From contig CALMML010000154.1 of NCBI GenBank assembly GCA_937868485.1, positions 1 through 50,279 of the forward strand: 50,279 bases of DNA. The letters are read 5' to 3'. The position numbers and the translations under genes were made by a program. The notes beneath the pieces were generated by a model that searched no databases, was not told the DNA's origin, and saw only the letters and a list, made by a program, of their open reading frames with translations. The DNA comes from an uncultured Myxococcales bacterium. GTDB taxonomy: Bacteria; Myxococcota_A; Polyangia; Palsa-1104; JAEUJZ01. Shown one piece after another: positions 1 through 50,279 of this stretch (the first letter of the stretch is position 1; each line of letters opens with the position of its first letter).

Positions 1-1341
1 AACATTCCCAAGCTCTGTCAGATGCTGCTGGGAGGCAACCGCACCGGACGGGTTGGCTACAGTGCGCTGCCACCGCTGGCGCAAGATGTGTATGCACGAC
101 TGAAGCCGCTCGGAATCAACCTGGATGCGTCCACGATTCAGCGTGCGCTCATCGACTTCAAAAAAGATCCGCACCTGCTTGCGTGCTCGGATCTGCTGTG
201 GATGCTTCACTATCTGACGGCAGGACATCCGGTGCTGCGTCCGATTATGGGAGAGCGCAAGCTCGGTCACGTTCCGGTTCAGGAGTCCTGGGACGTGTCG
301 ATCGGAAAGTATCAGGAGTCGATCATTCGGCTCGGATACGAAGGTGTTACGGTCGAGTTTGTCGTCGAAAAGCGCCTCAAAGCAGAGTGCTTTGGTCCTA
401 CCGCCAAGACCGTAACGGCGCTCAAAGCAGCAGAAGACTCGATTCTGTTTCTGAAGAGTGAGCGACTGACCGAAGAGCTGGGAAGTCGCGCCGTGGATCT
501 GCTGCGCAATGAGATGAGCGCGCAAGATGCCCCCAAAGTGGTCGAGCGAATCCGTCACTTGGTTCACTACTATCGCGCGACTCCGGGCGGACTCCCAAGC
601 TGGCTCAAGGACTTCGTAGCGACGGGATATTCGCACTACTCGATGCTGCTTCCCAGAGGCTTTGAGGATCGCGGAACGCGTCCCAGTGAAGTCGCAGGAA
701 TGCTCAGCTTTGTGTTCGACTTTGAGCCGCAAGCACTGGCACTCGGATGTCAGCGCAGTCAGCTCGAGATCGCGATCAAGCAGGCCGGTCCCGTCACAAC
801 CGATCCAGCCAAGATTGGTCTTTTGTGGGCGTCCGAGCTGCTGCTCAAGCTGCGTGACATTGACTCGATCCGCGCGTTCTTGGATCAGACGCTCGACAAT
901 CCGCTGATGCTGCCGGTGTTTCCGCAGTACGTCTCTGGATTCCTGCTCGCGCTGTCGTTTGCGCCCGTGATTGGTCGCGTGGTCGTCGAGCTTCTGTCCA
1001 AAGCGTTCGCACGTCTGCCAGAGGAGATCCTGTATCCGTGGCTGCCGGGACTCCTTTTGTCGCTGCGTCCGTATGCGGAAGATCTGCTGCCGCGACTGCT
1101 CAAGGATGTAAACGGACTGTTTCCCAAGGATCTCAAGTCGCTGTCGAAGTGGCAGGCTCCGTGGGATAAGCAGCAGGACAAAAAGCCGAGCGATGCGTCG
1201 ACGGCCCCTTCAGCAGCGGGACAGAGTGCGGGATCTGCGACGACAAGTGCAGCCGTACTTTCGCCCGAAGAACAAGCCGTGGTGAACTTACTTGGATCTG
1301 CGCCCACCACCGCAAACAGCCTTGCTGCGCTGCTTTCCTAA
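1..1341 (+). CDS. Hypothetical helical protein, 5' end cut off by the window
   Basis: The frame is open from base 1, so the gene probably starts upstream; the first ATG inside the window is at 22. About 446 residues are visible. The protein looks largely alpha-helical, with no signal peptide and no clear membrane segment. The last 60 residues are a low-complexity Ala/Ser/Thr/Pro tail after a Lys/Gln/Asp-rich stretch (near 1170-1190). The helical part near 940-1080, with a motif like LPEEILYPWLPGLLLSLRPY, loosely recalls the C-terminus of DUF5682 proteins from MoxR/VWA loci. That is only an impression, and the genes needed to test it lie outside the window. The function is unknown. Coding is supported by uninterrupted length and by the absence of another recognisable gene here. 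Confidence 0.7.
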   Translation, partial: NIPKLCQMLLGGNRTGRVGYSALPPLAQDVYARLKPLGINLDASTIQRALIDFKKDPHLLACSDLLWMLHYLTAGHPVLRPIMGERKLGHVPVQESWDVSIGKYQESIIRLGYEGVTVEFVVEKRLKAECFGPTAKTVTALKAAEDSILFLKSERLTEELGSRAVDLLRNEMSAQDAPKVVERIRHLVHYYRATPGGLPSWLKDFVATGYSHYSMLLPRGFEDRGTRPSEVAGMLSFVFDFEPQALALGCQRSQLEIAIKQAGPVTTDPAKIGLLWASELLLKLRDIDSIRAFLDQTLDNPLMLPVFPQYVSGFLLALSFAPVIGRVVVELLSKAFARLPEEILYPWLPGLLLSLRPYAEDLLPRLLKDVNGLFPKDLKSLSKWQAPWDKQQDKKPSDASTAPSAAGQSAGSATTSAAVLSPEEQAVVNLLGSAPTTANSLAALLS

Positions 1342-1483
1342 GCCTGCATCGATTCCTCGATAGACCGGCCTCGCTTCGCAGACCACACGCGCTTGGCTTA
1401 CGCATCTTCACCCTCGGCGGGCCGGTTTTCCGGTCGATTTGCCAACACATGGAGCGCTTTGCGGCTACCATGCGCCCTTTCTT

Positions 1484-3208
1484 ATGACCCGAGCTACCGA
1501 CCAACACATCCCCCACACGGGGACCGCTTCGCACTCTCCGTCCGTTCACACCGTCGATAAGGCGGCACTTACGGACTCTCCGTTCGCTGCGCTGGGACTG
1601 ATTCCTGAACTAGTCCGTGCCGTCGCTGAGTCTGGCTATACACAGCCGACTCCCATCCAGCAGCAGTCGATTCCTCCGCTCCTGAAAGGGCACGATATCC
1701 TGGGCTGCGCGCAGACTGGAACGGGCAAGACGGCTTCCTTTGCGCTACCGATTCTGCAGCTTCTGAACGCTCAAAAGAAGCCAGCGCCCGTCGAAACCAA
1801 GCCTGTTCGGCATCCTCCTACGGCGAAGAAGATTCGCGCGCTGGTGCTATCGCCGACCCGCGAGCTGGCCAGTCAGATCGAGGAGAGCTTCCGCATCTAC
1901 GGCGCGCACACGGGACTGACCAGCACGGTCATCTTTGGTGGTGTCAAGCAAGGTTCCCAAGTTCAGCGTCTGCGCATCGGGATCGATATCTTGGTGGCGA
2001 CGCCGGGGCGACTGCTGGATCTGATGGGACAGGGCTTTGTCTCGCTGACCGACCTTCAGTTTTTCGTGCTGGATGAAGCGGATCGCATGCTCGACATGGG
2101 CTTCATTCACGACGTGCGGAAGGTGCTCAAAGAGCTGCCTCCGGTTCGTCAGTCGCTGCTGTTTTCGGCGACGATGCCGCCGGACATTGAAGCGCTGGCG
2201 ATGACGTTTTTGCGCAGTCCGGTGCGCGTTGCGGTGACGCCGCCATCGTCGACCGCAGACCGCATCGAACAGTCCGTCTACAAGGTTGGCAAAAACGACA
2301 AGCCGAAGCTTTTGACGCACCTGCTCAAAGACGCAAACCTGTCGCGCGTGCTGGTCTTTACGCGCACCAAGCACGGAGCCAACAAGGTCGTCAAGCAGCT
2401 TGCCGACGCTGGCTTCAAGGGCGAAGCGATTCACGGCAACAAGTCGCAGAACGCGCGCGAAGCAGCCCTGGCTCACTTCAAGAGTGGTGAGACCCGCATC
2501 CTGGTTGCCACCGACATTGCAGCGCGCGGCATTGATGTTGACAACGTCAGCCACGTCATCAACTACGACATTCCGAACGAGCCAGAGAGCTACGTTCACC
2601 GCATCGGTCGCACCGCGCGTGCCGGGGCAGAAGGCATCGCTGTTGCATTCTGTGACTGGGATGAGCAGGGATACCTCAACAGCATTGAAAAGCTGATCCA
2701 AAAGCGCATTCCGGTGGTGGCAGAGCATCCGTTTGTGTCTTCATCGGGTGCGCGTTCCGAGCGAACGGACTCCGCGCCTGCGCAGCGTCCCCAGCGCTCG
2801 GGACACGAGAAGCCGCGTGGTGACCGACCGCAGCGCAGCGGACGTTCCGATTCGGCACCGCAGCGCTCGCCGCGTCCTGCACAAGAAGGACAGCGCAGCC
2901 AGCGTTCCGATCATTCGCCAGCGCCCAAAGATCGTGGTGAGCGTCCTGATCGCGGTGAGCGCAGCGAGCGAAGTGGTCAGGGTCCGCGACCTCCCAAGCC
3001 AGCGCAGCGCGATCAAGGAAACCAGCGTCGCAGTGACGGTCCCAGCCGTGATGCCAATCGTCCAAGTGGTCGTCCCCAAGGTCCCAAGCCTGGTGGTCGT
3101 CCGCAAGGTGGTGGCGCAGGCGGCGGCGGGGATCGCTCGCGTGGCAATGGCCAAGCCCAGCGAGAGCGCACCGAGCGTCAGCTCGACTGGATGAAGCGCT
3201 ACACCTAA
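1484..3208 (+). CDS. DEAD-box ATP-dependent RNA helicase, RhlE-like
   Basis: This is an ATP-dependent RNA-unwinding enzyme of superfamily 2, probably cytoplasmic and active in ribosome assembly or RNA turnover. All core motifs are present in order: Q motif ([12 protein letters not shown]), Walker A AQTGTGKT (residues 76-83), PTRELA, TPGR, DEAD (about 197-200), SAT (about 228-230), then ARGIDV and [10 protein letters not shown] in the second RecA domain. The last 150 residues are a disordered Arg/Ser/Gly/Pro/Gln-rich tail, common in RhlE/DeaD proteins and probably RNA-binding. I start at ATG 1484; an in-frame TTG at 1439 adds 15 residues that look nothing like the family. Neither start has a clear ribosome-binding site. 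The gene is monocistronic and converges on the next gene. Confidence 0.95.
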
Positions 3209-3230
3209 GACTCAAGCCGATCGGACGATT

Positions 3231-3308
3231 CAATATGAATCGTTTGAAATGCCTAATATTGGACAGACGGAGGATGCAATATGAGTCCTTTCATCTGCCT
3301 AATATTGG
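3231..3308. repeat. Two-copy AT-rich direct repeat with inverted ends
   Basis: Two 32-bp copies, 3231-3262 and 3277-3308, are spaced 46 bp start to start and match at 27 of 32 positions. Both begin CAATATGA and end GCCTAATATTGG, so each is bounded by CAATAT and its complement ATATTG. The first copy also overlaps a dyad, GATTCA-ATA-TGAATC. The DNA is strikingly AT-rich for this region. The repeat lies between the convergent ends of the helicase gene and the ATC-hydrolase-like gene, so it is more likely a transcript-end or protein-binding element than a promoter. The role is unknown. Confidence 0.7.
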
Positions 3309-3368
3309 GCTTCCGGTGCGTTTCCCAATCGGTGGCTGATGCGCCGGACGTTGCGCGTCTTGGGTTCG

Positions 3369-4049
3369 TTAGGAAATCACTGGAAGCTTCACTTTTACGT
3401 CGGTGGGGGCGCCTTTTCGGAAGCGAAAATCACAGTGCGAGTCGCCTTGCGCAATCGTCTTGCTGCGCGCAAGTCCCCAGCCGAAGACCTCGCTGCCGAT
3501 GATGTCGGACTGACAGATGTATGGCGCAAAGTCCTGGGCGCCCACATCGTGCGCAAGCTGAGCAATCGCACAGCGACGATACGTGACCCCGTAGTCGAAC
3601 TGTCCGGGCTGCGCGGGTAGGTAGTCCACTTCCCAACCACCAACGGGAGACTGCTTGGACTGGGCGGCGAGACGCTTCGTCAGAAATCGCCACGGCGCTG
3701 AAAACATCGTCCACGACAGCAGCCACTTCGTCAGCTTCGACATCTTGGCAAAGCGCTGTCTCGTCGCTGCATCGCAGATCGGCCATACCTGCGCGGCGGA
3801 CATTCCCTGACGGTGAAGCACCAGATAGAGCGCAATGTAGATCGCTCCCCCGACGCTAAACGCCCGCATCTGCGGTCCGGGATCGGGCATCCGCTCAAGG
3901 AGTCGCGAAAACTCCGTCGGAAGCTCGGAAAGGACGGTCCGTGCGGCCTCGGCTGAAAGCGCTTTTTCGACGAGCGGTGAAAACTCCGCCTGCCAGCTGG
4001 CCAGCTCCGCGTGGGCTTGCTTGGACACGGACGACAGCATCTTCGACAT
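3369..4049 (-). CDS. L-2-amino-thiazoline-4-carboxylic acid hydrolase-like protein
   Basis: The C-terminal half shows the pattern of the ATC-hydrolase family: a CQSD element, then the block LARSKTIAQGDSHCDFRF, where the Gly-Asp-x-x-Cys-Asp-Phe core is the hallmark. The founding member opens a thiazoline ring on the way to L-cysteine. Many relatives are uncharacterised, so the substrate is open. The product is about 226 residues, soluble, with no signal peptide. I chose ATG 4049 because AAGGAG sits six bases upstream (4061-4056); the frame extends to 4202, but that extension is Arg-rich and unlike the family. The gene is transcribed away from the pseudo-protease gene and shares a 230-bp intergenic region with it. 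Confidence 0.8.
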   Translation of the reverse strand: MSKMLSSVSKQAHAELASWQAEFSPLVEKALSAEAARTVLSELPTEFSRLLERMPDPGPQMRAFSVGGAIYIALYLVLHRQGMSAAQVWPICDAATRQRFAKMSKLTKWLLSWTMFSAPWRFLTKRLAAQSKQSPVGGWEVDYLPAQPGQFDYGVTYRRCAIAQLAHDVGAQDFAPYICQSDIIGSEVFGWGLARSKTIAQGDSHCDFRFRKGAPTDVKVKLPVIS

Positions 4050-4173
4050 CGCTTGCTCCTTGCGCCGCATCAAGTGGTCTGGGACCGTGCGCCGTATGTT
4101 CATGATATCCGATGACTGTCCCGTCTCGGTTGTGACGAGCCCGACATTTCTTCCAATAGATCGGGTTACTTTG

Positions 4174-4193
4174 CGATACAGTCGCTTGTATCG
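4174..4193. promoter_or_regulatory. Inverted repeat in a divergent intergenic region (operator candidate)
   Basis: CGATACA (4174-4180) and TGTATCG (4187-4193) form a perfect 7-bp dyad with a 6-bp spacer. It lies between the divergent starts at 4049 and 4280, about where a dimeric repressor could control either gene. No regulator gene is adjacent, so the binding protein is unknown. Confidence 0.4.
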
Positions 4194-4279
4194 GAACGCC
4201 ATCTACGGCCTTCTTGTGCTTTGGTTCCCGGAGGTGTGTTTTGTCTAGCGGTGTTATAAGGCCCACGACTGCTCGCTCC

Positions 4280-6061
4280 ATGTTCCCGCTTCGTCGGGCG
4301 CGGGCTTACACGCTGTCTGCTCTTCTGTTTGTCTCGGGATCAGCGACGATCGCCTCTGCGCAGTCGGCTCCGGTCCAGCCTGCGGCACCAGCAGCTGCCG
4401 CACCGACGCCTGCTCCGGCAGCGACAGCGGCTCCGAAAGCCAAGCCTGTTGTGAAGCCGCCCGTTGCCAAGGCTCCGGTTGCAAAGACGGTGACAGGACC
4501 GAAGCCGCTGCCGCCTGCGCCGAAAGGTCCCGCGCTGAGCAAGTCCGAAGCCTATCAGCGAGCGGCTCCAGCGACGGTGTTTCTGATCGCCAAGGACGGC
4601 AATCGCTTCAACAGCGCACTCGGCGTCATCGTCAAGCCAAACGGCGTGGTCGTCAGTGATTCACGGCTGATGTCGGGCGTCGAAAAAGGCCAGGTCTACG
4701 CGTTTCAGTACGATCCGTCGTTTGCTGGCGACGAAGATCCGCTGATTTTTCTGCGCGCAAACCAGGCCAAAGCGCTGCCGGTTCAGGTGGTGCGAATGGA
4801 TGCGCCCAATCACTTGCTGCTGCTCCAGCTTCCAGAGCCGCCCGCGAAGCAGCCGTATAAGTCGCTCGATCTGTACGACGTGCGGTCGACGACCAGCGTC
4901 GGAGCGGACGTCATCGGGCTGCGGACGCACGGACGGCAGACGCTGGCGATGATGACCGGCTCGATCATGTCGATGCGTCCCGGTTCGATTGAAACCGATC
5001 CGCCGCTGACGATTGAGCACACGGGTGGACCGCTGCTATCAGCGACGGGGCGACTGCTGGGCATCGTGACGTTTTCGGACAAGTCGGTGGACACAGCTGG
5101 CGTGGCGCGTCCCGTCGAGCTGCTGAACAACCTGCTGACCGGAATGACGGGAACCCAGGTTGCGTCGCCATCGAATACAACGCCAGAGCCCGCCGCAGAG
5201 TCGCGCAACAGCGTCGAAGCGGTTCGGATTGCACTCGGCAATGCACTGGCGCAGAAGATGGACAAGCGTCCGGCGCTGATCCTGCACAGCGAGTTCATTC
5301 ACTCGATGGCGATGCGCGGTCGGGTTCCGCTGCGAGACCTCGAGTCGATTGAGTTTCTAAACGGACTCATTGCGACGGTGACCAAGGACAGCCCAGGCAA
5401 GTCCAAGGTGGTCGCGGAGCTGTTTCCGCTGCTGGTGACCGATCGGAAGGGCCGCGCGTACCGTCGGGAAGGAACCAAGTACAACATGGTTCCGACGAGC
5501 GACTTCGGCACCGTCGCCATCGACGACTCAAACGGAATGCTGTTTACGACGGACAGCAAGCGCAACCTGATCTACTACGATGCCGAGGGCAAGAGCTGGC
5601 GTCCGACGCACATCTCGCCGGTTTCGCAAGTTGGTGTGACGGGCGGAAAGATCTTTGCGCTGCTCGAAGACGGACGGCTGATGACGTCGAGCTTCGACGG
5701 AAAAGACTCGCTTCAGCTGTGGCCGAAGCTCATCAAGTCGGGCAACGTCATGGCGTCGCAAGGCGTGATGTATCTGTTCGACGGAGACAAGATCTTCCGG
5801 TATCGCAATGGCTCGTGGGATAACAAGCTCAAGCCAATTGCGTTTGCGATGCAGCAGCTGGTGATGCGTGGCGACGGCTACTACGGACTGGATCTAAACG
5901 GTCGCGTGTTTTCGTCAGTGGCGCAGCGCTACATCGATCGCGATGCCAACATCTTCAAGCTGTGGGCGATTGGTCGCGACTTGATGGTCATCACCAAAGA
6001 CAACCTGCGCTTCTATTACTCCGTCGATGAGGATCAGTGGCGGCCGTGGACGCAGTGGTAA
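4280..6061 (+). CDS. Exported trypsin-fold pseudo-protease with C-terminal propeller-like repeats
   Basis: From ATG 4280 the product (593 residues) has a signal peptide (Arg-rich start, hydrophobic core, cut near ASAQS) followed by an Ala/Pro/Lys linker of about 70 residues. Residues 90-285 resemble an HtrA/trypsin fold, but the catalytic positions are altered. The strand that normally carries the histidine reads VVVSDSRLMSGV, and the GNSGGPL block reads EHTGGPLLS, with Thr for Ser. I infer it is not a protease. The second half contains repeated short beta motifs (for example DSNGMLFTTDSKRNLIYYD) suggestive of a beta-propeller. A TTG at 4241 preceded by GGAGGTG is a credible longer start. The stop overlaps the start of the ndh-like gene, suggesting coupling. 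Confidence 0.8.
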   Translation: MFPLRRARAYTLSALLFVSGSATIASAQSAPVQPAAPAAAAPTPAPAATAAPKAKPVVKPPVAKAPVAKTVTGPKPLPPAPKGPALSKSEAYQRAAPATVFLIAKDGNRFNSALGVIVKPNGVVVSDSRLMSGVEKGQVYAFQYDPSFAGDEDPLIFLRANQAKALPVQVVRMDAPNHLLLLQLPEPPAKQPYKSLDLYDVRSTTSVGADVIGLRTHGRQTLAMMTGSIMSMRPGSIETDPPLTIEHTGGPLLSATGRLLGIVTFSDKSVDTAGVARPVELLNNLLTGMTGTQVASPSNTTPEPAAESRNSVEAVRIALGNALAQKMDKRPALILHSEFIHSMAMRGRVPLRDLESIEFLNGLIATVTKDSPGKSKVVAELFPLLVTDRKGRAYRREGTKYNMVPTSDFGTVAIDDSNGMLFTTDSKRNLIYYDAEGKSWRPTHISPVSQVGVTGGKIFALLEDGRLMTSSFDGKDSLQLWPKLIKSGNVMASQGVMYLFDGDKIFRYRNGSWDNKLKPIAFAMQQLVMRGDGYYGLDLNGRVFSSVAQRYIDRDANIFKLWAIGRDLMVITKDNLRFYYSVDEDQWRPWTQW

Positions 6062-7455
6062 GAAAAGACGCGCTCCCGCACGTCGTCATCATTGGTGGCG
6101 GCTTTGGCGGTCTGACGGCAGCCAAGGAGCTGGACGGAGCGCGCGTTCGCGTCACGCTGATTGATCGCATCAACCATCACCTGTTTCAGCCGCTGCTGTA
6201 CCAAGTCGCGATGGCGGGTCTGTCGCCGGCTGATATCGCTGCGCCGATTCGCTCGGTGGTGCGGTTTCAGCCGAATGTGAGCGTCCTGCTCGCGGAAGTC
6301 CAAGACATCGATCCGACGGAAAAGCGGGTCAAGCTCGATCGCGGAGAGCTTCACTACGACTATCTGATCGTCGCTGCGGGCGCGCAAAATCACTACTTTG
6401 GACACGATGAGTGGGCCAAGTACGCGGTTGGGCTCAAAGACATTGATGATGCCGTCGAGGTTCGTCGGCGTGTGCTGCTGGCATTTGAAGCGGCAGAGCG
6501 CACCGTCGATCCGGCAGAGCGTGAGCGTCTGTTGACCTTCGTGGTCGTCGGTGGTGGACCCACTGGCGTCGAGCTGGCAGGTGCGCTGGGTGAGCTGTCT
6601 CGTCACGTCTTGGCGCGTGACTTTCGCAACATCAATCCCGCGCAGTCCAAGATCATTCTTATCGAGGGTGGCACGCGCATTCTCAGCTCGTTTCCCGAGC
6701 ACCTGTCGATGCGTGCGGTGATTGATCTGGGTCAGCTGGGCGTCGAGGTTCGCACCGGACTTCGGGTCACGCGCATTGATGGTCGCGGCGTCGAAGCCAG
6801 CGGTAAGCAGATTCCGACAGCGACGGTGCTGTGGGCGGCGGGTGTACGAGGATCGCCCCTTGCGGGCAAGCTCGGCGGAGAAGTCGATCGTCAGGGTCGC
6901 GTCGTCGTGCAGCCTGACTTGTCGGTGGGCTCGCGTCGCGAAGTGTTTGCCATCGGTGACATGGCGGCGTTTCTGCATCAAGACGGAAAGCCACTTCCTG
7001 GTGTCAGTCCCGTCGCGATTCAGCAAGCGAAGCATGTGGTGCAGAACCTCTGCGCGGATCTCGATGGACACGAGCGCACGCCGTTTGTCTACGTCGACAA
7101 AGGCAGCATGGCGACCATCGGACGCGCGGCTGCGATTGCGCACATTGGACGGATTCAGATTGGCGGATTTTTGGCGTGGATGCTGTGGCTGCTCGTCCAC
7201 ATTTTCTTTCTGATTACGTTCCGAAACCGCGTCGCTGTGCTGATGAACTGGGCGTATCAGTACTTCACGTATAAGCGTGGCGCGCGGCTCATCACGGGAC
7301 ACCGACTGAAAGCAGGCGCGGAATCGGATGTTGCCATCGCTGCGCTGCCTCGGAGCGCACTTACGGCTGCGGTCGTCGGTTCGCCAGATCCGTCAGCGAG
7401 CAGTTCAGCAGCGTCGGGAACGGGTCCGCTTCCGGTCCCTCGCTCCGGCGGATAA
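6037..7455 (+). CDS. ndh: Type II NADH:quinone oxidoreductase
   Basis: A single-subunit, non-proton-pumping NADH dehydrogenase that passes electrons from NADH to quinone via FAD at the inner membrane face. The FAD-binding GGGFGG motif is at residues 20-25, the NADH-binding GGGPTG at 172-177, and the second FAD contact AIGDMA near 306. A hydrophobic segment near 375-395 (AWMLWLLVHIFFLITF) should anchor it to the membrane. GTG 6037 is four bases after GAGGA; GTG codons at 6046 and 6055 are alternatives. It overlaps the upstream gene by 25 bp. The last 40 residues are a low-complexity Ser/Ala/Pro tail beyond the usual family end, and they overlap the 3' end of the opposite-strand gene by 95 bp. 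Confidence 0.93.
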   Translation: MAAVDAVVRKDALPHVVIIGGGFGGLTAAKELDGARVRVTLIDRINHHLFQPLLYQVAMAGLSPADIAAPIRSVVRFQPNVSVLLAEVQDIDPTEKRVKLDRGELHYDYLIVAAGAQNHYFGHDEWAKYAVGLKDIDDAVEVRRRVLLAFEAAERTVDPAERERLLTFVVVGGGPTGVELAGALGELSRHVLARDFRNINPAQSKIILIEGGTRILSSFPEHLSMRAVIDLGQLGVEVRTGLRVTRIDGRGVEASGKQIPTATVLWAAGVRGSPLAGKLGGEVDRQGRVVVQPDLSVGSRREVFAIGDMAAFLHQDGKPLPGVSPVAIQQAKHVVQNLCADLDGHERTPFVYVDKGSMATIGRAAAIAHIGRIQIGGFLAWMLWLLVHIFFLITFRNRVAVLMNWAYQYFTYKRGARLITGHRLKAGAESDVAIAALPRSALTAAVVGSPDPSASSSAASGTGPLPVPRSGG

Positions 7456-7945
7456 GCAAGTTCTGCCCAGTCGTTCGTCCGAGCGGCCACAGCGGAATGT
7501 GCATGTCTTGCACGAGCAGTCGCGCATCGGCCTGACGGTCGGCAAAGATCGCAAGTAGGTGATGCGAGCCTGTCCGACGACACAGCTCGATCGCACTGGC
7601 TTCATCTGCACACAGCGTCGACGGCAAGACCACGGTACAGCCCACCTGAGGCGGACCCAAGCAGCCGGACACCAGCGCCGTTAGCAGGTTTTGCTCGTCG
7701 AGCGCGCGATGCGCACAGAGCAGTCCTTGTTCAACCAGCGTCGTGAGCGCGGCCTTGGCTTGTGGGTGTGGCTGCCGAGGATCTCCGAGGATCGCGAGCA
7801 GCAGTCCGGGCCGACCAAACACCAGCGGTTCTTGCGACGAAAGGGAATCAGGTTGCCAGCAGCGCAGCAGGTCCACAGACGCATCGTAGGCTCGCTTTTC
7901 GGACGAGCCCAAGCGATAAAATGGGGAATGCCTAAGGGACGACAT
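7361..7945 (-). CDS. Hypothetical protein, tail-to-tail with ndh
   Basis: An open frame of about 194 residues fills what would otherwise be a 490-bp gap. I recognise no family. Composition is ordinary for a soluble globular protein, with Leu-rich helices, several Cys and His residues, no signal peptide and no membrane segment. The ATG at 7945 shares bases with the ATG at 7944 of the divergent ABC gene, leaving no room for separate promoters, so the true start may lie further inside. An ATG at 7969 would overlap the ABC coding region. The 3' end overlaps ndh by 95 bp. It is supported mainly by length and lack of competing genes, so it could still be spurious. Confidence 0.55.
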   Translation of the reverse strand: MSSLRHSPFYRLGSSEKRAYDASVDLLRCWQPDSLSSQEPLVFGRPGLLLAILGDPRQPHPQAKAALTTLVEQGLLCAHRALDEQNLLTALVSGCLGPPQVGCTVVLPSTLCADEASAIELCRRTGSHHLLAIFADRQADARLLVQDMHIPLWPLGRTTGQNLLIRRSEGPEADPFPTLLNCSLTDLANRRPQP

Positions 7946-8882
7946 GGCTGAGCCACTGCTTTCGGTCAAGGGTCTGCGCGTCGATTACGAAGACATCACT
8001 GCCGTCGATGATGTGTCATTTTCCGTCGAAGCGGGGATGGTCTACGGGCTGATTGGTCCAAACGGAGCGGGCAAGACCTCGATCATTCGCGTGATTGCGA
8101 CGCTGCTTCAGCCGACCTACGGTCAGGTTCAGGTCTGTGGCATCGATCTCGTCGCGGATCCGCTGCACGCGCTGCAACACCTGGGCTTTATGCCGGACAT
8201 GCCGCCGCTGTACGAAGACCTGTTCGTCGAGGAATTTTTGGAGCTGTTTGCCTCGGCGTACGGGCTGTCGGGCGCGGCGCGGACCAAGCGGATTGATGCG
8301 CTGCTGGAAAAGGTTCAGCTCGTCGAAAAGCGTCGGACTCCCGCCGGAGAGCTTTCACGCGGAATGAAGCAGCGACTGTTTTTGGCCAAGACCCTGCTTC
8401 ACGATCCGAAGGTGCTGCTGCTCGATGAGCCAGCGTCGGGACTGGATCCGCGTGCGCGGCTCGATATGCGCGATGTCATCGTCGAGCTGGGACGAGAAGG
8501 CAAAGCCGTCGTCGTATCCAGTCACATCCTGGCGGAGATGGAAGACTTCTGTAACAGCGTCGGCATCATGGAACGCGGCAAGATGCTGCTGTCGGGACGA
8601 ATCGGCGACATCTTGAAGCAGCTTCGTCCCGGTCTGCTGCTGCGCGTGCGCCTGCTTCAGCCCGACGATCGCTTGGGTGCGCAGCTTGGTGGATTTGCAG
8701 GAGTCAGCGACGTGGAAGTCGATGGATCCAGTGCAACATTCAAGCTCGCTGGCGAAGCCGATGCCGCGGCCAACCTGCTGCGTGAGCTGATTCAGAGAGA
8801 CTTTCGCGTCGCTGAGTATCGCGAGCTGACGTCCAACTTGCAGGATATTTTCTTGCAAGTCTCGACGGGGAGAGTGTCATGA
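7944..8882 (+). CDS. ABC-2-type transporter ATP-binding protein
   Basis: ATPase subunit of an ABC-2 export system at the inner membrane. Walker A GPNGAGKT is at residues 38-45, signature LSRGMKQRL at 136-144, Walker B VLLLDEP at 156-162, and the H-loop His at 193 (SSHILAEMED). About 80 C-terminal residues follow the nucleotide-binding domain, as is usual for ABC-2 ATPases. All catalytic residues are intact, in contrast to the exporter at 37.6-39.4 kb. AAGGGA lies upstream of the ATG at 7944. The next gene, a membrane permease, overlaps by four bases (ATGA), so the two are translationally coupled partners. The substrate cannot be told from sequence. Confidence 0.93.
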   Translation: MAEPLLSVKGLRVDYEDITAVDDVSFSVEAGMVYGLIGPNGAGKTSIIRVIATLLQPTYGQVQVCGIDLVADPLHALQHLGFMPDMPPLYEDLFVEEFLELFASAYGLSGAARTKRIDALLEKVQLVEKRRTPAGELSRGMKQRLFLAKTLLHDPKVLLLDEPASGLDPRARLDMRDVIVELGREGKAVVVSSHILAEMEDFCNSVGIMERGKMLLSGRIGDILKQLRPGLLLRVRLLQPDDRLGAQLGGFAGVSDVEVDGSSATFKLAGEADAAANLLRELIQRDFRVAEYRELTSNLQDIFLQVSTGRVS

Positions 8883-10441
8883 GCGAGCCCATCGTTCGTG
8901 TACTGGACAATCCGATTCTGATTGCGCAAGCGCGTCGCCGACTTCGCCGCACACAGCTTGTTTCTTCGTCGCTGGTCTTCGGTCTGCTTGGGCTCTGTGC
9001 GCTGCTCATCGCGTGGAGTTCATCGAGTCAGAAAGACGGGTTTTCGACGCTGGAATATGTGATGGTCATCGGAATTGCGCTGTTGCTCTTGCTTCGTGGC
9101 AGCAACCGCATCGCCGAAGCCGTTCGCGAAGAGCGCGTGAGCGGACTGCTCGACTTTCATCGCGCCACACCGACGACTCCCTGGACGGATGCACTGGGCT
9201 ATGTGCTGGGCTGTCCTGCGCGGGAATATCTGGCATCTGGCCTGCTTGCGGCGTTTGCGCTCATTGCTGCGCCGTTTTCTCGCTTTTCCGTGACCGCAGT
9301 GCTCGCTTCGCTGCTGGTCTTGTTCGTAAACGGCCTGCTCTATCACTGCTTTGCGCTGTGGGTCGGTCTGACGGTGTCTCACAAGCGAGGCGCGTCCGGC
9401 ATCATCATCGGCACGCTGGTGGTGGTGCTGCTGACCGGCTTTGGGTCGGAAAGCCTGGGCGCGATTTCGTATCTGACGCCCTACCCTGCGATCACGGCGC
9501 TGCTCGTCAATCCCGATCGGACGCTGCCAGCGGTGTCGTTCTATGGAGTGCCCATTCACTCGCTGTGGCTGACGCTGCTGGTGCAAGGAAGCGTGCTGTT
9601 TGGACTGAGTCATGCGGCCTCGCGCAAGATTCGACACGATGAGTCGCTGTCGTTTTCTCGTCTGGGAACGCTGTATCTGTTTGGCTGGATGGCGTTTCTA
9701 TCGCTCGGAGCGGTGTGGCAATACCTACAGCCAGCGACGCAAGCATTGGCTCCATCGGTATCGAGGCAGATGGATTCAGCGCTGGTCATCGGCTATCTGG
9801 CGGTGGGAACCGTGCTGGCCGCTGGGCTGGTGATTGGGCAAGTGCCCTCGTATTTGATGGTGCTACGCGCGCTGCGACGTGCGCGACGACAAGGTGCGCA
9901 GCAGCTGAGCTGGCTCGACGACGGAGGCAGGACCGAGCCGCTGACGCTTGGACTGTGGGCGATGCTCGTCGCGGGACTTCTGATCATCCACCGCGCGATG
10001 GCCAGCAAAGTGCAAGCACCTCTTCTTGGTGAGCCCATGATGTGGACGCTGCTGTCGACGCTGCTCTATCTGCTGTTTGTGCAGCTCGCGAGCGAGTTTG
10101 TGCGGCTCCGTCATCGCGGATCGACCCATGCCGTCGCGGTGCTGGTGTTCTTTGTCTCGCATGTGCTTCCGGGGCTGCTCAGCATTGTCTTCCGAGGAAC
10201 CGACTCCGTTCCAGGCACGCTGCTGATGGCGGTCTGTCCGGCGTTTTCGATCGTACAATCCGCAGTCTTTCTGTCCGATACCTGGTTTGCGCGGATTCCC
10301 TCGTCTGAAGCGATCGGAGCCATCCGATTTTCGCTGTCGGTGTCGATTCCCATCACGCTGCTGGCCTGCGCCTATTTCTCTATCGAAGTCCGTCGCTGTC
10401 GTCGCGACTTGGCTGCCAAGATCGCCGCCAGCTCACCGTAA
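8879..10441 (+). CDS. ABC-2-type transporter permease
   Basis: A 520-residue integral membrane protein with roughly a dozen hydrophobic segments, including LVSSSLVFGLLGLCALLIAW near the start, separated by short Arg-rich loops. It overlaps the ATPase gene by ATGA and is therefore its likely membrane partner. It is longer than a minimal six-helix ABC-2 permease, which suggests two permease-like halves fused in one chain. A sequence in the first loop (REERVSGLLDFHRATPTTPW) resembles the region of ABC-2 permeases just before the second helix, which supports the family. Cargo is unknown; drugs, lipids, polysaccharide and copper-related functions are all known for the wider family. Confidence 0.87.
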   Translation: MSEPIVRVLDNPILIAQARRRLRRTQLVSSSLVFGLLGLCALLIAWSSSSQKDGFSTLEYVMVIGIALLLLLRGSNRIAEAVREERVSGLLDFHRATPTTPWTDALGYVLGCPAREYLASGLLAAFALIAAPFSRFSVTAVLASLLVLFVNGLLYHCFALWVGLTVSHKRGASGIIIGTLVVVLLTGFGSESLGAISYLTPYPAITALLVNPDRTLPAVSFYGVPIHSLWLTLLVQGSVLFGLSHAASRKIRHDESLSFSRLGTLYLFGWMAFLSLGAVWQYLQPATQALAPSVSRQMDSALVIGYLAVGTVLAAGLVIGQVPSYLMVLRALRRARRQGAQQLSWLDDGGRTEPLTLGLWAMLVAGLLIIHRAMASKVQAPLLGEPMMWTLLSTLLYLLFVQLASEFVRLRHRGSTHAVAVLVFFVSHVLPGLLSIVFRGTDSVPGTLLMAVCPAFSIVQSAVFLSDTWFARIPSSEAIGAIRFSLSVSIPITLLACAYFSIEVRRCRRDLAAKIAASSP

Positions 10442-10453
10442 CCGTAGACGCAG

Positions 10454-11383
10454 ATGTCGAATCCTTTTCCCGTCGGGTCCAGTCGGATCGTTGGCTTTGC
10501 GTGTGTGCTGGGCGCGGCGCTCAGCTGGAGCCTGGCTGGCATTGGCATCAAGTCGGTTCCGCTGTCCGGCTTGCGCATCGCTGGCTGGCGTAGCTTGCTG
10601 GCCCTGCCAGTGATTCTGCTCGTGCTGCTGTGGCGCGTTCGCGGAGATCTGCCTGCGGTGCTTCGGCTGTCGCTTGGGCGCTGGCAGACCTGGGTTGCGG
10701 CGCTCTGTTATGCGTGGACGATGCTGTCGTTTGTGCTCGCGAGCAAGCTGACCACCGCAGCCAACGCGATCCTGCTTCAGTACACCGCGCCGATGTATGT
10801 GATTTTGCTGTCGTGGCCGCTCCTCGGTGAGCGCGTCGGCCTGCGTGACATCGTTGCGGTGGTGGGCTGTTTTGTCGGCATTGCTTGGTTTTTCATCGAC
10901 CAGCTCTCGAGCGCGGGACTGCATGGCAACTTGCTGGCGCTGTCGTCGGGCGCGGGTCTTGGACTGCTGCCTCTTTTGCTGCGTCGATCCGAAGCGCCAA
11001 GTCCGCACTGTGACGCCCGCACGCGCTCGCTGCTGCCGCAGGTTCCCACCGTCGTGCTGCTGCTTGGCAATGCGCTGGTGGTTGTGGCTGGCTTTCCGCA
11101 GCTTGTGCGCACACCGAGCCTCTCTTGGACCGTCTGGCTGTGGCTGAGCCTTCTCGGCGTCGTGCAGATTGCGCTGGCCTATCTGCTGTACGCGGCGGCG
11201 GTTCGTCGCTTGCGAGCGGTTGAGTGCTTGATGCTCGCGTCGCTGGAGCCCATCTTGAACCCGCTGTGGGTTGCGCTTGGAACCGGCGAGCTTCCCAGTC
11301 GCGCCGCCGTCTATGGCGGTCTGCTCATCGTCAGCTCTGTCATCAGCCACGGAATCTACGGCGCACTACGCAAGCCGGGCTGA
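10454..11383 (+). CDS. EamA/DMT-superfamily transporter
   Basis: A 309-residue protein with about ten hydrophobic segments arranged as two five-helix repeats, the architecture of EamA (drug/metabolite transporter) proteins. The first half contains the typical end-of-repeat pattern: an ANAILLQYTAPMYVILLSW helix followed by LLGERVGLRDIVAVVGCFVG. The second half repeats it as LASLEPILNPLWVALGTGE. It begins 12 bases after the ABC-2 permease stop and on the same strand, probably in the same transcript. Substrate is unknown; relatives export amino acids, nucleosides or drugs. There is no obvious ribosome-binding site before ATG 10454, consistent with read-through translation in an operon. Confidence 0.88.
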   Translation: MSNPFPVGSSRIVGFACVLGAALSWSLAGIGIKSVPLSGLRIAGWRSLLALPVILLVLLWRVRGDLPAVLRLSLGRWQTWVAALCYAWTMLSFVLASKLTTAANAILLQYTAPMYVILLSWPLLGERVGLRDIVAVVGCFVGIAWFFIDQLSSAGLHGNLLALSSGAGLGLLPLLLRRSEAPSPHCDARTRSLLPQVPTVVLLLGNALVVVAGFPQLVRTPSLSWTVWLWLSLLGVVQIALAYLLYAAAVRRLRAVECLMLASLEPILNPLWVALGTGELPSRAAVYGGLLIVSSVISHGIYGALRKPG

Positions 11384-11420
11384 TTCCCTCTCGTCGCTCG
11401 ATTTGACATACTCTGCCGCC

Positions 11421-11960
11421 ATGTCGGCCTTTCTTGACGATGACGAGCCCACGATCGCTCCGCACTTGGTTGCCCGCTTGCGACCGATTCGCTTGCTCTG
11501 TCTCGATGTGGACGGAGTGCTCAGCGACGGACATCTCTATTTTTCGGGCGGCGAAGGCGATGCGCGCTTCTGTCAGCGCTTCTCGGTCCGCGACGGAGTC
11601 GGCATCAAGCTGCTTCAGCAGTCCGGTCGCCACGTCGCCATCTTGTCCGAAGGAAACATCTTGTCCGGTCGCGTCCGTGCCGAGTCGCTCGGCATTGTTC
11701 ACGCCTACTTCGGTCTGCGCAACAAGGTCGCTACCTTTCACGAGCTTCTGTCCACGCTGTCCCTTCAGCCTGACCAAGCCGCTTTTGTCGGTGACGAGGT
11801 ATCGGATCTGCCGCTGCTGTCGCTGGTTGGCTTTTCTGCCACCGTTCCCGACGCAGTCCGAGACGTTCGACGCGCCGTTCACTACGTGACCAGTCGTCCC
11901 GGCGGAAGTGGTGCCGTGCGTGAAGTCTGTGACCTGATTCGTCGCGCTGCGGACACCTAA
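11421..11960 (+). CDS. kdsC: KdsC-like HAD phosphatase (3-deoxy-D-manno-octulosonate 8-phosphate phosphatase)
   Basis: A 179-residue HAD-superfamily phosphatase of the small tetrameric C0 type. Known relatives remove phosphate from Kdo-8-phosphate for lipopolysaccharide core. Visible features are the nucleophile motif CLDVDGVLSDG (Asp29 and Asp31), Lys102, the metal-binding GDEVSDLPLL (Asp125, Asp129), and the tail RPGGSGAVREVCDLI that is characteristic of KdsC. Motif II reads AILSEGN where KdsC usually has a T-G-R triplet, so a different sugar phosphate (for example a nonulosonate, or the phosphatase part of an NeuA-like system) is possible. I start at ATG 11421; an in-frame extension to 11271 lies inside the EamA gene and has no family features. 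No kdsA, kdsB or kdsD is nearby. Confidence 0.85.
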   Translation: MSAFLDDDEPTIAPHLVARLRPIRLLCLDVDGVLSDGHLYFSGGEGDARFCQRFSVRDGVGIKLLQQSGRHVAILSEGNILSGRVRAESLGIVHAYFGLRNKVATFHELLSTLSLQPDQAAFVGDEVSDLPLLSLVGFSATVPDAVRDVRRAVHYVTSRPGGSGAVREVCDLIRRAADT

Positions 11961-12003
11961 TCACCGAGTCCAGCCGTCAAGAACACCATCGAAGGAGAAC
12001 TGT

Positions 12004-13194
12004 ATGTCGAGCGCGGTGCTACTAACCGGAGCGACGGGATTTTTGGGCCGTGAGCTGCTGAAGACGCTGATAGAAGAGCTACCGACGGAACAGCCCATCT
12101 ATTGTCTGATTCGCGGACACGAAAAAGAGGCCAGCGTCACCGCGCGTCCCAGCGATCAAGCGCGCGCTCGTCTACGCAAGCTGCTGTCCGACTTGGGCTA
12201 CGACCGCTTGAGCGATCCCAAGATCACCCGCGTCTCGGCCATCAGCGGTGACATCAGCCATCAAGACTTGGGCACCCAGCCCGAAGACTACGCGACGCTG
12301 ACTGCGCAGGTTGGTCACATCTATCACGGCGCAGCGACGGTGCGATTCGATCTGCCGCTGCCCGAAGCGCGTCTTATCAACGTCGTCGGAACCAAGCACA
12401 TCTTGGATCTGACCGATCGCATCGCAGCCAGCGGTCAGCGCATTCGACTCAGCTACATCGGTACGTCTTTCGTCGCTGGAACGCGCAAAGGTCGCGTCTT
12501 TGAAAACGAACTGACCGTCGATCAGCCCTTTCACAACACCTACGAACAGACCAAAGCCGAAGCCGAAGCGCTCGTTCGTCGCGCGATGACGGAAAAAGGA
12601 CTGCAAGCGACGCTGTTTCGTCCCTCGATCATCGTCGGTGATTCCAAGACCGGTGAGACGTCTAGCTTCAAGGTCATGTACTGGCCACTCAAGGTGTTTT
12701 CGCGGGGACTGATTCCGATTGTTCCCGCGTCACGCTCTGGCATCGTCGACATGGTTCCGGTGGACTACGTGATCGCCGCCATTTGGGAGCTTTCTCGTCG
12801 CAGCGACACCATCGGAGGCTGTTATCACTTGGCCGCCGGTCCTGACTGCTCGACGACGATTGGCGAAGCGCTGGATCTGGCCGCTGCGTTCTTTCGCGTT
12901 CGCAAGCCGCTGTTTGTGCCGATTGAGACCTTCGAGCGCTACGTCCGTCCGCTGTTCAACTTCTTTTTCCGAGGCAAGCGTCGTCAAGCGCTCGATGCGG
13001 GACGCGTCTACGTGCCGTACCTGAACTATCAAGCGTCGTTTGATACGCAAAAGACGCGACAAGCGCTGGCTGGAACCCAGATCGCACCGTCGCTGGTGAC
13101 GCGCTACTTTCAGACGCTGATGCAGTTTTGTGTCGATACCGACTGGGGAAAGCGCTCGGCTTCCGATTCAGCGTCGAGGCGGACGAGTCAGTAG
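12004..13194 (+). CDS. Thioester-reductase-like extended SDR (NAD-binding 4 family)
   Basis: A 396-residue Rossmann-fold protein with LTGATGFLG (residues 7-15) for NAD(P) and the catalytic YxxxK as YEQTK. The overall pattern (long N-terminal extension before the second strand, SYIGTSFVAGTRKG, then LFRPSIIVGDSKTGE) matches the Male-sterility/NAD-binding 4 branch. That branch includes fatty acyl-CoA reductases and the terminal reductase domains of carboxylic acid reductases and NRPS/PKS. As a free-standing protein it may reduce an acyl thioester to aldehyde or alcohol. AAGGAG at 11992-11997 is six bases before the ATG. It follows kdsC by 43 bp on the same strand. Its 3' end overlaps the convergent YkgJ-type gene by 27 bp. 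Confidence 0.85.
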   Translation: MSSAVLLTGATGFLGRELLKTLIEELPTEQPIYCLIRGHEKEASVTARPSDQARARLRKLLSDLGYDRLSDPKITRVSAISGDISHQDLGTQPEDYATLTAQVGHIYHGAATVRFDLPLPEARLINVVGTKHILDLTDRIAASGQRIRLSYIGTSFVAGTRKGRVFENELTVDQPFHNTYEQTKAEAEALVRRAMTEKGLQATLFRPSIIVGDSKTGETSSFKVMYWPLKVFSRGLIPIVPASRSGIVDMVPVDYVIAAIWELSRRSDTIGGCYHLAAGPDCSTTIGEALDLAAAFFRVRKPLFVPIETFERYVRPLFNFFFRGKRRQALDAGRVYVPYLNYQASFDTQKTRQALAGTQIAPSLVTRYFQTLMQFCVDTDWGKRSASDSASRRTSQ

Positions 13195-13890
13195 CTCATA
13201 GACCGCGACGCACACCGACTTTTGTCCGTGACGCTCGCTGCTCTTGGCGTTGTGGATGGCGTGAAACAGCTGCGTTGCGTTCTTGAGCAGTCGCGTGAGC
13301 GGCACAAAGTCCGCCGCCGCTGCGGGCTTTCCACCCGGTGGATCTGCGACGCAGTGCGCACTGGTATCCAGCGCGTGTGCGTTGCGACAGCCGAGCGGTC
13401 TGACCGGATAAATGCTGCACTGTCCGTCGCGGAGAAACGCACACGGAATCGCGCGACGAAAGTGTTCCAGATGAACCGCATCGAGCGTCGCTTGCTGACC
13501 TTGCGCAAACGCAGCCATCGCACGCTCAGACGCACTTCCCGTTTGCTGTTTCCACGTCGGATACGCCGCCAAAAACGCCGCTTTTTCTTCCGCGTGCTCG
13601 GGCTGTTTCAAATACGCCGCAATGCGCAGCGCTTCGGGCAGATAGCACGTCACCAAGATCGCACAGCACGACGAGCAGCCGGGATGACAGTGAATCCGCA
13701 GACCTTGCTGTTCCGCGTGCGCGGCGCGAATGCGAACACCTTCGTCGAACTCTTCCGCCAGCGCCGAGACAATCTCCACCGCTTCCGCATCGCCAATCGG
13801 TCGTGCAAAGCGCTTCGTTCCGACGGCGTAGCGCGGATCGCTCGATAGCTCGCTGACCAGTTGCTCAAGTCGGGCAGGATCGAGCGTCAT
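13168..13890 (-). CDS. YkgJ-family cysteine-cluster protein (zinc/iron-chelate binding)
   Basis: A 240-residue soluble protein with the cysteine pattern of the zinc- or iron-chelate-binding family PF03692: HCHPGCSSCC near residues 68-77, then CAFLRDGQCSIYPVRPLGCR near 150-170. The CxxCC plus C(x)nCxIYxxRPxxCR spacing is diagnostic. The biochemical role of the family is poorly known; metal or Fe-S binding is inferred from the conserved cysteines. The start ATG at 13890 lies one base beyond the stop codon of the upstream S46 peptidase gene, so the two are an operon and probably translationally coupled. The C-terminus overlaps the convergent reductase gene by 27 bp. Confidence 0.88.
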   Translation of the reverse strand: MTLDPARLEQLVSELSSDPRYAVGTKRFARPIGDAEAVEIVSALAEEFDEGVRIRAAHAEQQGLRIHCHPGCSSCCAILVTCYLPEALRIAAYLKQPEHAEEKAAFLAAYPTWKQQTGSASERAMAAFAQGQQATLDAVHLEHFRRAIPCAFLRDGQCSIYPVRPLGCRNAHALDTSAHCVADPPGGKPAAAADFVPLTRLLKNATQLFHAIHNAKSSERHGQKSVCVAVYELLTRPPRR

Positions 13891-13891
13891 G

Positions 13892-16042
13892 TTAGTGCTT
13901 CGTCGCTGCGCCAGCGGACGCGGCCAAGCTTGCGGCCTGTTGCAGCTCTTTTAAGAGCGGCTGCGCGTTGTAGATGCCCTTGAGCGACTCAATCAGCCCC
14001 GCCGAGTGAACCGACACCGCCCGATTCGCCGTGTCGTCATAGAAAAACACACCGCCAAGCGACTGCATGTTTCCGTCGAACACCACACCGACCACCTGCG
14101 CATCGCGGTTGAGCACTGGACTTCCCGAGTTGCCACCGATGATGTCGAGCGTGCTCACAAAGTTCAGCGGCGTCGACGGCTTTAACCGACCTTTCGCAGC
14201 CAGCCATGATCCGGGCAGCACAAACGGCTCGCGTCCTGTGTGACGGTCAAACGCACCGCCGAGCAGCGTAATCGGCGCCAGCTCTTGTCCCAGATCTTTG
14301 TAGCCACGCACCGTTCCGTACGTCACGCGCAGCGAAAACGTCGCATCGGGATACACCGACGTGCCTTGCACCGCGAACAGCGCTTGCGCGACCAGCTCAG
14401 AGTTCTTTTTGACCACCGACTCGACGTTGTCTTGATAGAGCTTGCGAATCAGCCGCGACTGTCCGTCGACCGCACGCGCAAAGCGAATCATCGGGTCCGT
14501 CGAAGCCGCCGTCGCTTTGATGCCTCCGTCCCACAGCGCCTTGCGCACCGACGCATCACCCAGCCGCGAACCGTTTACCAGGTTGCGCGCAATCTCGTCG
14601 GGAGAATACGGTCCAAACGTCTCTTTGATAAACGGATGATTCGGCCCGAGCGCCTCGCGCAGCTTGTGCAGCGAATACGACAGCTGAAGGATCTCCAGCT
14701 GCGGATACAGCGTCGAGTGAGCCAGCAGCGTGTGCGACATCGACAAAAGCGCCGAGTCGCGGAACTCTCCCAGACGCTGCTCCGACGGCTTTTGCCTCTC
14801 TTCTGCGCCCCGTACAAGCTGCCGCGCATAGTGAAACAGCGTCGAATGAAACGCGCGTCCCACCTCGAGCAGCGCGTGCTCTTTGTAGATCTTGCGCAGC
14901 TCATCTTGCGAGCGCGACAGCGCATCCCACGCCCCACCAAAGCGCTTTTGCCAGTCGGGATTTTGCGCCACCTGCGATCGCAGCGCTTCTTCTGACGCGC
15001 GCTTGGCCAGCAGAAAGTTGCGGTTCGCCAGCGTCTCTTGCTGACCGAGCAGCGACTTGTACCAGTTTTCTACGTCGTAGAGCGGCTCTGTGCTGATGCG
15101 CTTTTGCTCCGGCCCCATCTTCGCAAACTCGAGCAAGTGCCCGCGCAGCTCCGCCAGATACAAGAGCAGCTCGGGATTGGCCACGTCGCGCAGCAGCTCC
15201 AGCTGAGACACCGTCATCAGACGCTGCGTCGAGCCTGGATTTCCCGTCGAAAACACCAGATCGCCCGCAGCAACGCCCGTTGGACTGACGGGAAAGTAGT
15301 TGGTCGTCTTCAGCGGCTGTCCGTTTTCATAGACCCGCAGAAACGACACATCCAGTGAGTAGCGCGGATAGCTGAAGTTATCGGGATCGCCGCCAAAGCG
15401 TGCAGTTCCCGTCTCGGGCAAGAACACCAGCCGAACATCGGAATAGCGCTTGTACTTATATAGGTGGTACTTGCCACCGTGATACAGCGAGACCACATCA
15501 CAGCGCAGCTTGGTGCTGCTCGCGCAGGCCGTCTCGATGTTGCTGATCTCTCGTCGCAGCGCGCTGCCAAACTCGGCATCGGGAAGACCGCTCGTCGCAG
15601 CTTGAAGCTTTGCCGTCACGTCTTCAATGTCTTGTAGCTGGTTTAGCTCCATCGACGAGCACTTCAGCTCACTTGCGGGCGTCGCTGCGTAAAAGCCGGT
15701 GCGGTTGAGATCCCGTGACGGAGACGACTGCTCGACGATGCACTCGCTGATGCAGTGATGGTTGCTCAGCACCAGACCTTGATCCGACACAAACGCGCCC
15801 GAGCAGCCGTCCGCCAGGCGCAGCGACGCAAGCTGGACTTTGCGAAGCCACTCATCGGTCGCATTGAAGCCGTACTTGCGCAGGATCCGCTCCCGAGGAA
15901 ACTCCGTCAGCGTCCACATTCCTTCGTCGCTACGTCCTTGCGATGCGTACAGCGATAGAAGGAGCGCGCAGCCAACGCCAACGACACGAGAAGACCCGGC
16001 TCGTGAGTGGCCGACGGGCGGCAGATGCGGAGCGGTGGACAT
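13892..16042 (-). CDS. S46-family dipeptidyl-peptidase (DPP7-like)
   Basis: An exported serine exopeptidase of family S46, which removes N-terminal dipeptides from peptides and is known as DPP7/DPP11. The 716-residue length fits. A signal peptide ends about residue 37, followed by the family N-terminus DEGMW. The catalytic His lies in SNHHC (94-97), the Asp in FGGDPDNFSYPR, and the Ser in GGNSGSPVLN. Eighteen residues after the Ser the sequence reads FDGN. Gly at this position is the DPP7 type (hydrophobic P1), whereas DPP11 has Arg for acidic P1; this is from family knowledge, not measured. AGGAGG precedes ATG 16042. It leads a two-gene operon with the YkgJ-type gene. Confidence 0.94.
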   Translation of the reverse strand: MSTAPHLPPVGHSRAGSSRVVGVGCALLLSLYASQGRSDEGMWTLTEFPRERILRKYGFNATDEWLRKVQLASLRLADGCSGAFVSDQGLVLSNHHCISECIVEQSSPSRDLNRTGFYAATPASELKCSSMELNQLQDIEDVTAKLQAATSGLPDAEFGSALRREISNIETACASSTKLRCDVVSLYHGGKYHLYKYKRYSDVRLVFLPETGTARFGGDPDNFSYPRYSLDVSFLRVYENGQPLKTTNYFPVSPTGVAAGDLVFSTGNPGSTQRLMTVSQLELLRDVANPELLLYLAELRGHLLEFAKMGPEQKRISTEPLYDVENWYKSLLGQQETLANRNFLLAKRASEEALRSQVAQNPDWQKRFGGAWDALSRSQDELRKIYKEHALLEVGRAFHSTLFHYARQLVRGAEERQKPSEQRLGEFRDSALLSMSHTLLAHSTLYPQLEILQLSYSLHKLREALGPNHPFIKETFGPYSPDEIARNLVNGSRLGDASVRKALWDGGIKATAASTDPMIRFARAVDGQSRLIRKLYQDNVESVVKKNSELVAQALFAVQGTSVYPDATFSLRVTYGTVRGYKDLGQELAPITLLGGAFDRHTGREPFVLPGSWLAAKGRLKPSTPLNFVSTLDIIGGNSGSPVLNRDAQVVGVVFDGNMQSLGGVFFYDDTANRAVSVHSAGLIESLKGIYNAQPLLKELQQAASLAASAGAATKH

Positions 16043-16176
16043 TCGGCCTCCTGGGGCGCTTATCGACTAGCGAGCTGAAAACGAAAGCATTTTCCAGGGA
16101 AGCGGACCGTGTCAAGCGTCGCGGTGGACGAGCCAGCGAGGAGCAGAGCCACCCACAAGGTGGGCCGAAGTCATCG

Positions 16177-17559
16177 CTACGGCGTCGAGATCAGCTCAAA
16201 GTCAGCCGCACGCGCCCACGCCACCCGATGGTTGAAGTGGACTTGGTAGTACTCGGTGCCGTCTTTGACCACGATCTGCTTGCTTGGATCGTAGCTTGCC
16301 ACCCATTCCTTGGCCCAGTAGTAGTCGCCCGTCGTCCGCGCCGCGAGTGCATAGCGCTGTCCAGCCGGCACGTCGTAGATCTTTTCCATCGCCACGGGCT
16401 TGGTCGGCGGCATAAACGCGGTGTCTTGCGGATACGCAACGCCATACAGCGGCGCGGTTGTAAGTCCAGTCCGAGGCGTAATCACCATCGCGCTCGCCTT
16501 CCGCGTCAGGCTTCGTCCTGGGTTTTGAAACCACGCTTTCTGACCGCCAAAGTAAATCGCCGACCAGTCGCCCTTTTGCTCGGCCAACACGTAGATGGGT
16601 CCCGTGCCAAGCTTGGTGCCCCAGTTGTTCATGCGGTCGCCGGGCCAGCCTTTGAGGTACTGGTTTTCCACAAGCGGAGCCATCGGGTCCGCCGCCGTTC
16701 GCAGGTACACAAAGTTTGCGGGCGCATCAGCGACGTCTCGGCAGTCCATCCCCGACGTGCCAAAGCAGTACGAGCCCTTCTGCAAGTTCGCTGCATAACC
16801 GGGACGCAGCACAATCGGAGTTCCGCTCTGTCCTGGGTCCGCATCGCTCGGCAGCGGCGCGCGCAGAAGCTGCATGTAGCGATCCCAGTCAAAGTACGGA
16901 CCTGGATCCCAGTGCATGCTCGACTGCTTGGCCGCCGTCACGCCCGGGATTTCGTCGTGTCCGATGATGTGCTCTCGATCGAGCGGCACGCCGTAGCTCT
17001 GCGCCAGGTGACGCACCAGCTTGGCCGACGCTTCGTACATTGCGTCGGTGAACCACATCTTGCCTTCGATCGCGACCGCTTCGTGCTCGATCCCAATCGA
17101 GTGCATGTTGAAGTACCAGTTGCCCGCGTGCCACGCGACGTGCTTGGGCGACACAAACTTCGCGATGCGTCCCGTCTGTGATCCCACCAAGTAATGCGCC
17201 GATGCGCTCGCCGATGGATTCTGAAAGTGCGACACCACACCATCCCAGCGTCCCTCGGTGGTGTGAATCACGATGTAGCGAATCGCTTGGCCGTCCATCG
17301 GGCGATTGGCGACGTCATAATTTCCATAACTTCCCGTCGCTGCATCCCGAACTTTGTACGCCGCTGGAATGTCTTCACAGACCAGATCCGATGGGCACTC
17401 GGGATCGACCTTCGACGACTGATCCGGCATCGAACCGGACAGCAGATCCGGCAGCGCGTCGCTTCCGGTCGTGAGCGCAGGCTCATCAAACCCACAGCCC
17501 ACAAGCGACATCACAAACAGCGGCGCAACGGCAAACGAGCGAACGAGCGACGACGACAT
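16177..17559 (-). CDS. N-acetylmuramoyl-L-alanine amidase lipoprotein (Amidase_2)
   Basis: A peptidoglycan amidase that cuts between N-acetylmuramate and L-alanine. The protein (460 residues) has a lipoprotein signal with lipobox LVGC, so it is probably membrane-anchored. The Amidase_2/PGRP domain spans about 100-260. Zinc ligands are seen in VIHTTEGRWDG (His) and HWDPGPYFDW (His and Asp), with HIIGHDEIPG between them. The C-terminal 200 residues contain two SH3-like stretches (TGPIYVLAEQKGDWSAIYF and the last 70 residues) that may bind cell wall. ATG 17559 has GAGGTG four bases upstream, and a GTG at 17571 is less likely. Wall remodelling or digestion of prey wall are both possible. Confidence 0.92.
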   Translation of the reverse strand: MSSSLVRSFAVAPLFVMSLVGCGFDEPALTTGSDALPDLLSGSMPDQSSKVDPECPSDLVCEDIPAAYKVRDAATGSYGNYDVANRPMDGQAIRYIVIHTTEGRWDGVVSHFQNPSASASAHYLVGSQTGRIAKFVSPKHVAWHAGNWYFNMHSIGIEHEAVAIEGKMWFTDAMYEASAKLVRHLAQSYGVPLDREHIIGHDEIPGVTAAKQSSMHWDPGPYFDWDRYMQLLRAPLPSDADPGQSGTPIVLRPGYAANLQKGSYCFGTSGMDCRDVADAPANFVYLRTAADPMAPLVENQYLKGWPGDRMNNWGTKLGTGPIYVLAEQKGDWSAIYFGGQKAWFQNPGRSLTRKASAMVITPRTGLTTAPLYGVAYPQDTAFMPPTKPVAMEKIYDVPAGQRYALAARTTGDYYWAKEWVASYDPSKQIVVKDGTEYYQVHFNHRVAWARAADFELISTP

Positions 17560-17601
17560 GGCGCACCTCACAGGTATGAGCAGGTGCCGATTTGTACCAC
17601 G

Positions 17602-19086
17602 TCAGCGCATCTGCCCAAGGTCTGGCGTCATCACAAACGGGTTCGGCGCTTGCTCTTCCCCGAGTGGATCTTGCAAAAACGGCTGCTTCGCGGGGCGATG
17701 CTCGGTTCGCGTGCTGCGACGACTGCCGACTGCGCTGCGACGACTGTCTGGATGGCTGTCTACTGGCTCGGGCGGATGTTCCTGCGTGGGGGAATCGCTG
17801 GGCGCATCAACCGGCGACGCGGCCTGAACGACGGGCGGTGTCACGGGCGGTGTCTCCACGGGCACGGCAGGGCTTCCTGACGCTTTTGGCACCGGCTGCG
17901 CGCGCTGCGTCCACCACAGCCGGGAACCAAACAGTCCCAGCATCAGCATCAGCACACCGCCTCCGAGCAGCGTCTTCCACAGCGCTCCGCTGAGTCCCGT
18001 TTCTTCGACCGACTGCAAGGGCTTTTGCGTCGTCGGCATCACCAGCGGCGGCAGTCCTTGCTGAAAGCGCTGGAGGTCTTCAAGCAGCGCACTCATCGTC
18101 GGATAGCGCTCGTCTCGTTCGCGTGCCATCGCCTGCATCACGATGTGTTCCAGCGACAGAGAAACCTGCCGATCGGGACAGCGCTGCGACGGAGGCTCCG
18201 CCGATTCCGTCAAGATCTTGGCCACCACCGACAGATAGCTCGCGGCGCAGTGCGGCACGCTCCCGGTCAGGCATTCGTACAGCACGACGCCCAGCCCGTA
18301 GACATCGGCGCGGGGATCGAGCGAGTCACCACGCACTTGCTCCGGGCTCATATACAGCGGCGTTCCCAGGATCGCGCCGGTTCGGGTCAGTCGAGGCTCT
18401 TCGGCAATCCGCGCCGCTTTGGCAATGCCAAAGTCGAGCAGCTTCACGAAGTCTCCACCGTCGCGTGCGCACAGAAAGATGTTTTCTGGCTTGATGTCGC
18501 GATGCAGCACGCCGCTCTCATGCGCCGCCGACAGCGCCGTCGCCAGCTGAACCCCAATGTGCAGCGTATCGGACTCCGACAGCGCCGAGCAGCGAGCCAG
18601 CCGCTGCGCCAAGCTCTCCCCGATGAGCAGCTCCATCTCGACGTACGGTCGACCATCGGGCGTCGCACCGACATCAAAGACCTCGACGATGTGCGGCGAC
18701 GAAATCGACGACGCCAGCCGCGCTTCACTGTGCAGCCGCGACACCAAGTCCGGCAACAGCGCCAGCTGCGCGTTTAACACCTTCACCGCCACCGACTTAT
18801 GCAAAAGAAGGTGCTCAGCGACGTAGACGGTGCCCATTCCGCCTTGCCCGATGCGACGCACAACCTTGAGCTTGCCGCCCAAGACTTCGTCAATCAGCGG
18901 ATCTTCTTGCGCAAGCAGGCTCTGTCCCACCGTCGAGCGGCCAATCGGAACGGCTACCGACAAGTGCGGCGTGACCCCTTGACCGTAGTCTCCGGCGGGC
19001 GCCACAGCTTGCAGGTGTCCTCCGTCGAGCGGACAAGCCTGTGTGCCGTCCGCGTAGCGGGTCAAGCACTCAGCACACTGCAACAT
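17602..19086 (-). CDS. Membrane-anchored Ser/Thr protein kinase (PknB type)
   Basis: A Hanks-type kinase of 494 residues. The N-terminus carries a zinc-ribbon-like pattern (Cys4, Cys7 and Cys18 in LQCAECLTRYADGTQACPLD), often seen in myxobacterial kinases. The kinase domain runs about 73-345: glycine loop IGQGGMGTVY, Lys102, HRDIKPEN (195-202), DFG (218-220) and GTPLYMSPEQVRGD. All catalytic residues are present. A transmembrane helix follows near 375-395 (TLLGGGVLMLMLGLFGSRLW), and the last 90 residues are Pro/Ser/Arg-rich and probably extracytoplasmic. The gene is 12 bp downstream of the Pit transporter stop on the same strand, so co-transcription with the phosphate genes is possible. Confidence 0.95.
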   Translation of the reverse strand: MLQCAECLTRYADGTQACPLDGGHLQAVAPAGDYGQGVTPHLSVAVPIGRSTVGQSLLAQEDPLIDEVLGGKLKVVRRIGQGGMGTVYVAEHLLLHKSVAVKVLNAQLALLPDLVSRLHSEARLASSISSPHIVEVFDVGATPDGRPYVEMELLIGESLAQRLARCSALSESDTLHIGVQLATALSAAHESGVLHRDIKPENIFLCARDGGDFVKLLDFGIAKAARIAEEPRLTRTGAILGTPLYMSPEQVRGDSLDPRADVYGLGVVLYECLTGSVPHCAASYLSVVAKILTESAEPPSQRCPDRQVSLSLEHIVMQAMARERDERYPTMSALLEDLQRFQQGLPPLVMPTTQKPLQSVEETGLSGALWKTLLGGGVLMLMLGLFGSRLWWTQRAQPVPKASGSPAVPVETPPVTPPVVQAASPVDAPSDSPTQEHPPEPVDSHPDSRRSAVGSRRSTRTEHRPAKQPFLQDPLGEEQAPNPFVMTPDLGQMR

Positions 19087-19098
19087 GACGAGGGGAAG

Positions 19099-20142
19099 CT
19101 AGCTGGTCGCGAACAAATAAGCCAGCAGACGATACATTCCGAACGACACCGCACCTGAGATTGGCACGGTCAGCACCCACGCGGTCACGATGTTGCCAGC
19201 AACGCCCCAGCGCACCGCCGACAGACGCTTGGCCGCACCGACGCCCATGATGCTCGCCGAGATGCAGTGCGTCGTCGAAACGGGAATGCCCAGCCAGCTT
19301 GCGAACAGGATCGTGAGTCCACCGGACGTCTCTGCGACGCAGCCTTGAATCGGTGAGATGCGGATGATCTTGCTGCCCATCGTCTTGATGATGCGCTGAC
19401 CGCCCGCTGCGGTTCCGAGTGCAATGGCACTGGCGCAAGCAATCACCACCCACAGCGGCACGCCCCACTGGTCGCCCGTGTGCTTGGGCAGCATCCACGT
19501 TGGAAGATGATGACCGTCGCCGCTCGCCACAAACGACAGCAGCGCCAGCGTAATGATGCCCATCGACTTTTGCGCATCGTTTGATCCGTGTGCAAACGCC
19601 ATCAGGCTCGATGAAATCAGCTGCGCGCGACGAGCCATTCGATTCACCGTCGCTGCGCGTGAGCGTCGCAAGATCCACGTCAGCGCAATCATCAGGCTCA
19701 GCGCGATGAAAAAGCCTGCAGCCGGCGACGAAATCAGCGGCACCAGCACCTTGCGCTGCAGCGCGCCCCAGTTAAACGCCGAAAAGCCACCGCGCGCCAC
19801 GACCGCTCCTGCCAGTGAGCCAATCAGCGCATGCGACGAGCTAGACGGAATGCCAAACCACCACGTAAACAGGTTCCAAAAGCACGCACCACACAGCGCC
19901 GACAGCACCACGACCTGGCTCACCAGCTTCGGATCCGCAAAGCCCGCCGCGATGGTCTTGGCCACCGCAGTTCCGGTCAGCGCGCCCGTAAAGTCGAGCG
20001 CTGCAGCCAGTAGCACCGCCGTCCGAACCGGCAAAACGCCCGTCGAAACGACCGTTGCAATCGCGTTGGCCGCGTCGTGAAAGCCATTGATGTAGTCGAA
20101 AATGAGTGCGACAGCGATGACCAATACAAGCAGGGTCAGCAT
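19099..20142 (-). CDS. pit: Low-affinity inorganic phosphate transporter, Pit family
   Basis: An inner-membrane Pi (metal-phosphate):H+ symporter of the PiT family. The 347-residue product has about ten hydrophobic helices and the duplicated PiT signature: GFHDAANAIATVVSTGVL near the start and AFAHGSNDAQKSMGIITLAL in the middle. GAGGAG lies upstream of ATG 20142. The gene follows the DUF47 gene by 78 bp on the same strand; this pairing is widespread, with the DUF47/PhoU-like protein thought to regulate the transporter. A Pho-box-like series lies upstream of the pair. Transport direction and ion are inferred from the family only. Confidence 0.95.
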   Translation of the reverse strand: MLTLLVLVIAVALIFDYINGFHDAANAIATVVSTGVLPVRTAVLLAAALDFTGALTGTAVAKTIAAGFADPKLVSQVVVLSALCGACFWNLFTWWFGIPSSSSHALIGSLAGAVVARGGFSAFNWGALQRKVLVPLISSPAAGFFIALSLMIALTWILRRSRAATVNRMARRAQLISSSLMAFAHGSNDAQKSMGIITLALLSFVASGDGHHLPTWMLPKHTGDQWGVPLWVVIACASAIALGTAAGGQRIIKTMGSKIIRISPIQGCVAETSGGLTILFASWLGIPVSTTHCISASIMGVGAAKRLSAVRWGVAGNIVTAWVLTVPISGAVSFGMYRLLAYLFATS

Positions 20143-20220
20143 GCCAGCGGTCTCCTCAAGACAAGCCTGCGCAGCGTCGAAGAATCAGTACACTGCGATG
20201 GCGAACGGACCGGCTGAGGT

Positions 20221-20880
20221 CTAGGCATTCTTGATCGCCACGTTTTCCAGAACGTCGACGGCGTCCTGACAGCTATTGAGCGCAGCCTCAAGCGCTTCGA
20301 GCACCGTTTGGTGTCGCAGCAGCTCTTTGGCATCGACCTGTGGGTTTTTGAACAGCGACGCCATCTCGTTTTGATAAATCGAGTCGCCGCGCTTTTCCAT
20401 CGACACCACCTGGAGCCGCGCCGGAGCGACTTTTTCCAGCTGATGCGTCCGAATGAACGGCAGCGTGTCTTTTAGCACCGCCGTACACTCAGCCAGAAGC
20501 TGAAGCATCTCTCGCATCGCCTGCGACAGCTCGTGCATCTCGAACGCGACAAACGACTGAGCCGCTTTGTACAGATAGTCGAGCACGTTATCGAGCGCCG
20601 TCGCCAAGTAGTGCAGGTCCTCTCGGTCAATCGGCGTCACGAACGTTTCATCGAGCGCCAGCATGATGGCACGCACAATGTCGTCGCCGCGATGCTCCAG
20701 CCCGTGAATCTTGTCGAGGATTTCCTGAACCTGACGGATGTTGCCGCTGATGTTGGGCTGACCCGGCAGCTCAATCATCTGCTTGGCAGCCTCAGCCAGC
20801 ACACTGGCGTGTTCCTCGAGGAGTGAAAAGAAGCGGTCGTCTTTCGGTAGCAGCCAGCGGATTACACTCTGAAAAGGCAT
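20221..20880 (-). CDS. DUF47 family PhoU-like phosphate-transport regulator
   Basis: A 219-residue, all-helical protein of the DUF47/PhoU-like group, which usually accompanies Pit transporters. The start MPFQSVIRWLLPKDDRFF is typical, as are HGLEHRGDDI and the later matching element MEKRGDSIY, the two E-x-x-(x)-D metal-binding helices of PhoU folds. ATG 20880 is preceded by GAAGGA; the frame runs back to 20943 without family features. It sits directly upstream of the Pit gene and presumably modulates it. The region ahead of it (20881-21179) is the shared divergent promoter area with a lipoprotein gene. Confidence 0.9.
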   Translation of the reverse strand: MPFQSVIRWLLPKDDRFFSLLEEHASVLAEAAKQMIELPGQPNISGNIRQVQEILDKIHGLEHRGDDIVRAIMLALDETFVTPIDREDLHYLATALDNVLDYLYKAAQSFVAFEMHELSQAMREMLQLLAECTAVLKDTLPFIRTHQLEKVAPARLQVVSMEKRGDSIYQNEMASLFKNPQVDAKELLRHQTVLEALEAALNSCQDAVDVLENVAIKNA

Positions 20881-21009
20881 GAAAGAGTCCTTCGACTCAA
20901 AGGGAAGCAGCCTGGGCTGCGATAGCTCCGCAACCGTCGCCATTCTATCAGCAGCTTACACAGTTAGGGGAAGGGTTTTCGTTCCCTGGACCGAGGCTTT
21001 CTGAGCGAG

Positions 21010-21049
21010 CTGTCGACCCGACGTCGTGCAACTGTCACCCAACATTCAC
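21010..21049 (+). promoter_or_regulatory. Pho-box-like direct repeats, 11-bp period
   Basis: Four 7-mers start exactly 11 bp apart: CTGTCGA (21010), ACGTCGT (21021), CTGTCAC (21032) and CATTCAC (21043). PhoB boxes are 7-bp direct repeats of roughly CTGTCAT/CTGTCAC separated by 4 bp, so spacing and sequence both fit. The second 7-mer is weak. The series lies between the DUF47-Pit operon (minus) and a lipoprotein gene (plus), and its reading direction is toward the lipoprotein. Phosphate control of one or both is inferred; no phoB or phoR is in the window. Confidence 0.4.
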
Positions 21050-21097
21050 CCCGATGTAGCCGATCTCGCTGCGCATTCAACGTAACAAGTTTGTGAT

Positions 21098-21126
21098 TTG
21101 CCAGTGCGCGGCTTTGCGCTTAGGGT
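21098..21126 (+). promoter_or_regulatory. Possible sigma-70-type promoter for the first paralogous lipoprotein
   Basis: TTGCCA (21098-21103) and TAGGGT (21121-21126) are 17 bp apart, about 50 bp before the ATG at 21180. The -35 is a fair match to TTGACA; the -10 is poor. This is a weak prediction based on spacing and position. Confidence 0.25.
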
Positions 21127-21179
21127 GCCGCCATCAGCCGCTTGGCTGGCCCTCTCACCCAAAACCTAGAGGTGTACTT

Positions 21180-22049
21180 ATGAAGAAGCTTCTCCCCGTC
21201 CTTGTCCTTTCTTCGCTTACCGCTGTCTCCTGTCGGCCCGCTGATAGCACATCGCCGGACATGAGCGACCCCATCGTGGACATGGCGACACCGCCCGCTG
21301 CCATGGCGACCACGATCCGCGAGCTAAACAGCGCGCAGAACACCATCAAGGTCGGTACGCGCATCAAGGTATCGGGCGTTGTGACGAGCCCGCTGCGCTG
21401 GGTCACATCGGACGACACCGCCGGGTACTGCTACTACCGCGTTCACATCGTGCAGACCGAGCCCGCGCCTGCGACGCTGCAAGACGGAATGCTCCTGACC
21501 TTGAGCCTGCGCACCACCACCTGGACGGATGGCTCGCTGACGACGCAGTGCCGCGATCGTGCCAAGAGCGACACGGTGGCCGCCGCGATGGATGCGCTGA
21601 TGCCAGGTCAGATGGTCGAAATCGAAGGCAGCTACGACACCCGCGCCAACTGCGGAGGCACCACCCGTCAGATCAACATGTTCGGCGGCAAGATCGTCAG
21701 CCAAGGAATGGCTGCGACCCAGCCGACGCCTGTGGATGCGGATCCAACGCAGTACCTGACTGCGACGGGGTCTCCGAAGGTGCTGGCCAAGGTGTTCGCG
21801 GACAACCAAGGCGCGCTCATTCGCTTTAGCAACGTCAAGAGCTACGGTCGCAACACCACCTACCAAGACTTCAGCGTCAGCCCGAGCGGTGCGGCACCAG
21901 GCGCGCTCATCGGCACCAACTACGTGCGAGCCCAAGGCACGTTTACGTCGCTGGCTGATGGCACGATGTACAAGTCGGTCACGGGCATCGTGCTCGCGGA
22001 CTTCTGCGGTGCAATCTGGCCGCGTACCAAAGACGACATCGTTCAGTAA
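21180..22049 (+). CDS. Lipoprotein of unknown function, paralogue of the 24146-25057 gene
   Basis: Starts with a short lipoprotein signal peptide and Cys18 ([18 protein letters not shown]); AGAGGTG is five bases before ATG 21180. The mature protein (about 270 residues) is Thr/Ala/Asp-rich, beta-type by composition, with four later Cys that could pair. It is clearly related to the gene at 24146: both have TIR(E/D)(L/I)N early, an xVxGVVTxP strand, L(Q/H)DGxxLxLS, GGxxxSQGxAATxPxPV, and end ADGT(M/V)Y(K/S)SVTGIV. The GVVT-type opening suggests an OB-like fold, an impression only. I do not know the function. It opens a same-strand run with rubredoxin, Fur and MFS genes. Confidence 0.85.
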
Positions 22050-22105
22050 GCGTCAGCCACACACCCGCTTTTTTCGCGGCGAGGAATCCGCCATACTCGA
22101 TTCTC

Positions 22106-22282
22106 ATGTCGAACAAACCTCGCCGTTACCGCTGTCTCGTCTGTGAACACATCTACGATCCCGCCGAGGGCGATCCCATGTCTGGCATCAAGCCGGGCAC
22201 TGCCTTTGAAGCGCTTCCCGACAGCTGGGTCTGTCCCGACTGCGGTGCCATGAAGACCGACTTCGAGCCCATCGACGAGTAG
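22106..22282 (+). CDS. Rubredoxin
   Basis: A 58-residue protein matching rubredoxin over its whole length: [12 protein letters not shown] at the start, [17 protein letters not shown] in the middle, and [14 protein letters not shown] at the end. The four cysteines (10, 13, 43, 46) form the two CxxC loops that bind one iron. Rubredoxin carries single electrons in the cytoplasm, for example to alkane hydroxylases, rubrerythrin or superoxide reductase; none of these partners is nearby. It begins 56 bp after the lipoprotein stop and is followed by a Fur-family gene, which hints at an iron- or oxidative-stress-related transcript. No strong ribosome-binding site is visible before ATG 22106. Confidence 0.93.
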
Positions 22283-22347
22283 CGTCATCTCGCGCATCGT
22301 CGCTTGCGTGGCCACCCCGCGCAGGGTCATGACTGGCCCTGTTCGGC

Positions 22348-22365
22348 GTAACCGCTTGCGTTTAC
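22348..22365. promoter_or_regulatory. Imperfect palindrome just before the fur-like start (operator candidate)
   Basis: GTAACCGC and GCGTTTAC flank a TT centre, pairing at seven of eight positions. It ends 10 bp before the ATG of the Fur-family gene at 22376, where an autorepressor would act. It does not match the E. coli Fur box. Binding by the adjacent regulator is inferred. Confidence 0.4.
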
Positions 22366-22375
22366 CATTCGCCAG

Positions 22376-22888
22376 ATGAGCACCGAAGCGCCACACCGCT
22401 CGCAACGTCACAGCCACACCGGACCCGCTGGCGTCGAACATCACAGCCACGATCACAAGGAACAAGCGCGGACGCTGCTTGGGAAGTGTGATCTGCGCGT
22501 GACGGCAGCGAGGCTGGCGGTGCTGACGACGCTCATCGACAGCCATCGTCCCACGTCGGCGCAAGAGGTGATCGACAAGCTCGCGCCTTCAGGCATCGAT
22601 CTTGTGACGGTGTATCGGACGCTCAACACGCTGGTGGAAGCTGGCATCGCGCAAGCCGTCGGAACCACCGATCGAGGCCGTCGCTTTGAAGTCCACGCCT
22701 GTGAAGGCTGCCGCATTGATCATCCGCACTTGGAATGCCGTCGCTGTGGGCACTTGGTCTGTTTGGAACACGGGCTGTGGCCGACGATGATCATTCCGAC
22801 GGAGCTGGCTGACTTCCAAGTCGAAGAAGCGCGCTTGTACCTGTACGGTGTGTGTGGAAGCTGCCGCACCGACAAGAAAGCGCCGTAG
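22376..22888 (+). CDS. Fur-family metal-responsive transcriptional repressor
   Basis: A 170-residue Fur-superfamily protein with an N-terminal winged helix (TSAQEVIDKLAPSG, then the recognition segment DLVTVYRTLNTLVEAGI) and a C-terminal dimerisation domain. The structural zinc site is complete: Cys121/Cys124 in LECRRCGHLVC and Cys160/Cys163 in YGVCGSC. HPHLEC is the usual metal-site stretch. The first 30 residues hold seven histidines, an extension absent from most Fur proteins and perhaps an extra metal site. I cannot tell Fur, Zur or PerR specificity by eye. The MFS gene starts three bases after its stop, so the two form an operon, and a dyad just upstream suggests autoregulation. Confidence 0.92.
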   Translation: MSTEAPHRSQRHSHTGPAGVEHHSHDHKEQARTLLGKCDLRVTAARLAVLTTLIDSHRPTSAQEVIDKLAPSGIDLVTVYRTLNTLVEAGIAQAVGTTDRGRRFEVHACEGCRIDHPHLECRRCGHLVCLEHGLWPTMIIPTELADFQVEEARLYLYGVCGSCRTDKKAP

Positions 22889-22891
22889 TCG

Positions 22892-24103
22892 ATGACGCAG
22901 CTTTCGTCTTATCACCGTCGGCTCTTTGCGTTTTTGTCGGTGGCATCGTTTTTTGAAGGCTTCGATTACTACGCGCTCGCGCAGCTGCTGCCCGAAATTC
23001 GCGCCGCGTTTGGACTCAGCATCACGCAAGGCACCGCGCTCGCCAGCGTCATCAACTTCGGGATGGTGCTGTCGTTTTTCTTGGTCCGCCAAGGCGATCG
23101 CATCGGACGACGACGGCTGCTGTCTTGGACGATCACGGGCTACATGATCTGTACGGCGCTGTCGGCGGTGACGGTTCACATTGCCCAGTTTGCGCTGTGT
23201 CAGATGCTGGCTCGGCTGTTTCAGACGGCAGAAGTTGCAACCGTGATGGTCTTTGCCGCCGAAGAGTTTCCTGCTGAGCGACGAGGCTTTGTCCTCGGTG
23301 TCATTCAAGGCGTAAGCTCGCTCGGCGCGATTGTCTGCGCGGGCGTGACACCGCTGCTGATTGGGACGGCGCTTGGCTGGCGCATGGTCTATCTCGTCGG
23401 TGGCGTGCCGCTTGTGCTGGTCGCGTATCTGCGTCGCAACCTGCGTGACAGCCAGCGCTTTACCGGCGAGGCTGTCCAAACCAAGCTTCCGCTCCTGCGC
23501 GTGTTCCGCAGTCGCTACCGAGGCCGCGTGCTGCTGATGTCCGTCATCTGGGCGATGGTGATGTTCTGCACCCAGAGCGCGCTGCTGTTTTGGAAAGACT
23601 TTGCCGTCACCACCCGTCACTTTACCGCCGCGCAGGTCGGCACCTGCATGACGATTGCTGCGGTCGGATCGCTGCCGCTGGTGTTTTCCGTCGGAAAGCT
23701 TCTGGATGTCATTGGTCGACGCGCTTCGACGGTGATTGTCTTTGGTCTGACGCTGCTTGGCGTTGGCCTTGCGTATACCGACTACAGCTCGTCGGTTCTG
23801 ACCATCGGCGTGCTGCTCGGGATTGCGGGAACCACCTGCGTGCTGTCCGTCGTCCAGACCATCACCACCGAGCTTTTTCCCACCGACATTCGCGCCGAGA
23901 GCTTTGGCATCGCCAACAGCTTGCTCGGTCGCACCGCTGGGGTCTTGTCGCCGCTCGTCGTCGGGATGCTGAGCACGCAGCTGGGCTACGGACTGGCGGT
24001 GCAAGCCACGGGACTGGGTCCGCTTGTGGCGATGCTGCTGATCGTGCTGTTTGTGCCCGAAACCCGAGGCAAAGAGCTGGAAGAAACCGCCGCGCTGTCG
24101 TAA
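22892..24103 (+). CDS. MFS transporter
   Basis: A 403-residue protein with twelve hydrophobic segments in two six-helix halves. The start (FLSVASFFEGFDYYALAQLLPEIRAAFGLS) and the loop 2-3 motif RQGDRIGRRRLL (a G-x-x-x-D-R-x-G-R-R-type signature) place it in the major facilitator superfamily. It most resembles the metabolite:H+ / aromatic-acid symporter group, which has a FFEGFD-like first helix. The last helix is followed by the common end VPETRGKELEE. It starts three bases after the Fur-family gene and is probably controlled by it, so a metal-chelate, siderophore or organic-acid cargo is plausible but unproven. Confidence 0.92.
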   Translation: MTQLSSYHRRLFAFLSVASFFEGFDYYALAQLLPEIRAAFGLSITQGTALASVINFGMVLSFFLVRQGDRIGRRRLLSWTITGYMICTALSAVTVHIAQFALCQMLARLFQTAEVATVMVFAAEEFPAERRGFVLGVIQGVSSLGAIVCAGVTPLLIGTALGWRMVYLVGGVPLVLVAYLRRNLRDSQRFTGEAVQTKLPLLRVFRSRYRGRVLLMSVIWAMVMFCTQSALLFWKDFAVTTRHFTAAQVGTCMTIAAVGSLPLVFSVGKLLDVIGRRASTVIVFGLTLLGVGLAYTDYSSSVLTIGVLLGIAGTTCVLSVVQTITTELFPTDIRAESFGIANSLLGRTAGVLSPLVVGMLSTQLGYGLAVQATGLGPLVAMLLIVLFVPETRGKELEETAALS

Positions 24104-24145
24104 CCGGCCTTGACGCTGCCGCCGCGCTCCGTCAAAACGAGCTTC

Positions 24146-25057
24146 ATGCGCACAGACTCGACCTGTTTGGCTTCGAATCGCTCACGCTCGCTCGGCATGT
24201 GGATCGGCTTCGCTGTCTGGACCGCGCTCTGCGGCGCTGGCTGTCAGGAAACCAGCAGCCACGGAACAAGCGATCTGGGAACCAGCACCGACTTGGCAAC
24301 CACTCGTGCCGACCTGTACCAGCCGCCCGATCTGTCGCACCCGCCCGCCGTTTCGATGACCATTCGCGACATCAACGATGGCAAGGTCAGCGCTGGAACC
24401 TGGGTCGTCGTCGAAGGTGTCGTCACCGCACCGAGCGTCCTTGGCTCTGCGATCATGCTAAACCAGCAGTGTCTGTACGAGCTGGTCATCGGTCAGCCCG
24501 CCGCTGCACCAACGCTGCATGACGGCATCGCGCTGCGCCTGTCCGAAGTCGTCGCAACCGGCGACATGATGGTCACGCCCGCTGACTGCCAGAGCCGCGC
24601 CGCTGGTTCGATCCTCGGCAAGGTCAGTCGCGGTGATGCCGTGACCGTCACAGCCCAGTTTGTCGTCTTCGGGAGTCTTCGTTACCTCAACCTCGCGGGC
24701 GGACAGCTCACCAGCCAAGGCCCCGCCGCCACCAAACCGCAGCCGGTGCTCGTCACGACCTCGCAGCTGGTCAGCGCAACCTTGGGCGGAGTCACACCCG
24801 CCGCATTCTTCGACGCCAACGGAGCCCTGGTCCGCTTTGCCTCCGTCACGACCACGCAGCGCAACAACCTCAACCAGAGCTGGAAGATCGCCGCGTCGGG
24901 ATCGGAAACACGACTTGGACCGGCTTATCTGCGCGTCGCCAATGCTGCGTTTGCACCACCAGCAGACGGAACCGTGTATTCGTCGGTCACAGGCATTGTG
25001 GCCATTGATCTGGCGGGAACCGTGACGCCACGCGACGCCAGCGATCTGGTGCCCTGA
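24146..25057 (+). CDS. Lipoprotein of unknown function, paralogue of the 21180-22049 gene
   Basis: Related over its whole length to the lipoprotein at 21180 (shared elements MTIRDIN, VEGVVTAP, LHDGIALRLS, GGQLTSQGPAATKPQPV, GALVRF and DGTVYSSVTGIV), with moderate divergence, so the duplication is not recent. The lipoprotein signal ends at an AGC lipobox (WTALCGAGC). Two starts are possible: ATG 24146, which gives a 17-residue polar leader, and ATG 24197, directly before the hydrophobic core; neither has a strong ribosome-binding site. The gene starts 42 bp after the MFS stop on the same strand and may be the last member of that transcript. The function is unknown; an accessory role to the MFS pump is speculative. 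Confidence 0.82.
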   Translation: MRTDSTCLASNRSRSLGMWIGFAVWTALCGAGCQETSSHGTSDLGTSTDLATTRADLYQPPDLSHPPAVSMTIRDINDGKVSAGTWVVVEGVVTAPSVLGSAIMLNQQCLYELVIGQPAAAPTLHDGIALRLSEVVATGDMMVTPADCQSRAAGSILGKVSRGDAVTVTAQFVVFGSLRYLNLAGGQLTSQGPAATKPQPVLVTTSQLVSATLGGVTPAAFFDANGALVRFASVTTTQRNNLNQSWKIAASGSETRLGPAYLRVANAAFAPPADGTVYSSVTGIVAIDLAGTVTPRDASDLVP

Positions 25058-25084
25058 CCGACTCGGCACAACGGACGGCGCTGG

Positions 25085-26029
25085 CTACTGTACAAAATAG
25101 TGCAGCGAGCGCTGGGTTCCCTGCCGGTCCACAACCACCACAAACGACGCTCGTGTGTGCAGGTTTGTAAACGCTTTTTGAGCCTGCTTCACCGACGACA
25201 AGCTGTATCCATCGATGCGCAAGATTGTGTCACCGCTCAACAGCCCGAGCCGCTCCAGCAGCGATCCCGGCTTGCTCATCAGCACCTTCAGGCCGACGAC
25301 CGACTGATCTTTGAGCATCGGCACCACCCGCGCACCGCTCGCCAGCACGTGCGGCTGATCCAGCATCGTCTGAATCAACCGACGAGGCAGCGTGCAGCCC
25401 TTCGTCCCACACCGAATGCTCTGCGCGTCTTTGCGCACTTGCTCTGTCAGCGGATCGACGGGCGGATTCGCTGGATCGGCATCATGCGACGAGCGCGCCA
25501 AGGAATCAGACGGATCACCGCTGCCATCCGACGGCGGACAGTCTGATCGGAGCGACGCTGCATCCATCAGCACCTCGCGCCGCAGCGTCTTGGCACCGCG
25601 TAGGATCTGAAGCGTCACCCGCGAGCTGTGGCTCGACGCTTCCTTTGCCCGCATCATCGCTTGTGACAGCCGCTCGACGCTCGTGAGAGGCTCGTCGTTC
25701 ACCGCCAGCAGCGTGTCGCCGTTTGCAATTCCCAGCCGCGCCACAAGCGATCCTGGACGCACCGCATACAGCCGAAAACCGACCGTCTGTCCGTCACGAA
25801 AGTTCGGAACCAGCCGCGCGCGCGTCCACAGCCAGTCGGGCGCTTGGCTGACGTTTCGCGTCACACACTCCCCGAGCACGCAGCCCAGCTCCCCACAGCG
25901 CGCTTCGTCTGCCCGCAGATCTAGCGGTCGCTGGAGTCCCACCGGCTCCGCTTGTGCGCTCGTCAGCATCCACAGCGAAAGCCCGATCCCTTGCAGCAGG
26001 GGACGACCCTCTTTCATTGGTCGGATCAT
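25085..26029 (-). CDS. Exported protein with two GspC-like PDZ modules
   Basis: About 314 residues with a signal peptide (LLQGIGLSLWMLTSAQA). Two modules repeat: a Cys pair (CGELGCVLG; CGTKGCTLP), an arm, then a PDZ domain with ARLVPNFRDGQTVGFRLY...RPGSLVARLGIANGD in the first copy and ARVVPMLKDQSVVGLKVL...KPGSLLERLGLLSGD in the second. This layout matches the periplasmic C-terminal PDZ of type II secretion protein GspC, but duplicated. It lacks the GspC membrane anchor and there are no other gsp genes here. I infer a periplasmic scaffold or a stand-alone GspC relative. ATG 26029 follows GGAGAG; ATG 26017 is an alternative. A Ser/Asp/Pro-rich linker joins the modules. Confidence 0.82.
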   Translation of the reverse strand: MIRPMKEGRPLLQGIGLSLWMLTSAQAEPVGLQRPLDLRADEARCGELGCVLGECVTRNVSQAPDWLWTRARLVPNFRDGQTVGFRLYAVRPGSLVARLGIANGDTLLAVNDEPLTSVERLSQAMMRAKEASSHSSRVTLQILRGAKTLRREVLMDAASLRSDCPPSDGSGDPSDSLARSSHDADPANPPVDPLTEQVRKDAQSIRCGTKGCTLPRRLIQTMLDQPHVLASGARVVPMLKDQSVVGLKVLMSKPGSLLERLGLLSGDTILRIDGYSLSSVKQAQKAFTNLHTRASFVVVVDRQGTQRSLHYFVQ

Positions 26030-26093
26030 ACGCGCTCTCCGTCGTGAAATCCCAATCTTCCCCAAACCCCTCGCTGACTTTACGCTACGCAGC

Positions 26094-26795
26094 ATGGACG
26101 CAGGACCTGGCAGTGCGCTTTTGACGCTTCGGACGTTTTATCACACGCTCCGTATCTCTATTCCGACGGTGATGGAGGGCTTGATCGGTCACACCTCGCT
26201 CGCTCGCTGCGACGCACGGCTTACCGACTGGGCCCAGACGCTGGTGAAGATTACGCGAACCACGCTGACGGTGGCGGGCCAGCACCACATTCCCAAAGAG
26301 CCCTGCATCGTCATGTCCAATCACTTGAGCCTGTGCGATGTGCCGCTGCTCTACGCTGCGCTCCCCGACGGAGTCCGCCTGCGCATGATCGCCAAAGCCG
26401 AGCTGTTTCGCGTTCCGATCTGGGGCCGCGCGATGCGTCACGCGGGCTTCATTCCGATTGTGCGCACCGACCGCAGCCAAGCCGTTGCCAGCCTCGAAGA
26501 AGCCGCACGAGACATCCGCAAAGGCACCTTTGTCTGGCTCGCTCCCGAAGGCACACGCAGCAAGACCGGCGCACTCGGACCCCTCAAAAAGGGCGGCTTC
26601 ATCCTCGCCACCAGCACCGGACTGCCGATCCTTCCCGTCGTCATTCGCGGAACCGACGACGTGCTGCCACCGACCAGCCTGCGCACCCGCTTCGATCAAG
26701 CCGTTCACATCGAGTTCCGTCCGCTCATCGCGTCCACCGAACGCAGCGTCGAGGAGCTGATGTCCGACGTCCGCACCGCACTCCGTCCCGCCTAA
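26094..26795 (+). CDS. plsC: 1-acyl-sn-glycerol-3-phosphate acyltransferase (PlsC family)
   Basis: A 233-residue acyltransferase of the PlsC/LPLAT family, which adds the second fatty acyl chain in phosphatidic acid synthesis at the inner membrane. The catalytic HX4D motif is NHLSLCD, followed by the glycerophosphate-binding APEGTRS and then GFILATSTGLPILPVVIRG. These four blocks in order are diagnostic. I start at ATG 26094; the open frame runs back to 25683, but that part is antisense to the GspC-like gene. The start lies 64 bp from the divergent GspC-like gene. There may be other LPLAT paralogues in the genome, so it might instead act on another lipid. Confidence 0.92.
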   Translation: MDAGPGSALLTLRTFYHTLRISIPTVMEGLIGHTSLARCDARLTDWAQTLVKITRTTLTVAGQHHIPKEPCIVMSNHLSLCDVPLLYAALPDGVRLRMIAKAELFRVPIWGRAMRHAGFIPIVRTDRSQAVASLEEAARDIRKGTFVWLAPEGTRSKTGALGPLKKGGFILATSTGLPILPVVIRGTDDVLPPTSLRTRFDQAVHIEFRPLIASTERSVEELMSDVRTALRPA

Positions 26796-26890
26796 GCCAC
26801 CGGCACGCGCAGCCGCACTTCGCACGACAGCCCCGCCGTCAGCCCGTTACATGAGTTGATTTCAGCGAACCGGAGCCGCACCATGAGCGT

Positions 26891-27490
26891 ATGCGCGTCG
26901 CGCTCTTTGGGGGCAGCTTTGATCCGCCCCACATGGGTCATCAGCTGGCGAGCCTCTATGTGCTTGAGACGTTTCCCGTCGATGAGCTTTGGCTGGTGCC
27001 AGTGTTTCGTCACGCCTTCGACAAGAAGCTCACGCCGTATCATCACCGACTCGCGATGTGTGATCGGCTGGCGCAGTCACTCGGGCCGCGCGTGCATGTC
27101 TCTTCCGTCGAAGAAGAGCTAGGTGGTCCCAGCTACACGCTGCACATGGTTCGTCGGCTTCAGCAAAAGCATCCCGACATCGCGTTTTCGCTGGTGATTG
27201 GCTCGGATCTCATCAAAGAGCGAGAGCGCTGGTTTGGCTGGCAAGAGCTATCGAGCCGTCTGCCGTTTTTGGTCCTTCATCGCAGCGGCGCGGATTCGCC
27301 GGGCAGTCCCGAGCCGCCCGCCTGCGACATTCGCCACCACGAAAAGCTGAGCCTGCCTGAAGTCAGCTCGACCGCCGCACGATCCGCGCTTTCCCAAGGC
27401 ATCTGTCCGACGGGCTGGCTGAGCCGTTCGGTGCTTACCTATATCGAAGATCACTCGCTGTACCTCGCCAAAGAGGAGGATCGCTCGTGA
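26891..27490 (+). CDS. nadD: Nicotinate-nucleotide adenylyltransferase
   Basis: Transfers AMP from ATP to nicotinate mononucleotide, giving deamido-NAD, in NAD biosynthesis (cytoplasm). The 199-residue length is normal. The nucleotidyl-transferase motif GGSFDPPHMGH is at residues 7-17, with the (G/V)xDxxxxxxxW element VIGSDLIKERERWFGW in the middle and SSTAARSAL as the C-terminal ISSTxxR-type ATP-contact motif. It overlaps the next gene by four bases (GTGA) and is co-translated with it. No rsfS or proBA, frequent neighbours, is visible here. Confidence 0.95.
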   Translation: MRVALFGGSFDPPHMGHQLASLYVLETFPVDELWLVPVFRHAFDKKLTPYHHRLAMCDRLAQSLGPRVHVSSVEEELGGPSYTLHMVRRLQQKHPDIAFSLVIGSDLIKERERWFGWQELSSRLPFLVLHRSGADSPGSPEPPACDIRHHEKLSLPEVSSTAARSALSQGICPTGWLSRSVLTYIEDHSLYLAKEEDRS

Positions 27491-28398
27491 CGACATCGCT
27501 GTTTGCCGACGAAGCCCAGCCCGAGCGCTCGACGCAGGTGCTGGTCGTCGGTGCCGGTCCCGTAGGTCTGTGCTTTGAGCGTGCGCTTTCGCACGTTGGC
27601 TTTCCCGTTCGCAGCTGGTCACGATCCCACGGACCCTTGTGGCCGCAAGGCAGTGAACCCGTCGCTGCGGACATCGTCATCTTGGCGGTTCGCGACGACG
27701 CAATTCCCCACGCTGCCGAATACATCGTGACGCACGGTGGCGCCGGTCCGCAGTCGGTCGTTTTGCACTGCGCGGGGGGACGGCCTCCGTCGCAGGTGCT
27801 CGGTTCGATTCGCGAGCTGGTCAAAGGCATCGGCCTGCTGCATCCGCTGCGCTCGTTTGTTCACACCGGATCGAGCGACGATCGCGAAGGCAGTGGCCCG
27901 CAAAAAGAACACGAGCTGATTGGCACCGTGATGGCGCTGTGCGGAGACTCGTCCGGGCTCGCGGCGGGACAAGAGCTGTGTCAGGCGCTGTCCGGTGTGC
28001 CGCTGGTCCTGCCCGAAGATCGACTGCCGATGTATCACGCAGCGGCGGTGCTGGCGGCGGGTCATGTCGCGACGCTGCTGGATGTCGCGGTGCAGCTTTT
28101 GAGCCGCATTGGGCTCGATCGCAAGGCCGCAGCGACGGCGCTGACCGCACTGACTGAGTCGGTGCTGCTCAACATTCGACAGGTCGGACTGCCGCAGGCG
28201 CTGACGGGACCGATTGCGCGGGGCGATGCGCTGACGGTGGCGAGTCACCTTGATGCGCTGAATCGTCAGAGCTGCCAAGTCGGTGACATCTATCGCGTCC
28301 TCGCTGAGTCTTCGCTGGACATTGCGTATCGCAAAGGTGCTGCCGAAGACTCGGCGCTGGCTGCGGTCGGGGATGTGCTCGCTGCCCGTCGCGTTTGA
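27487..28398 (+). CDS. Rossmann-like DUF2520-family protein
   Basis: A 303-residue protein with an N-terminal Rossmann domain (VLVVGAGPVGLCFERAL, residues 18-34; ADIVILAVRDDAI; GLLHPLRSF) and a helical C-terminal domain typical of DUF2520 (MYHAAAVLAAGHVATLLDVA and LTGPIARGDALTVASHL). Family members resemble pyrroline-carboxylate and ketopantoate reductases, but the substrate is generally unknown. They often sit beside coenzyme-biosynthesis genes such as panC; here the partner is nadD, whose stop overlaps this GTG start by four bases, so a cofactor-related role is a reasonable inference. Confidence 0.9.
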   Translation: MTTSLFADEAQPERSTQVLVVGAGPVGLCFERALSHVGFPVRSWSRSHGPLWPQGSEPVAADIVILAVRDDAIPHAAEYIVTHGGAGPQSVVLHCAGGRPPSQVLGSIRELVKGIGLLHPLRSFVHTGSSDDREGSGPQKEHELIGTVMALCGDSSGLAAGQELCQALSGVPLVLPEDRLPMYHAAAVLAAGHVATLLDVAVQLLSRIGLDRKAAATALTALTESVLLNIRQVGLPQALTGPIARGDALTVASHLDALNRQSCQVGDIYRVLAESSLDIAYRKGAAEDSALAAVGDVLAARRV

Positions 28399-28429
28399 CC
28401 GGGCGCTGACGGTCTGCTAGGGTCGCGCC

Positions 28430-29851
28430 GTGCCCGTTTCCTCTCGTCGCGTCGTCATTGCGGATGATGAACCCAGCTTCCGTAAGGTGCTGTCCTCGCT
28501 TCTTCGTCGCGAAGGTTATGAAGTGCTGGAAGCTCGCGATGGCGAAGAAGCCTTGGCGGCGCTATCGAGCGATGTCGCGGTGCTGATCACCGACTTGCGG
28601 ATGCCCAAGCTCGACGGAATGCAGCTGTTTCGTCGCGCCATCGCCGAGTATCCCGACCTCAAGGTCATCATCTTCACCGCCTACGGTCGAATCACCGAGT
28701 CCGTCGAGGCCGTCAAGCTCGGCGCCTTCGATTTCGTCGAAAAAGGCACCGACAACGAACACATCCTGCAAGTGGTTCGCAAAGCGGTCGCAAGCTACGA
28801 GCTGGATCTTCGTGATCCGCGCAAAGGGGGTCACATTCCGCCGCAGCTTGGGCGCTATGGACTCGTCGGAACGTCGCCTGCGCTGCAAAAGGTCTTTTCG
28901 CTCATCGAAAAGGTCGCCGACACGCCCTCGACGGTGCTGATCATTGGTGAAAGCGGTACTGGCAAAGAGCTGGTGGCGCGCGCGCTCCACGAACAGTCGA
29001 GTCGCAAAACGGAGTCGTTCATTCGCATCAACTGCGCCGCGATTCCCAAGACGCTGATGGAATCGGAGCTGTTCGGGTACGAAAAGGGCGCGTTCACCGG
29101 CGCGGTGTCGCAAAAGCCCGGACGCTTTGAACTGGCCGATCGCGGCACGCTGTTTCTCGACGAGATTGGCGAGCTGGCGCTGGAGATGCAAGTCAAGCTC
29201 CTGCGCGTGCTGCAAGAGTCCGAGTTCGAGCGCGTCGGTGGCATCAAGACCCTGCGCGTCGATGTCCGTGTGATTGCGGCGACGAACCGCGATCTCGTCA
29301 AGGAAGCGGCGGCGGGAAACTTCCGTGAAGAGCTGTATTACCGACTGAACGTCGTGCCGATTCAGCTTCCGTCGCTGCGCGAGCGTCGAGAAGACATTCC
29401 GCTGCTCGTTTCGCACTTTTTGCACCGCTTTAACGACAGGTTAAAAAAGTCGATCTCGGGACTCACCGACGACGCGATGGCAACGCTGCTGCGCTATCCG
29501 TTCCCCGGCAACATCCGTGAGCTGGAAAACATCATCGAGCGGACCGTGCTCCTGGCGGAAGGATCGGTGATTGATGTGCGCGATCTGCCTCCGAATGTCA
29601 CCGCGACGCAGATTCAGAGCACGACGCCGATTCGTCCGCCCGTGACGCCGCTTGCGCCGAGCAGTCGTCCGCCCGCTAGCTCGCTCAAAGAAATCGTTCG
29701 GCAGGAAACCGAGCGCGTCGAGCGAGAGATGATTCAGCGTGCGCTCCAAGAGACGCAAGGCAACGTCACGCAGGCCGCCAAGCAGCTTGGAATCAGTCGC
29801 AAGAGCCTGCAAATCAAGATGAAAGAGCTGCGTCTACGCGAAGCAGACTAG
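28430..29851 (+). CDS. Sigma-54-dependent response regulator (NtrC family)
   Basis: A three-domain transcriptional activator of 473 residues. The receiver domain has Asp12/Asp13, the phospho-acceptor Asp55 ([10 protein letters not shown]) and Lys105. The AAA+ domain has Walker A GESGTGKE (173-180), the sigma-54 contact GAFTGA (220-225) and Walker B LFLDEIG (241-247). A Fis-type helix-turn-helix closes it ([20 protein letters not shown]). All key residues are present, so it should be activated by phosphorylation and act at sigma-54 promoters. The start is GTG 28430, 31 bp after the DUF2520 gene. No histidine kinase is adjacent, so its sensor is an orphan elsewhere. It converges on a LysR gene. 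Confidence 0.96.
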
Positions 29852-29887
29852 CTTGGGAATCCGAACCGGAATCGCACGCCGCTTGCG

Positions 29888-30859
29888 TTAGGAGTGCTTC
29901 TGTTTCGGACTCTGTTTCGGACTCTGTTTCGGACTCTGTTTGTCCAGCGCTTGACACAGCGCGGCCAGACGCTGAAGCACCCACTCATGTGCAGGACCGA
30001 GCACCAGCTCAGGAACATGAATCGCAGACAGATAGAGCTTGTGTTCGTCTTCTCCCCACGACGCAGGATGAATCCGAACCAGCGTCTTGCTTCGCAGATC
30101 CGGTCCAATGAGATGCTCGGGAAGATTGCCAAAGCCAAGTCCCGCGCGCAGCATTTCATGCTTGGTATGGAGATCCGAAACGCGCCACGTCTTCGACGAC
30201 AAAACCGCTTGATCGGGAACGCCTTGGGACTCCTCTTCACTTCGTTCGGACAGCACAATCTGAACGTACGGATCGAGCTGTTCCAGCGAAAGGGGTCCAC
30301 GCAGCTTGGCCAGCGGATGCTGCGGAGACACCACCGGCAACATCCGAATCGGCGCGAGCACCCGTCGCTGTAGCTTGTGACCGATCGATCCTGACAGACC
30401 CATCGGACTGACCACGCCGATGCTCGCTTCTCCGCGCAGGACTTTTCCCGACACCGCCGACATCGTCTGGGTATCGACGCGCAGCTCTACCTGCGGAAAC
30501 GCCTGTGCAAACTCGCGACACAGCTCGATCGCTGCGGGCAGCGGAAACAGTGCATCCAGACACAGAGACACCGACGGTTCCATTCCCGCAACCAGAGACG
30601 CCGCCAGCTTGCGCAGACCTTCTACTTCCGCCGACACACGCCTGGCTGCAGACAGAATCACCCTGCCCTGTTCCGTCAGCGTAGGCAGCTTGGTCGATCG
30701 ATCCCACAGCACCAGTCCCAGCTGATCTTCCAGGTTGCGCATGGTCTGACTGACCGCAGACTGAACCCGACGGAGCTTGCGCGCAGCGGCGGAAAAGCTG
30801 CCTTCATCGGCCACCGAAATCAGGACGCGAAGCTGATCCAACGTAAGTGCATCGAGCAT
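29888..30859 (-). CDS. LysR-family transcriptional regulator
   Basis: A 323-residue LysR-type regulator. The N-terminal winged helix is clear (LTLDQLRVLISVADEGSFSA, then RRVQSAVSQTMRNLEDQLG), followed by a linker helix and a periplasmic-binding-like effector domain that includes VSLCLDALFPLPAAIELCRE and SIGVVSPMG. The C-terminus ends in an unusual KQSP tetrapeptide repeat encoded by a 12-bp tandem repeat. The target gene is unknown. Regulators of this family usually control the divergent gene, here the small protein at 31073, and a T-N11-A dyad lies 23 bp upstream of the start. Confidence 0.93.
   Translation of the reverse strand: MLDALTLDQLRVLISVADEGSFSAAARKLRRVQSAVSQTMRNLEDQLGLVLWDRSTKLPTLTEQGRVILSAARRVSAEVEGLRKLAASLVAGMEPSVSLCLDALFPLPAAIELCREFAQAFPQVELRVDTQTMSAVSGKVLRGEASIGVVSPMGLSGSIGHKLQRRVLAPIRMLPVVSPQHPLAKLRGPLSLEQLDPYVQIVLSERSEEESQGVPDQAVLSSKTWRVSDLHTKHEMLRAGLGFGNLPEHLIGPDLRSKTLVRIHPASWGEDEHKLYLSAIHVPELVLGPAHEWVLQRLAALCQALDKQSPKQSPKQSPKQKHS
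29900..29941. repeat. 12-bp tandem repeat at the 3' end of the LysR gene
   Basis: CTGTTTCGGACT occurs three times in a row (29900, 29912, 29924) plus a six-base partial copy. On the coding strand each unit adds four residues (KQSP), so copy-number change would keep the frame and lengthen or shorten the C-terminal tail without inactivating the protein. Confidence 0.85.
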
Positions 30860-30881
30860 GAACTACGTATCGCACAAAGGA

Positions 30882-30915
30882 ATGGATAAGCGCCATCTTC
30901 CATCATCTGTAGGAA
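30882..30915. promoter_or_regulatory. Possible LysR-type binding region
   Basis: ATGGATAAGCGCCAT (30882-30896) is a 15-bp element with 4-bp dyad arms and the T-N11-A spacing of LysR boxes. A second dyad, TTCC-N10-GGAA (30898-30915), follows at once. Both lie just upstream of the LysR start and in the 213-bp region shared with the divergent gene at 31073. Apart from this I see nothing in 30860-31072. Confidence 0.35.
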
Positions 30916-31072
30916 TCATCTTGGCGGACGACCTGACTTGTCGCAGCGCTGCGGTGTGTAGCGTTGCGGCTCGTAGCTCTGCGTTCTTCGTCGCCAGAAG
31001 GTTCGCTTGTATGTGCGAATGCTGCGTGCTTCTCAGTCGGCGCGCGCGCAGATTCCTTGCAATAATGACAGG

Positions 31073-31486
31073 GTGCTTGTGGAGATCTTTCGCAACCACC
31101 ATCTGATCGCAGAGCGCGACTCGATGTTGGGAGTGCTGCGGGTCACACGAACCAGCGAAGAGTTCAAGGAACTCGAAGACATTGACGAGGCCTATCAAGC
31201 CTTGTTTCGCGTGCTCGATCGGATGCAGCGCTCGACGTTTTGCTTGCTGATTGATCTTCGTCAGTCTCCGGCGCGCAGTGATCCTCGGTTCGAAGGAGCC
31301 ATGCGCCGCATCAGACCGCTGCTGTTTCGAGGTTTTCGACGCTGTGCCATCTGGGTTCGCTCGGCCTCGGGCGTTCGTCAGGTCAGTCAGCACACCAAAG
31401 AAGATGGCTATTCCATCTTGGTGGGAAACAGCGAGTCCGAGCTGGTGCTGTACCTGACCGACGGAAAGCTGCCCAGCTTTCGCTAA
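31073..31486 (+). CDS. Small hypothetical protein (possible SpoIIAA/STAS-like fold)
   Basis: About 137 residues from GTG 31073 (MLVEIFRNHHLIAERD...). The frame continues upstream to 31007, but that part is Arg-rich and lacks protein-like composition. The layout is two strands, a helix with many acidic residues (FKELEDIDEAYQALFRVLDR), then CLLIDLRQSP and later SILVGNSESELVLYLTDG. The strand CLLIDLRQSP followed by a helix resembles small STAS/SpoIIAA-like proteins of deltaproteobacteria, but I cannot assign the family. It is divergent from the LysR gene, which could regulate it. The codon composition is consistent with a real gene. Confidence 0.65.
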   Translation: MLVEIFRNHHLIAERDSMLGVLRVTRTSEEFKELEDIDEAYQALFRVLDRMQRSTFCLLIDLRQSPARSDPRFEGAMRRIRPLLFRGFRRCAIWVRSASGVRQVSQHTKEDGYSILVGNSESELVLYLTDGKLPSFR

Positions 31487-31530
31487 GCGTCGCGTCCGTA
31501 CGACGAGCCCGCCTCGCCACCTGTTTGAGC

Positions 31531-31557
31531 TTGCCGACTTGTAGCTTGTGATATAGT
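31531..31557 (+). promoter_or_regulatory. Possible promoter for the zinc-ribbon gene
   Basis: TATAGT (31552-31557) is a good -10 match, 26 bp before the GTG at 31584. TTGCCG (31531-31536) could serve as a -35, but the spacing of 15 bp is short. Weak prediction. Confidence 0.3.
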
Positions 31558-31583
31558 GCGCCACCCAAACGGGAGAACTAGTC

Positions 31584-32381
31584 GTGTCCGACGATCGCTC
31601 TTTAGTCATCCAGAAGCTCAAAGACGATATTTTCCACGTACAAGACGTGGTTGCCGCCGCCATCGAAAGCGGAGAGCGTCCCAAGCAGTACGCTGCCGGT
31701 CCGCTGATTCCACCGCTGGTCCGGCGCTATGAAGAGCTGCTCTCGCAGTCCGAGGCGGAAGAACAGTCCGCACTGGAGCGCAGCATTGGTCGCTTTCTGA
31801 CCGATTTGCGACGACAGGCTTCGGGTTTGGCCCAGCAAGTGTCGGGGCGCCCGGTCGAAAAAGCAGCGGATGCGGGTCAGCCCTTCTTGCTGTCTCGTCC
31901 GCAGGCGGTTTCGTCGTATAGCTCGACGCTGGCGAAGCCAAAGACCAAGCCCAAGTACGCGGTCGGCAGCGAAGTCGAAGCGTGGTGTGGCAAGTGCAAA
32001 GAGCTGCGTGCCCACGACATCGTTGCGGTGCTCGATGACATGCCCAAGCAAGTCATCTGTACGTTCTGCAAAAGTCGCCACGGCTTCCGAACCGAGCCCG
32101 CTCGCAGCTCCACAAGCGACGCGCCCGCGCCGAAGAGCACACCGTCCTCGTCGGGTCGCAGCGGCACCGGAAAGAACGACAAAGCCACCAAAGAGCGACT
32201 CCAGTTCGAAAAAGAGCTGCTCGATGCGACGACGGCTCCGGTGTTCGATCCGCGCGACAACTTCAAGCCCGGACAGATCATTGCGCATCCGAAGTGGGGT
32301 CGCGGCAAGATCGAAAGCGTGCTGCGCGGGAGCATTCTGGTGCGATTCCTCGACGGACTGCGTCAGGTTTCACGCCAGTAG
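31584..32381 (+). CDS. Zinc-ribbon protein with C-terminal beta-barrel-like domain
   Basis: A 265-residue soluble protein starting at GTG 31584 with GGGAGAA upstream. The first 100 residues are helical. A zinc ribbon follows near 132-160 (AWCGKCKELRAHD ... QVICTFCKSRHGF: CxxC and CxxC about 25 apart). After a Ser/Thr/Pro/Lys-rich linker the last 40 residues form a small beta unit (FKPGQIIAHPKWGRGKIESV, then LVRFLDGLRQV). This resembles the Tudor-like, CarD/UvrD-C-terminal-type element found in myxobacterial proteins. Nucleic-acid or RNA polymerase binding is inferred and not shown. It converges on the DUF2891 gene across a probable terminator. Confidence 0.8.
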   Translation: MSDDRSLVIQKLKDDIFHVQDVVAAAIESGERPKQYAAGPLIPPLVRRYEELLSQSEAEEQSALERSIGRFLTDLRRQASGLAQQVSGRPVEKAADAGQPFLLSRPQAVSSYSSTLAKPKTKPKYAVGSEVEAWCGKCKELRAHDIVAVLDDMPKQVICTFCKSRHGFRTEPARSSTSDAPAPKSTPSSSGRSGTGKNDKATKERLQFEKELLDATTAPVFDPRDNFKPGQIIAHPKWGRGKIESVLRGSILVRFLDGLRQVSRQ

Positions 32382-32393
32382 CCGCGTCGACGT

Positions 32394-32434
32394 AGCGCCC
32401 AACGGAAACAGCGACTCGCGTGCTCCTGGGCGCT
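32394..32434. terminator. Inverted repeat between convergent genes (terminator candidate)
   Basis: AGCGCCCA (32394-32401) and TGGGCGCT (32427-32434) are perfect complements, and the stem extends two more pairs outward (one G-T wobble). The 25-base loop is large. It lies exactly between the convergent stops at 32381 and 32439, so it could end both transcripts, but there is only a short T run. Confidence 0.45.
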
Positions 32435-32438
32435 GCGT

Positions 32439-33590
32439 TTACAGCCCGACGTTTGTCAGCAGATACAGCGCGAACGATGCCAGCCAGTGCGTTCCGCCGT
32501 ATCCAGATTCCTTGATCTGCGCGAGCGCGGTCTGCGTGTGCTTGTCCGCAATCTGGGACAGCTTCTGCGCCGTATCGGGCTGTGCAGAGAGCGCTTTGGC
32601 CAGACCTCGCAGCGCAGCGGCTCGCTGAAACGAAAGCCCAATCAGGTGTCCGATGCGAGGATCACGCAGATCGCGAACTTCGACGGGCGCACGCAGCCGA
32701 TCAAACGCGGGCGAATCGACAGCGGGCAGAAAGTCTTGCAGCCAGCGCGCAAAGTCCGACTGCGTCATCACCCGTCGCATCAAGTCTGCTTCCACCAAAC
32801 AGGGCGAGATGAAGTCTTCTCCCGACGGCTCGTACGCAACCGGACAGCGACGATCCGCTTGATAGAACGTGAGCGCGCGTTCCATAAGAAGCCTCGCAAA
32901 GGCTTCATTTTGTGTGGCCTGCGCGTAGTCGAGCGCGTGAATCATCGCGTACGCGGTGTTGTCGTGTGTTCCTGAGCGCACCGGAACCGTCAGTCGCGAC
33001 AGATACTCCGACAGCCGCTGCGCAAGCAGCTCCGTCAGTGGACGCAGCGCAAGCAGCCAGCGCTTCGCATCCTCGTCACGCTGCGCCAGCGAGTGAAGCT
33101 CCGCCGACAGACGCAGCAGCCAGCCGATGCCATACGGACGCTCGAAGGTTCGGTTGCGCGACGCCGAAAAGAACGCGACTTCTTGCGCAATCCGATCCGG
33201 CTGAAGGTGCGCGCTCAGCTTGACGCGCAGCTCGCTTGACTCTGGCAGCGACGGAAACAGCGCCAGCACACGCACCATCGCCCAGTGTCCATGAACCGCC
33301 GAGTGCCAGTCAAAGCAGCCATAAAACGCAGGCGTCAGCACCGATGGTGGCTTGAGCGTCTCGTCTCCGTCGAGGATATGTCCAGGCTTGTTCGGCCACG
33401 GCTTGTCCACGCAGTCCATCGACAGCCGGAGCAGCGAGCTGGCTTGCGCTTCAGACAGCGTCAGCGACGGAATCGGTGCCACCGGAGGCTTCTTCTGACA
33501 GCTTCCCGCAAGCAGCAGCAAGAGTCCCAGCGCCAAGCCCAGTCGCACCACGGGCAGCCAAACGATGCAGCGATGTCGAGAGCCAGTCAT
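32439..33590 (-). CDS. DUF2891-family lipoprotein
   Basis: A 383-residue protein with a lipoprotein signal (LGLALGLLLLLAGSC, Cys31). The mature part matches DUF2891: VLTPAFYGCFDWHSAVHGHWAMVRVL, later RPYGIGWLLRL, SGTHDNTAYAMIHALDYA and PSGEDFISPCLVEADLMRR. The alpha-toroid appearance and conserved His/Trp/Asp residues suggest a glycan-active or ligand-binding protein, but the family has no established function that I can name. ATG 33590 directly precedes the signal peptide; the open frame runs back to 34091 only as antisense to the next gene. It is divergent from the DUF6544-like gene. Confidence 0.88.
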   Translation of the reverse strand: MTGSRHRCIVWLPVVRLGLALGLLLLLAGSCQKKPPVAPIPSLTLSEAQASSLLRLSMDCVDKPWPNKPGHILDGDETLKPPSVLTPAFYGCFDWHSAVHGHWAMVRVLALFPSLPESSELRVKLSAHLQPDRIAQEVAFFSASRNRTFERPYGIGWLLRLSAELHSLAQRDEDAKRWLLALRPLTELLAQRLSEYLSRLTVPVRSGTHDNTAYAMIHALDYAQATQNEAFARLLMERALTFYQADRRCPVAYEPSGEDFISPCLVEADLMRRVMTQSDFARWLQDFLPAVDSPAFDRLRAPVEVRDLRDPRIGHLIGLSFQRAAALRGLAKALSAQPDTAQKLSQIADKHTQTALAQIKESGYGGTHWLASFALYLLTNVGL

Positions 33591-33598
33591 GCGCGAAA

Positions 33599-33624
33599 GT
33601 GTCGCCAGCCCATCTCTGCGACAC
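33599..33624. promoter_or_regulatory. Inverted repeat in the DUF2891/DUF6544 divergent spacer
   Basis: GTGTCGC (33599-33605) and GCGACAC (33618-33624) are perfect complements, 12 bp apart, in an 87-bp region between divergent starts at 33590 and 33678. A dimeric regulator could bind here and control both genes. Confidence 0.35.
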
Positions 33625-33677
33625 AAGTCCGAAGCCACACAGCGCCCCTCGGTCCGCGCATCTTGTACAGTGACCCG

Positions 33678-34787
33678 GTGCGCTACCTCTTTTCGATCGT
33701 CGTGTTCCTTCACGGACTGATTCATCTGCTGGGGCTCGTCAAAGCGATGGGCTGGGCCGAACTTTCGCAGCTCAAGCTGCCGATCTCCAGGCCGATGGGC
33801 CTGCTGTGGCTGCTGGCGGGTCTGCTGGTGATGCTTGCCGCGCTTGTGCCGATGTCGCAGCTGTGGAAGCTCGGTGTGGCGGCGGCGATCGTGTCGCAAG
33901 TGGTGATTGTCTGCGCGTGGTCCGATGCCAAAGCGGGAACGGTCGCAAACCTGATCCTGCTCATCGGTGCGGTCTATTCGTACGCAGCGTGGGGTGGCAG
34001 CAGCTTTCGCGCAGAATATGCCCGAGAGGTCGCGCGCGTGCTTACGCAGGTTCCGCAGGCAGCGCTGCTCACCGAAGCGGATATGGCGCATCTGCCGTCG
34101 CCAGTTCAGCAGTATCTACGCGTGAGCGGAGCGCTCGGGAAGCCTCGTCCGACCAGCCTGGTCGCTCGCTGGAAAGGTCGTATTCGCGGCGGTGCCACCG
34201 AGCCCTGGATGGACTTTACCGCTGAGCAGGTCAACACCTTTGGCAGCACGCCCGCGCGGCTGTTTCTGATGGATGCGACGATGAAAGGACTGCCCACCGA
34301 TGTCTTTCATCGCTTCGTCGACGAACAAGCCACTTTTCGGGTTCGCCTGCTGTCGCTCGTGCCGGTGGTGGATGCCAAAGGTCCCGAGATGACTCACTCC
34401 GAGACGGTCACGATGTTCAACGACATCTGCTTGCTCGCACCGGGACGACTCGTCGATCCGAGCATTCGCTGGGAAGCGATCGATGGCTCGTCGGCACGCG
34501 CGTTTTATACCCAAGGCCACGAGACGATCTCCGCGGAGCTTCACTTCGACGCGCGTGGCATGCTGATCGACTTTGTGTCCGATGATCGCGCGGCGGCGTC
34601 CAAGGATGGCTCGTCGTTTGTCCGTCAGCGCTGGAGCACGCCGCTTACCGAGTCACGTCGCTACGGAGATCTGCTGCTTCCCTCGACCGGCTCGGCGCTG
34701 TGGCATCCCAAAGAAGGCCCCAGCTTTTCCTACATTGAGCTTGTGCTGCTCGATCTCCGCTACGAGCCTTCTGCAGCGACGAAGTAG
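33678..34787 (+). CDS. DUF6544-like membrane protein
   Basis: A 369-residue protein from GTG 33678. The N-terminus has about four hydrophobic helices (YLFSIVVFLHGLIHLLGLVK; LLWLLAGLLVMLAALVP; two more), then a 250-residue soluble domain. That domain carries the pattern of DUF6544 proteins: LPSPVQQYLRVSGALGK early, ARLFLMDATMKGLPTDVFHRF and IRWEAIDGSSARAFYTQGHETISAEL in the middle. The function of the family is unknown. The longer open frame from 33285 is antisense to the DUF2891 gene. It converges on the TolC-like gene with only 22 bp between them. Confidence 0.8.
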   Translation: MRYLFSIVVFLHGLIHLLGLVKAMGWAELSQLKLPISRPMGLLWLLAGLLVMLAALVPMSQLWKLGVAAAIVSQVVIVCAWSDAKAGTVANLILLIGAVYSYAAWGGSSFRAEYAREVARVLTQVPQAALLTEADMAHLPSPVQQYLRVSGALGKPRPTSLVARWKGRIRGGATEPWMDFTAEQVNTFGSTPARLFLMDATMKGLPTDVFHRFVDEQATFRVRLLSLVPVVDAKGPEMTHSETVTMFNDICLLAPGRLVDPSIRWEAIDGSSARAFYTQGHETISAELHFDARGMLIDFVSDDRAAASKDGSSFVRQRWSTPLTESRRYGDLLLPSTGSALWHPKEGPSFSYIELVLLDLRYEPSAATK

Positions 34788-34809
34788 CGAATCAGTCGGC
34801 ACCGCAGCC

Positions 34810-36258
34810 TTACGGCGCGTCGGTTCCCAAGATCGCCTGATACGAAACCCGCGCTCGGTGATATTCGACAAGCGAGTCAATCCGTCGCAGCGCAGCATCA
34901 AACGTCGCTTGCTCTCGCAGGTTCACCGATAAAAGCGTGCTGTCGCCCAGCTCGAACTTTGCACGCTCAGCCTCTTCCACTTGCTTGGCCATCTCGTACT
35001 CACGCTGCGCCAGCTCGACGCGACGCACCGCCAGACCCAGCTGCGAGTGAACGTCCGCCACTTCCGTATGAATCCGATCGATCAGCAGTCGCTGCTGCGC
35101 CGAAAACTTTTGCAGCGCCGCTTCTGCCTGCTGAAGTCGTCCCCGCGCCGCACGGTTCAGTGTCGGAATGTCCACGTTGAGCGACAGATCCAGCACCGTC
35201 TTGTCGCGCGGATACCCCGGCGGACCGAAGTCCTGAGACACCGACGCCGACAGATCCGCACTCGGCCACAGCTGGTTTTTCACCAGATCGCGCTCGATCT
35301 CTAGCTGCTTGCGCTGCTGTTCCAGACGACGAAGCTCGGGACGCTGCTCGATCGCCAGCTTGCGATCCGCCGCCACCCGCTCGGGCTGACCGTAGTCGGT
35401 GCGATCTGGAACCGGCAGCTCATTGGGCAGTCGTCCTTCGCGCACCAGCACTGGCAGCCCCGCGTCATCTCGCACAAACAAAGACAGCTCCAGCGCCGCA
35501 TATTCCAGCGCTCGCTGCGCCGATACCTGCAGGCCTTGACGCTGCCACAGCGCACGTTGGTTATCGACACGCTCGATCTGCGGCATGTCCCCGCGCTGTA
35601 CCCGAATCGCCAGCGCTTCATCGCGTCGCTTGGCCAGATCGAGCAGTGCCGTCGCAATCTGCCGTCGCAGACCTGCGCCCACCCAGTCGATGTAGCGACT
35701 GCTTCCCGTCCGCAGCGCTTGCAGCCTGGCTTCTCCGAGCGACGCATCCGCGACTTGTACCGACGCTTCCGCCCGACGCAGCGTCGCCCGCCGACGATCG
35801 ATGGGACCATTGCGCAGAAGCGGCACCGCGACGCCCGCTCGGATTTCGCCGTAGTTGTTCGTCACCAGCTTGCCGTCATAGTCCGCAAAGTCCCCGATCG
35901 AGACGCGATAGCCCGCAAACGCCGACGCACCCCACAGCGGCGTTGGCTGTTCCAAGTACACGTCGAAGCGACCGTTGCGATAGTTGCCAAACGGCGCCGA
36001 GTCCCCTTTCACCTTGAGGATCGGATCGAAGCCACCTTTGGCCGACTGAAGCTCTGCCTGGGCCGCGCGCTGATCCGCCAGCGCCGCCAGCACCTGCGGA
36101 TAGGCCCGACGAATCGAGTCGAGCACTTCCGGCAGCAGCAGCGCTCCGTCGGGCTGTGACGAGCCTTCTTGGGCCCGTACGCGCGGTGTCATTCCCCACA
36201 GCAGGCAGCTCAGCACCAGCGTCCACAGCCGCCAAGAAGGCTTCCGTCGTCGCATCAC
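34810..36258 (-). CDS. TolC-family outer membrane efflux protein
   Basis: A 482-residue outer membrane channel component. The signal peptide ends about residue 29 (WTLVLSCLLWGMTPRVRAQ). Two long coiled-coil halves follow, rich in Ala/Glu/Arg/Gln (for example IEQRPELRRLEQQRKQLEIE and REYEMAKQVEEAERAKFELG), with the TolC-type QAELQSAKGGFDPILKV near the start. In the first half the sequence VPLLRNGPIDRRRATLRRAE matches the usual channel region. It is the last gene of a minus-strand operon; its ATG overlaps the HlyD-type gene stop by four bases. It should link the periplasmic adaptor to the cell surface. Confidence 0.93.
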   Translation of the reverse strand: MMRRRKPSWRLWTLVLSCLLWGMTPRVRAQEGSSQPDGALLLPEVLDSIRRAYPQVLAALADQRAAQAELQSAKGGFDPILKVKGDSAPFGNYRNGRFDVYLEQPTPLWGASAFAGYRVSIGDFADYDGKLVTNNYGEIRAGVAVPLLRNGPIDRRRATLRRAEASVQVADASLGEARLQALRTGSSRYIDWVGAGLRRQIATALLDLAKRRDEALAIRVQRGDMPQIERVDNQRALWQRQGLQVSAQRALEYAALELSLFVRDDAGLPVLVREGRLPNELPVPDRTDYGQPERVAADRKLAIEQRPELRRLEQQRKQLEIERDLVKNQLWPSADLSASVSQDFGPPGYPRDKTVLDLSLNVDIPTLNRAARGRLQQAEAALQKFSAQQRLLIDRIHTEVADVHSQLGLAVRRVELAQREYEMAKQVEEAERAKFELGDSTLLSVNLREQATFDAALRRIDSLVEYHRARVSYQAILGTDAP

Positions 36259-37580
36259 TTGCCTCCTTTGCCATCGGAGCCGCTCGCGCCCGGCTCACTC
36301 GGTGCGATGACCGGCGGGAAGCCGTTAAACTGTCGCCACAGCTCGTAGCCGATTCGCACCCTCGACAGCAGCACCCAGCCATTTACGCGCACACCTTGCC
36401 GCAGATAGCTCTTGCTCGGCCAGCGCTCTCGGTCCGAGGAGTTTTCGTCGGGAATGATCAGCACCCGGAACTTGCCTTTGCCGTTGTCGGTCGCGTCGAT
36501 CACCACCACTTTGCCGGGGAATGTACCGATCGCCACCGACGGCCATCCGACGAACTGCACCGCCGGCCAGCCTTCAAACTGAAGCCGCACCGACTGACCT
36601 TTGGCCACCAGCGGAACGTCGTTTCCGTCGAGCCACAGCTCCACCGCGCGCGAGTCCGTATCAGGAACCAGCGTCGCCAGCGGATCGCCCGCTTTCACCA
36701 TATCGCCGCCCAGTCCTTGCAGCAGCCGCAGGATCGTACCTTTGGCCGGAGACTTGACCGCCTGCGACGCCTGCCGTGCCAGCCGAACCTCAATCCGTGC
36801 CAGCTCTGCCGTCGCATTGGCAATCTCTCCGAGTGCCGCCGCCCGCGCCGCTTTGACATCTTCGAGCAGCGCCGACGCATCGGTTCCCACCCGCAGCTCA
36901 TCCTGACGCAGCGCCAGCAGCTCGCTCTTGGCCGCCGCATACACCGCTCGCGCGCGGTCCACTTCCGTTCGCGTCCGCACCGCTTCCAGATCCGACAGCT
37001 CCAGCGCTCGCGTCGAGCTGAGCCCTTTTTCAAACAGTCCCTGCTGCCGTGTCAGGTTCAGCTGTGCTGTTTTTTGGGTCGCTTCCGTCGCGGCCAATGA
37101 CTGCTCCGCCCCGGACAGCCTCTCTTTGGCCATCCGCGTTCGCGACGACGCCGCCGACATTGCTGCCCGACGCGATCCCGACAGGTTGGCGATTCGATCA
37201 TCGAGCGAACCCAGCCGAGCCCGCGCCGCTTCTTGCCGCTCGCGGACCGCGTCCCGTTCTTCGCGAAGTCGCATCATCAGCGACGGATCGTTATCGGAGA
37301 TCTCGGCAATCGGATCGCCCGCTTCCACCTGCGAGCCTTCGTGAACAAAAAAGCGAACAACCCGGCCTTCAATCGGCGCCTCAATGTTCTGCGGTCGCTG
37401 CGTCGGCGAATACGCCACCACTCGTCCCGAGCCCGACACGTTCTGTTGCCACGGCAGCAGCAGCATCACAATGCCCGCCACAAGGAGCACGCCCGTCAGG
37501 ACCACTGCGACGTGCTGCGCCGACTGCGCCGAGCGAACCATCGCCATCGCTTGTAGCTCTCGTCGTGGTCGAGCCATCAT
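36255..37580 (-). CDS. HlyD-family periplasmic adaptor protein
   Basis: A 441-residue membrane-fusion protein. One N-terminal transmembrane helix (VAVVLTGVLLVAGIVMLLLP, about 24-43) is followed by a biotinyl-lipoyl-like half (NIEAPIEGRVVRFFVHEGSQVEAGDPIAEI), a long coiled coil rich in Arg/Ala/Glu (about 100-260), the second lipoyl half (AVKSPAKGTILRLLQGLGGDMVKAGDPLATLV), and a beta-barrel domain. This is the full adaptor order. It overlaps both neighbours by four bases (ABC upstream, TolC downstream), so the three proteins are made in step and presumably form one trans-envelope complex. It is of the type I secretion adaptor kind rather than the RND-lipoprotein kind. Confidence 0.94.
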   Translation of the reverse strand: MMARPRRELQAMAMVRSAQSAQHVAVVLTGVLLVAGIVMLLLPWQQNVSGSGRVVAYSPTQRPQNIEAPIEGRVVRFFVHEGSQVEAGDPIAEISDNDPSLMMRLREERDAVRERQEAARARLGSLDDRIANLSGSRRAAMSAASSRTRMAKERLSGAEQSLAATEATQKTAQLNLTRQQGLFEKGLSSTRALELSDLEAVRTRTEVDRARAVYAAAKSELLALRQDELRVGTDASALLEDVKAARAAALGEIANATAELARIEVRLARQASQAVKSPAKGTILRLLQGLGGDMVKAGDPLATLVPDTDSRAVELWLDGNDVPLVAKGQSVRLQFEGWPAVQFVGWPSVAIGTFPGKVVVIDATDNGKGKFRVLIIPDENSSDRERWPSKSYLRQGVRVNGWVLLSRVRIGYELWRQFNGFPPVIAPSEPGASGSDGKGGK

Positions 37581-39433
37581 GGCCGCCCTCCCACTTCGCT
37601 GCTCTGCAGCGTGCCATCCACCTTGCGGAGGTGATCATCTTCGACGCTGTACAAGCTGCTGCAGTGATGAAGCATCGGATGCCCCACTTCGCCGATCCAC
37701 AAGAGCGTCCACGAGCCTGATTGAAGCAGCGGCCACAGATCCGCCGGAAGCGACATCTCACCGTCGACAATCACCAGGCTCGGCTTTTGGATCAACAGCC
37801 GCGCAATCAGCAGTCGCCAGCGCATCGACGTGGACCACGCAGGCGCTCCGCTGAGAAGCTGCGTATCCAGTCCCTTGGGCAGCGACGACACATCATTCCA
37901 CAGCGACACCGACTGGAGCGCCGCCCGCAGCTCCGCAAACGACACCGACTCTTTGGCAAAGCGCAGGTTGTCCGCGACACTGCCCGCGACGATGCCTTCG
38001 CGATCATCATGCAGCAGCGCCACTTGGGAACGCAGCGACGACAAGCTCAGCGAACGAATCGGAACGCCGCCAAGCTCTACTTGTCCGTGATCCGCGTCGA
38101 GCAGTCCGTACAGCACTTCCGAAATCAGCCGCTTGCCCCGTCCCCCAACCACCGCCGCGCGCGATCCTGGCGAAATGATCAGCTCATCGACGTGCAGCTC
38201 GCTCACCGAGTCTGGGTCCGACACCTTCACCTTGCGCAGCAGCACTTCGGGACGCTCGGGCAGCGTCAGCGTCTCGCCTGTCTCGCGCTCGTCCTTCAGA
38301 TCGTCGAAATACCCCAGCTTATCGAGCCCCGCGAGCAGGTCGTAGTAGCTTTCCATGTGCTTGGTGAACTTGAGCACACCGAGCACCACCGAGCTTACGA
38401 TAAGCTCCGCAGCGACGAGCTGACCGATCGTAAGCTGTCCCCAAATCACCAGCATGCCGCCCAGTCCCAGCAGCATCGAGCTAGCCAGCGCTTGCAGCAG
38501 CAGCGCACCGATGATCTGACGACGCAGGATCGAAAAGTTCAGCCGCCGCGCATGCACGTACTGGAGCAGCAGCACGTCCGCCCGCTGCGCCGCCCAGTCC
38601 GCGCCTCGTCCGCCACGCAGCGTCAGCGAGTGCGAGCCCAGCTCCATCAGCCAGTCCGCCACGTCGTACTTGGCCCGCGACTCTTTGACCGCGCTCTTGA
38701 CCGCGCCTCGTCCCAGCCCGAGCACAATCACCACGATCGACATCAGCAGGATCACGTCGAAGCCGAGCAGCAGCGGGTGATAAAAACCCAGCACCAGCAG
38801 CCCGATCAGGCTCTGCAGCAGCAGCGACATGCCGTCGAGCAGCAGGTTTGCCAGCGACTTTTGCACCGTGATGATCTCAAAGAAGCGGCTCACCAGACGC
38901 GGCCCCGGCGGCTTGCGCAGCTGCGCCATCAGCACCCGCGGCAGCAGCAGGGAAAGCTCGCTTCCCAGTCGCACAAACAGTCGCTGCTGAATCTGTTCCA
39001 CCGCCGTGGCTTGCAGCAGTCGCAGCGCGCCCGAAAACAGCAGCACCAAAAAGAGCAGCACCGTCAGTACCAGCAGCGGCTGTCGGAGCTGTCCAAACGT
39101 AACTTGGTTGATCAGCGCCTGCACGGCAACCGGCGTCGCCAGCGCGAGCAGACCGATGAACGCCGCATACACCAGCACAACCCACAGCGCCGCGGACTCT
39201 TGGCTCAGCAGCTTGCGCAGCCTTACCGTCGGTGGAGGATGATCATCATGGTGTCCATCATCGCCGTGATGATGTCCATGATCCGCTCCGTCTCCTTCGC
39301 CGTGACCGTGTTCCGCATGTGCGGGAACGGAAGCCGCCGTAGAAGCAGTCGCTGGGGCTTGCTCCGTGGCGGACTGAGCCTCACCAACTGGTGCTTCATT
39401 TTCCGTCGCTGGAACCGTTTCCGAGTGCTGCAT
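37577..39433 (-). CDS. ABC exporter (HlyB-like) with degenerate nucleotide-binding domain and His-rich N-terminus
   Basis: A 618-residue fused exporter: a His/Asp-rich leader (residues about 35-70), six membrane helices (about 80-340), then an ABC ATPase-like domain. The domain lines up with normal ABC exporters (SLSLSSLRSQVALLHDDREGIVAGSVADNL; LPKGLDTQLLSGAP; LLIARLLIQKPSLVIVDGE), but the catalytic motifs are changed. Walker A is GGRGKR, without Ser/Thr after Lys and shortened. The Q-loop Gln is replaced. LSGGQ aligns with WSTSM. DE after Walker B is DG. The H-loop His is absent (LWIGEVGHP). I infer weak or no ATP hydrolysis. ATG 39433 is six bases after AAGGA. It heads an overlapping operon with HlyD and TolC. 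No C39 peptidase domain is present. Confidence 0.88.
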   Translation of the reverse strand: MQHSETVPATENEAPVGEAQSATEQAPATASTAASVPAHAEHGHGEGDGADHGHHHGDDGHHDDHPPPTVRLRKLLSQESAALWVVLVYAAFIGLLALATPVAVQALINQVTFGQLRQPLLVLTVLLFLVLLFSGALRLLQATAVEQIQQRLFVRLGSELSLLLPRVLMAQLRKPPGPRLVSRFFEIITVQKSLANLLLDGMSLLLQSLIGLLVLGFYHPLLLGFDVILLMSIVVIVLGLGRGAVKSAVKESRAKYDVADWLMELGSHSLTLRGGRGADWAAQRADVLLLQYVHARRLNFSILRRQIIGALLLQALASSMLLGLGGMLVIWGQLTIGQLVAAELIVSSVVLGVLKFTKHMESYYDLLAGLDKLGYFDDLKDERETGETLTLPERPEVLLRKVKVSDPDSVSELHVDELIISPGSRAAVVGGRGKRLISEVLYGLLDADHGQVELGGVPIRSLSLSSLRSQVALLHDDREGIVAGSVADNLRFAKESVSFAELRAALQSVSLWNDVSSLPKGLDTQLLSGAPAWSTSMRWRLLIARLLIQKPSLVIVDGEMSLPADLWPLLQSGSWTLLWIGEVGHPMLHHCSSLYSVEDDHLRKVDGTLQSSEVGGRP

Positions 39434-39567
39434 CACCAATCCTTCCCGAAAAAATCAAGAATCACCTTGGGCATTCGTCATGGATGCCGCAAGTCACGGA
39501 TTGCAAACATCGGGACAAAGTAACCCAGCACGCCGCTCAGCATGCGGGTTCTCGACGGAAAATAAAT

Positions 39568-40413
39568 TTATTGAGCCGGTAATCCGAAGGTCTTTTCGGT
39601 CGCGCTGCGGGTATGTTCCGACAGCTCAGCCTGCGATTCGCCCCGCAGACGTGCCACAAACTCGGCGGTGTGGACCAGGTACGCGGGCTCGTTGCGACGG
39701 CCTCGCATCGGCACCGGAGCCAGATACGGACAGTCCGTCTCGAGCAGCAGTCTTCCTTTGGGCACAAGCTTGGCCGCTTCCTGGATCGACGCAGCGCTCT
39801 TGAACGTCACGATGCCCGACAAAGAGATCGCAAAGCCCAGACGCAGCCACTCCGTCGCTTCCTGCGGTCCGCCCGTGAAGCAGTGCACGACGCCGCCCGC
39901 CGGACTTCCGCCTTCTTGCGCCAAGATCTCCATGGCCTGCGCGTGTGCGTCGCGAATGTGAAGCACGAGCGGCTTGTGAAGCGACTGAGCCAGCCGCACA
40001 AAGCGCCGCAGCAGCGTCACCTGCTCCTCGGGCGAGGAGTGATTGTAGTGATAATCGAGCCCCGTTTCCCCCACCGCCACCACCCGCGTGTGCGCCGACA
40101 GCGACGCAATCTCGTCCCACAGCTCTTCGCCGAGCAGCTGCGGCTGTTCGCTCTTGGGCATCTTCCGCGAGATCACCGCGCTTGCGTCGTGCGGATGAAT
40201 CCCAACCGCCGCAAACATCGACGCATCGCGCACCGCATACGACAGCGCATTGCGTGCTTCTCGCTCACTTCCCCCCGAGCCAATCACCACAAACCGCGTC
40301 ACCTGGGCTTGCCGCGCGCGTGCAACCACCGCATCGCGATCATCGACCGGGCCCGTCTCGGTCTGACGCAGAAAATCATCGGGCTCGAGGTGACAGTGCG
40401 AATCAATCCACAT
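39568..40413 (-). CDS. tatD: TatD-family metal-dependent hydrolase
   Basis: A 281-residue TIM-barrel enzyme of the TatD family (metal-dependent DNase/hydrolase, cytoplasmic). Metal-ligand motifs are in order: DSHCHLE (residues 4-10), VGETGLDYHY, KPLVLHIRDA, GGVVHCFTG and ETDCPYLAP. I start at ATG 40413, where the family N-terminus begins; the frame extends 12 residues further without support. It follows the DUF1295 gene by 60 bp on the same strand. A 12-bp AT palindrome (AATAAATTTATT, 39561-39572) overlaps its stop codon. Apart from that I see nothing clear in the 134-bp gap to the exporter gene. Confidence 0.94.
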   Translation of the reverse strand: MWIDSHCHLEPDDFLRQTETGPVDDRDAVVARARQAQVTRFVVIGSGGSEREARNALSYAVRDASMFAAVGIHPHDASAVISRKMPKSEQPQLLGEELWDEIASLSAHTRVVAVGETGLDYHYNHSSPEEQVTLLRRFVRLAQSLHKPLVLHIRDAHAQAMEILAQEGGSPAGGVVHCFTGGPQEATEWLRLGFAISLSGIVTFKSAASIQEAAKLVPKGRLLLETDCPYLAPVPMRGRRNEPAYLVHTAEFVARLRGESQAELSEHTRSATEKTFGLPAQ

Positions 40414-40473
40414 ACGTCGCAGTAAACACCAGATCGACGGCGATCCCAAACCCTGCGGCGTAGCGTCCGTCTG

Positions 40474-41253
40474 TCAGTCGCGCGGTGGACGAGGAAAAAA
40501 CGAGCTGGTCCGACGCACATAGTCCGCGTAGCCCGGACGCTCCTTCATCGACTTTTCCAGCAGTGGCACCCCCGACACCCGCATCAGCAGCAGCGACATC
40601 AGCACGGGACTTAGCACCGTCCAGGCTCCTACCCCCGTCGCCAGCGCTCCGCAGTACAGACCCCACCACACCACAAAGTCGCCAAAGTAGTTCGGATGTC
40701 GCGTGTAGCGCCACAGACCGTGCTGCATCACCTGGCCTCGGTGCTGGGGATCTCGCTTCCACCGCGCAAGCTGCCAGTCTGCCGTGCCTTCACACGCGGT
40801 CCCAAGCAGCACGAGCGCCATGCCCACCACATCCAGCCCCCCGAGCGACGACGGACTCGGCTGCGACATCGCCACTTGCAGCGGCAGCGAGATCACAAAG
40901 ATCAGCGCCGCTTGCAGCCAAAACACGACAAACAAGCTACGCAGCGGCCACTTGTCACCGTTTCGCTTGCGCATCGCTTGGTAGCGCGCATCTTCCCCTT
41001 TTCCCAGGTTTCGCCACGCCAGGTAGCCGCTCAGTCGAAGGCCCCACAGCGACGCAAAAACAGCGAGCCACAGCTTCCGTGGTGCGGCTCCGTCCCCCCA
41101 TCCGAAGCCGATCCAGGCGACGCCGACAAAGCCAAGGCCCCAGAAGATATCGACAATGCTGGCATCGGACAGACGCAGGCTCAGCAGCCACAGCAGCGTC
41201 GGAACCACCAGCAAGAACATCGCCGCATACAGCGCAACAGAGTGACTCGGCAT
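40474..41253 (-). CDS. DUF1295-family membrane protein (steroid 5-alpha-reductase-like)
   Basis: A 259-residue integral membrane protein with about seven hydrophobic helices. The C-terminal block GLWRYTRHPNYFGDFVVWWG, with its conserved Tyr-Arg-His-Pro-Asn-Tyr, is the NADPH-binding signature of DUF1295/3-oxo-5-alpha-steroid 4-dehydrogenase and isoprenylcysteine methyltransferase relatives. The opening DIFWGLGFV and middle WGLRLSGYLAWRNLGKGEDARY fit DUF1295. Substrate is unknown; a lipid or steroid-like double-bond reductase is the usual guess. It is divergent from the glycosyltransferase-like gene and followed by tatD. Confidence 0.9.
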   Translation of the reverse strand: MPSHSVALYAAMFLLVVPTLLWLLSLRLSDASIVDIFWGLGFVGVAWIGFGWGDGAAPRKLWLAVFASLWGLRLSGYLAWRNLGKGEDARYQAMRKRNGDKWPLRSLFVVFWLQAALIFVISLPLQVAMSQPSPSSLGGLDVVGMALVLLGTACEGTADWQLARWKRDPQHRGQVMQHGLWRYTRHPNYFGDFVVWWGLYCGALATGVGAWTVLSPVLMSLLLMRVSGVPLLEKSMKERPGYADYVRRTSSFFPRPPRD

Positions 41254-41291
41254 CGGTACAGTCTACGATGTCAGCCACGCGGGCGGGTGCT

Positions 41292-41328
41292 CAAGTCACT
41301 TGGCCAACAGCCGTCGCAAGTGGTACTT
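41292..41328. promoter_or_regulatory. Two CAAGT...ACTT dyads in a divergent spacer
   Basis: CAAGT-C-ACTTG (41292-41302, perfect) and CAAGT-GGT-ACTT (41317-41328) lie about 26 bp apart, centre to centre, between the divergent starts at 41253 and 41342. Two similar dyads in an 88-bp spacer suggest a regulator site; the protein is unknown. Confidence 0.35.
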
Positions 41329-41341
41329 CACAGCGCACACG

Positions 41342-43087
41342 ATGCGAATGAACCACGACTCCGTCTCTCGAAAAGAGCACCGGAGCCTGCGTCTGATCGA
41401 TTCCTATCTGCTGCTGGCGATCGCGCTGGCAGCGGGCATGAGCTATCACCCGGCGATTGTCTCGGTCATCGTCGCGAGCCTGCTTGCGCTGTGGCTTGGG
41501 GTCGTGCGTCCTTCGGCGCTGTCGGGCTGGCACCTTCAGCGCTTGTGTCTGTCGGGAATGGCTGTGCTGCTGTGTCTGAACGCACCGGCAGAGACTCCCG
41601 ATACGCACTTTGTGCTCGCCTGTCGCGCCGCCGCTGTTCCGATGCTGGTGCTGGTTGCGTTTCTGGAATCCGGTTCCGACAAGACCCGTCGCATCGTGCT
41701 CGCGCTGGCGGGACTGCTCAAGCTGGGGCTGATTCTGTGGGGACTGCGCGTGGTGTCGCATCCTTCTATCGATGTCTGGCATCTTCAGCAGCGCGCCGTC
41801 GAGATCTTGCTGCAAGGAAAGAATCCCTACAGCACTCCGGTCGATGACATCTACGCCGGAGGCATCGCGTTTGGACATCAGAAGTTCTATGCCTACGCGC
41901 CGCTGAACCTGCTGCTTTCGATTCCCGCCAAGGTCTTGTTTGGAGACTATCGCTACGGACTGCTCGCTGCGCTGATTGCGTCGCTGATGCTGTTTCGACA
42001 GACCGGCAAGCGGCTGGGAATCTGTCTTTCGCGCATGGACTTTTTGACGATGGCTGCGCTCCTGCATCCGCGTCTGGATCGACTGGTGATCTATGGCTGG
42101 CTGGAGCCCTATCTGATCCTGCTGCTCTCCCTGTTTGTGTATCTGTATGTCTGCGGAAAGCGAGGCACGATCCCGACGCTGATTCTGTGTGCGATGCCGC
42201 TTCTCAAGCAGTATGTCGCGGTGCCGCTGCTGCTGTATCTGATCCTGCTGCGACCGCCGCTTGGGGCCATTTTGTGGAGCGCACTGCTGTCGCTGATTGC
42301 GCTGTCTCCGCTGCTGCTGGGGAACTTTTCCGCGACCCTGTATCACGGCTTTCTGTTCTTTGTGCAGAGCCTGGGATTCCGTCCCGATTCCTTGTCCATC
42401 GCAGCGCTTGTCTTCGACGTGAGCGGCTATCAGCTGGGCGTCAAGACCGCACTCGGGGTTCAGCTGTGCTCTGGCGTCCTCGCCGCGATCTTTCTGCGAA
42501 GTAGCACCGACAGACTGACCGCGTTTTTGATGTCTTCTGCGCTGTCGCTTATCGCTTCGTTTCTGTTCGCGCCGCAGGCGTTTGTGAACTACTACTTCTT
42601 CGCGGGCGTCATTGTGCTGTGGGCTGCGCTCTGCGCTTCACCGACGAAACAGGAGCAGACTCCGGACCGGCCCCCTTCCCTTCCCAGCCAGCTTCTGCGC
42701 GCGCTTGCGATCATGGGATTGACCGCTTCGATTCTGTATCTCGCGTACATGATCTTTGACTTGCAGCTCTGTCCGCGAACCCAGTCTCTGGGTCAGCAAA
42801 AGAGAGCGCAAGGGAACGCAGTTCTCGACGAAGGAGTCTGGGTTGCACGCACAACCGAGCAGCTCTATCTGTGTGAAAGTGCGCACTGCATCTGGCCGCT
42901 CTGTCATCAAGATGAGCGCTGTCTGTGTGCGGATCGCGCGACCTTCCCAACCGCACAGAGCCTCGAAGTGCAGCTTCGCGTACGGGGTCAGCAGCACGTT
43001 CGCTGTCAGCTCGATCACGCAGCACCGACTGTCACCGACCGGACCGGAAGCTGCTGGCGCGCGCGCTGTCACGATCGCATCGACTAA
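41342..43087 (+). CDS. Multi-spanning membrane protein, glycosyltransferase 87/39-like
   Basis: A 581-residue protein with about eleven hydrophobic helices over the first 460 residues. The sequence after helix 5 (IDVWHLQQRAVEILLQGKNPY, followed by a large loop to DDIY) has the D-x-W and G-x-NPY pattern of polyprenyl-phosphate-dependent GT-C glycosyltransferases of the GT87/GT39 type. These move a sugar from a lipid carrier onto an extracytoplasmic acceptor. The C-terminal 100 residues are a Cys-rich non-membrane domain (CESAHCIWPLC, CLC, CQL, CWRARC) not typical of GT87 and perhaps disulfide-bonded outside. ATG 41342 or 41348 is the likely start. The acceptor is unknown. Confidence 0.75.
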   Translation: MRMNHDSVSRKEHRSLRLIDSYLLLAIALAAGMSYHPAIVSVIVASLLALWLGVVRPSALSGWHLQRLCLSGMAVLLCLNAPAETPDTHFVLACRAAAVPMLVLVAFLESGSDKTRRIVLALAGLLKLGLILWGLRVVSHPSIDVWHLQQRAVEILLQGKNPYSTPVDDIYAGGIAFGHQKFYAYAPLNLLLSIPAKVLFGDYRYGLLAALIASLMLFRQTGKRLGICLSRMDFLTMAALLHPRLDRLVIYGWLEPYLILLLSLFVYLYVCGKRGTIPTLILCAMPLLKQYVAVPLLLYLILLRPPLGAILWSALLSLIALSPLLLGNFSATLYHGFLFFVQSLGFRPDSLSIAALVFDVSGYQLGVKTALGVQLCSGVLAAIFLRSSTDRLTAFLMSSALSLIASFLFAPQAFVNYYFFAGVIVLWAALCASPTKQEQTPDRPPSLPSQLLRALAIMGLTASILYLAYMIFDLQLCPRTQSLGQQKRAQGNAVLDEGVWVARTTEQLYLCESAHCIWPLCHQDERCLCADRATFPTAQSLEVQLRVRGQQHVRCQLDHAAPTVTDRTGSCWRARCHDRID

Positions 43088-43111
43088 GCGCTTCGTGTAT
43101 CATGCCGGGCC

Positions 43112-44677
43112 ATGTCTACGCATCACTCCGTTCCTGCCGATCCCGTCGAGCGACTTCATGCCGCGCAGGCCAAAGCCCAGCACGGCGGAGCGCACAAGTA
43201 TCACGAAAAAAACGCCGCTGAAGGAAAGCTGTTCTGTCGCGAGCGTCTACGGATTCTGTTCGATGAACACGCGGAGTTTGTAGAAGACGGACTGCTCGCC
43301 AATCACCAAGCGCATGATCTGGCTGCGGACGGAGTCGTCACCGGAATCGGTCGCATTCACGGTCGCCCCGTCGCTGTGATGGCCAATGACTCCACCATCA
43401 AAGCCGGATCGTGGGGCGCGCGCACGGTGGAAAAGATCATCCGCATTCAGGAAACCGCTGGACGGCTGCGGATTCCGCTCATCTATCTCATCGACAGTGC
43501 CGGAGCCCGCATCACCGACCAGATCGATATGTTTCCTGGTCGTCGCCACGCCGGAAAGATCTTCAACAACCAAGTGCAGCTGTCTGGATCGATTCCGCAG
43601 GTCTGTCTGCTCTTTGGTCCGTCCGCCGCTGGTGGCGCGTACATTCCCGCGTTCTGCGATGTCGTCTTCATGGTCAGCGGCAACGCCAGCATGTACCTCG
43701 GATCGCCGCGCATGGCCGAGATGGTCATCGGCGAAAAGACCACGCTCGAAGACATGGGCGGCGCGCGCATGCACTGCGAGGTGTCCGGCTGCGGCGATCT
43801 GCTCGCCAAGACAGAGCAAGAAGTCATCGCCAAGTGTCGAGACTATCTGTCGTACATGCCCTCGTTTGCGGGTGCGCCACAGCCCGTGCCGCCCGCCTCG
43901 GCACCGCGAACGCCCAAGCCCGATGCCCGCCGCATTGACGACATCCTTCCCAAAAACCACAACCAGTCGTGCGACATCCTTCAGGTCATCGAAGCGCTCG
44001 TCGATCAAGGCAGCTTCTTCGAGATCAAAAAGATGTTCGCCAAAGAGCTGTGCACCGGCTTTGCGCGGCTCGCGGGTCGAACCATCGGCATCATCGCGTC
44101 GCAGCCCAAGCACAAAGGAGGCGTCCTGTTTGTCGATTCCGCCGACAAGGCCGCCCGCTTTATCTGGCTGTGTGATGCCTTTGACATTCCGCTTCTGTTT
44201 TTGGCCGATGTGCCCGGCTTTATGATCGGAACCGCCGTCGAGCGTCAGGGCATCATTCGCCACGGTGCCAAGATGATCTCTGCGGTTGCTGATGCCACCG
44301 TTCCCAAGATCTGCGTGGTCCTGCGCAAAGCGTACGGTGCCGGTCTGTATGCGATGTGTGGTCCCGGGTTTTCGCCCGATGCGACGATTGCGCTGCCGCA
44401 GTCCTCGATCGCGGTGATGGGTCCAGAAGCTGCCGTGAACGCGGTTTTCTTCAACAAGATTCAGGAAAAGCCCGAGTCCGAGCGCGCCGCCTACATCGAG
44501 CAGCTTCGTGCGGAGTATCGGCAAGACATCGACATCTACAAGCTCGCGTCCGACCTGCACATTGATGCGATCATCGAAGCAGACAAGCTCCGTGCCGAGC
44601 TGATTCATCGCTTCGACATCGCCGACAACAAGCGCGTCGTCACCTATCCCCGCAAGCGCGCCGTGACGCCGGTCTAA
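43112..44677 (+). CDS. Acyl-CoA carboxylase carboxyltransferase (beta) subunit
   Basis: A 521-residue carboxyltransferase of the propionyl-/acetyl-/methylcrotonyl-CoA carboxylase beta family (cytoplasm). It moves CO2 from biotin to an acyl-CoA. Two crotonase-like halves are seen: the first has MANDSTIKAGSWGARTVEKI and the acyl-CoA oxyanion region FGPSAAGGAYIPAFCDVVFM; the second has the biotin-side pocket FLADVPGFMIGTAVERQGII and VVLRKAYGAGLYAMCGPGF. The KIxRIQE-like segment and length fit a decarboxylase-free acyl-CoA carboxylase. The biotin carboxylase/carrier partner is not in this window, so substrate choice is open. It starts 24 bp after the upstream gene. Confidence 0.93.
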   Translation: MSTHHSVPADPVERLHAAQAKAQHGGAHKYHEKNAAEGKLFCRERLRILFDEHAEFVEDGLLANHQAHDLAADGVVTGIGRIHGRPVAVMANDSTIKAGSWGARTVEKIIRIQETAGRLRIPLIYLIDSAGARITDQIDMFPGRRHAGKIFNNQVQLSGSIPQVCLLFGPSAAGGAYIPAFCDVVFMVSGNASMYLGSPRMAEMVIGEKTTLEDMGGARMHCEVSGCGDLLAKTEQEVIAKCRDYLSYMPSFAGAPQPVPPASAPRTPKPDARRIDDILPKNHNQSCDILQVIEALVDQGSFFEIKKMFAKELCTGFARLAGRTIGIIASQPKHKGGVLFVDSADKAARFIWLCDAFDIPLLFLADVPGFMIGTAVERQGIIRHGAKMISAVADATVPKICVVLRKAYGAGLYAMCGPGFSPDATIALPQSSIAVMGPEAAVNAVFFNKIQEKPESERAAYIEQLRAEYRQDIDIYKLASDLHIDAIIEADKLRAELIHRFDIADNKRVVTYPRKRAVTPV

Positions 44678-44710
44678 GCGACTCCGCTGCGCCTTCCTTT
44701 GCACCTTCCC

Positions 44711-44760
44711 ACACCGCTGTCTGCCCTGTGTGCTCCGTCTCAGACACGCGGGCGCGGTGT
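44711..44760. other. Nested inverted repeats after the carboxylase gene
   Basis: ACACCGC (44711-44717) pairs with GCGGTGT (44754-44760), and inside it TGTCTG (44718-44723) pairs with CAGACA (44741-44746), leaving a 7-base bulge. It could fold as a hairpin at the end of the carboxylase transcript. No T run follows, so an intrinsic terminator is not assured. Confidence 0.35.
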
Positions 44761-44869
44761 ATCCGCTTCCGTCTGCGCCGCTTCGAAATTGTGATGACCT
44801 CACCGCCGGTTCCTCGATAAAATGACGAGCAGAGGTCTCCTTTGTAGCCGCGCCTCTCGGAGCCAGTGA

Positions 44870-47800
44870 TTGCTCAGCCCAGGTAGTACGTTCGCCGGTC
44901 GATTCAAAATCGAACACAGTGCCCAATCGGGCGGAATGGGACAGATCTACCGCGCGCTCGACTTGCAGACCGGACATCTGGTCGCGCTCAAGGTGCTGCA
45001 CGAGCACGCCACCGAGCAGTATGTCCAGCGGCTCTTTGTCGAAGCCCAGACCTTGTCCGAGCTGCATCATCCCGGCATCGTCACGCATATCGCGCACGGC
45101 ATCGCAGAGCAAGGCAGTCCGTATTTGGCGATGGAGTGGCTCGACGGCTTTGACCTGTCCGTTCGCATCCGCCAAAAGAAGCTGTCTCCCGATGAGCTGT
45201 TTGTGCTGCTGCATCGCGTAAGCTCCGCGCTGGCCGTCGCCCATCGCGCCCATGTCCTGCATCGCGACATCAAGCCCGCCAACCTGTTTTTGCGAAACGG
45301 AACGCTCGAGGGCATCACGCTCATCGACTTCGGACTGTCTCACCACATGTACGGAGGCCAGGGACTCACCGAGACTGGCGCCGTCATTGGCACGCCTGAA
45401 TACATGTCTCCTGAGCAGGTGCGCGGCGATCGTGACATCGGACCGTGTGCCGACATCTTCAGCTTGGGCTGCGTCGCCTATGAGTGTCTGACCGGCTCGC
45501 CGCCCTTTATGCACGAGTACGTCGCCGCCGTCCTGGCCAAGATCCTGTTTGAGGATCTGCCCGCGCTCCGCTTCACGCTGCCGCACGTACCCGCCGCGCT
45601 GTGTGAGCTGATCGAGCGCATGCTGCAAAAAGATGTCTCCCAGCGCATCGCCAGTGCCGTCGATCTGCTGTCGGATCTGGAGTCACTCACCGCGTGGCGA
45701 GCTGGTCAGCCCGTGCTGGCGCAGGATGTCCAAGCGCCCGTGATCCATCCGCGCAGTGAAGAGCAGCTCTTTGTCAGCCTGGTGATCGCGCAGCCTCGGA
45801 ATGAGCAGTCCGCACCCCAGGATCTGGATCGTCGGCTTCAGCTTCTGACCGAGCTGGGTCTGCCCGTCAAGCGCATGATCGATGGCTCGCTGATTGCGCA
45901 CTTTAGCCGCCAAGGAGAGCCCACCGAGCAAGTCACCCAAGCCGTTCGCTGCGCGCTGCTTGTGGCCCGGCACAGTCCTGACTGCTGGGTCGCGGTCGCC
46001 AGTGGTCAAGCCGAGCTGTCGTTGGGAGAAGTCGTGGGCTCGCTTGTCTCGCAGACGACGTCCATGCTCAGGGCGGCGCGCAGGCTGCCCAGCCTTCCTA
46101 CGCACCCTGTCGCGCTGATTGACAGCACCTCCGCGCGCCTGGCCGAAGAGTTCTTTGCCATCAGTCCGTGTAGTCCTGCGCTGCGTCTGGTGTCCCTGCG
46201 GAGCGAGCTTCAGCCCGATCAGAGCTGCAAGCTGCTCGGAACACCCACGCCCTGTGTCGGTCGCGAGCGCGAGCTTCAGCTGCTCGAATCGATGATCGTC
46301 GACTGTCACGAAAGCGGCATGGCGTCCGCGCTGCTCGTCATTGCGCCGCCCGGCCTGGGCAAGTCGCGGCTCCGTCATGAGTTTGTCCGTCGCATTCAGA
46401 GCACCCGTCCCGAGGTCTTGATCTTCTCTGGACGCGGCGATCCGATGAGCGCGGGCGTGTCCTACGGGCTCATCACCCAAGCGCTGCGCGGCTTTTTCGG
46501 ACTGCAAGACAGCGATGAAGAAGCCGTTGCGCAAAAGAAGATTCAGTCCACCCTGAGCCTGCACGCACCGACGGACAATCTGCACGATCATCTGCCCTTT
46601 TTGGGAGAGCTGTGCAAGGTGTCCTTTCCGACGAGCCCGCTGCTTCACAGTGCGCGACTCGATCCGCGTGTGATGACCGATCTCATGGAGCAAGCGTTTG
46701 TGAAGCTGCTCCAGATCCTCACCCAGCGCCACTCCGTGCTCCTGCTGCTGGAAGACATGCACTGGAGCGACTCGCTTACCTGCCACCTGACCGACACTGC
46801 GCTGCGCGAGCTCAGCCAGCAGCCGCTGATGATCGTGGCGCTCGGTCGTCCTGAAGTAGAAGAGCGCTTTCCCAAGCTCTGGGCCGAGCGGGCCCGTCAG
46901 CTGCTGCGTCTGCTGCCACTGTCCAAGCGCGCCAGTGAACAGCTCGTCCATCAAGTGCTCGGGCATCGGCTCGCGGCCAGCACCGTGTCGCGCATCATCG
47001 ATCAAGCGGCGGGCAACACCCTGTTTTTGGAAGAGCTGCTGCGCGCCACGCTCGATGGCAAAGGTGAAGAGCTGCCCGCGACCATCTGGGCCATCTTGCA
47101 AGCCCGGATGATGAAGCTCCCCGCAGAGCAGCGGCGTGTGCTGCGGGCCGCCAGCGTGCTCGGTGATACCTTCTGGCCGAGCGGCGTGTGGCAGGTCTGT
47201 GGTCGCGAGCGAACCCTGGCCCAGACCATCGACAGCCTGACGCGCCTGCAAGAAGCAGAGATCCTCGAGCGTCATCGCCAGAGCCGCTTGAGCAGCGAAG
47301 CCGAGTTCCGCTTCCGTCACGATCTGCTCCGGCAAGCGGCCTATGAGTCCTTTACCCTCGAAGCCCGCAAGACCGCCCATCACGATGCCGCGCGCTATCT
47401 GGAAAGCGTCGGTGGACAAGATCCGGCGGTGCTTGCGCAGCACTACCAGCGCGGCGCCGAGCTGTCCCGCGCAGCCTCGTACTATCTGCGCGCAGCGGAC
47501 AAGGCCTATGACGAAGGGAACCTCGAGCAGGTGCTCCACTGCGCATCCCAGGGCCTGGAGTGTTCGTCCGAGCCCGCGCTGCGTGGGTCTTTTTTGGCGC
47601 TACAGAGTGCCTCGTGGTTTTGGCGAAATGAGCTGGTGAGCGCGCTGCCTGCCGCGATGAACGCCCAGCTCATGCTGCCGCAAGGAAGTCATCACTGGCT
47701 CTGTGCCATCTCGACCGGGATCACCTGCGCGGCGGCGCTCGGACGCATTCGCATCGTGTCGGATCTGGCGGTCTTGTCCGCCAGCGTGCCCATCGCCGAT

Positions 47801-48727
47801 CCGCTCCGGGGTCCGTTTCTCAAGACCCTCAGCGTGGTCATTGTCACCCTCTGTTCGATGGGAGAGCGCTCGCTCGCCCTCACCCTGCTTGCGCGCCAAC
47901 AAGACCTCGTCCAGTCGACCGACGCTGTCGACCTGTTTTCGCGGGCCTGGCTGCACTACGCCCAAGCGCGCGTGGATTCCCTGCTGTCTCCCCGCGTCGA
48001 GTCGGCCCTTACCAACTACCAGACCGCCATCGATGCCTTTGTGCGCATCGGCAACCGTCGCATGGCCGCCATTGCCCACAGCGACCTGGGCCTGCAGCTC
48101 GGACGGGTCGGTCTGGTCGCCGAAGCCGAGCGCTGGTTTCGCGAAGGACTGCAAGCCGCAACCCAGCTCGATGAGTCGATGACCCTGATGTGGATTCAGG
48201 TCCAGTTTGCGCTCGTGCTCGCCGAGCGGGATCATCCCCAGGCCCATCGCGATGCCGAGTCCATGGCCCTGCGCGTCTTGGCTTCTGCCAGCAACCTGAC
48301 CATCTACGCCGGGCTCGCGCACGCGGTCATGTCGTCTCTGCACCTGCGCACCCATCGCTACGCCCAGGCCGAGGAGTCCGCCCGCAAGTCGCTCGATGCC
48401 CTGCGTCCCCAGAAGTCCTGCACGGCGATTGGCTACCTTGCGCTCAGCCGCGCCCTGGATGCCGCCAGCAAGACCGAAGAAGCCTTGACCGTGGTGCGCG
48501 AGGGCATTGCGTTACTCGACGCACTCGATGGTCCCAGCGGCAGTGAGCTTCCGCTCCGCTCCCTGCTCGTCGATCTGCTTCAGCAGCAAGGGGACACGCT
48601 GGCCACCCGCGCCGCCCAGCAGGTGTTGGAACAGCACCTTCAGCTGCGCCTGGCTCACATCACCCAGCCCGCCGTGCGCACCGCGTTTTTGCAGCGACAC
48701 CGGCCCCTGCGCAAGCTGCTGTTTTAG
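44870..48727 (+). CDS. Ser/Thr kinase fused to a cyclase-like region, AAA ATPase and helical repeats
   Basis: A 1285-residue signalling protein. Kinase domain about 11-275: Lys41, HRDIKPAN (131-138), DFG (153-155), GTPEYMSPEQVRGD. The glycine loop is SAQSGGMGQIY, missing the first glycine. Residues 290-460 look like a degenerate nucleotide-cyclase-type region without clear catalytic residues. The AAA_16-type ATPase begins TPCVGRERELQLLE with Walker A PPGLGKSRL near 492 and LLLLEDMHWSD as Walker B. From about 850 the chain is a string of Ala/Leu-rich helical pairs of TPR type. This is the bacterial kinase-AAA-TPR layout common in Myxococcota. The start is TTG 44870, with CGGAG seven bases before and a stop just upstream. 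It is cytoplasmic. Confidence 0.93.
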   Translation: MLSPGSTFAGRFKIEHSAQSGGMGQIYRALDLQTGHLVALKVLHEHATEQYVQRLFVEAQTLSELHHPGIVTHIAHGIAEQGSPYLAMEWLDGFDLSVRIRQKKLSPDELFVLLHRVSSALAVAHRAHVLHRDIKPANLFLRNGTLEGITLIDFGLSHHMYGGQGLTETGAVIGTPEYMSPEQVRGDRDIGPCADIFSLGCVAYECLTGSPPFMHEYVAAVLAKILFEDLPALRFTLPHVPAALCELIERMLQKDVSQRIASAVDLLSDLESLTAWRAGQPVLAQDVQAPVIHPRSEEQLFVSLVIAQPRNEQSAPQDLDRRLQLLTELGLPVKRMIDGSLIAHFSRQGEPTEQVTQAVRCALLVARHSPDCWVAVASGQAELSLGEVVGSLVSQTTSMLRAARRLPSLPTHPVALIDSTSARLAEEFFAISPCSPALRLVSLRSELQPDQSCKLLGTPTPCVGRERELQLLESMIVDCHESGMASALLVIAPPGLGKSRLRHEFVRRIQSTRPEVLIFSGRGDPMSAGVSYGLITQALRGFFGLQDSDEEAVAQKKIQSTLSLHAPTDNLHDHLPFLGELCKVSFPTSPLLHSARLDPRVMTDLMEQAFVKLLQILTQRHSVLLLLEDMHWSDSLTCHLTDTALRELSQQPLMIVALGRPEVEERFPKLWAERARQLLRLLPLSKRASEQLVHQVLGHRLAASTVSRIIDQAAGNTLFLEELLRATLDGKGEELPATIWAILQARMMKLPAEQRRVLRAASVLGDTFWPSGVWQVCGRERTLAQTIDSLTRLQEAEILERHRQSRLSSEAEFRFRHDLLRQAAYESFTLEARKTAHHDAARYLESVGGQDPAVLAQHYQRGAELSRAASYYLRAADKAYDEGNLEQVLHCASQGLECSSEPALRGSFLALQSASWFWRNELVSALPAAMNAQLMLPQGSHHWLCAISTGITCAAALGRIRIVSDLAVLSASVPIADPLRGPFLKTLSVVIVTLCSMGERSLALTLLARQQDLVQSTDAVDLFSRAWLHYAQARVDSLLSPRVESALTNYQTAIDAFVRIGNRRMAAIAHSDLGLQLGRVGLVAEAERWFREGLQAATQLDESMTLMWIQVQFALVLAERDHPQAHRDAESMALRVLASASNLTIYAGLAHAVMSSLHLRTHRYAQAEESARKSLDALRPQKSCTAIGYLALSRALDAASKTEEALTVVREGIALLDALDGPSGSELPLRSLLVDLLQQQGDTLATRAAQQVLEQHLQLRLAHITQPAVRTAFLQRHRPLRKLLF

Positions 48728-48730
48728 AGC

Positions 48731-48767
48731 AAAGAAGTGCCGGGGCCCGAAAGAAGTGCCGGGCCCG
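48731..48767. repeat. Short GC-rich tandem repeat between convergent genes
   Basis: AAAGAAGTGCCGGGGCCCG (48731-48749) is followed directly by AAAGAAGTGCCGGGCCCG (48750-48767), a second copy missing one G, and then AAAGAA. Each copy holds a self-complementary CGGG(G)CCCG core. It separates the convergent stops at 48727 and 48785 and may help end transcription. Confidence 0.7.
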
Positions 48768-48784
48768 AAAGAAAGCGCGCGCCG

Positions 48785-50002
48785 CTAGCGGTAGTACAGC
48801 TCGCCGAAGACCGACTTGTACTCGAAGTACGTCAGAAAGCCGTAGTCGTCCGCCGCGCCGCTCATCGGAGTCGCCATCGGACAGCCCGCGCCCGTCGATC
48901 CTTCCTTAAACGCCGCCGCCGCGCAGCCCGTGTCGCCGTCCAGCTCCATGCCCCAGCCTTGGTTTGCCTTGCCGCCGCCACAGGTTCCGTTTGTGTAGTA
49001 GAACGCTCTGCAGCCGCCCTCGGTGCCGCTGCCGCAGTAGGATCGCGTCGTCGAGCTGGCATACGGCATCCACACCGTGCCCGTGCCCGCCAGACAGACC
49101 GTGGTCTTGTTCAGCAGCGCCCCCAGCACCGCCGCGCTGGTCGTGTTGCCCGCCGTAAACTTCCACGCCGCGTACTGGTTCGGGCTCGACGATACATCCT
49201 TGACGAGCAGCGCCGTCACCGTGCTGCCATCGGGAATCTTCGCGCTGCACAGGTTCCCGGTCGGATCGCACTGATCCAGCGTCTGCCCGAGCGGATCTTG
49301 TCCGGTCGGAAACGCCGCCTTCACCCAGTTAAAGCGCGTCCAGCCGCCGCCGTCCGTCACCATGTCGCACTGCACCGCAAAGTCCGCTTTGCCCACGCCC
49401 GCCCCATCGGGATCGATGCGATAGACGCCGCTCGCGGTGCCCGGCTGCGCCGTCAGAAGCTCCAGGCAGCTTATCGCCGCGCGACAGACGTTGCCCGCGC
49501 CGCACACGCCGCTGAGGCAGTCCGCGTTGCCGGTACACACCTTGCCAAAGCCACACTTGCCGCAGCTGCCGCCGCAGTCGGTGTCCAGCTCGCTGCCGTT
49601 CTTCACCCCATCCGAGCAGGTCGGTGCCTGGCAGCTGCCGTTTTGACAGACCCCCGACTTGCACTGTGCCGCTTCGGTACAGCCCTTGCCGCTGTCACAC
49701 AGTCCGCAGCCGCCGCCGCAGTCGGCATCGATCTCACTGCCGTTTTTGACCCCATCCGAGCAGGTCGGCGCCTGGCAGACGCCGCTCTGACAGACCCCCG
49801 ACAGGCAGCTTGTGCCCGCCGAGCAGCCCTTGCCATCAGCGCAGGCCGCGCACGACCCGCCGCAGTCCACATCGCTCTCGGCAGCGTTCTTGATTCCATC
49901 CGTACAGGACGGAGGAATCTCCATGGTGTTGTCGATGTTATCGGTTCCGCAGGTCAGATACGGCAGCGCGCACAGGGCCACCAGTGCGTACGTTGACTTC
50001 AT
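48785..50002 (-). CDS. Exported protein with three Cys-rich repeats and a fibrinogen-like C-terminal domain
   Basis: A 405-residue secreted or surface protein. The signal peptide ends near residue 18 (LVALCALPYLTC); the Cys18 context is not a good lipobox, so lipidation is uncertain. Three 48-residue repeats follow (about 33-173), each with the pattern C-x-DG-x-KN-x-x-E-x-D-x-DCGG-x-C-x-x-C-x-x-GK-x-C, then C-(x)SGVC and C. These repeats are typical of large myxobacterial surface proteins. The C-terminal 225 residues begin SCLELLTAQPGTASGVYRI and contain VQCDMVTDGGGWTRF, the start of a fibrinogen-like/C-type ligand-binding domain. A role in adhesion or recognition is inferred. Confidence 0.9.
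   Translation of the reverse strand: MKSTYALVALCALPYLTCGTDNIDNTMEIPPSCTDGIKNAAESDVDCGGSCAACADGKGCSAGTSCLSGVCQSGVCQAPTCSDGVKNGSEIDADCGGGCGLCDSGKGCTEAAQCKSGVCQNGSCQAPTCSDGVKNGSELDTDCGGSCGKCGFGKVCTGNADCLSGVCGAGNVCRAAISCLELLTAQPGTASGVYRIDPDGAGVGKADFAVQCDMVTDGGGWTRFNWVKAAFPTGQDPLGQTLDQCDPTGNLCSAKIPDGSTVTALLVKDVSSSPNQYAAWKFTAGNTTSAAVLGALLNKTTVCLAGTGTVWMPYASSTTRSYCGSGTEGGCRAFYYTNGTCGGGKANQGWGMELDGDTGCAAAAFKEGSTGAGCPMATPMSGAADDYGFLTYFEYKSVFGELYYR
49484..49906 (-). repeat. Three 144-bp tandem coding repeats
   Basis: The cysteine-rich region is three direct units of about 144 bp (49906-49763, 49762-49619 and 49618-49484, minus strand). The DNA of the last two is especially alike, for example around CSDGVKNGSE. 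Unequal crossing-over could change the copy number. Confidence 0.85.
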
Positions 50003-50128
50003 GCTGTCCCCCTTCGGCCCGCGATCGTAGCACGACGCCCACCGTCAGCACGTTCGAAGGACAGCCTCGCGCATTTGCTGCATGATTCCGCGCCCTCGTC
50101 CCCCCAGCCTGCGCGCGGATCGTCCCGC

Positions 50129-50279
50129 TTACGGCGCGTCCGTCAGCGGCAGCGCGATCCGATCATCCACCAGCAGGTAGCGCTTGGTCGGCAGCGTGTT
50201 CGTCGGCAGGTGCTCGCTGTAGCCCTTGAGCGTGAAGCGATAGCTGGTCCCCGTCAGCCGCTCCACCCGCGCATACACC
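50129..50279 (-). CDS. C-terminal fragment of an unidentified protein
   Basis: On the minus strand an open frame enters from the right edge and ends at TAA 50131-50129, giving 49 residues: an Arg/Thr/Tyr-rich, beta-like stretch (VERLTGTSYRFTLKGYSEHL) that ends VDDRIALPLTDAP. Its composition and lack of stops suggest the real end of a gene that begins outside the window. I do not recognise a family. The 126-bp gap between it and the cysteine-rich gene holds no clear element. Confidence 0.6.
   Translation of the reverse strand, partial: VYARVERLTGTSYRFTLKGYSEHLPTNTLPTKRYLLVDDRIALPLTDAP

Follow-up and report, generated by a model that had tools for sequence, protein, structure and literature searches.

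A catalytically depleted HtrA-like domain, joined to a probable propeller and kept under selection, in an uncultured Myxococcales bacterium

The gene P0001 raises the question of why a protein built like an HtrA protease would be kept by the cell after the residues that cut have been replaced. It lies in a window (the whole stretch of DNA that was analysed, 50,279 nucleotides of contig CALMML010000154.1 from an uncultured Myxococcales bacterium), and the host genome (G000) has 6.36 Mb and is 99.7% complete. A sequence-only reading of the window had described the product as an exported, inactive protease fold joined to a propeller-like half and coupled to ndh, and had proposed that this unusual architecture may serve as a binding scaffold. 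The first part of the gene is laid out as follows.

4280 to 6061, plus strand: coding sequence of P0001, a fusion of a pseudo-HtrA with a propeller, stop included (4280 to 6058 without the stop); 593 amino acids, kept in four relatives
4280 to 4360, plus strand: probable signal peptide, residues 1–27, read from the sequence alone; the hydrophobic N-terminal stretch is also present in the relatives
4361 to 4537, plus strand: Pro/Ala/Lys-rich linker, residues 28–86, with the lowest conservation in P0001
4538 to 5149, plus strand: pseudo-trypsin domain of the HtrA/S1C type, residues 87–290, recognised by Pfam, alignment and profile–profile matches

The open reading frame is a genuine gene, because it is kept in the four relatives (94, 83, 56, and 50% identity) and its pairwise dN/dS is far below 1 in the three closest genomes. 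The copy on contig JAEUKB010000017.1 is 92% identical over its best segment. Besides the start at 4280, an in-frame TTG at 4214 is another possible start. The N-terminus reads as a hydrophobic stretch ending in ASA/Q, and P0001 is probably exported to the periplasm. Upstream of the fusion lies a divergent gene with an ATC_hydrolase domain (3369–4202, minus strand), which is kept at the G002 locus, and an ordinary Peptidase S46 gene (13892–16042, minus strand; E 1.7e-199) is a second trypsin-type peptidase nearby.

The Pfam family Trypsin_2 matched P0001 with an E-value of 2.2e-5 and 25.7 bits, just below the family cut-off of 27.6. In what follows, a protein is called active when the triad is present in its sequence, so that activity is read from the triad, and the triad-less fusions of the host's family are called dead. 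Profile–profile comparison related the five dead trypsin halves to those of eight active fusions (E 3.5e-33) and to four canonical HtrAs, two of them with incomplete rows (E 1.9e-8, probability 95%); the control, a dead trypsin half against its own C-terminal half (C-half), gave E 0.14. The trypsin/HtrA scaffold that had been seen in the first half is thus borne out. The triad columns were taken from an alignment of 19 trypsin halves, five from dead fusions and 14 others (ten fusions and four proteases of the L002 type described below), and the corresponding codons of P0001 are these.

4664 to 4666, plus strand: Arg129 at the catalytic His column (SDSRLMSG); Arg in all five dead fusions of the family, His in all 14 other rows
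4811 to 4813, plus strand: His178 at the catalytic Asp column; His in four and Arg in one of the five dead rows, Asp in all 14 others
5021 to 5023, plus strand: Thr248 at the catalytic Ser column (EHTGGPLLS); Thr in three, Ser in one and Ala in one of the five dead rows, Ser in all 14 others

Both motifs singled out in the sequence-only reading therefore fall on catalytic columns, and the Asp column, which that reading had left aside, is replaced as well. Two further changes mark the dead rows: Glu or Asp replaces the Gly two positions before the catalytic Ser, part of the oxyanion region, and in all five the GNP motif has Arg-Thr instead of Gly-Asn. A triad at other positions had been named as one finding that would overturn the claim. 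No His is invariant across the trypsin halves of the five dead fusions, and a conserved triad elsewhere in the domain is thereby ruled out. Nor did Pfam give any match to a PDZ domain in P0001 at E-values up to 10, and none was found at E 0.01 in two f36 fusions, one f60 fusion and one f42 fusion (these being groups of active fusions outside the host's family). P0001 thus shares with the HtrA/Do proteases of S1C (DegP, DegQ, DegS, HhoA) the trypsin-type domain, a probable export and a recognisable GGPLL region, whereas it differs from them in having neither triad nor detectable PDZ domain, in carrying a probable propeller instead, and in having about 20 extra residues inserted ahead of the Asp column. 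Two tandem HtrA-like proteins on another contig (L011 and L020, G012:C447; frames of 516 and 540 amino acids) have very similar protease halves with triad motifs present, and before the Asp column they carry an insert with some resemblance to the one in the fusion family.

The C-half comprises two further features.

5195 to 5425, plus strand: helical linker, residues 306–382, which aligns with the f36 fusions and with the C-half-only gene of G004; its helices come solely from a model of low confidence
5426 to 6058, plus strand: probable beta-propeller, residues 383–593, read from profile matches and self-alignment; about six repeats of 36 residues, the blade number following from the repeat offset

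When a 14-row profile of the C-half was compared with solved structures, the best matches were the PQQ-type propellers 7evf, 7eq5, and 7dxn (E 7e-9 to 2e-8), followed by BamB from E 5e-4, and these PQQ-type and BamB matches take in just part of the profile. Pfam matches among the 14 members were weak, with DUF6242 in five and PQQ_2, Tectonin, and Hyd_WA in four each. Alignment of the C-half with itself gave repeat offsets of 72 (E 1.8e-4, hhalign probability 49%) and 145 (E 1.8e-3, probability 15%), and all five column-shuffled controls stayed at E 0.25 or worse. The two offsets would correspond to two and four blades of 36 residues, and at this spacing the 211 residues would accommodate about six blades. 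The C-half is thus probably a helical linker followed by a repeat-built, six-bladed propeller. P0001 resembles the PQQ-type and BamB propellers in its repeat profile and differs in the partial match and in its roughly six, apparently short blades. The repeated strands from which a propeller had been suspected are therefore backed by the profile matches and by the 72/145 repeats, with the fold itself predicted. The structure prediction that had been suggested as a check spoke neither for nor against it: AlphaFold2, run on residues 84–593 and on the C-half, each with a two-row alignment, gave a mean pLDDT of 35.4 and 46.6, respectively.

The fusion is present in five of the six genomes available from the host's family, three of which belong to one genus, and all five have lost the triad. 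The sixth, G004 (96% complete), encodes only the C-half, preceded by a signal-like start of its own, and gave no match to the protease half. Searches with the C-half profile found 7 of 289 genomes in the host's class, namely the six of the host's family and G259, the latter weakly; this G259 hit and a further C-half match in G004 lie in repeat proteins with no trypsin motif by eye and were rejected as members. In a sample of the phylum, 14 of 377 genomes matched, four from the host's family and ten from other classes. These ten, which belong to two classes, are all fusions with an intact triad. Eight of them (seven f36 and one f60) have the insert and the helical linker in common with P0001, and the other two (f42 and f44) are more distant; the f42 fusion has a TonB_C-like end just below the cut-off of that family. 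Dead and active fusions also have homologous C-halves (E 4.6e-42). P0001 therefore has every trait of the HtrA–propeller proteins, that is, an insert-bearing trypsin half, a helical linker and a propeller in one chain, and both of its halves are homologous to those of active fusions in the same domain order. This answers two points of the sequence-only reading in the negative: homologues do not always lack the triad, and the architecture is not unusual in the sense of being unique.

The fusion was found in 8 of 52 genomes of the class of f36 and f60 and in 2 of 71 genomes of the class of f42 and f44, a scattered distribution that hints at transfer or at many losses. No relatives of P0001 were found in viral contigs or in the plasmid collection, and L024, in which the match was limited to residues 41–97 (46% identity), was left out as a relative. 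One trypsin–propeller fusion gene (L084:3356-6292, minus strand), which keeps the triad and has a TonB_C-like end slightly below the cut-off, adjoins a gene whose product has a BsuPI-type proteinase-inhibitor domain. No gene family was common to the loci of the active fusions among the ten nearby genes compared (three in G301, two in G410, one in G309, one in G351, and three in G503).

A domain with all three catalytic residues changed in the window copy, and with Glu or Asp two positions before the Ser column, could be that of a protease decaying without function. We consider this hardly tenable. None of the five genomes has a stop inside the matched frame, and the dead trypsin half gave dN/dS values of 0.029 for G000–G002, 0.072 for G000–G001, and 0.072 for G002–G001 (bootstrap intervals 0.011–0.050, 0.042–0.107, and 0.037–0.115, respectively), which are pairwise NG86 estimates from three overlapping pairs, some with dS near 1. 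The propeller gave 0.066, 0.147, and 0.109 for the same pairs, and the trypsin half was lower in 96, 97, and 87% of the bootstraps (150 each). It was also lower than the L002-type protease in both comparisons made (0.053 and 0.140). For ndh the value was 0.077 in one comparison, and for residues 1–86 of P0001 it was 0.15–0.19. The dead trypsin half is therefore under strong purifying selection, and at a dN/dS of 0.03–0.07 P0001 is a functional pseudoenzyme rather than a decaying gene; a domain that has no means of cutting and yet is tightly kept has another job. Decay was dropped as an explanation on the intact frames and these values.

The five dead rows form one clade (support 100/100), so a single loss of the triad suffices, and most simply the triad was lost once in the host's family. 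An HtrA–propeller family with no detectable PDZ domains thus appears to have given rise to one dead branch. The deeper order in the tree of 28 rows is unsettled, with long branches flagged: the active fusions do not form a single clade, the L002-type proteases group with a support of just 60/43, and none of the three groupings tested for the dead domain was rejected (AU p 0.26, 0.11, and 0.30), the first two placing it nearer to the L002 type and to the active fusions, respectively. The ratio of trypsin-half to C-half distances, computed for the same 13 taxa, was 0.44 within f36 (21 pairs) and 0.28 between f36 and f60 (7 pairs), compared with 0.81 between the dead branch and f36 (35 pairs) and 0.75 within the dead branch (10 pairs). 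This faster change of the trypsin half relative to its own C-half speaks for decay; the ratios indicate that losing the triad was accompanied by a lasting, about two-fold relative speed-up of the trypsin half rather than by a burst.

Downstream of P0001, the window holds two features that recur at the other fusion loci.

6055 to 7455, plus strand: ndh, encoding a dehydrogenase of the NDH-2 type; it begins at a presumed GTG that overlaps the fusion's stop codon
7361 to 7969, minus strand: convergent open reading frame after ndh with no Pfam match; a similar frame is present at the other four fusion loci (32–70% identity)

The coupling to ndh noted from the window holds across the family, since ndh is the next gene downstream in all five fusion genomes. 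Its presumed GTG overlaps the stop of the fusion in G000, G001, and G002, and the first ATG follows the stop by 36 nt in G005 and 27 nt in G003. P0001 might serve the adjoining dehydrogenase, helping from the periplasm to assemble or regulate it, and the distribution of ndh has some bearing on this: G004, the sole family genome without the dead half, gave no ndh match at E 1e-20, and an ndh match was found in 5 of the 10 active-fusion genomes, each time on a different contig from the fusion. However, ndh and the dead half are missing together in one genome only, and the assemblies are fragmented. NDH-2 works on the cytoplasmic side of the membrane, so that direct contact with P0001 is unlikely, and NDH-2 is not known to need a periplasmic factor. 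A service to NDH-2 is thus doubtful in our judgement. In G004, the C-half-only gene (L032:7332-9967) is followed after 5 nt by the ATG of a DAO-family flavoprotein gene; this pairing of the C-half or fusion with a flavoprotein gene (DAO family in G004, NDH-2 elsewhere) may be due to chance.

Four of the five fusion genomes (G000–G003) also encode the L002-type protease, which in G000 has 382 amino acids, an intact triad and no propeller. No such gene was found in G005 (60% complete), where the matches were other HtrAs and the fusion, or in G004, where they were other HtrAs. In seven f36 genomes, the best match to L002 was the active fusion itself (43–49% identity). No similarity was seen between the C-terminal part of the L002-type protein and the fusion's C-half. 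A protease without a propeller from another genome (L061, G503; frame of 258 amino acids) groups with the L002 type in the tree; members lacking the propeller thus also exist outside the host's family. What links L002 and the fusion is that they occur together within a small family of 6 genomes, 3 of them from the same genus.

With a probability only slightly above one half, we propose that P0001 is a non-catalytic binding or regulatory partner in periplasmic protein quality control, which would gate or feed its active L002-type relative. The propeller would stand where other HtrAs have their PDZ domains, as it appears to do in the active family elsewhere. After the triad was lost in the host's family, the remodelled domain would have been held by purifying selection, and the propeller together with the remodelled cleft may hold clients or partner proteins in the periplasm. 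P0001 might then shield its clients, or it might hand them to, or gate, the active L002-type HtrA that has no propeller of its own. Since P0001 is head-to-tail with ndh, its expression may follow the respiratory state. A more specific and rather improbable version is that an ancestral one-chain protease with a substrate-recognition propeller was split into an active L002-type enzyme and a dead, propeller-bearing protein, the latter recruiting substrates for the former or switching it on. If this were true, a protease and a pseudoprotease would have become a pair for a second time, independently of MamE and MamO, while sister classes would still have the one-chain form.

Two dead HtrA relatives offer precedents. 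According to the available part of PMC4794232, MamO is required for proteolysis by the active MamE and binds metal with the contribution of two His. P0001 is like MamO in that it is an HtrA relative that presumably has no protease activity, that in the window copy Thr takes the place of the catalytic Ser, and that a putatively active relative is encoded in the same genome. MamO was also the best match among the NCBIfam models, yet with 21.3 bits against a cut-off of 800. That the cleft region of P0001 has turned into a metal site of this kind is nevertheless very unlikely, and the idea was dropped: as far as that source goes, the site of MamO uses two His, whereas no His column is invariant in the five dead domains, and MamO has a TauE-like membrane domain, whereas P0001 has the propeller and no Pfam match to such a domain at E-values up to 10. 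PflC of the Campylobacter flagellar motor, as described in the accessible part of PMC12222027, is a dead HtrA-like protein that forms a structural lattice. P0001 shares with it the HtrA fold, the lost triad and, conceivably, a non-enzymatic co-option, so that it could be a pure structural scaffold, its dead domain being a building block of an envelope assembly with no tie to proteolysis; the Pro/Ala-rich linker and the propeller would suit a tethered adaptor. We regard this as unlikely, because no assembly gene is common to the fusion loci, whose shared neighbours found were ndh and the convergent frame, and because P0001 has no PDZ domain, whereas PflC keeps two PDZ-like domains in its motor lattice, as far as that source describes it; P0001 further differs in its probable propeller and in having ndh next to it. 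P0001 thus resembles MamO and PflC as a retained dead HtrA but belongs to neither.

In the open-licence literature, judged by titles and the beginnings of abstracts, no paper on the HtrA–propeller architecture was found, and none appeared in the passages available from PMC6411480 and PMC9221053. By titles and abstracts, dead bacterial HtrAs are little described there: besides MamO and PflC, a paper on a Clavibacter effector uses the word. An HtrA design in which a propeller replaces the PDZ domains is relevant to the way such enzymes select their substrates. A single phylum gives the series of a one-chain protease with a full triad, a dead fusion and a C-half alone, and the step from enzyme to non-enzyme is therefore open to study on natural relatives. 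Since all three cutting residues are lost, selection is strong, and relatives elsewhere in the phylum have the same build with the triad intact, P0001 looks like a protease that has been recycled into a binding or regulatory part.
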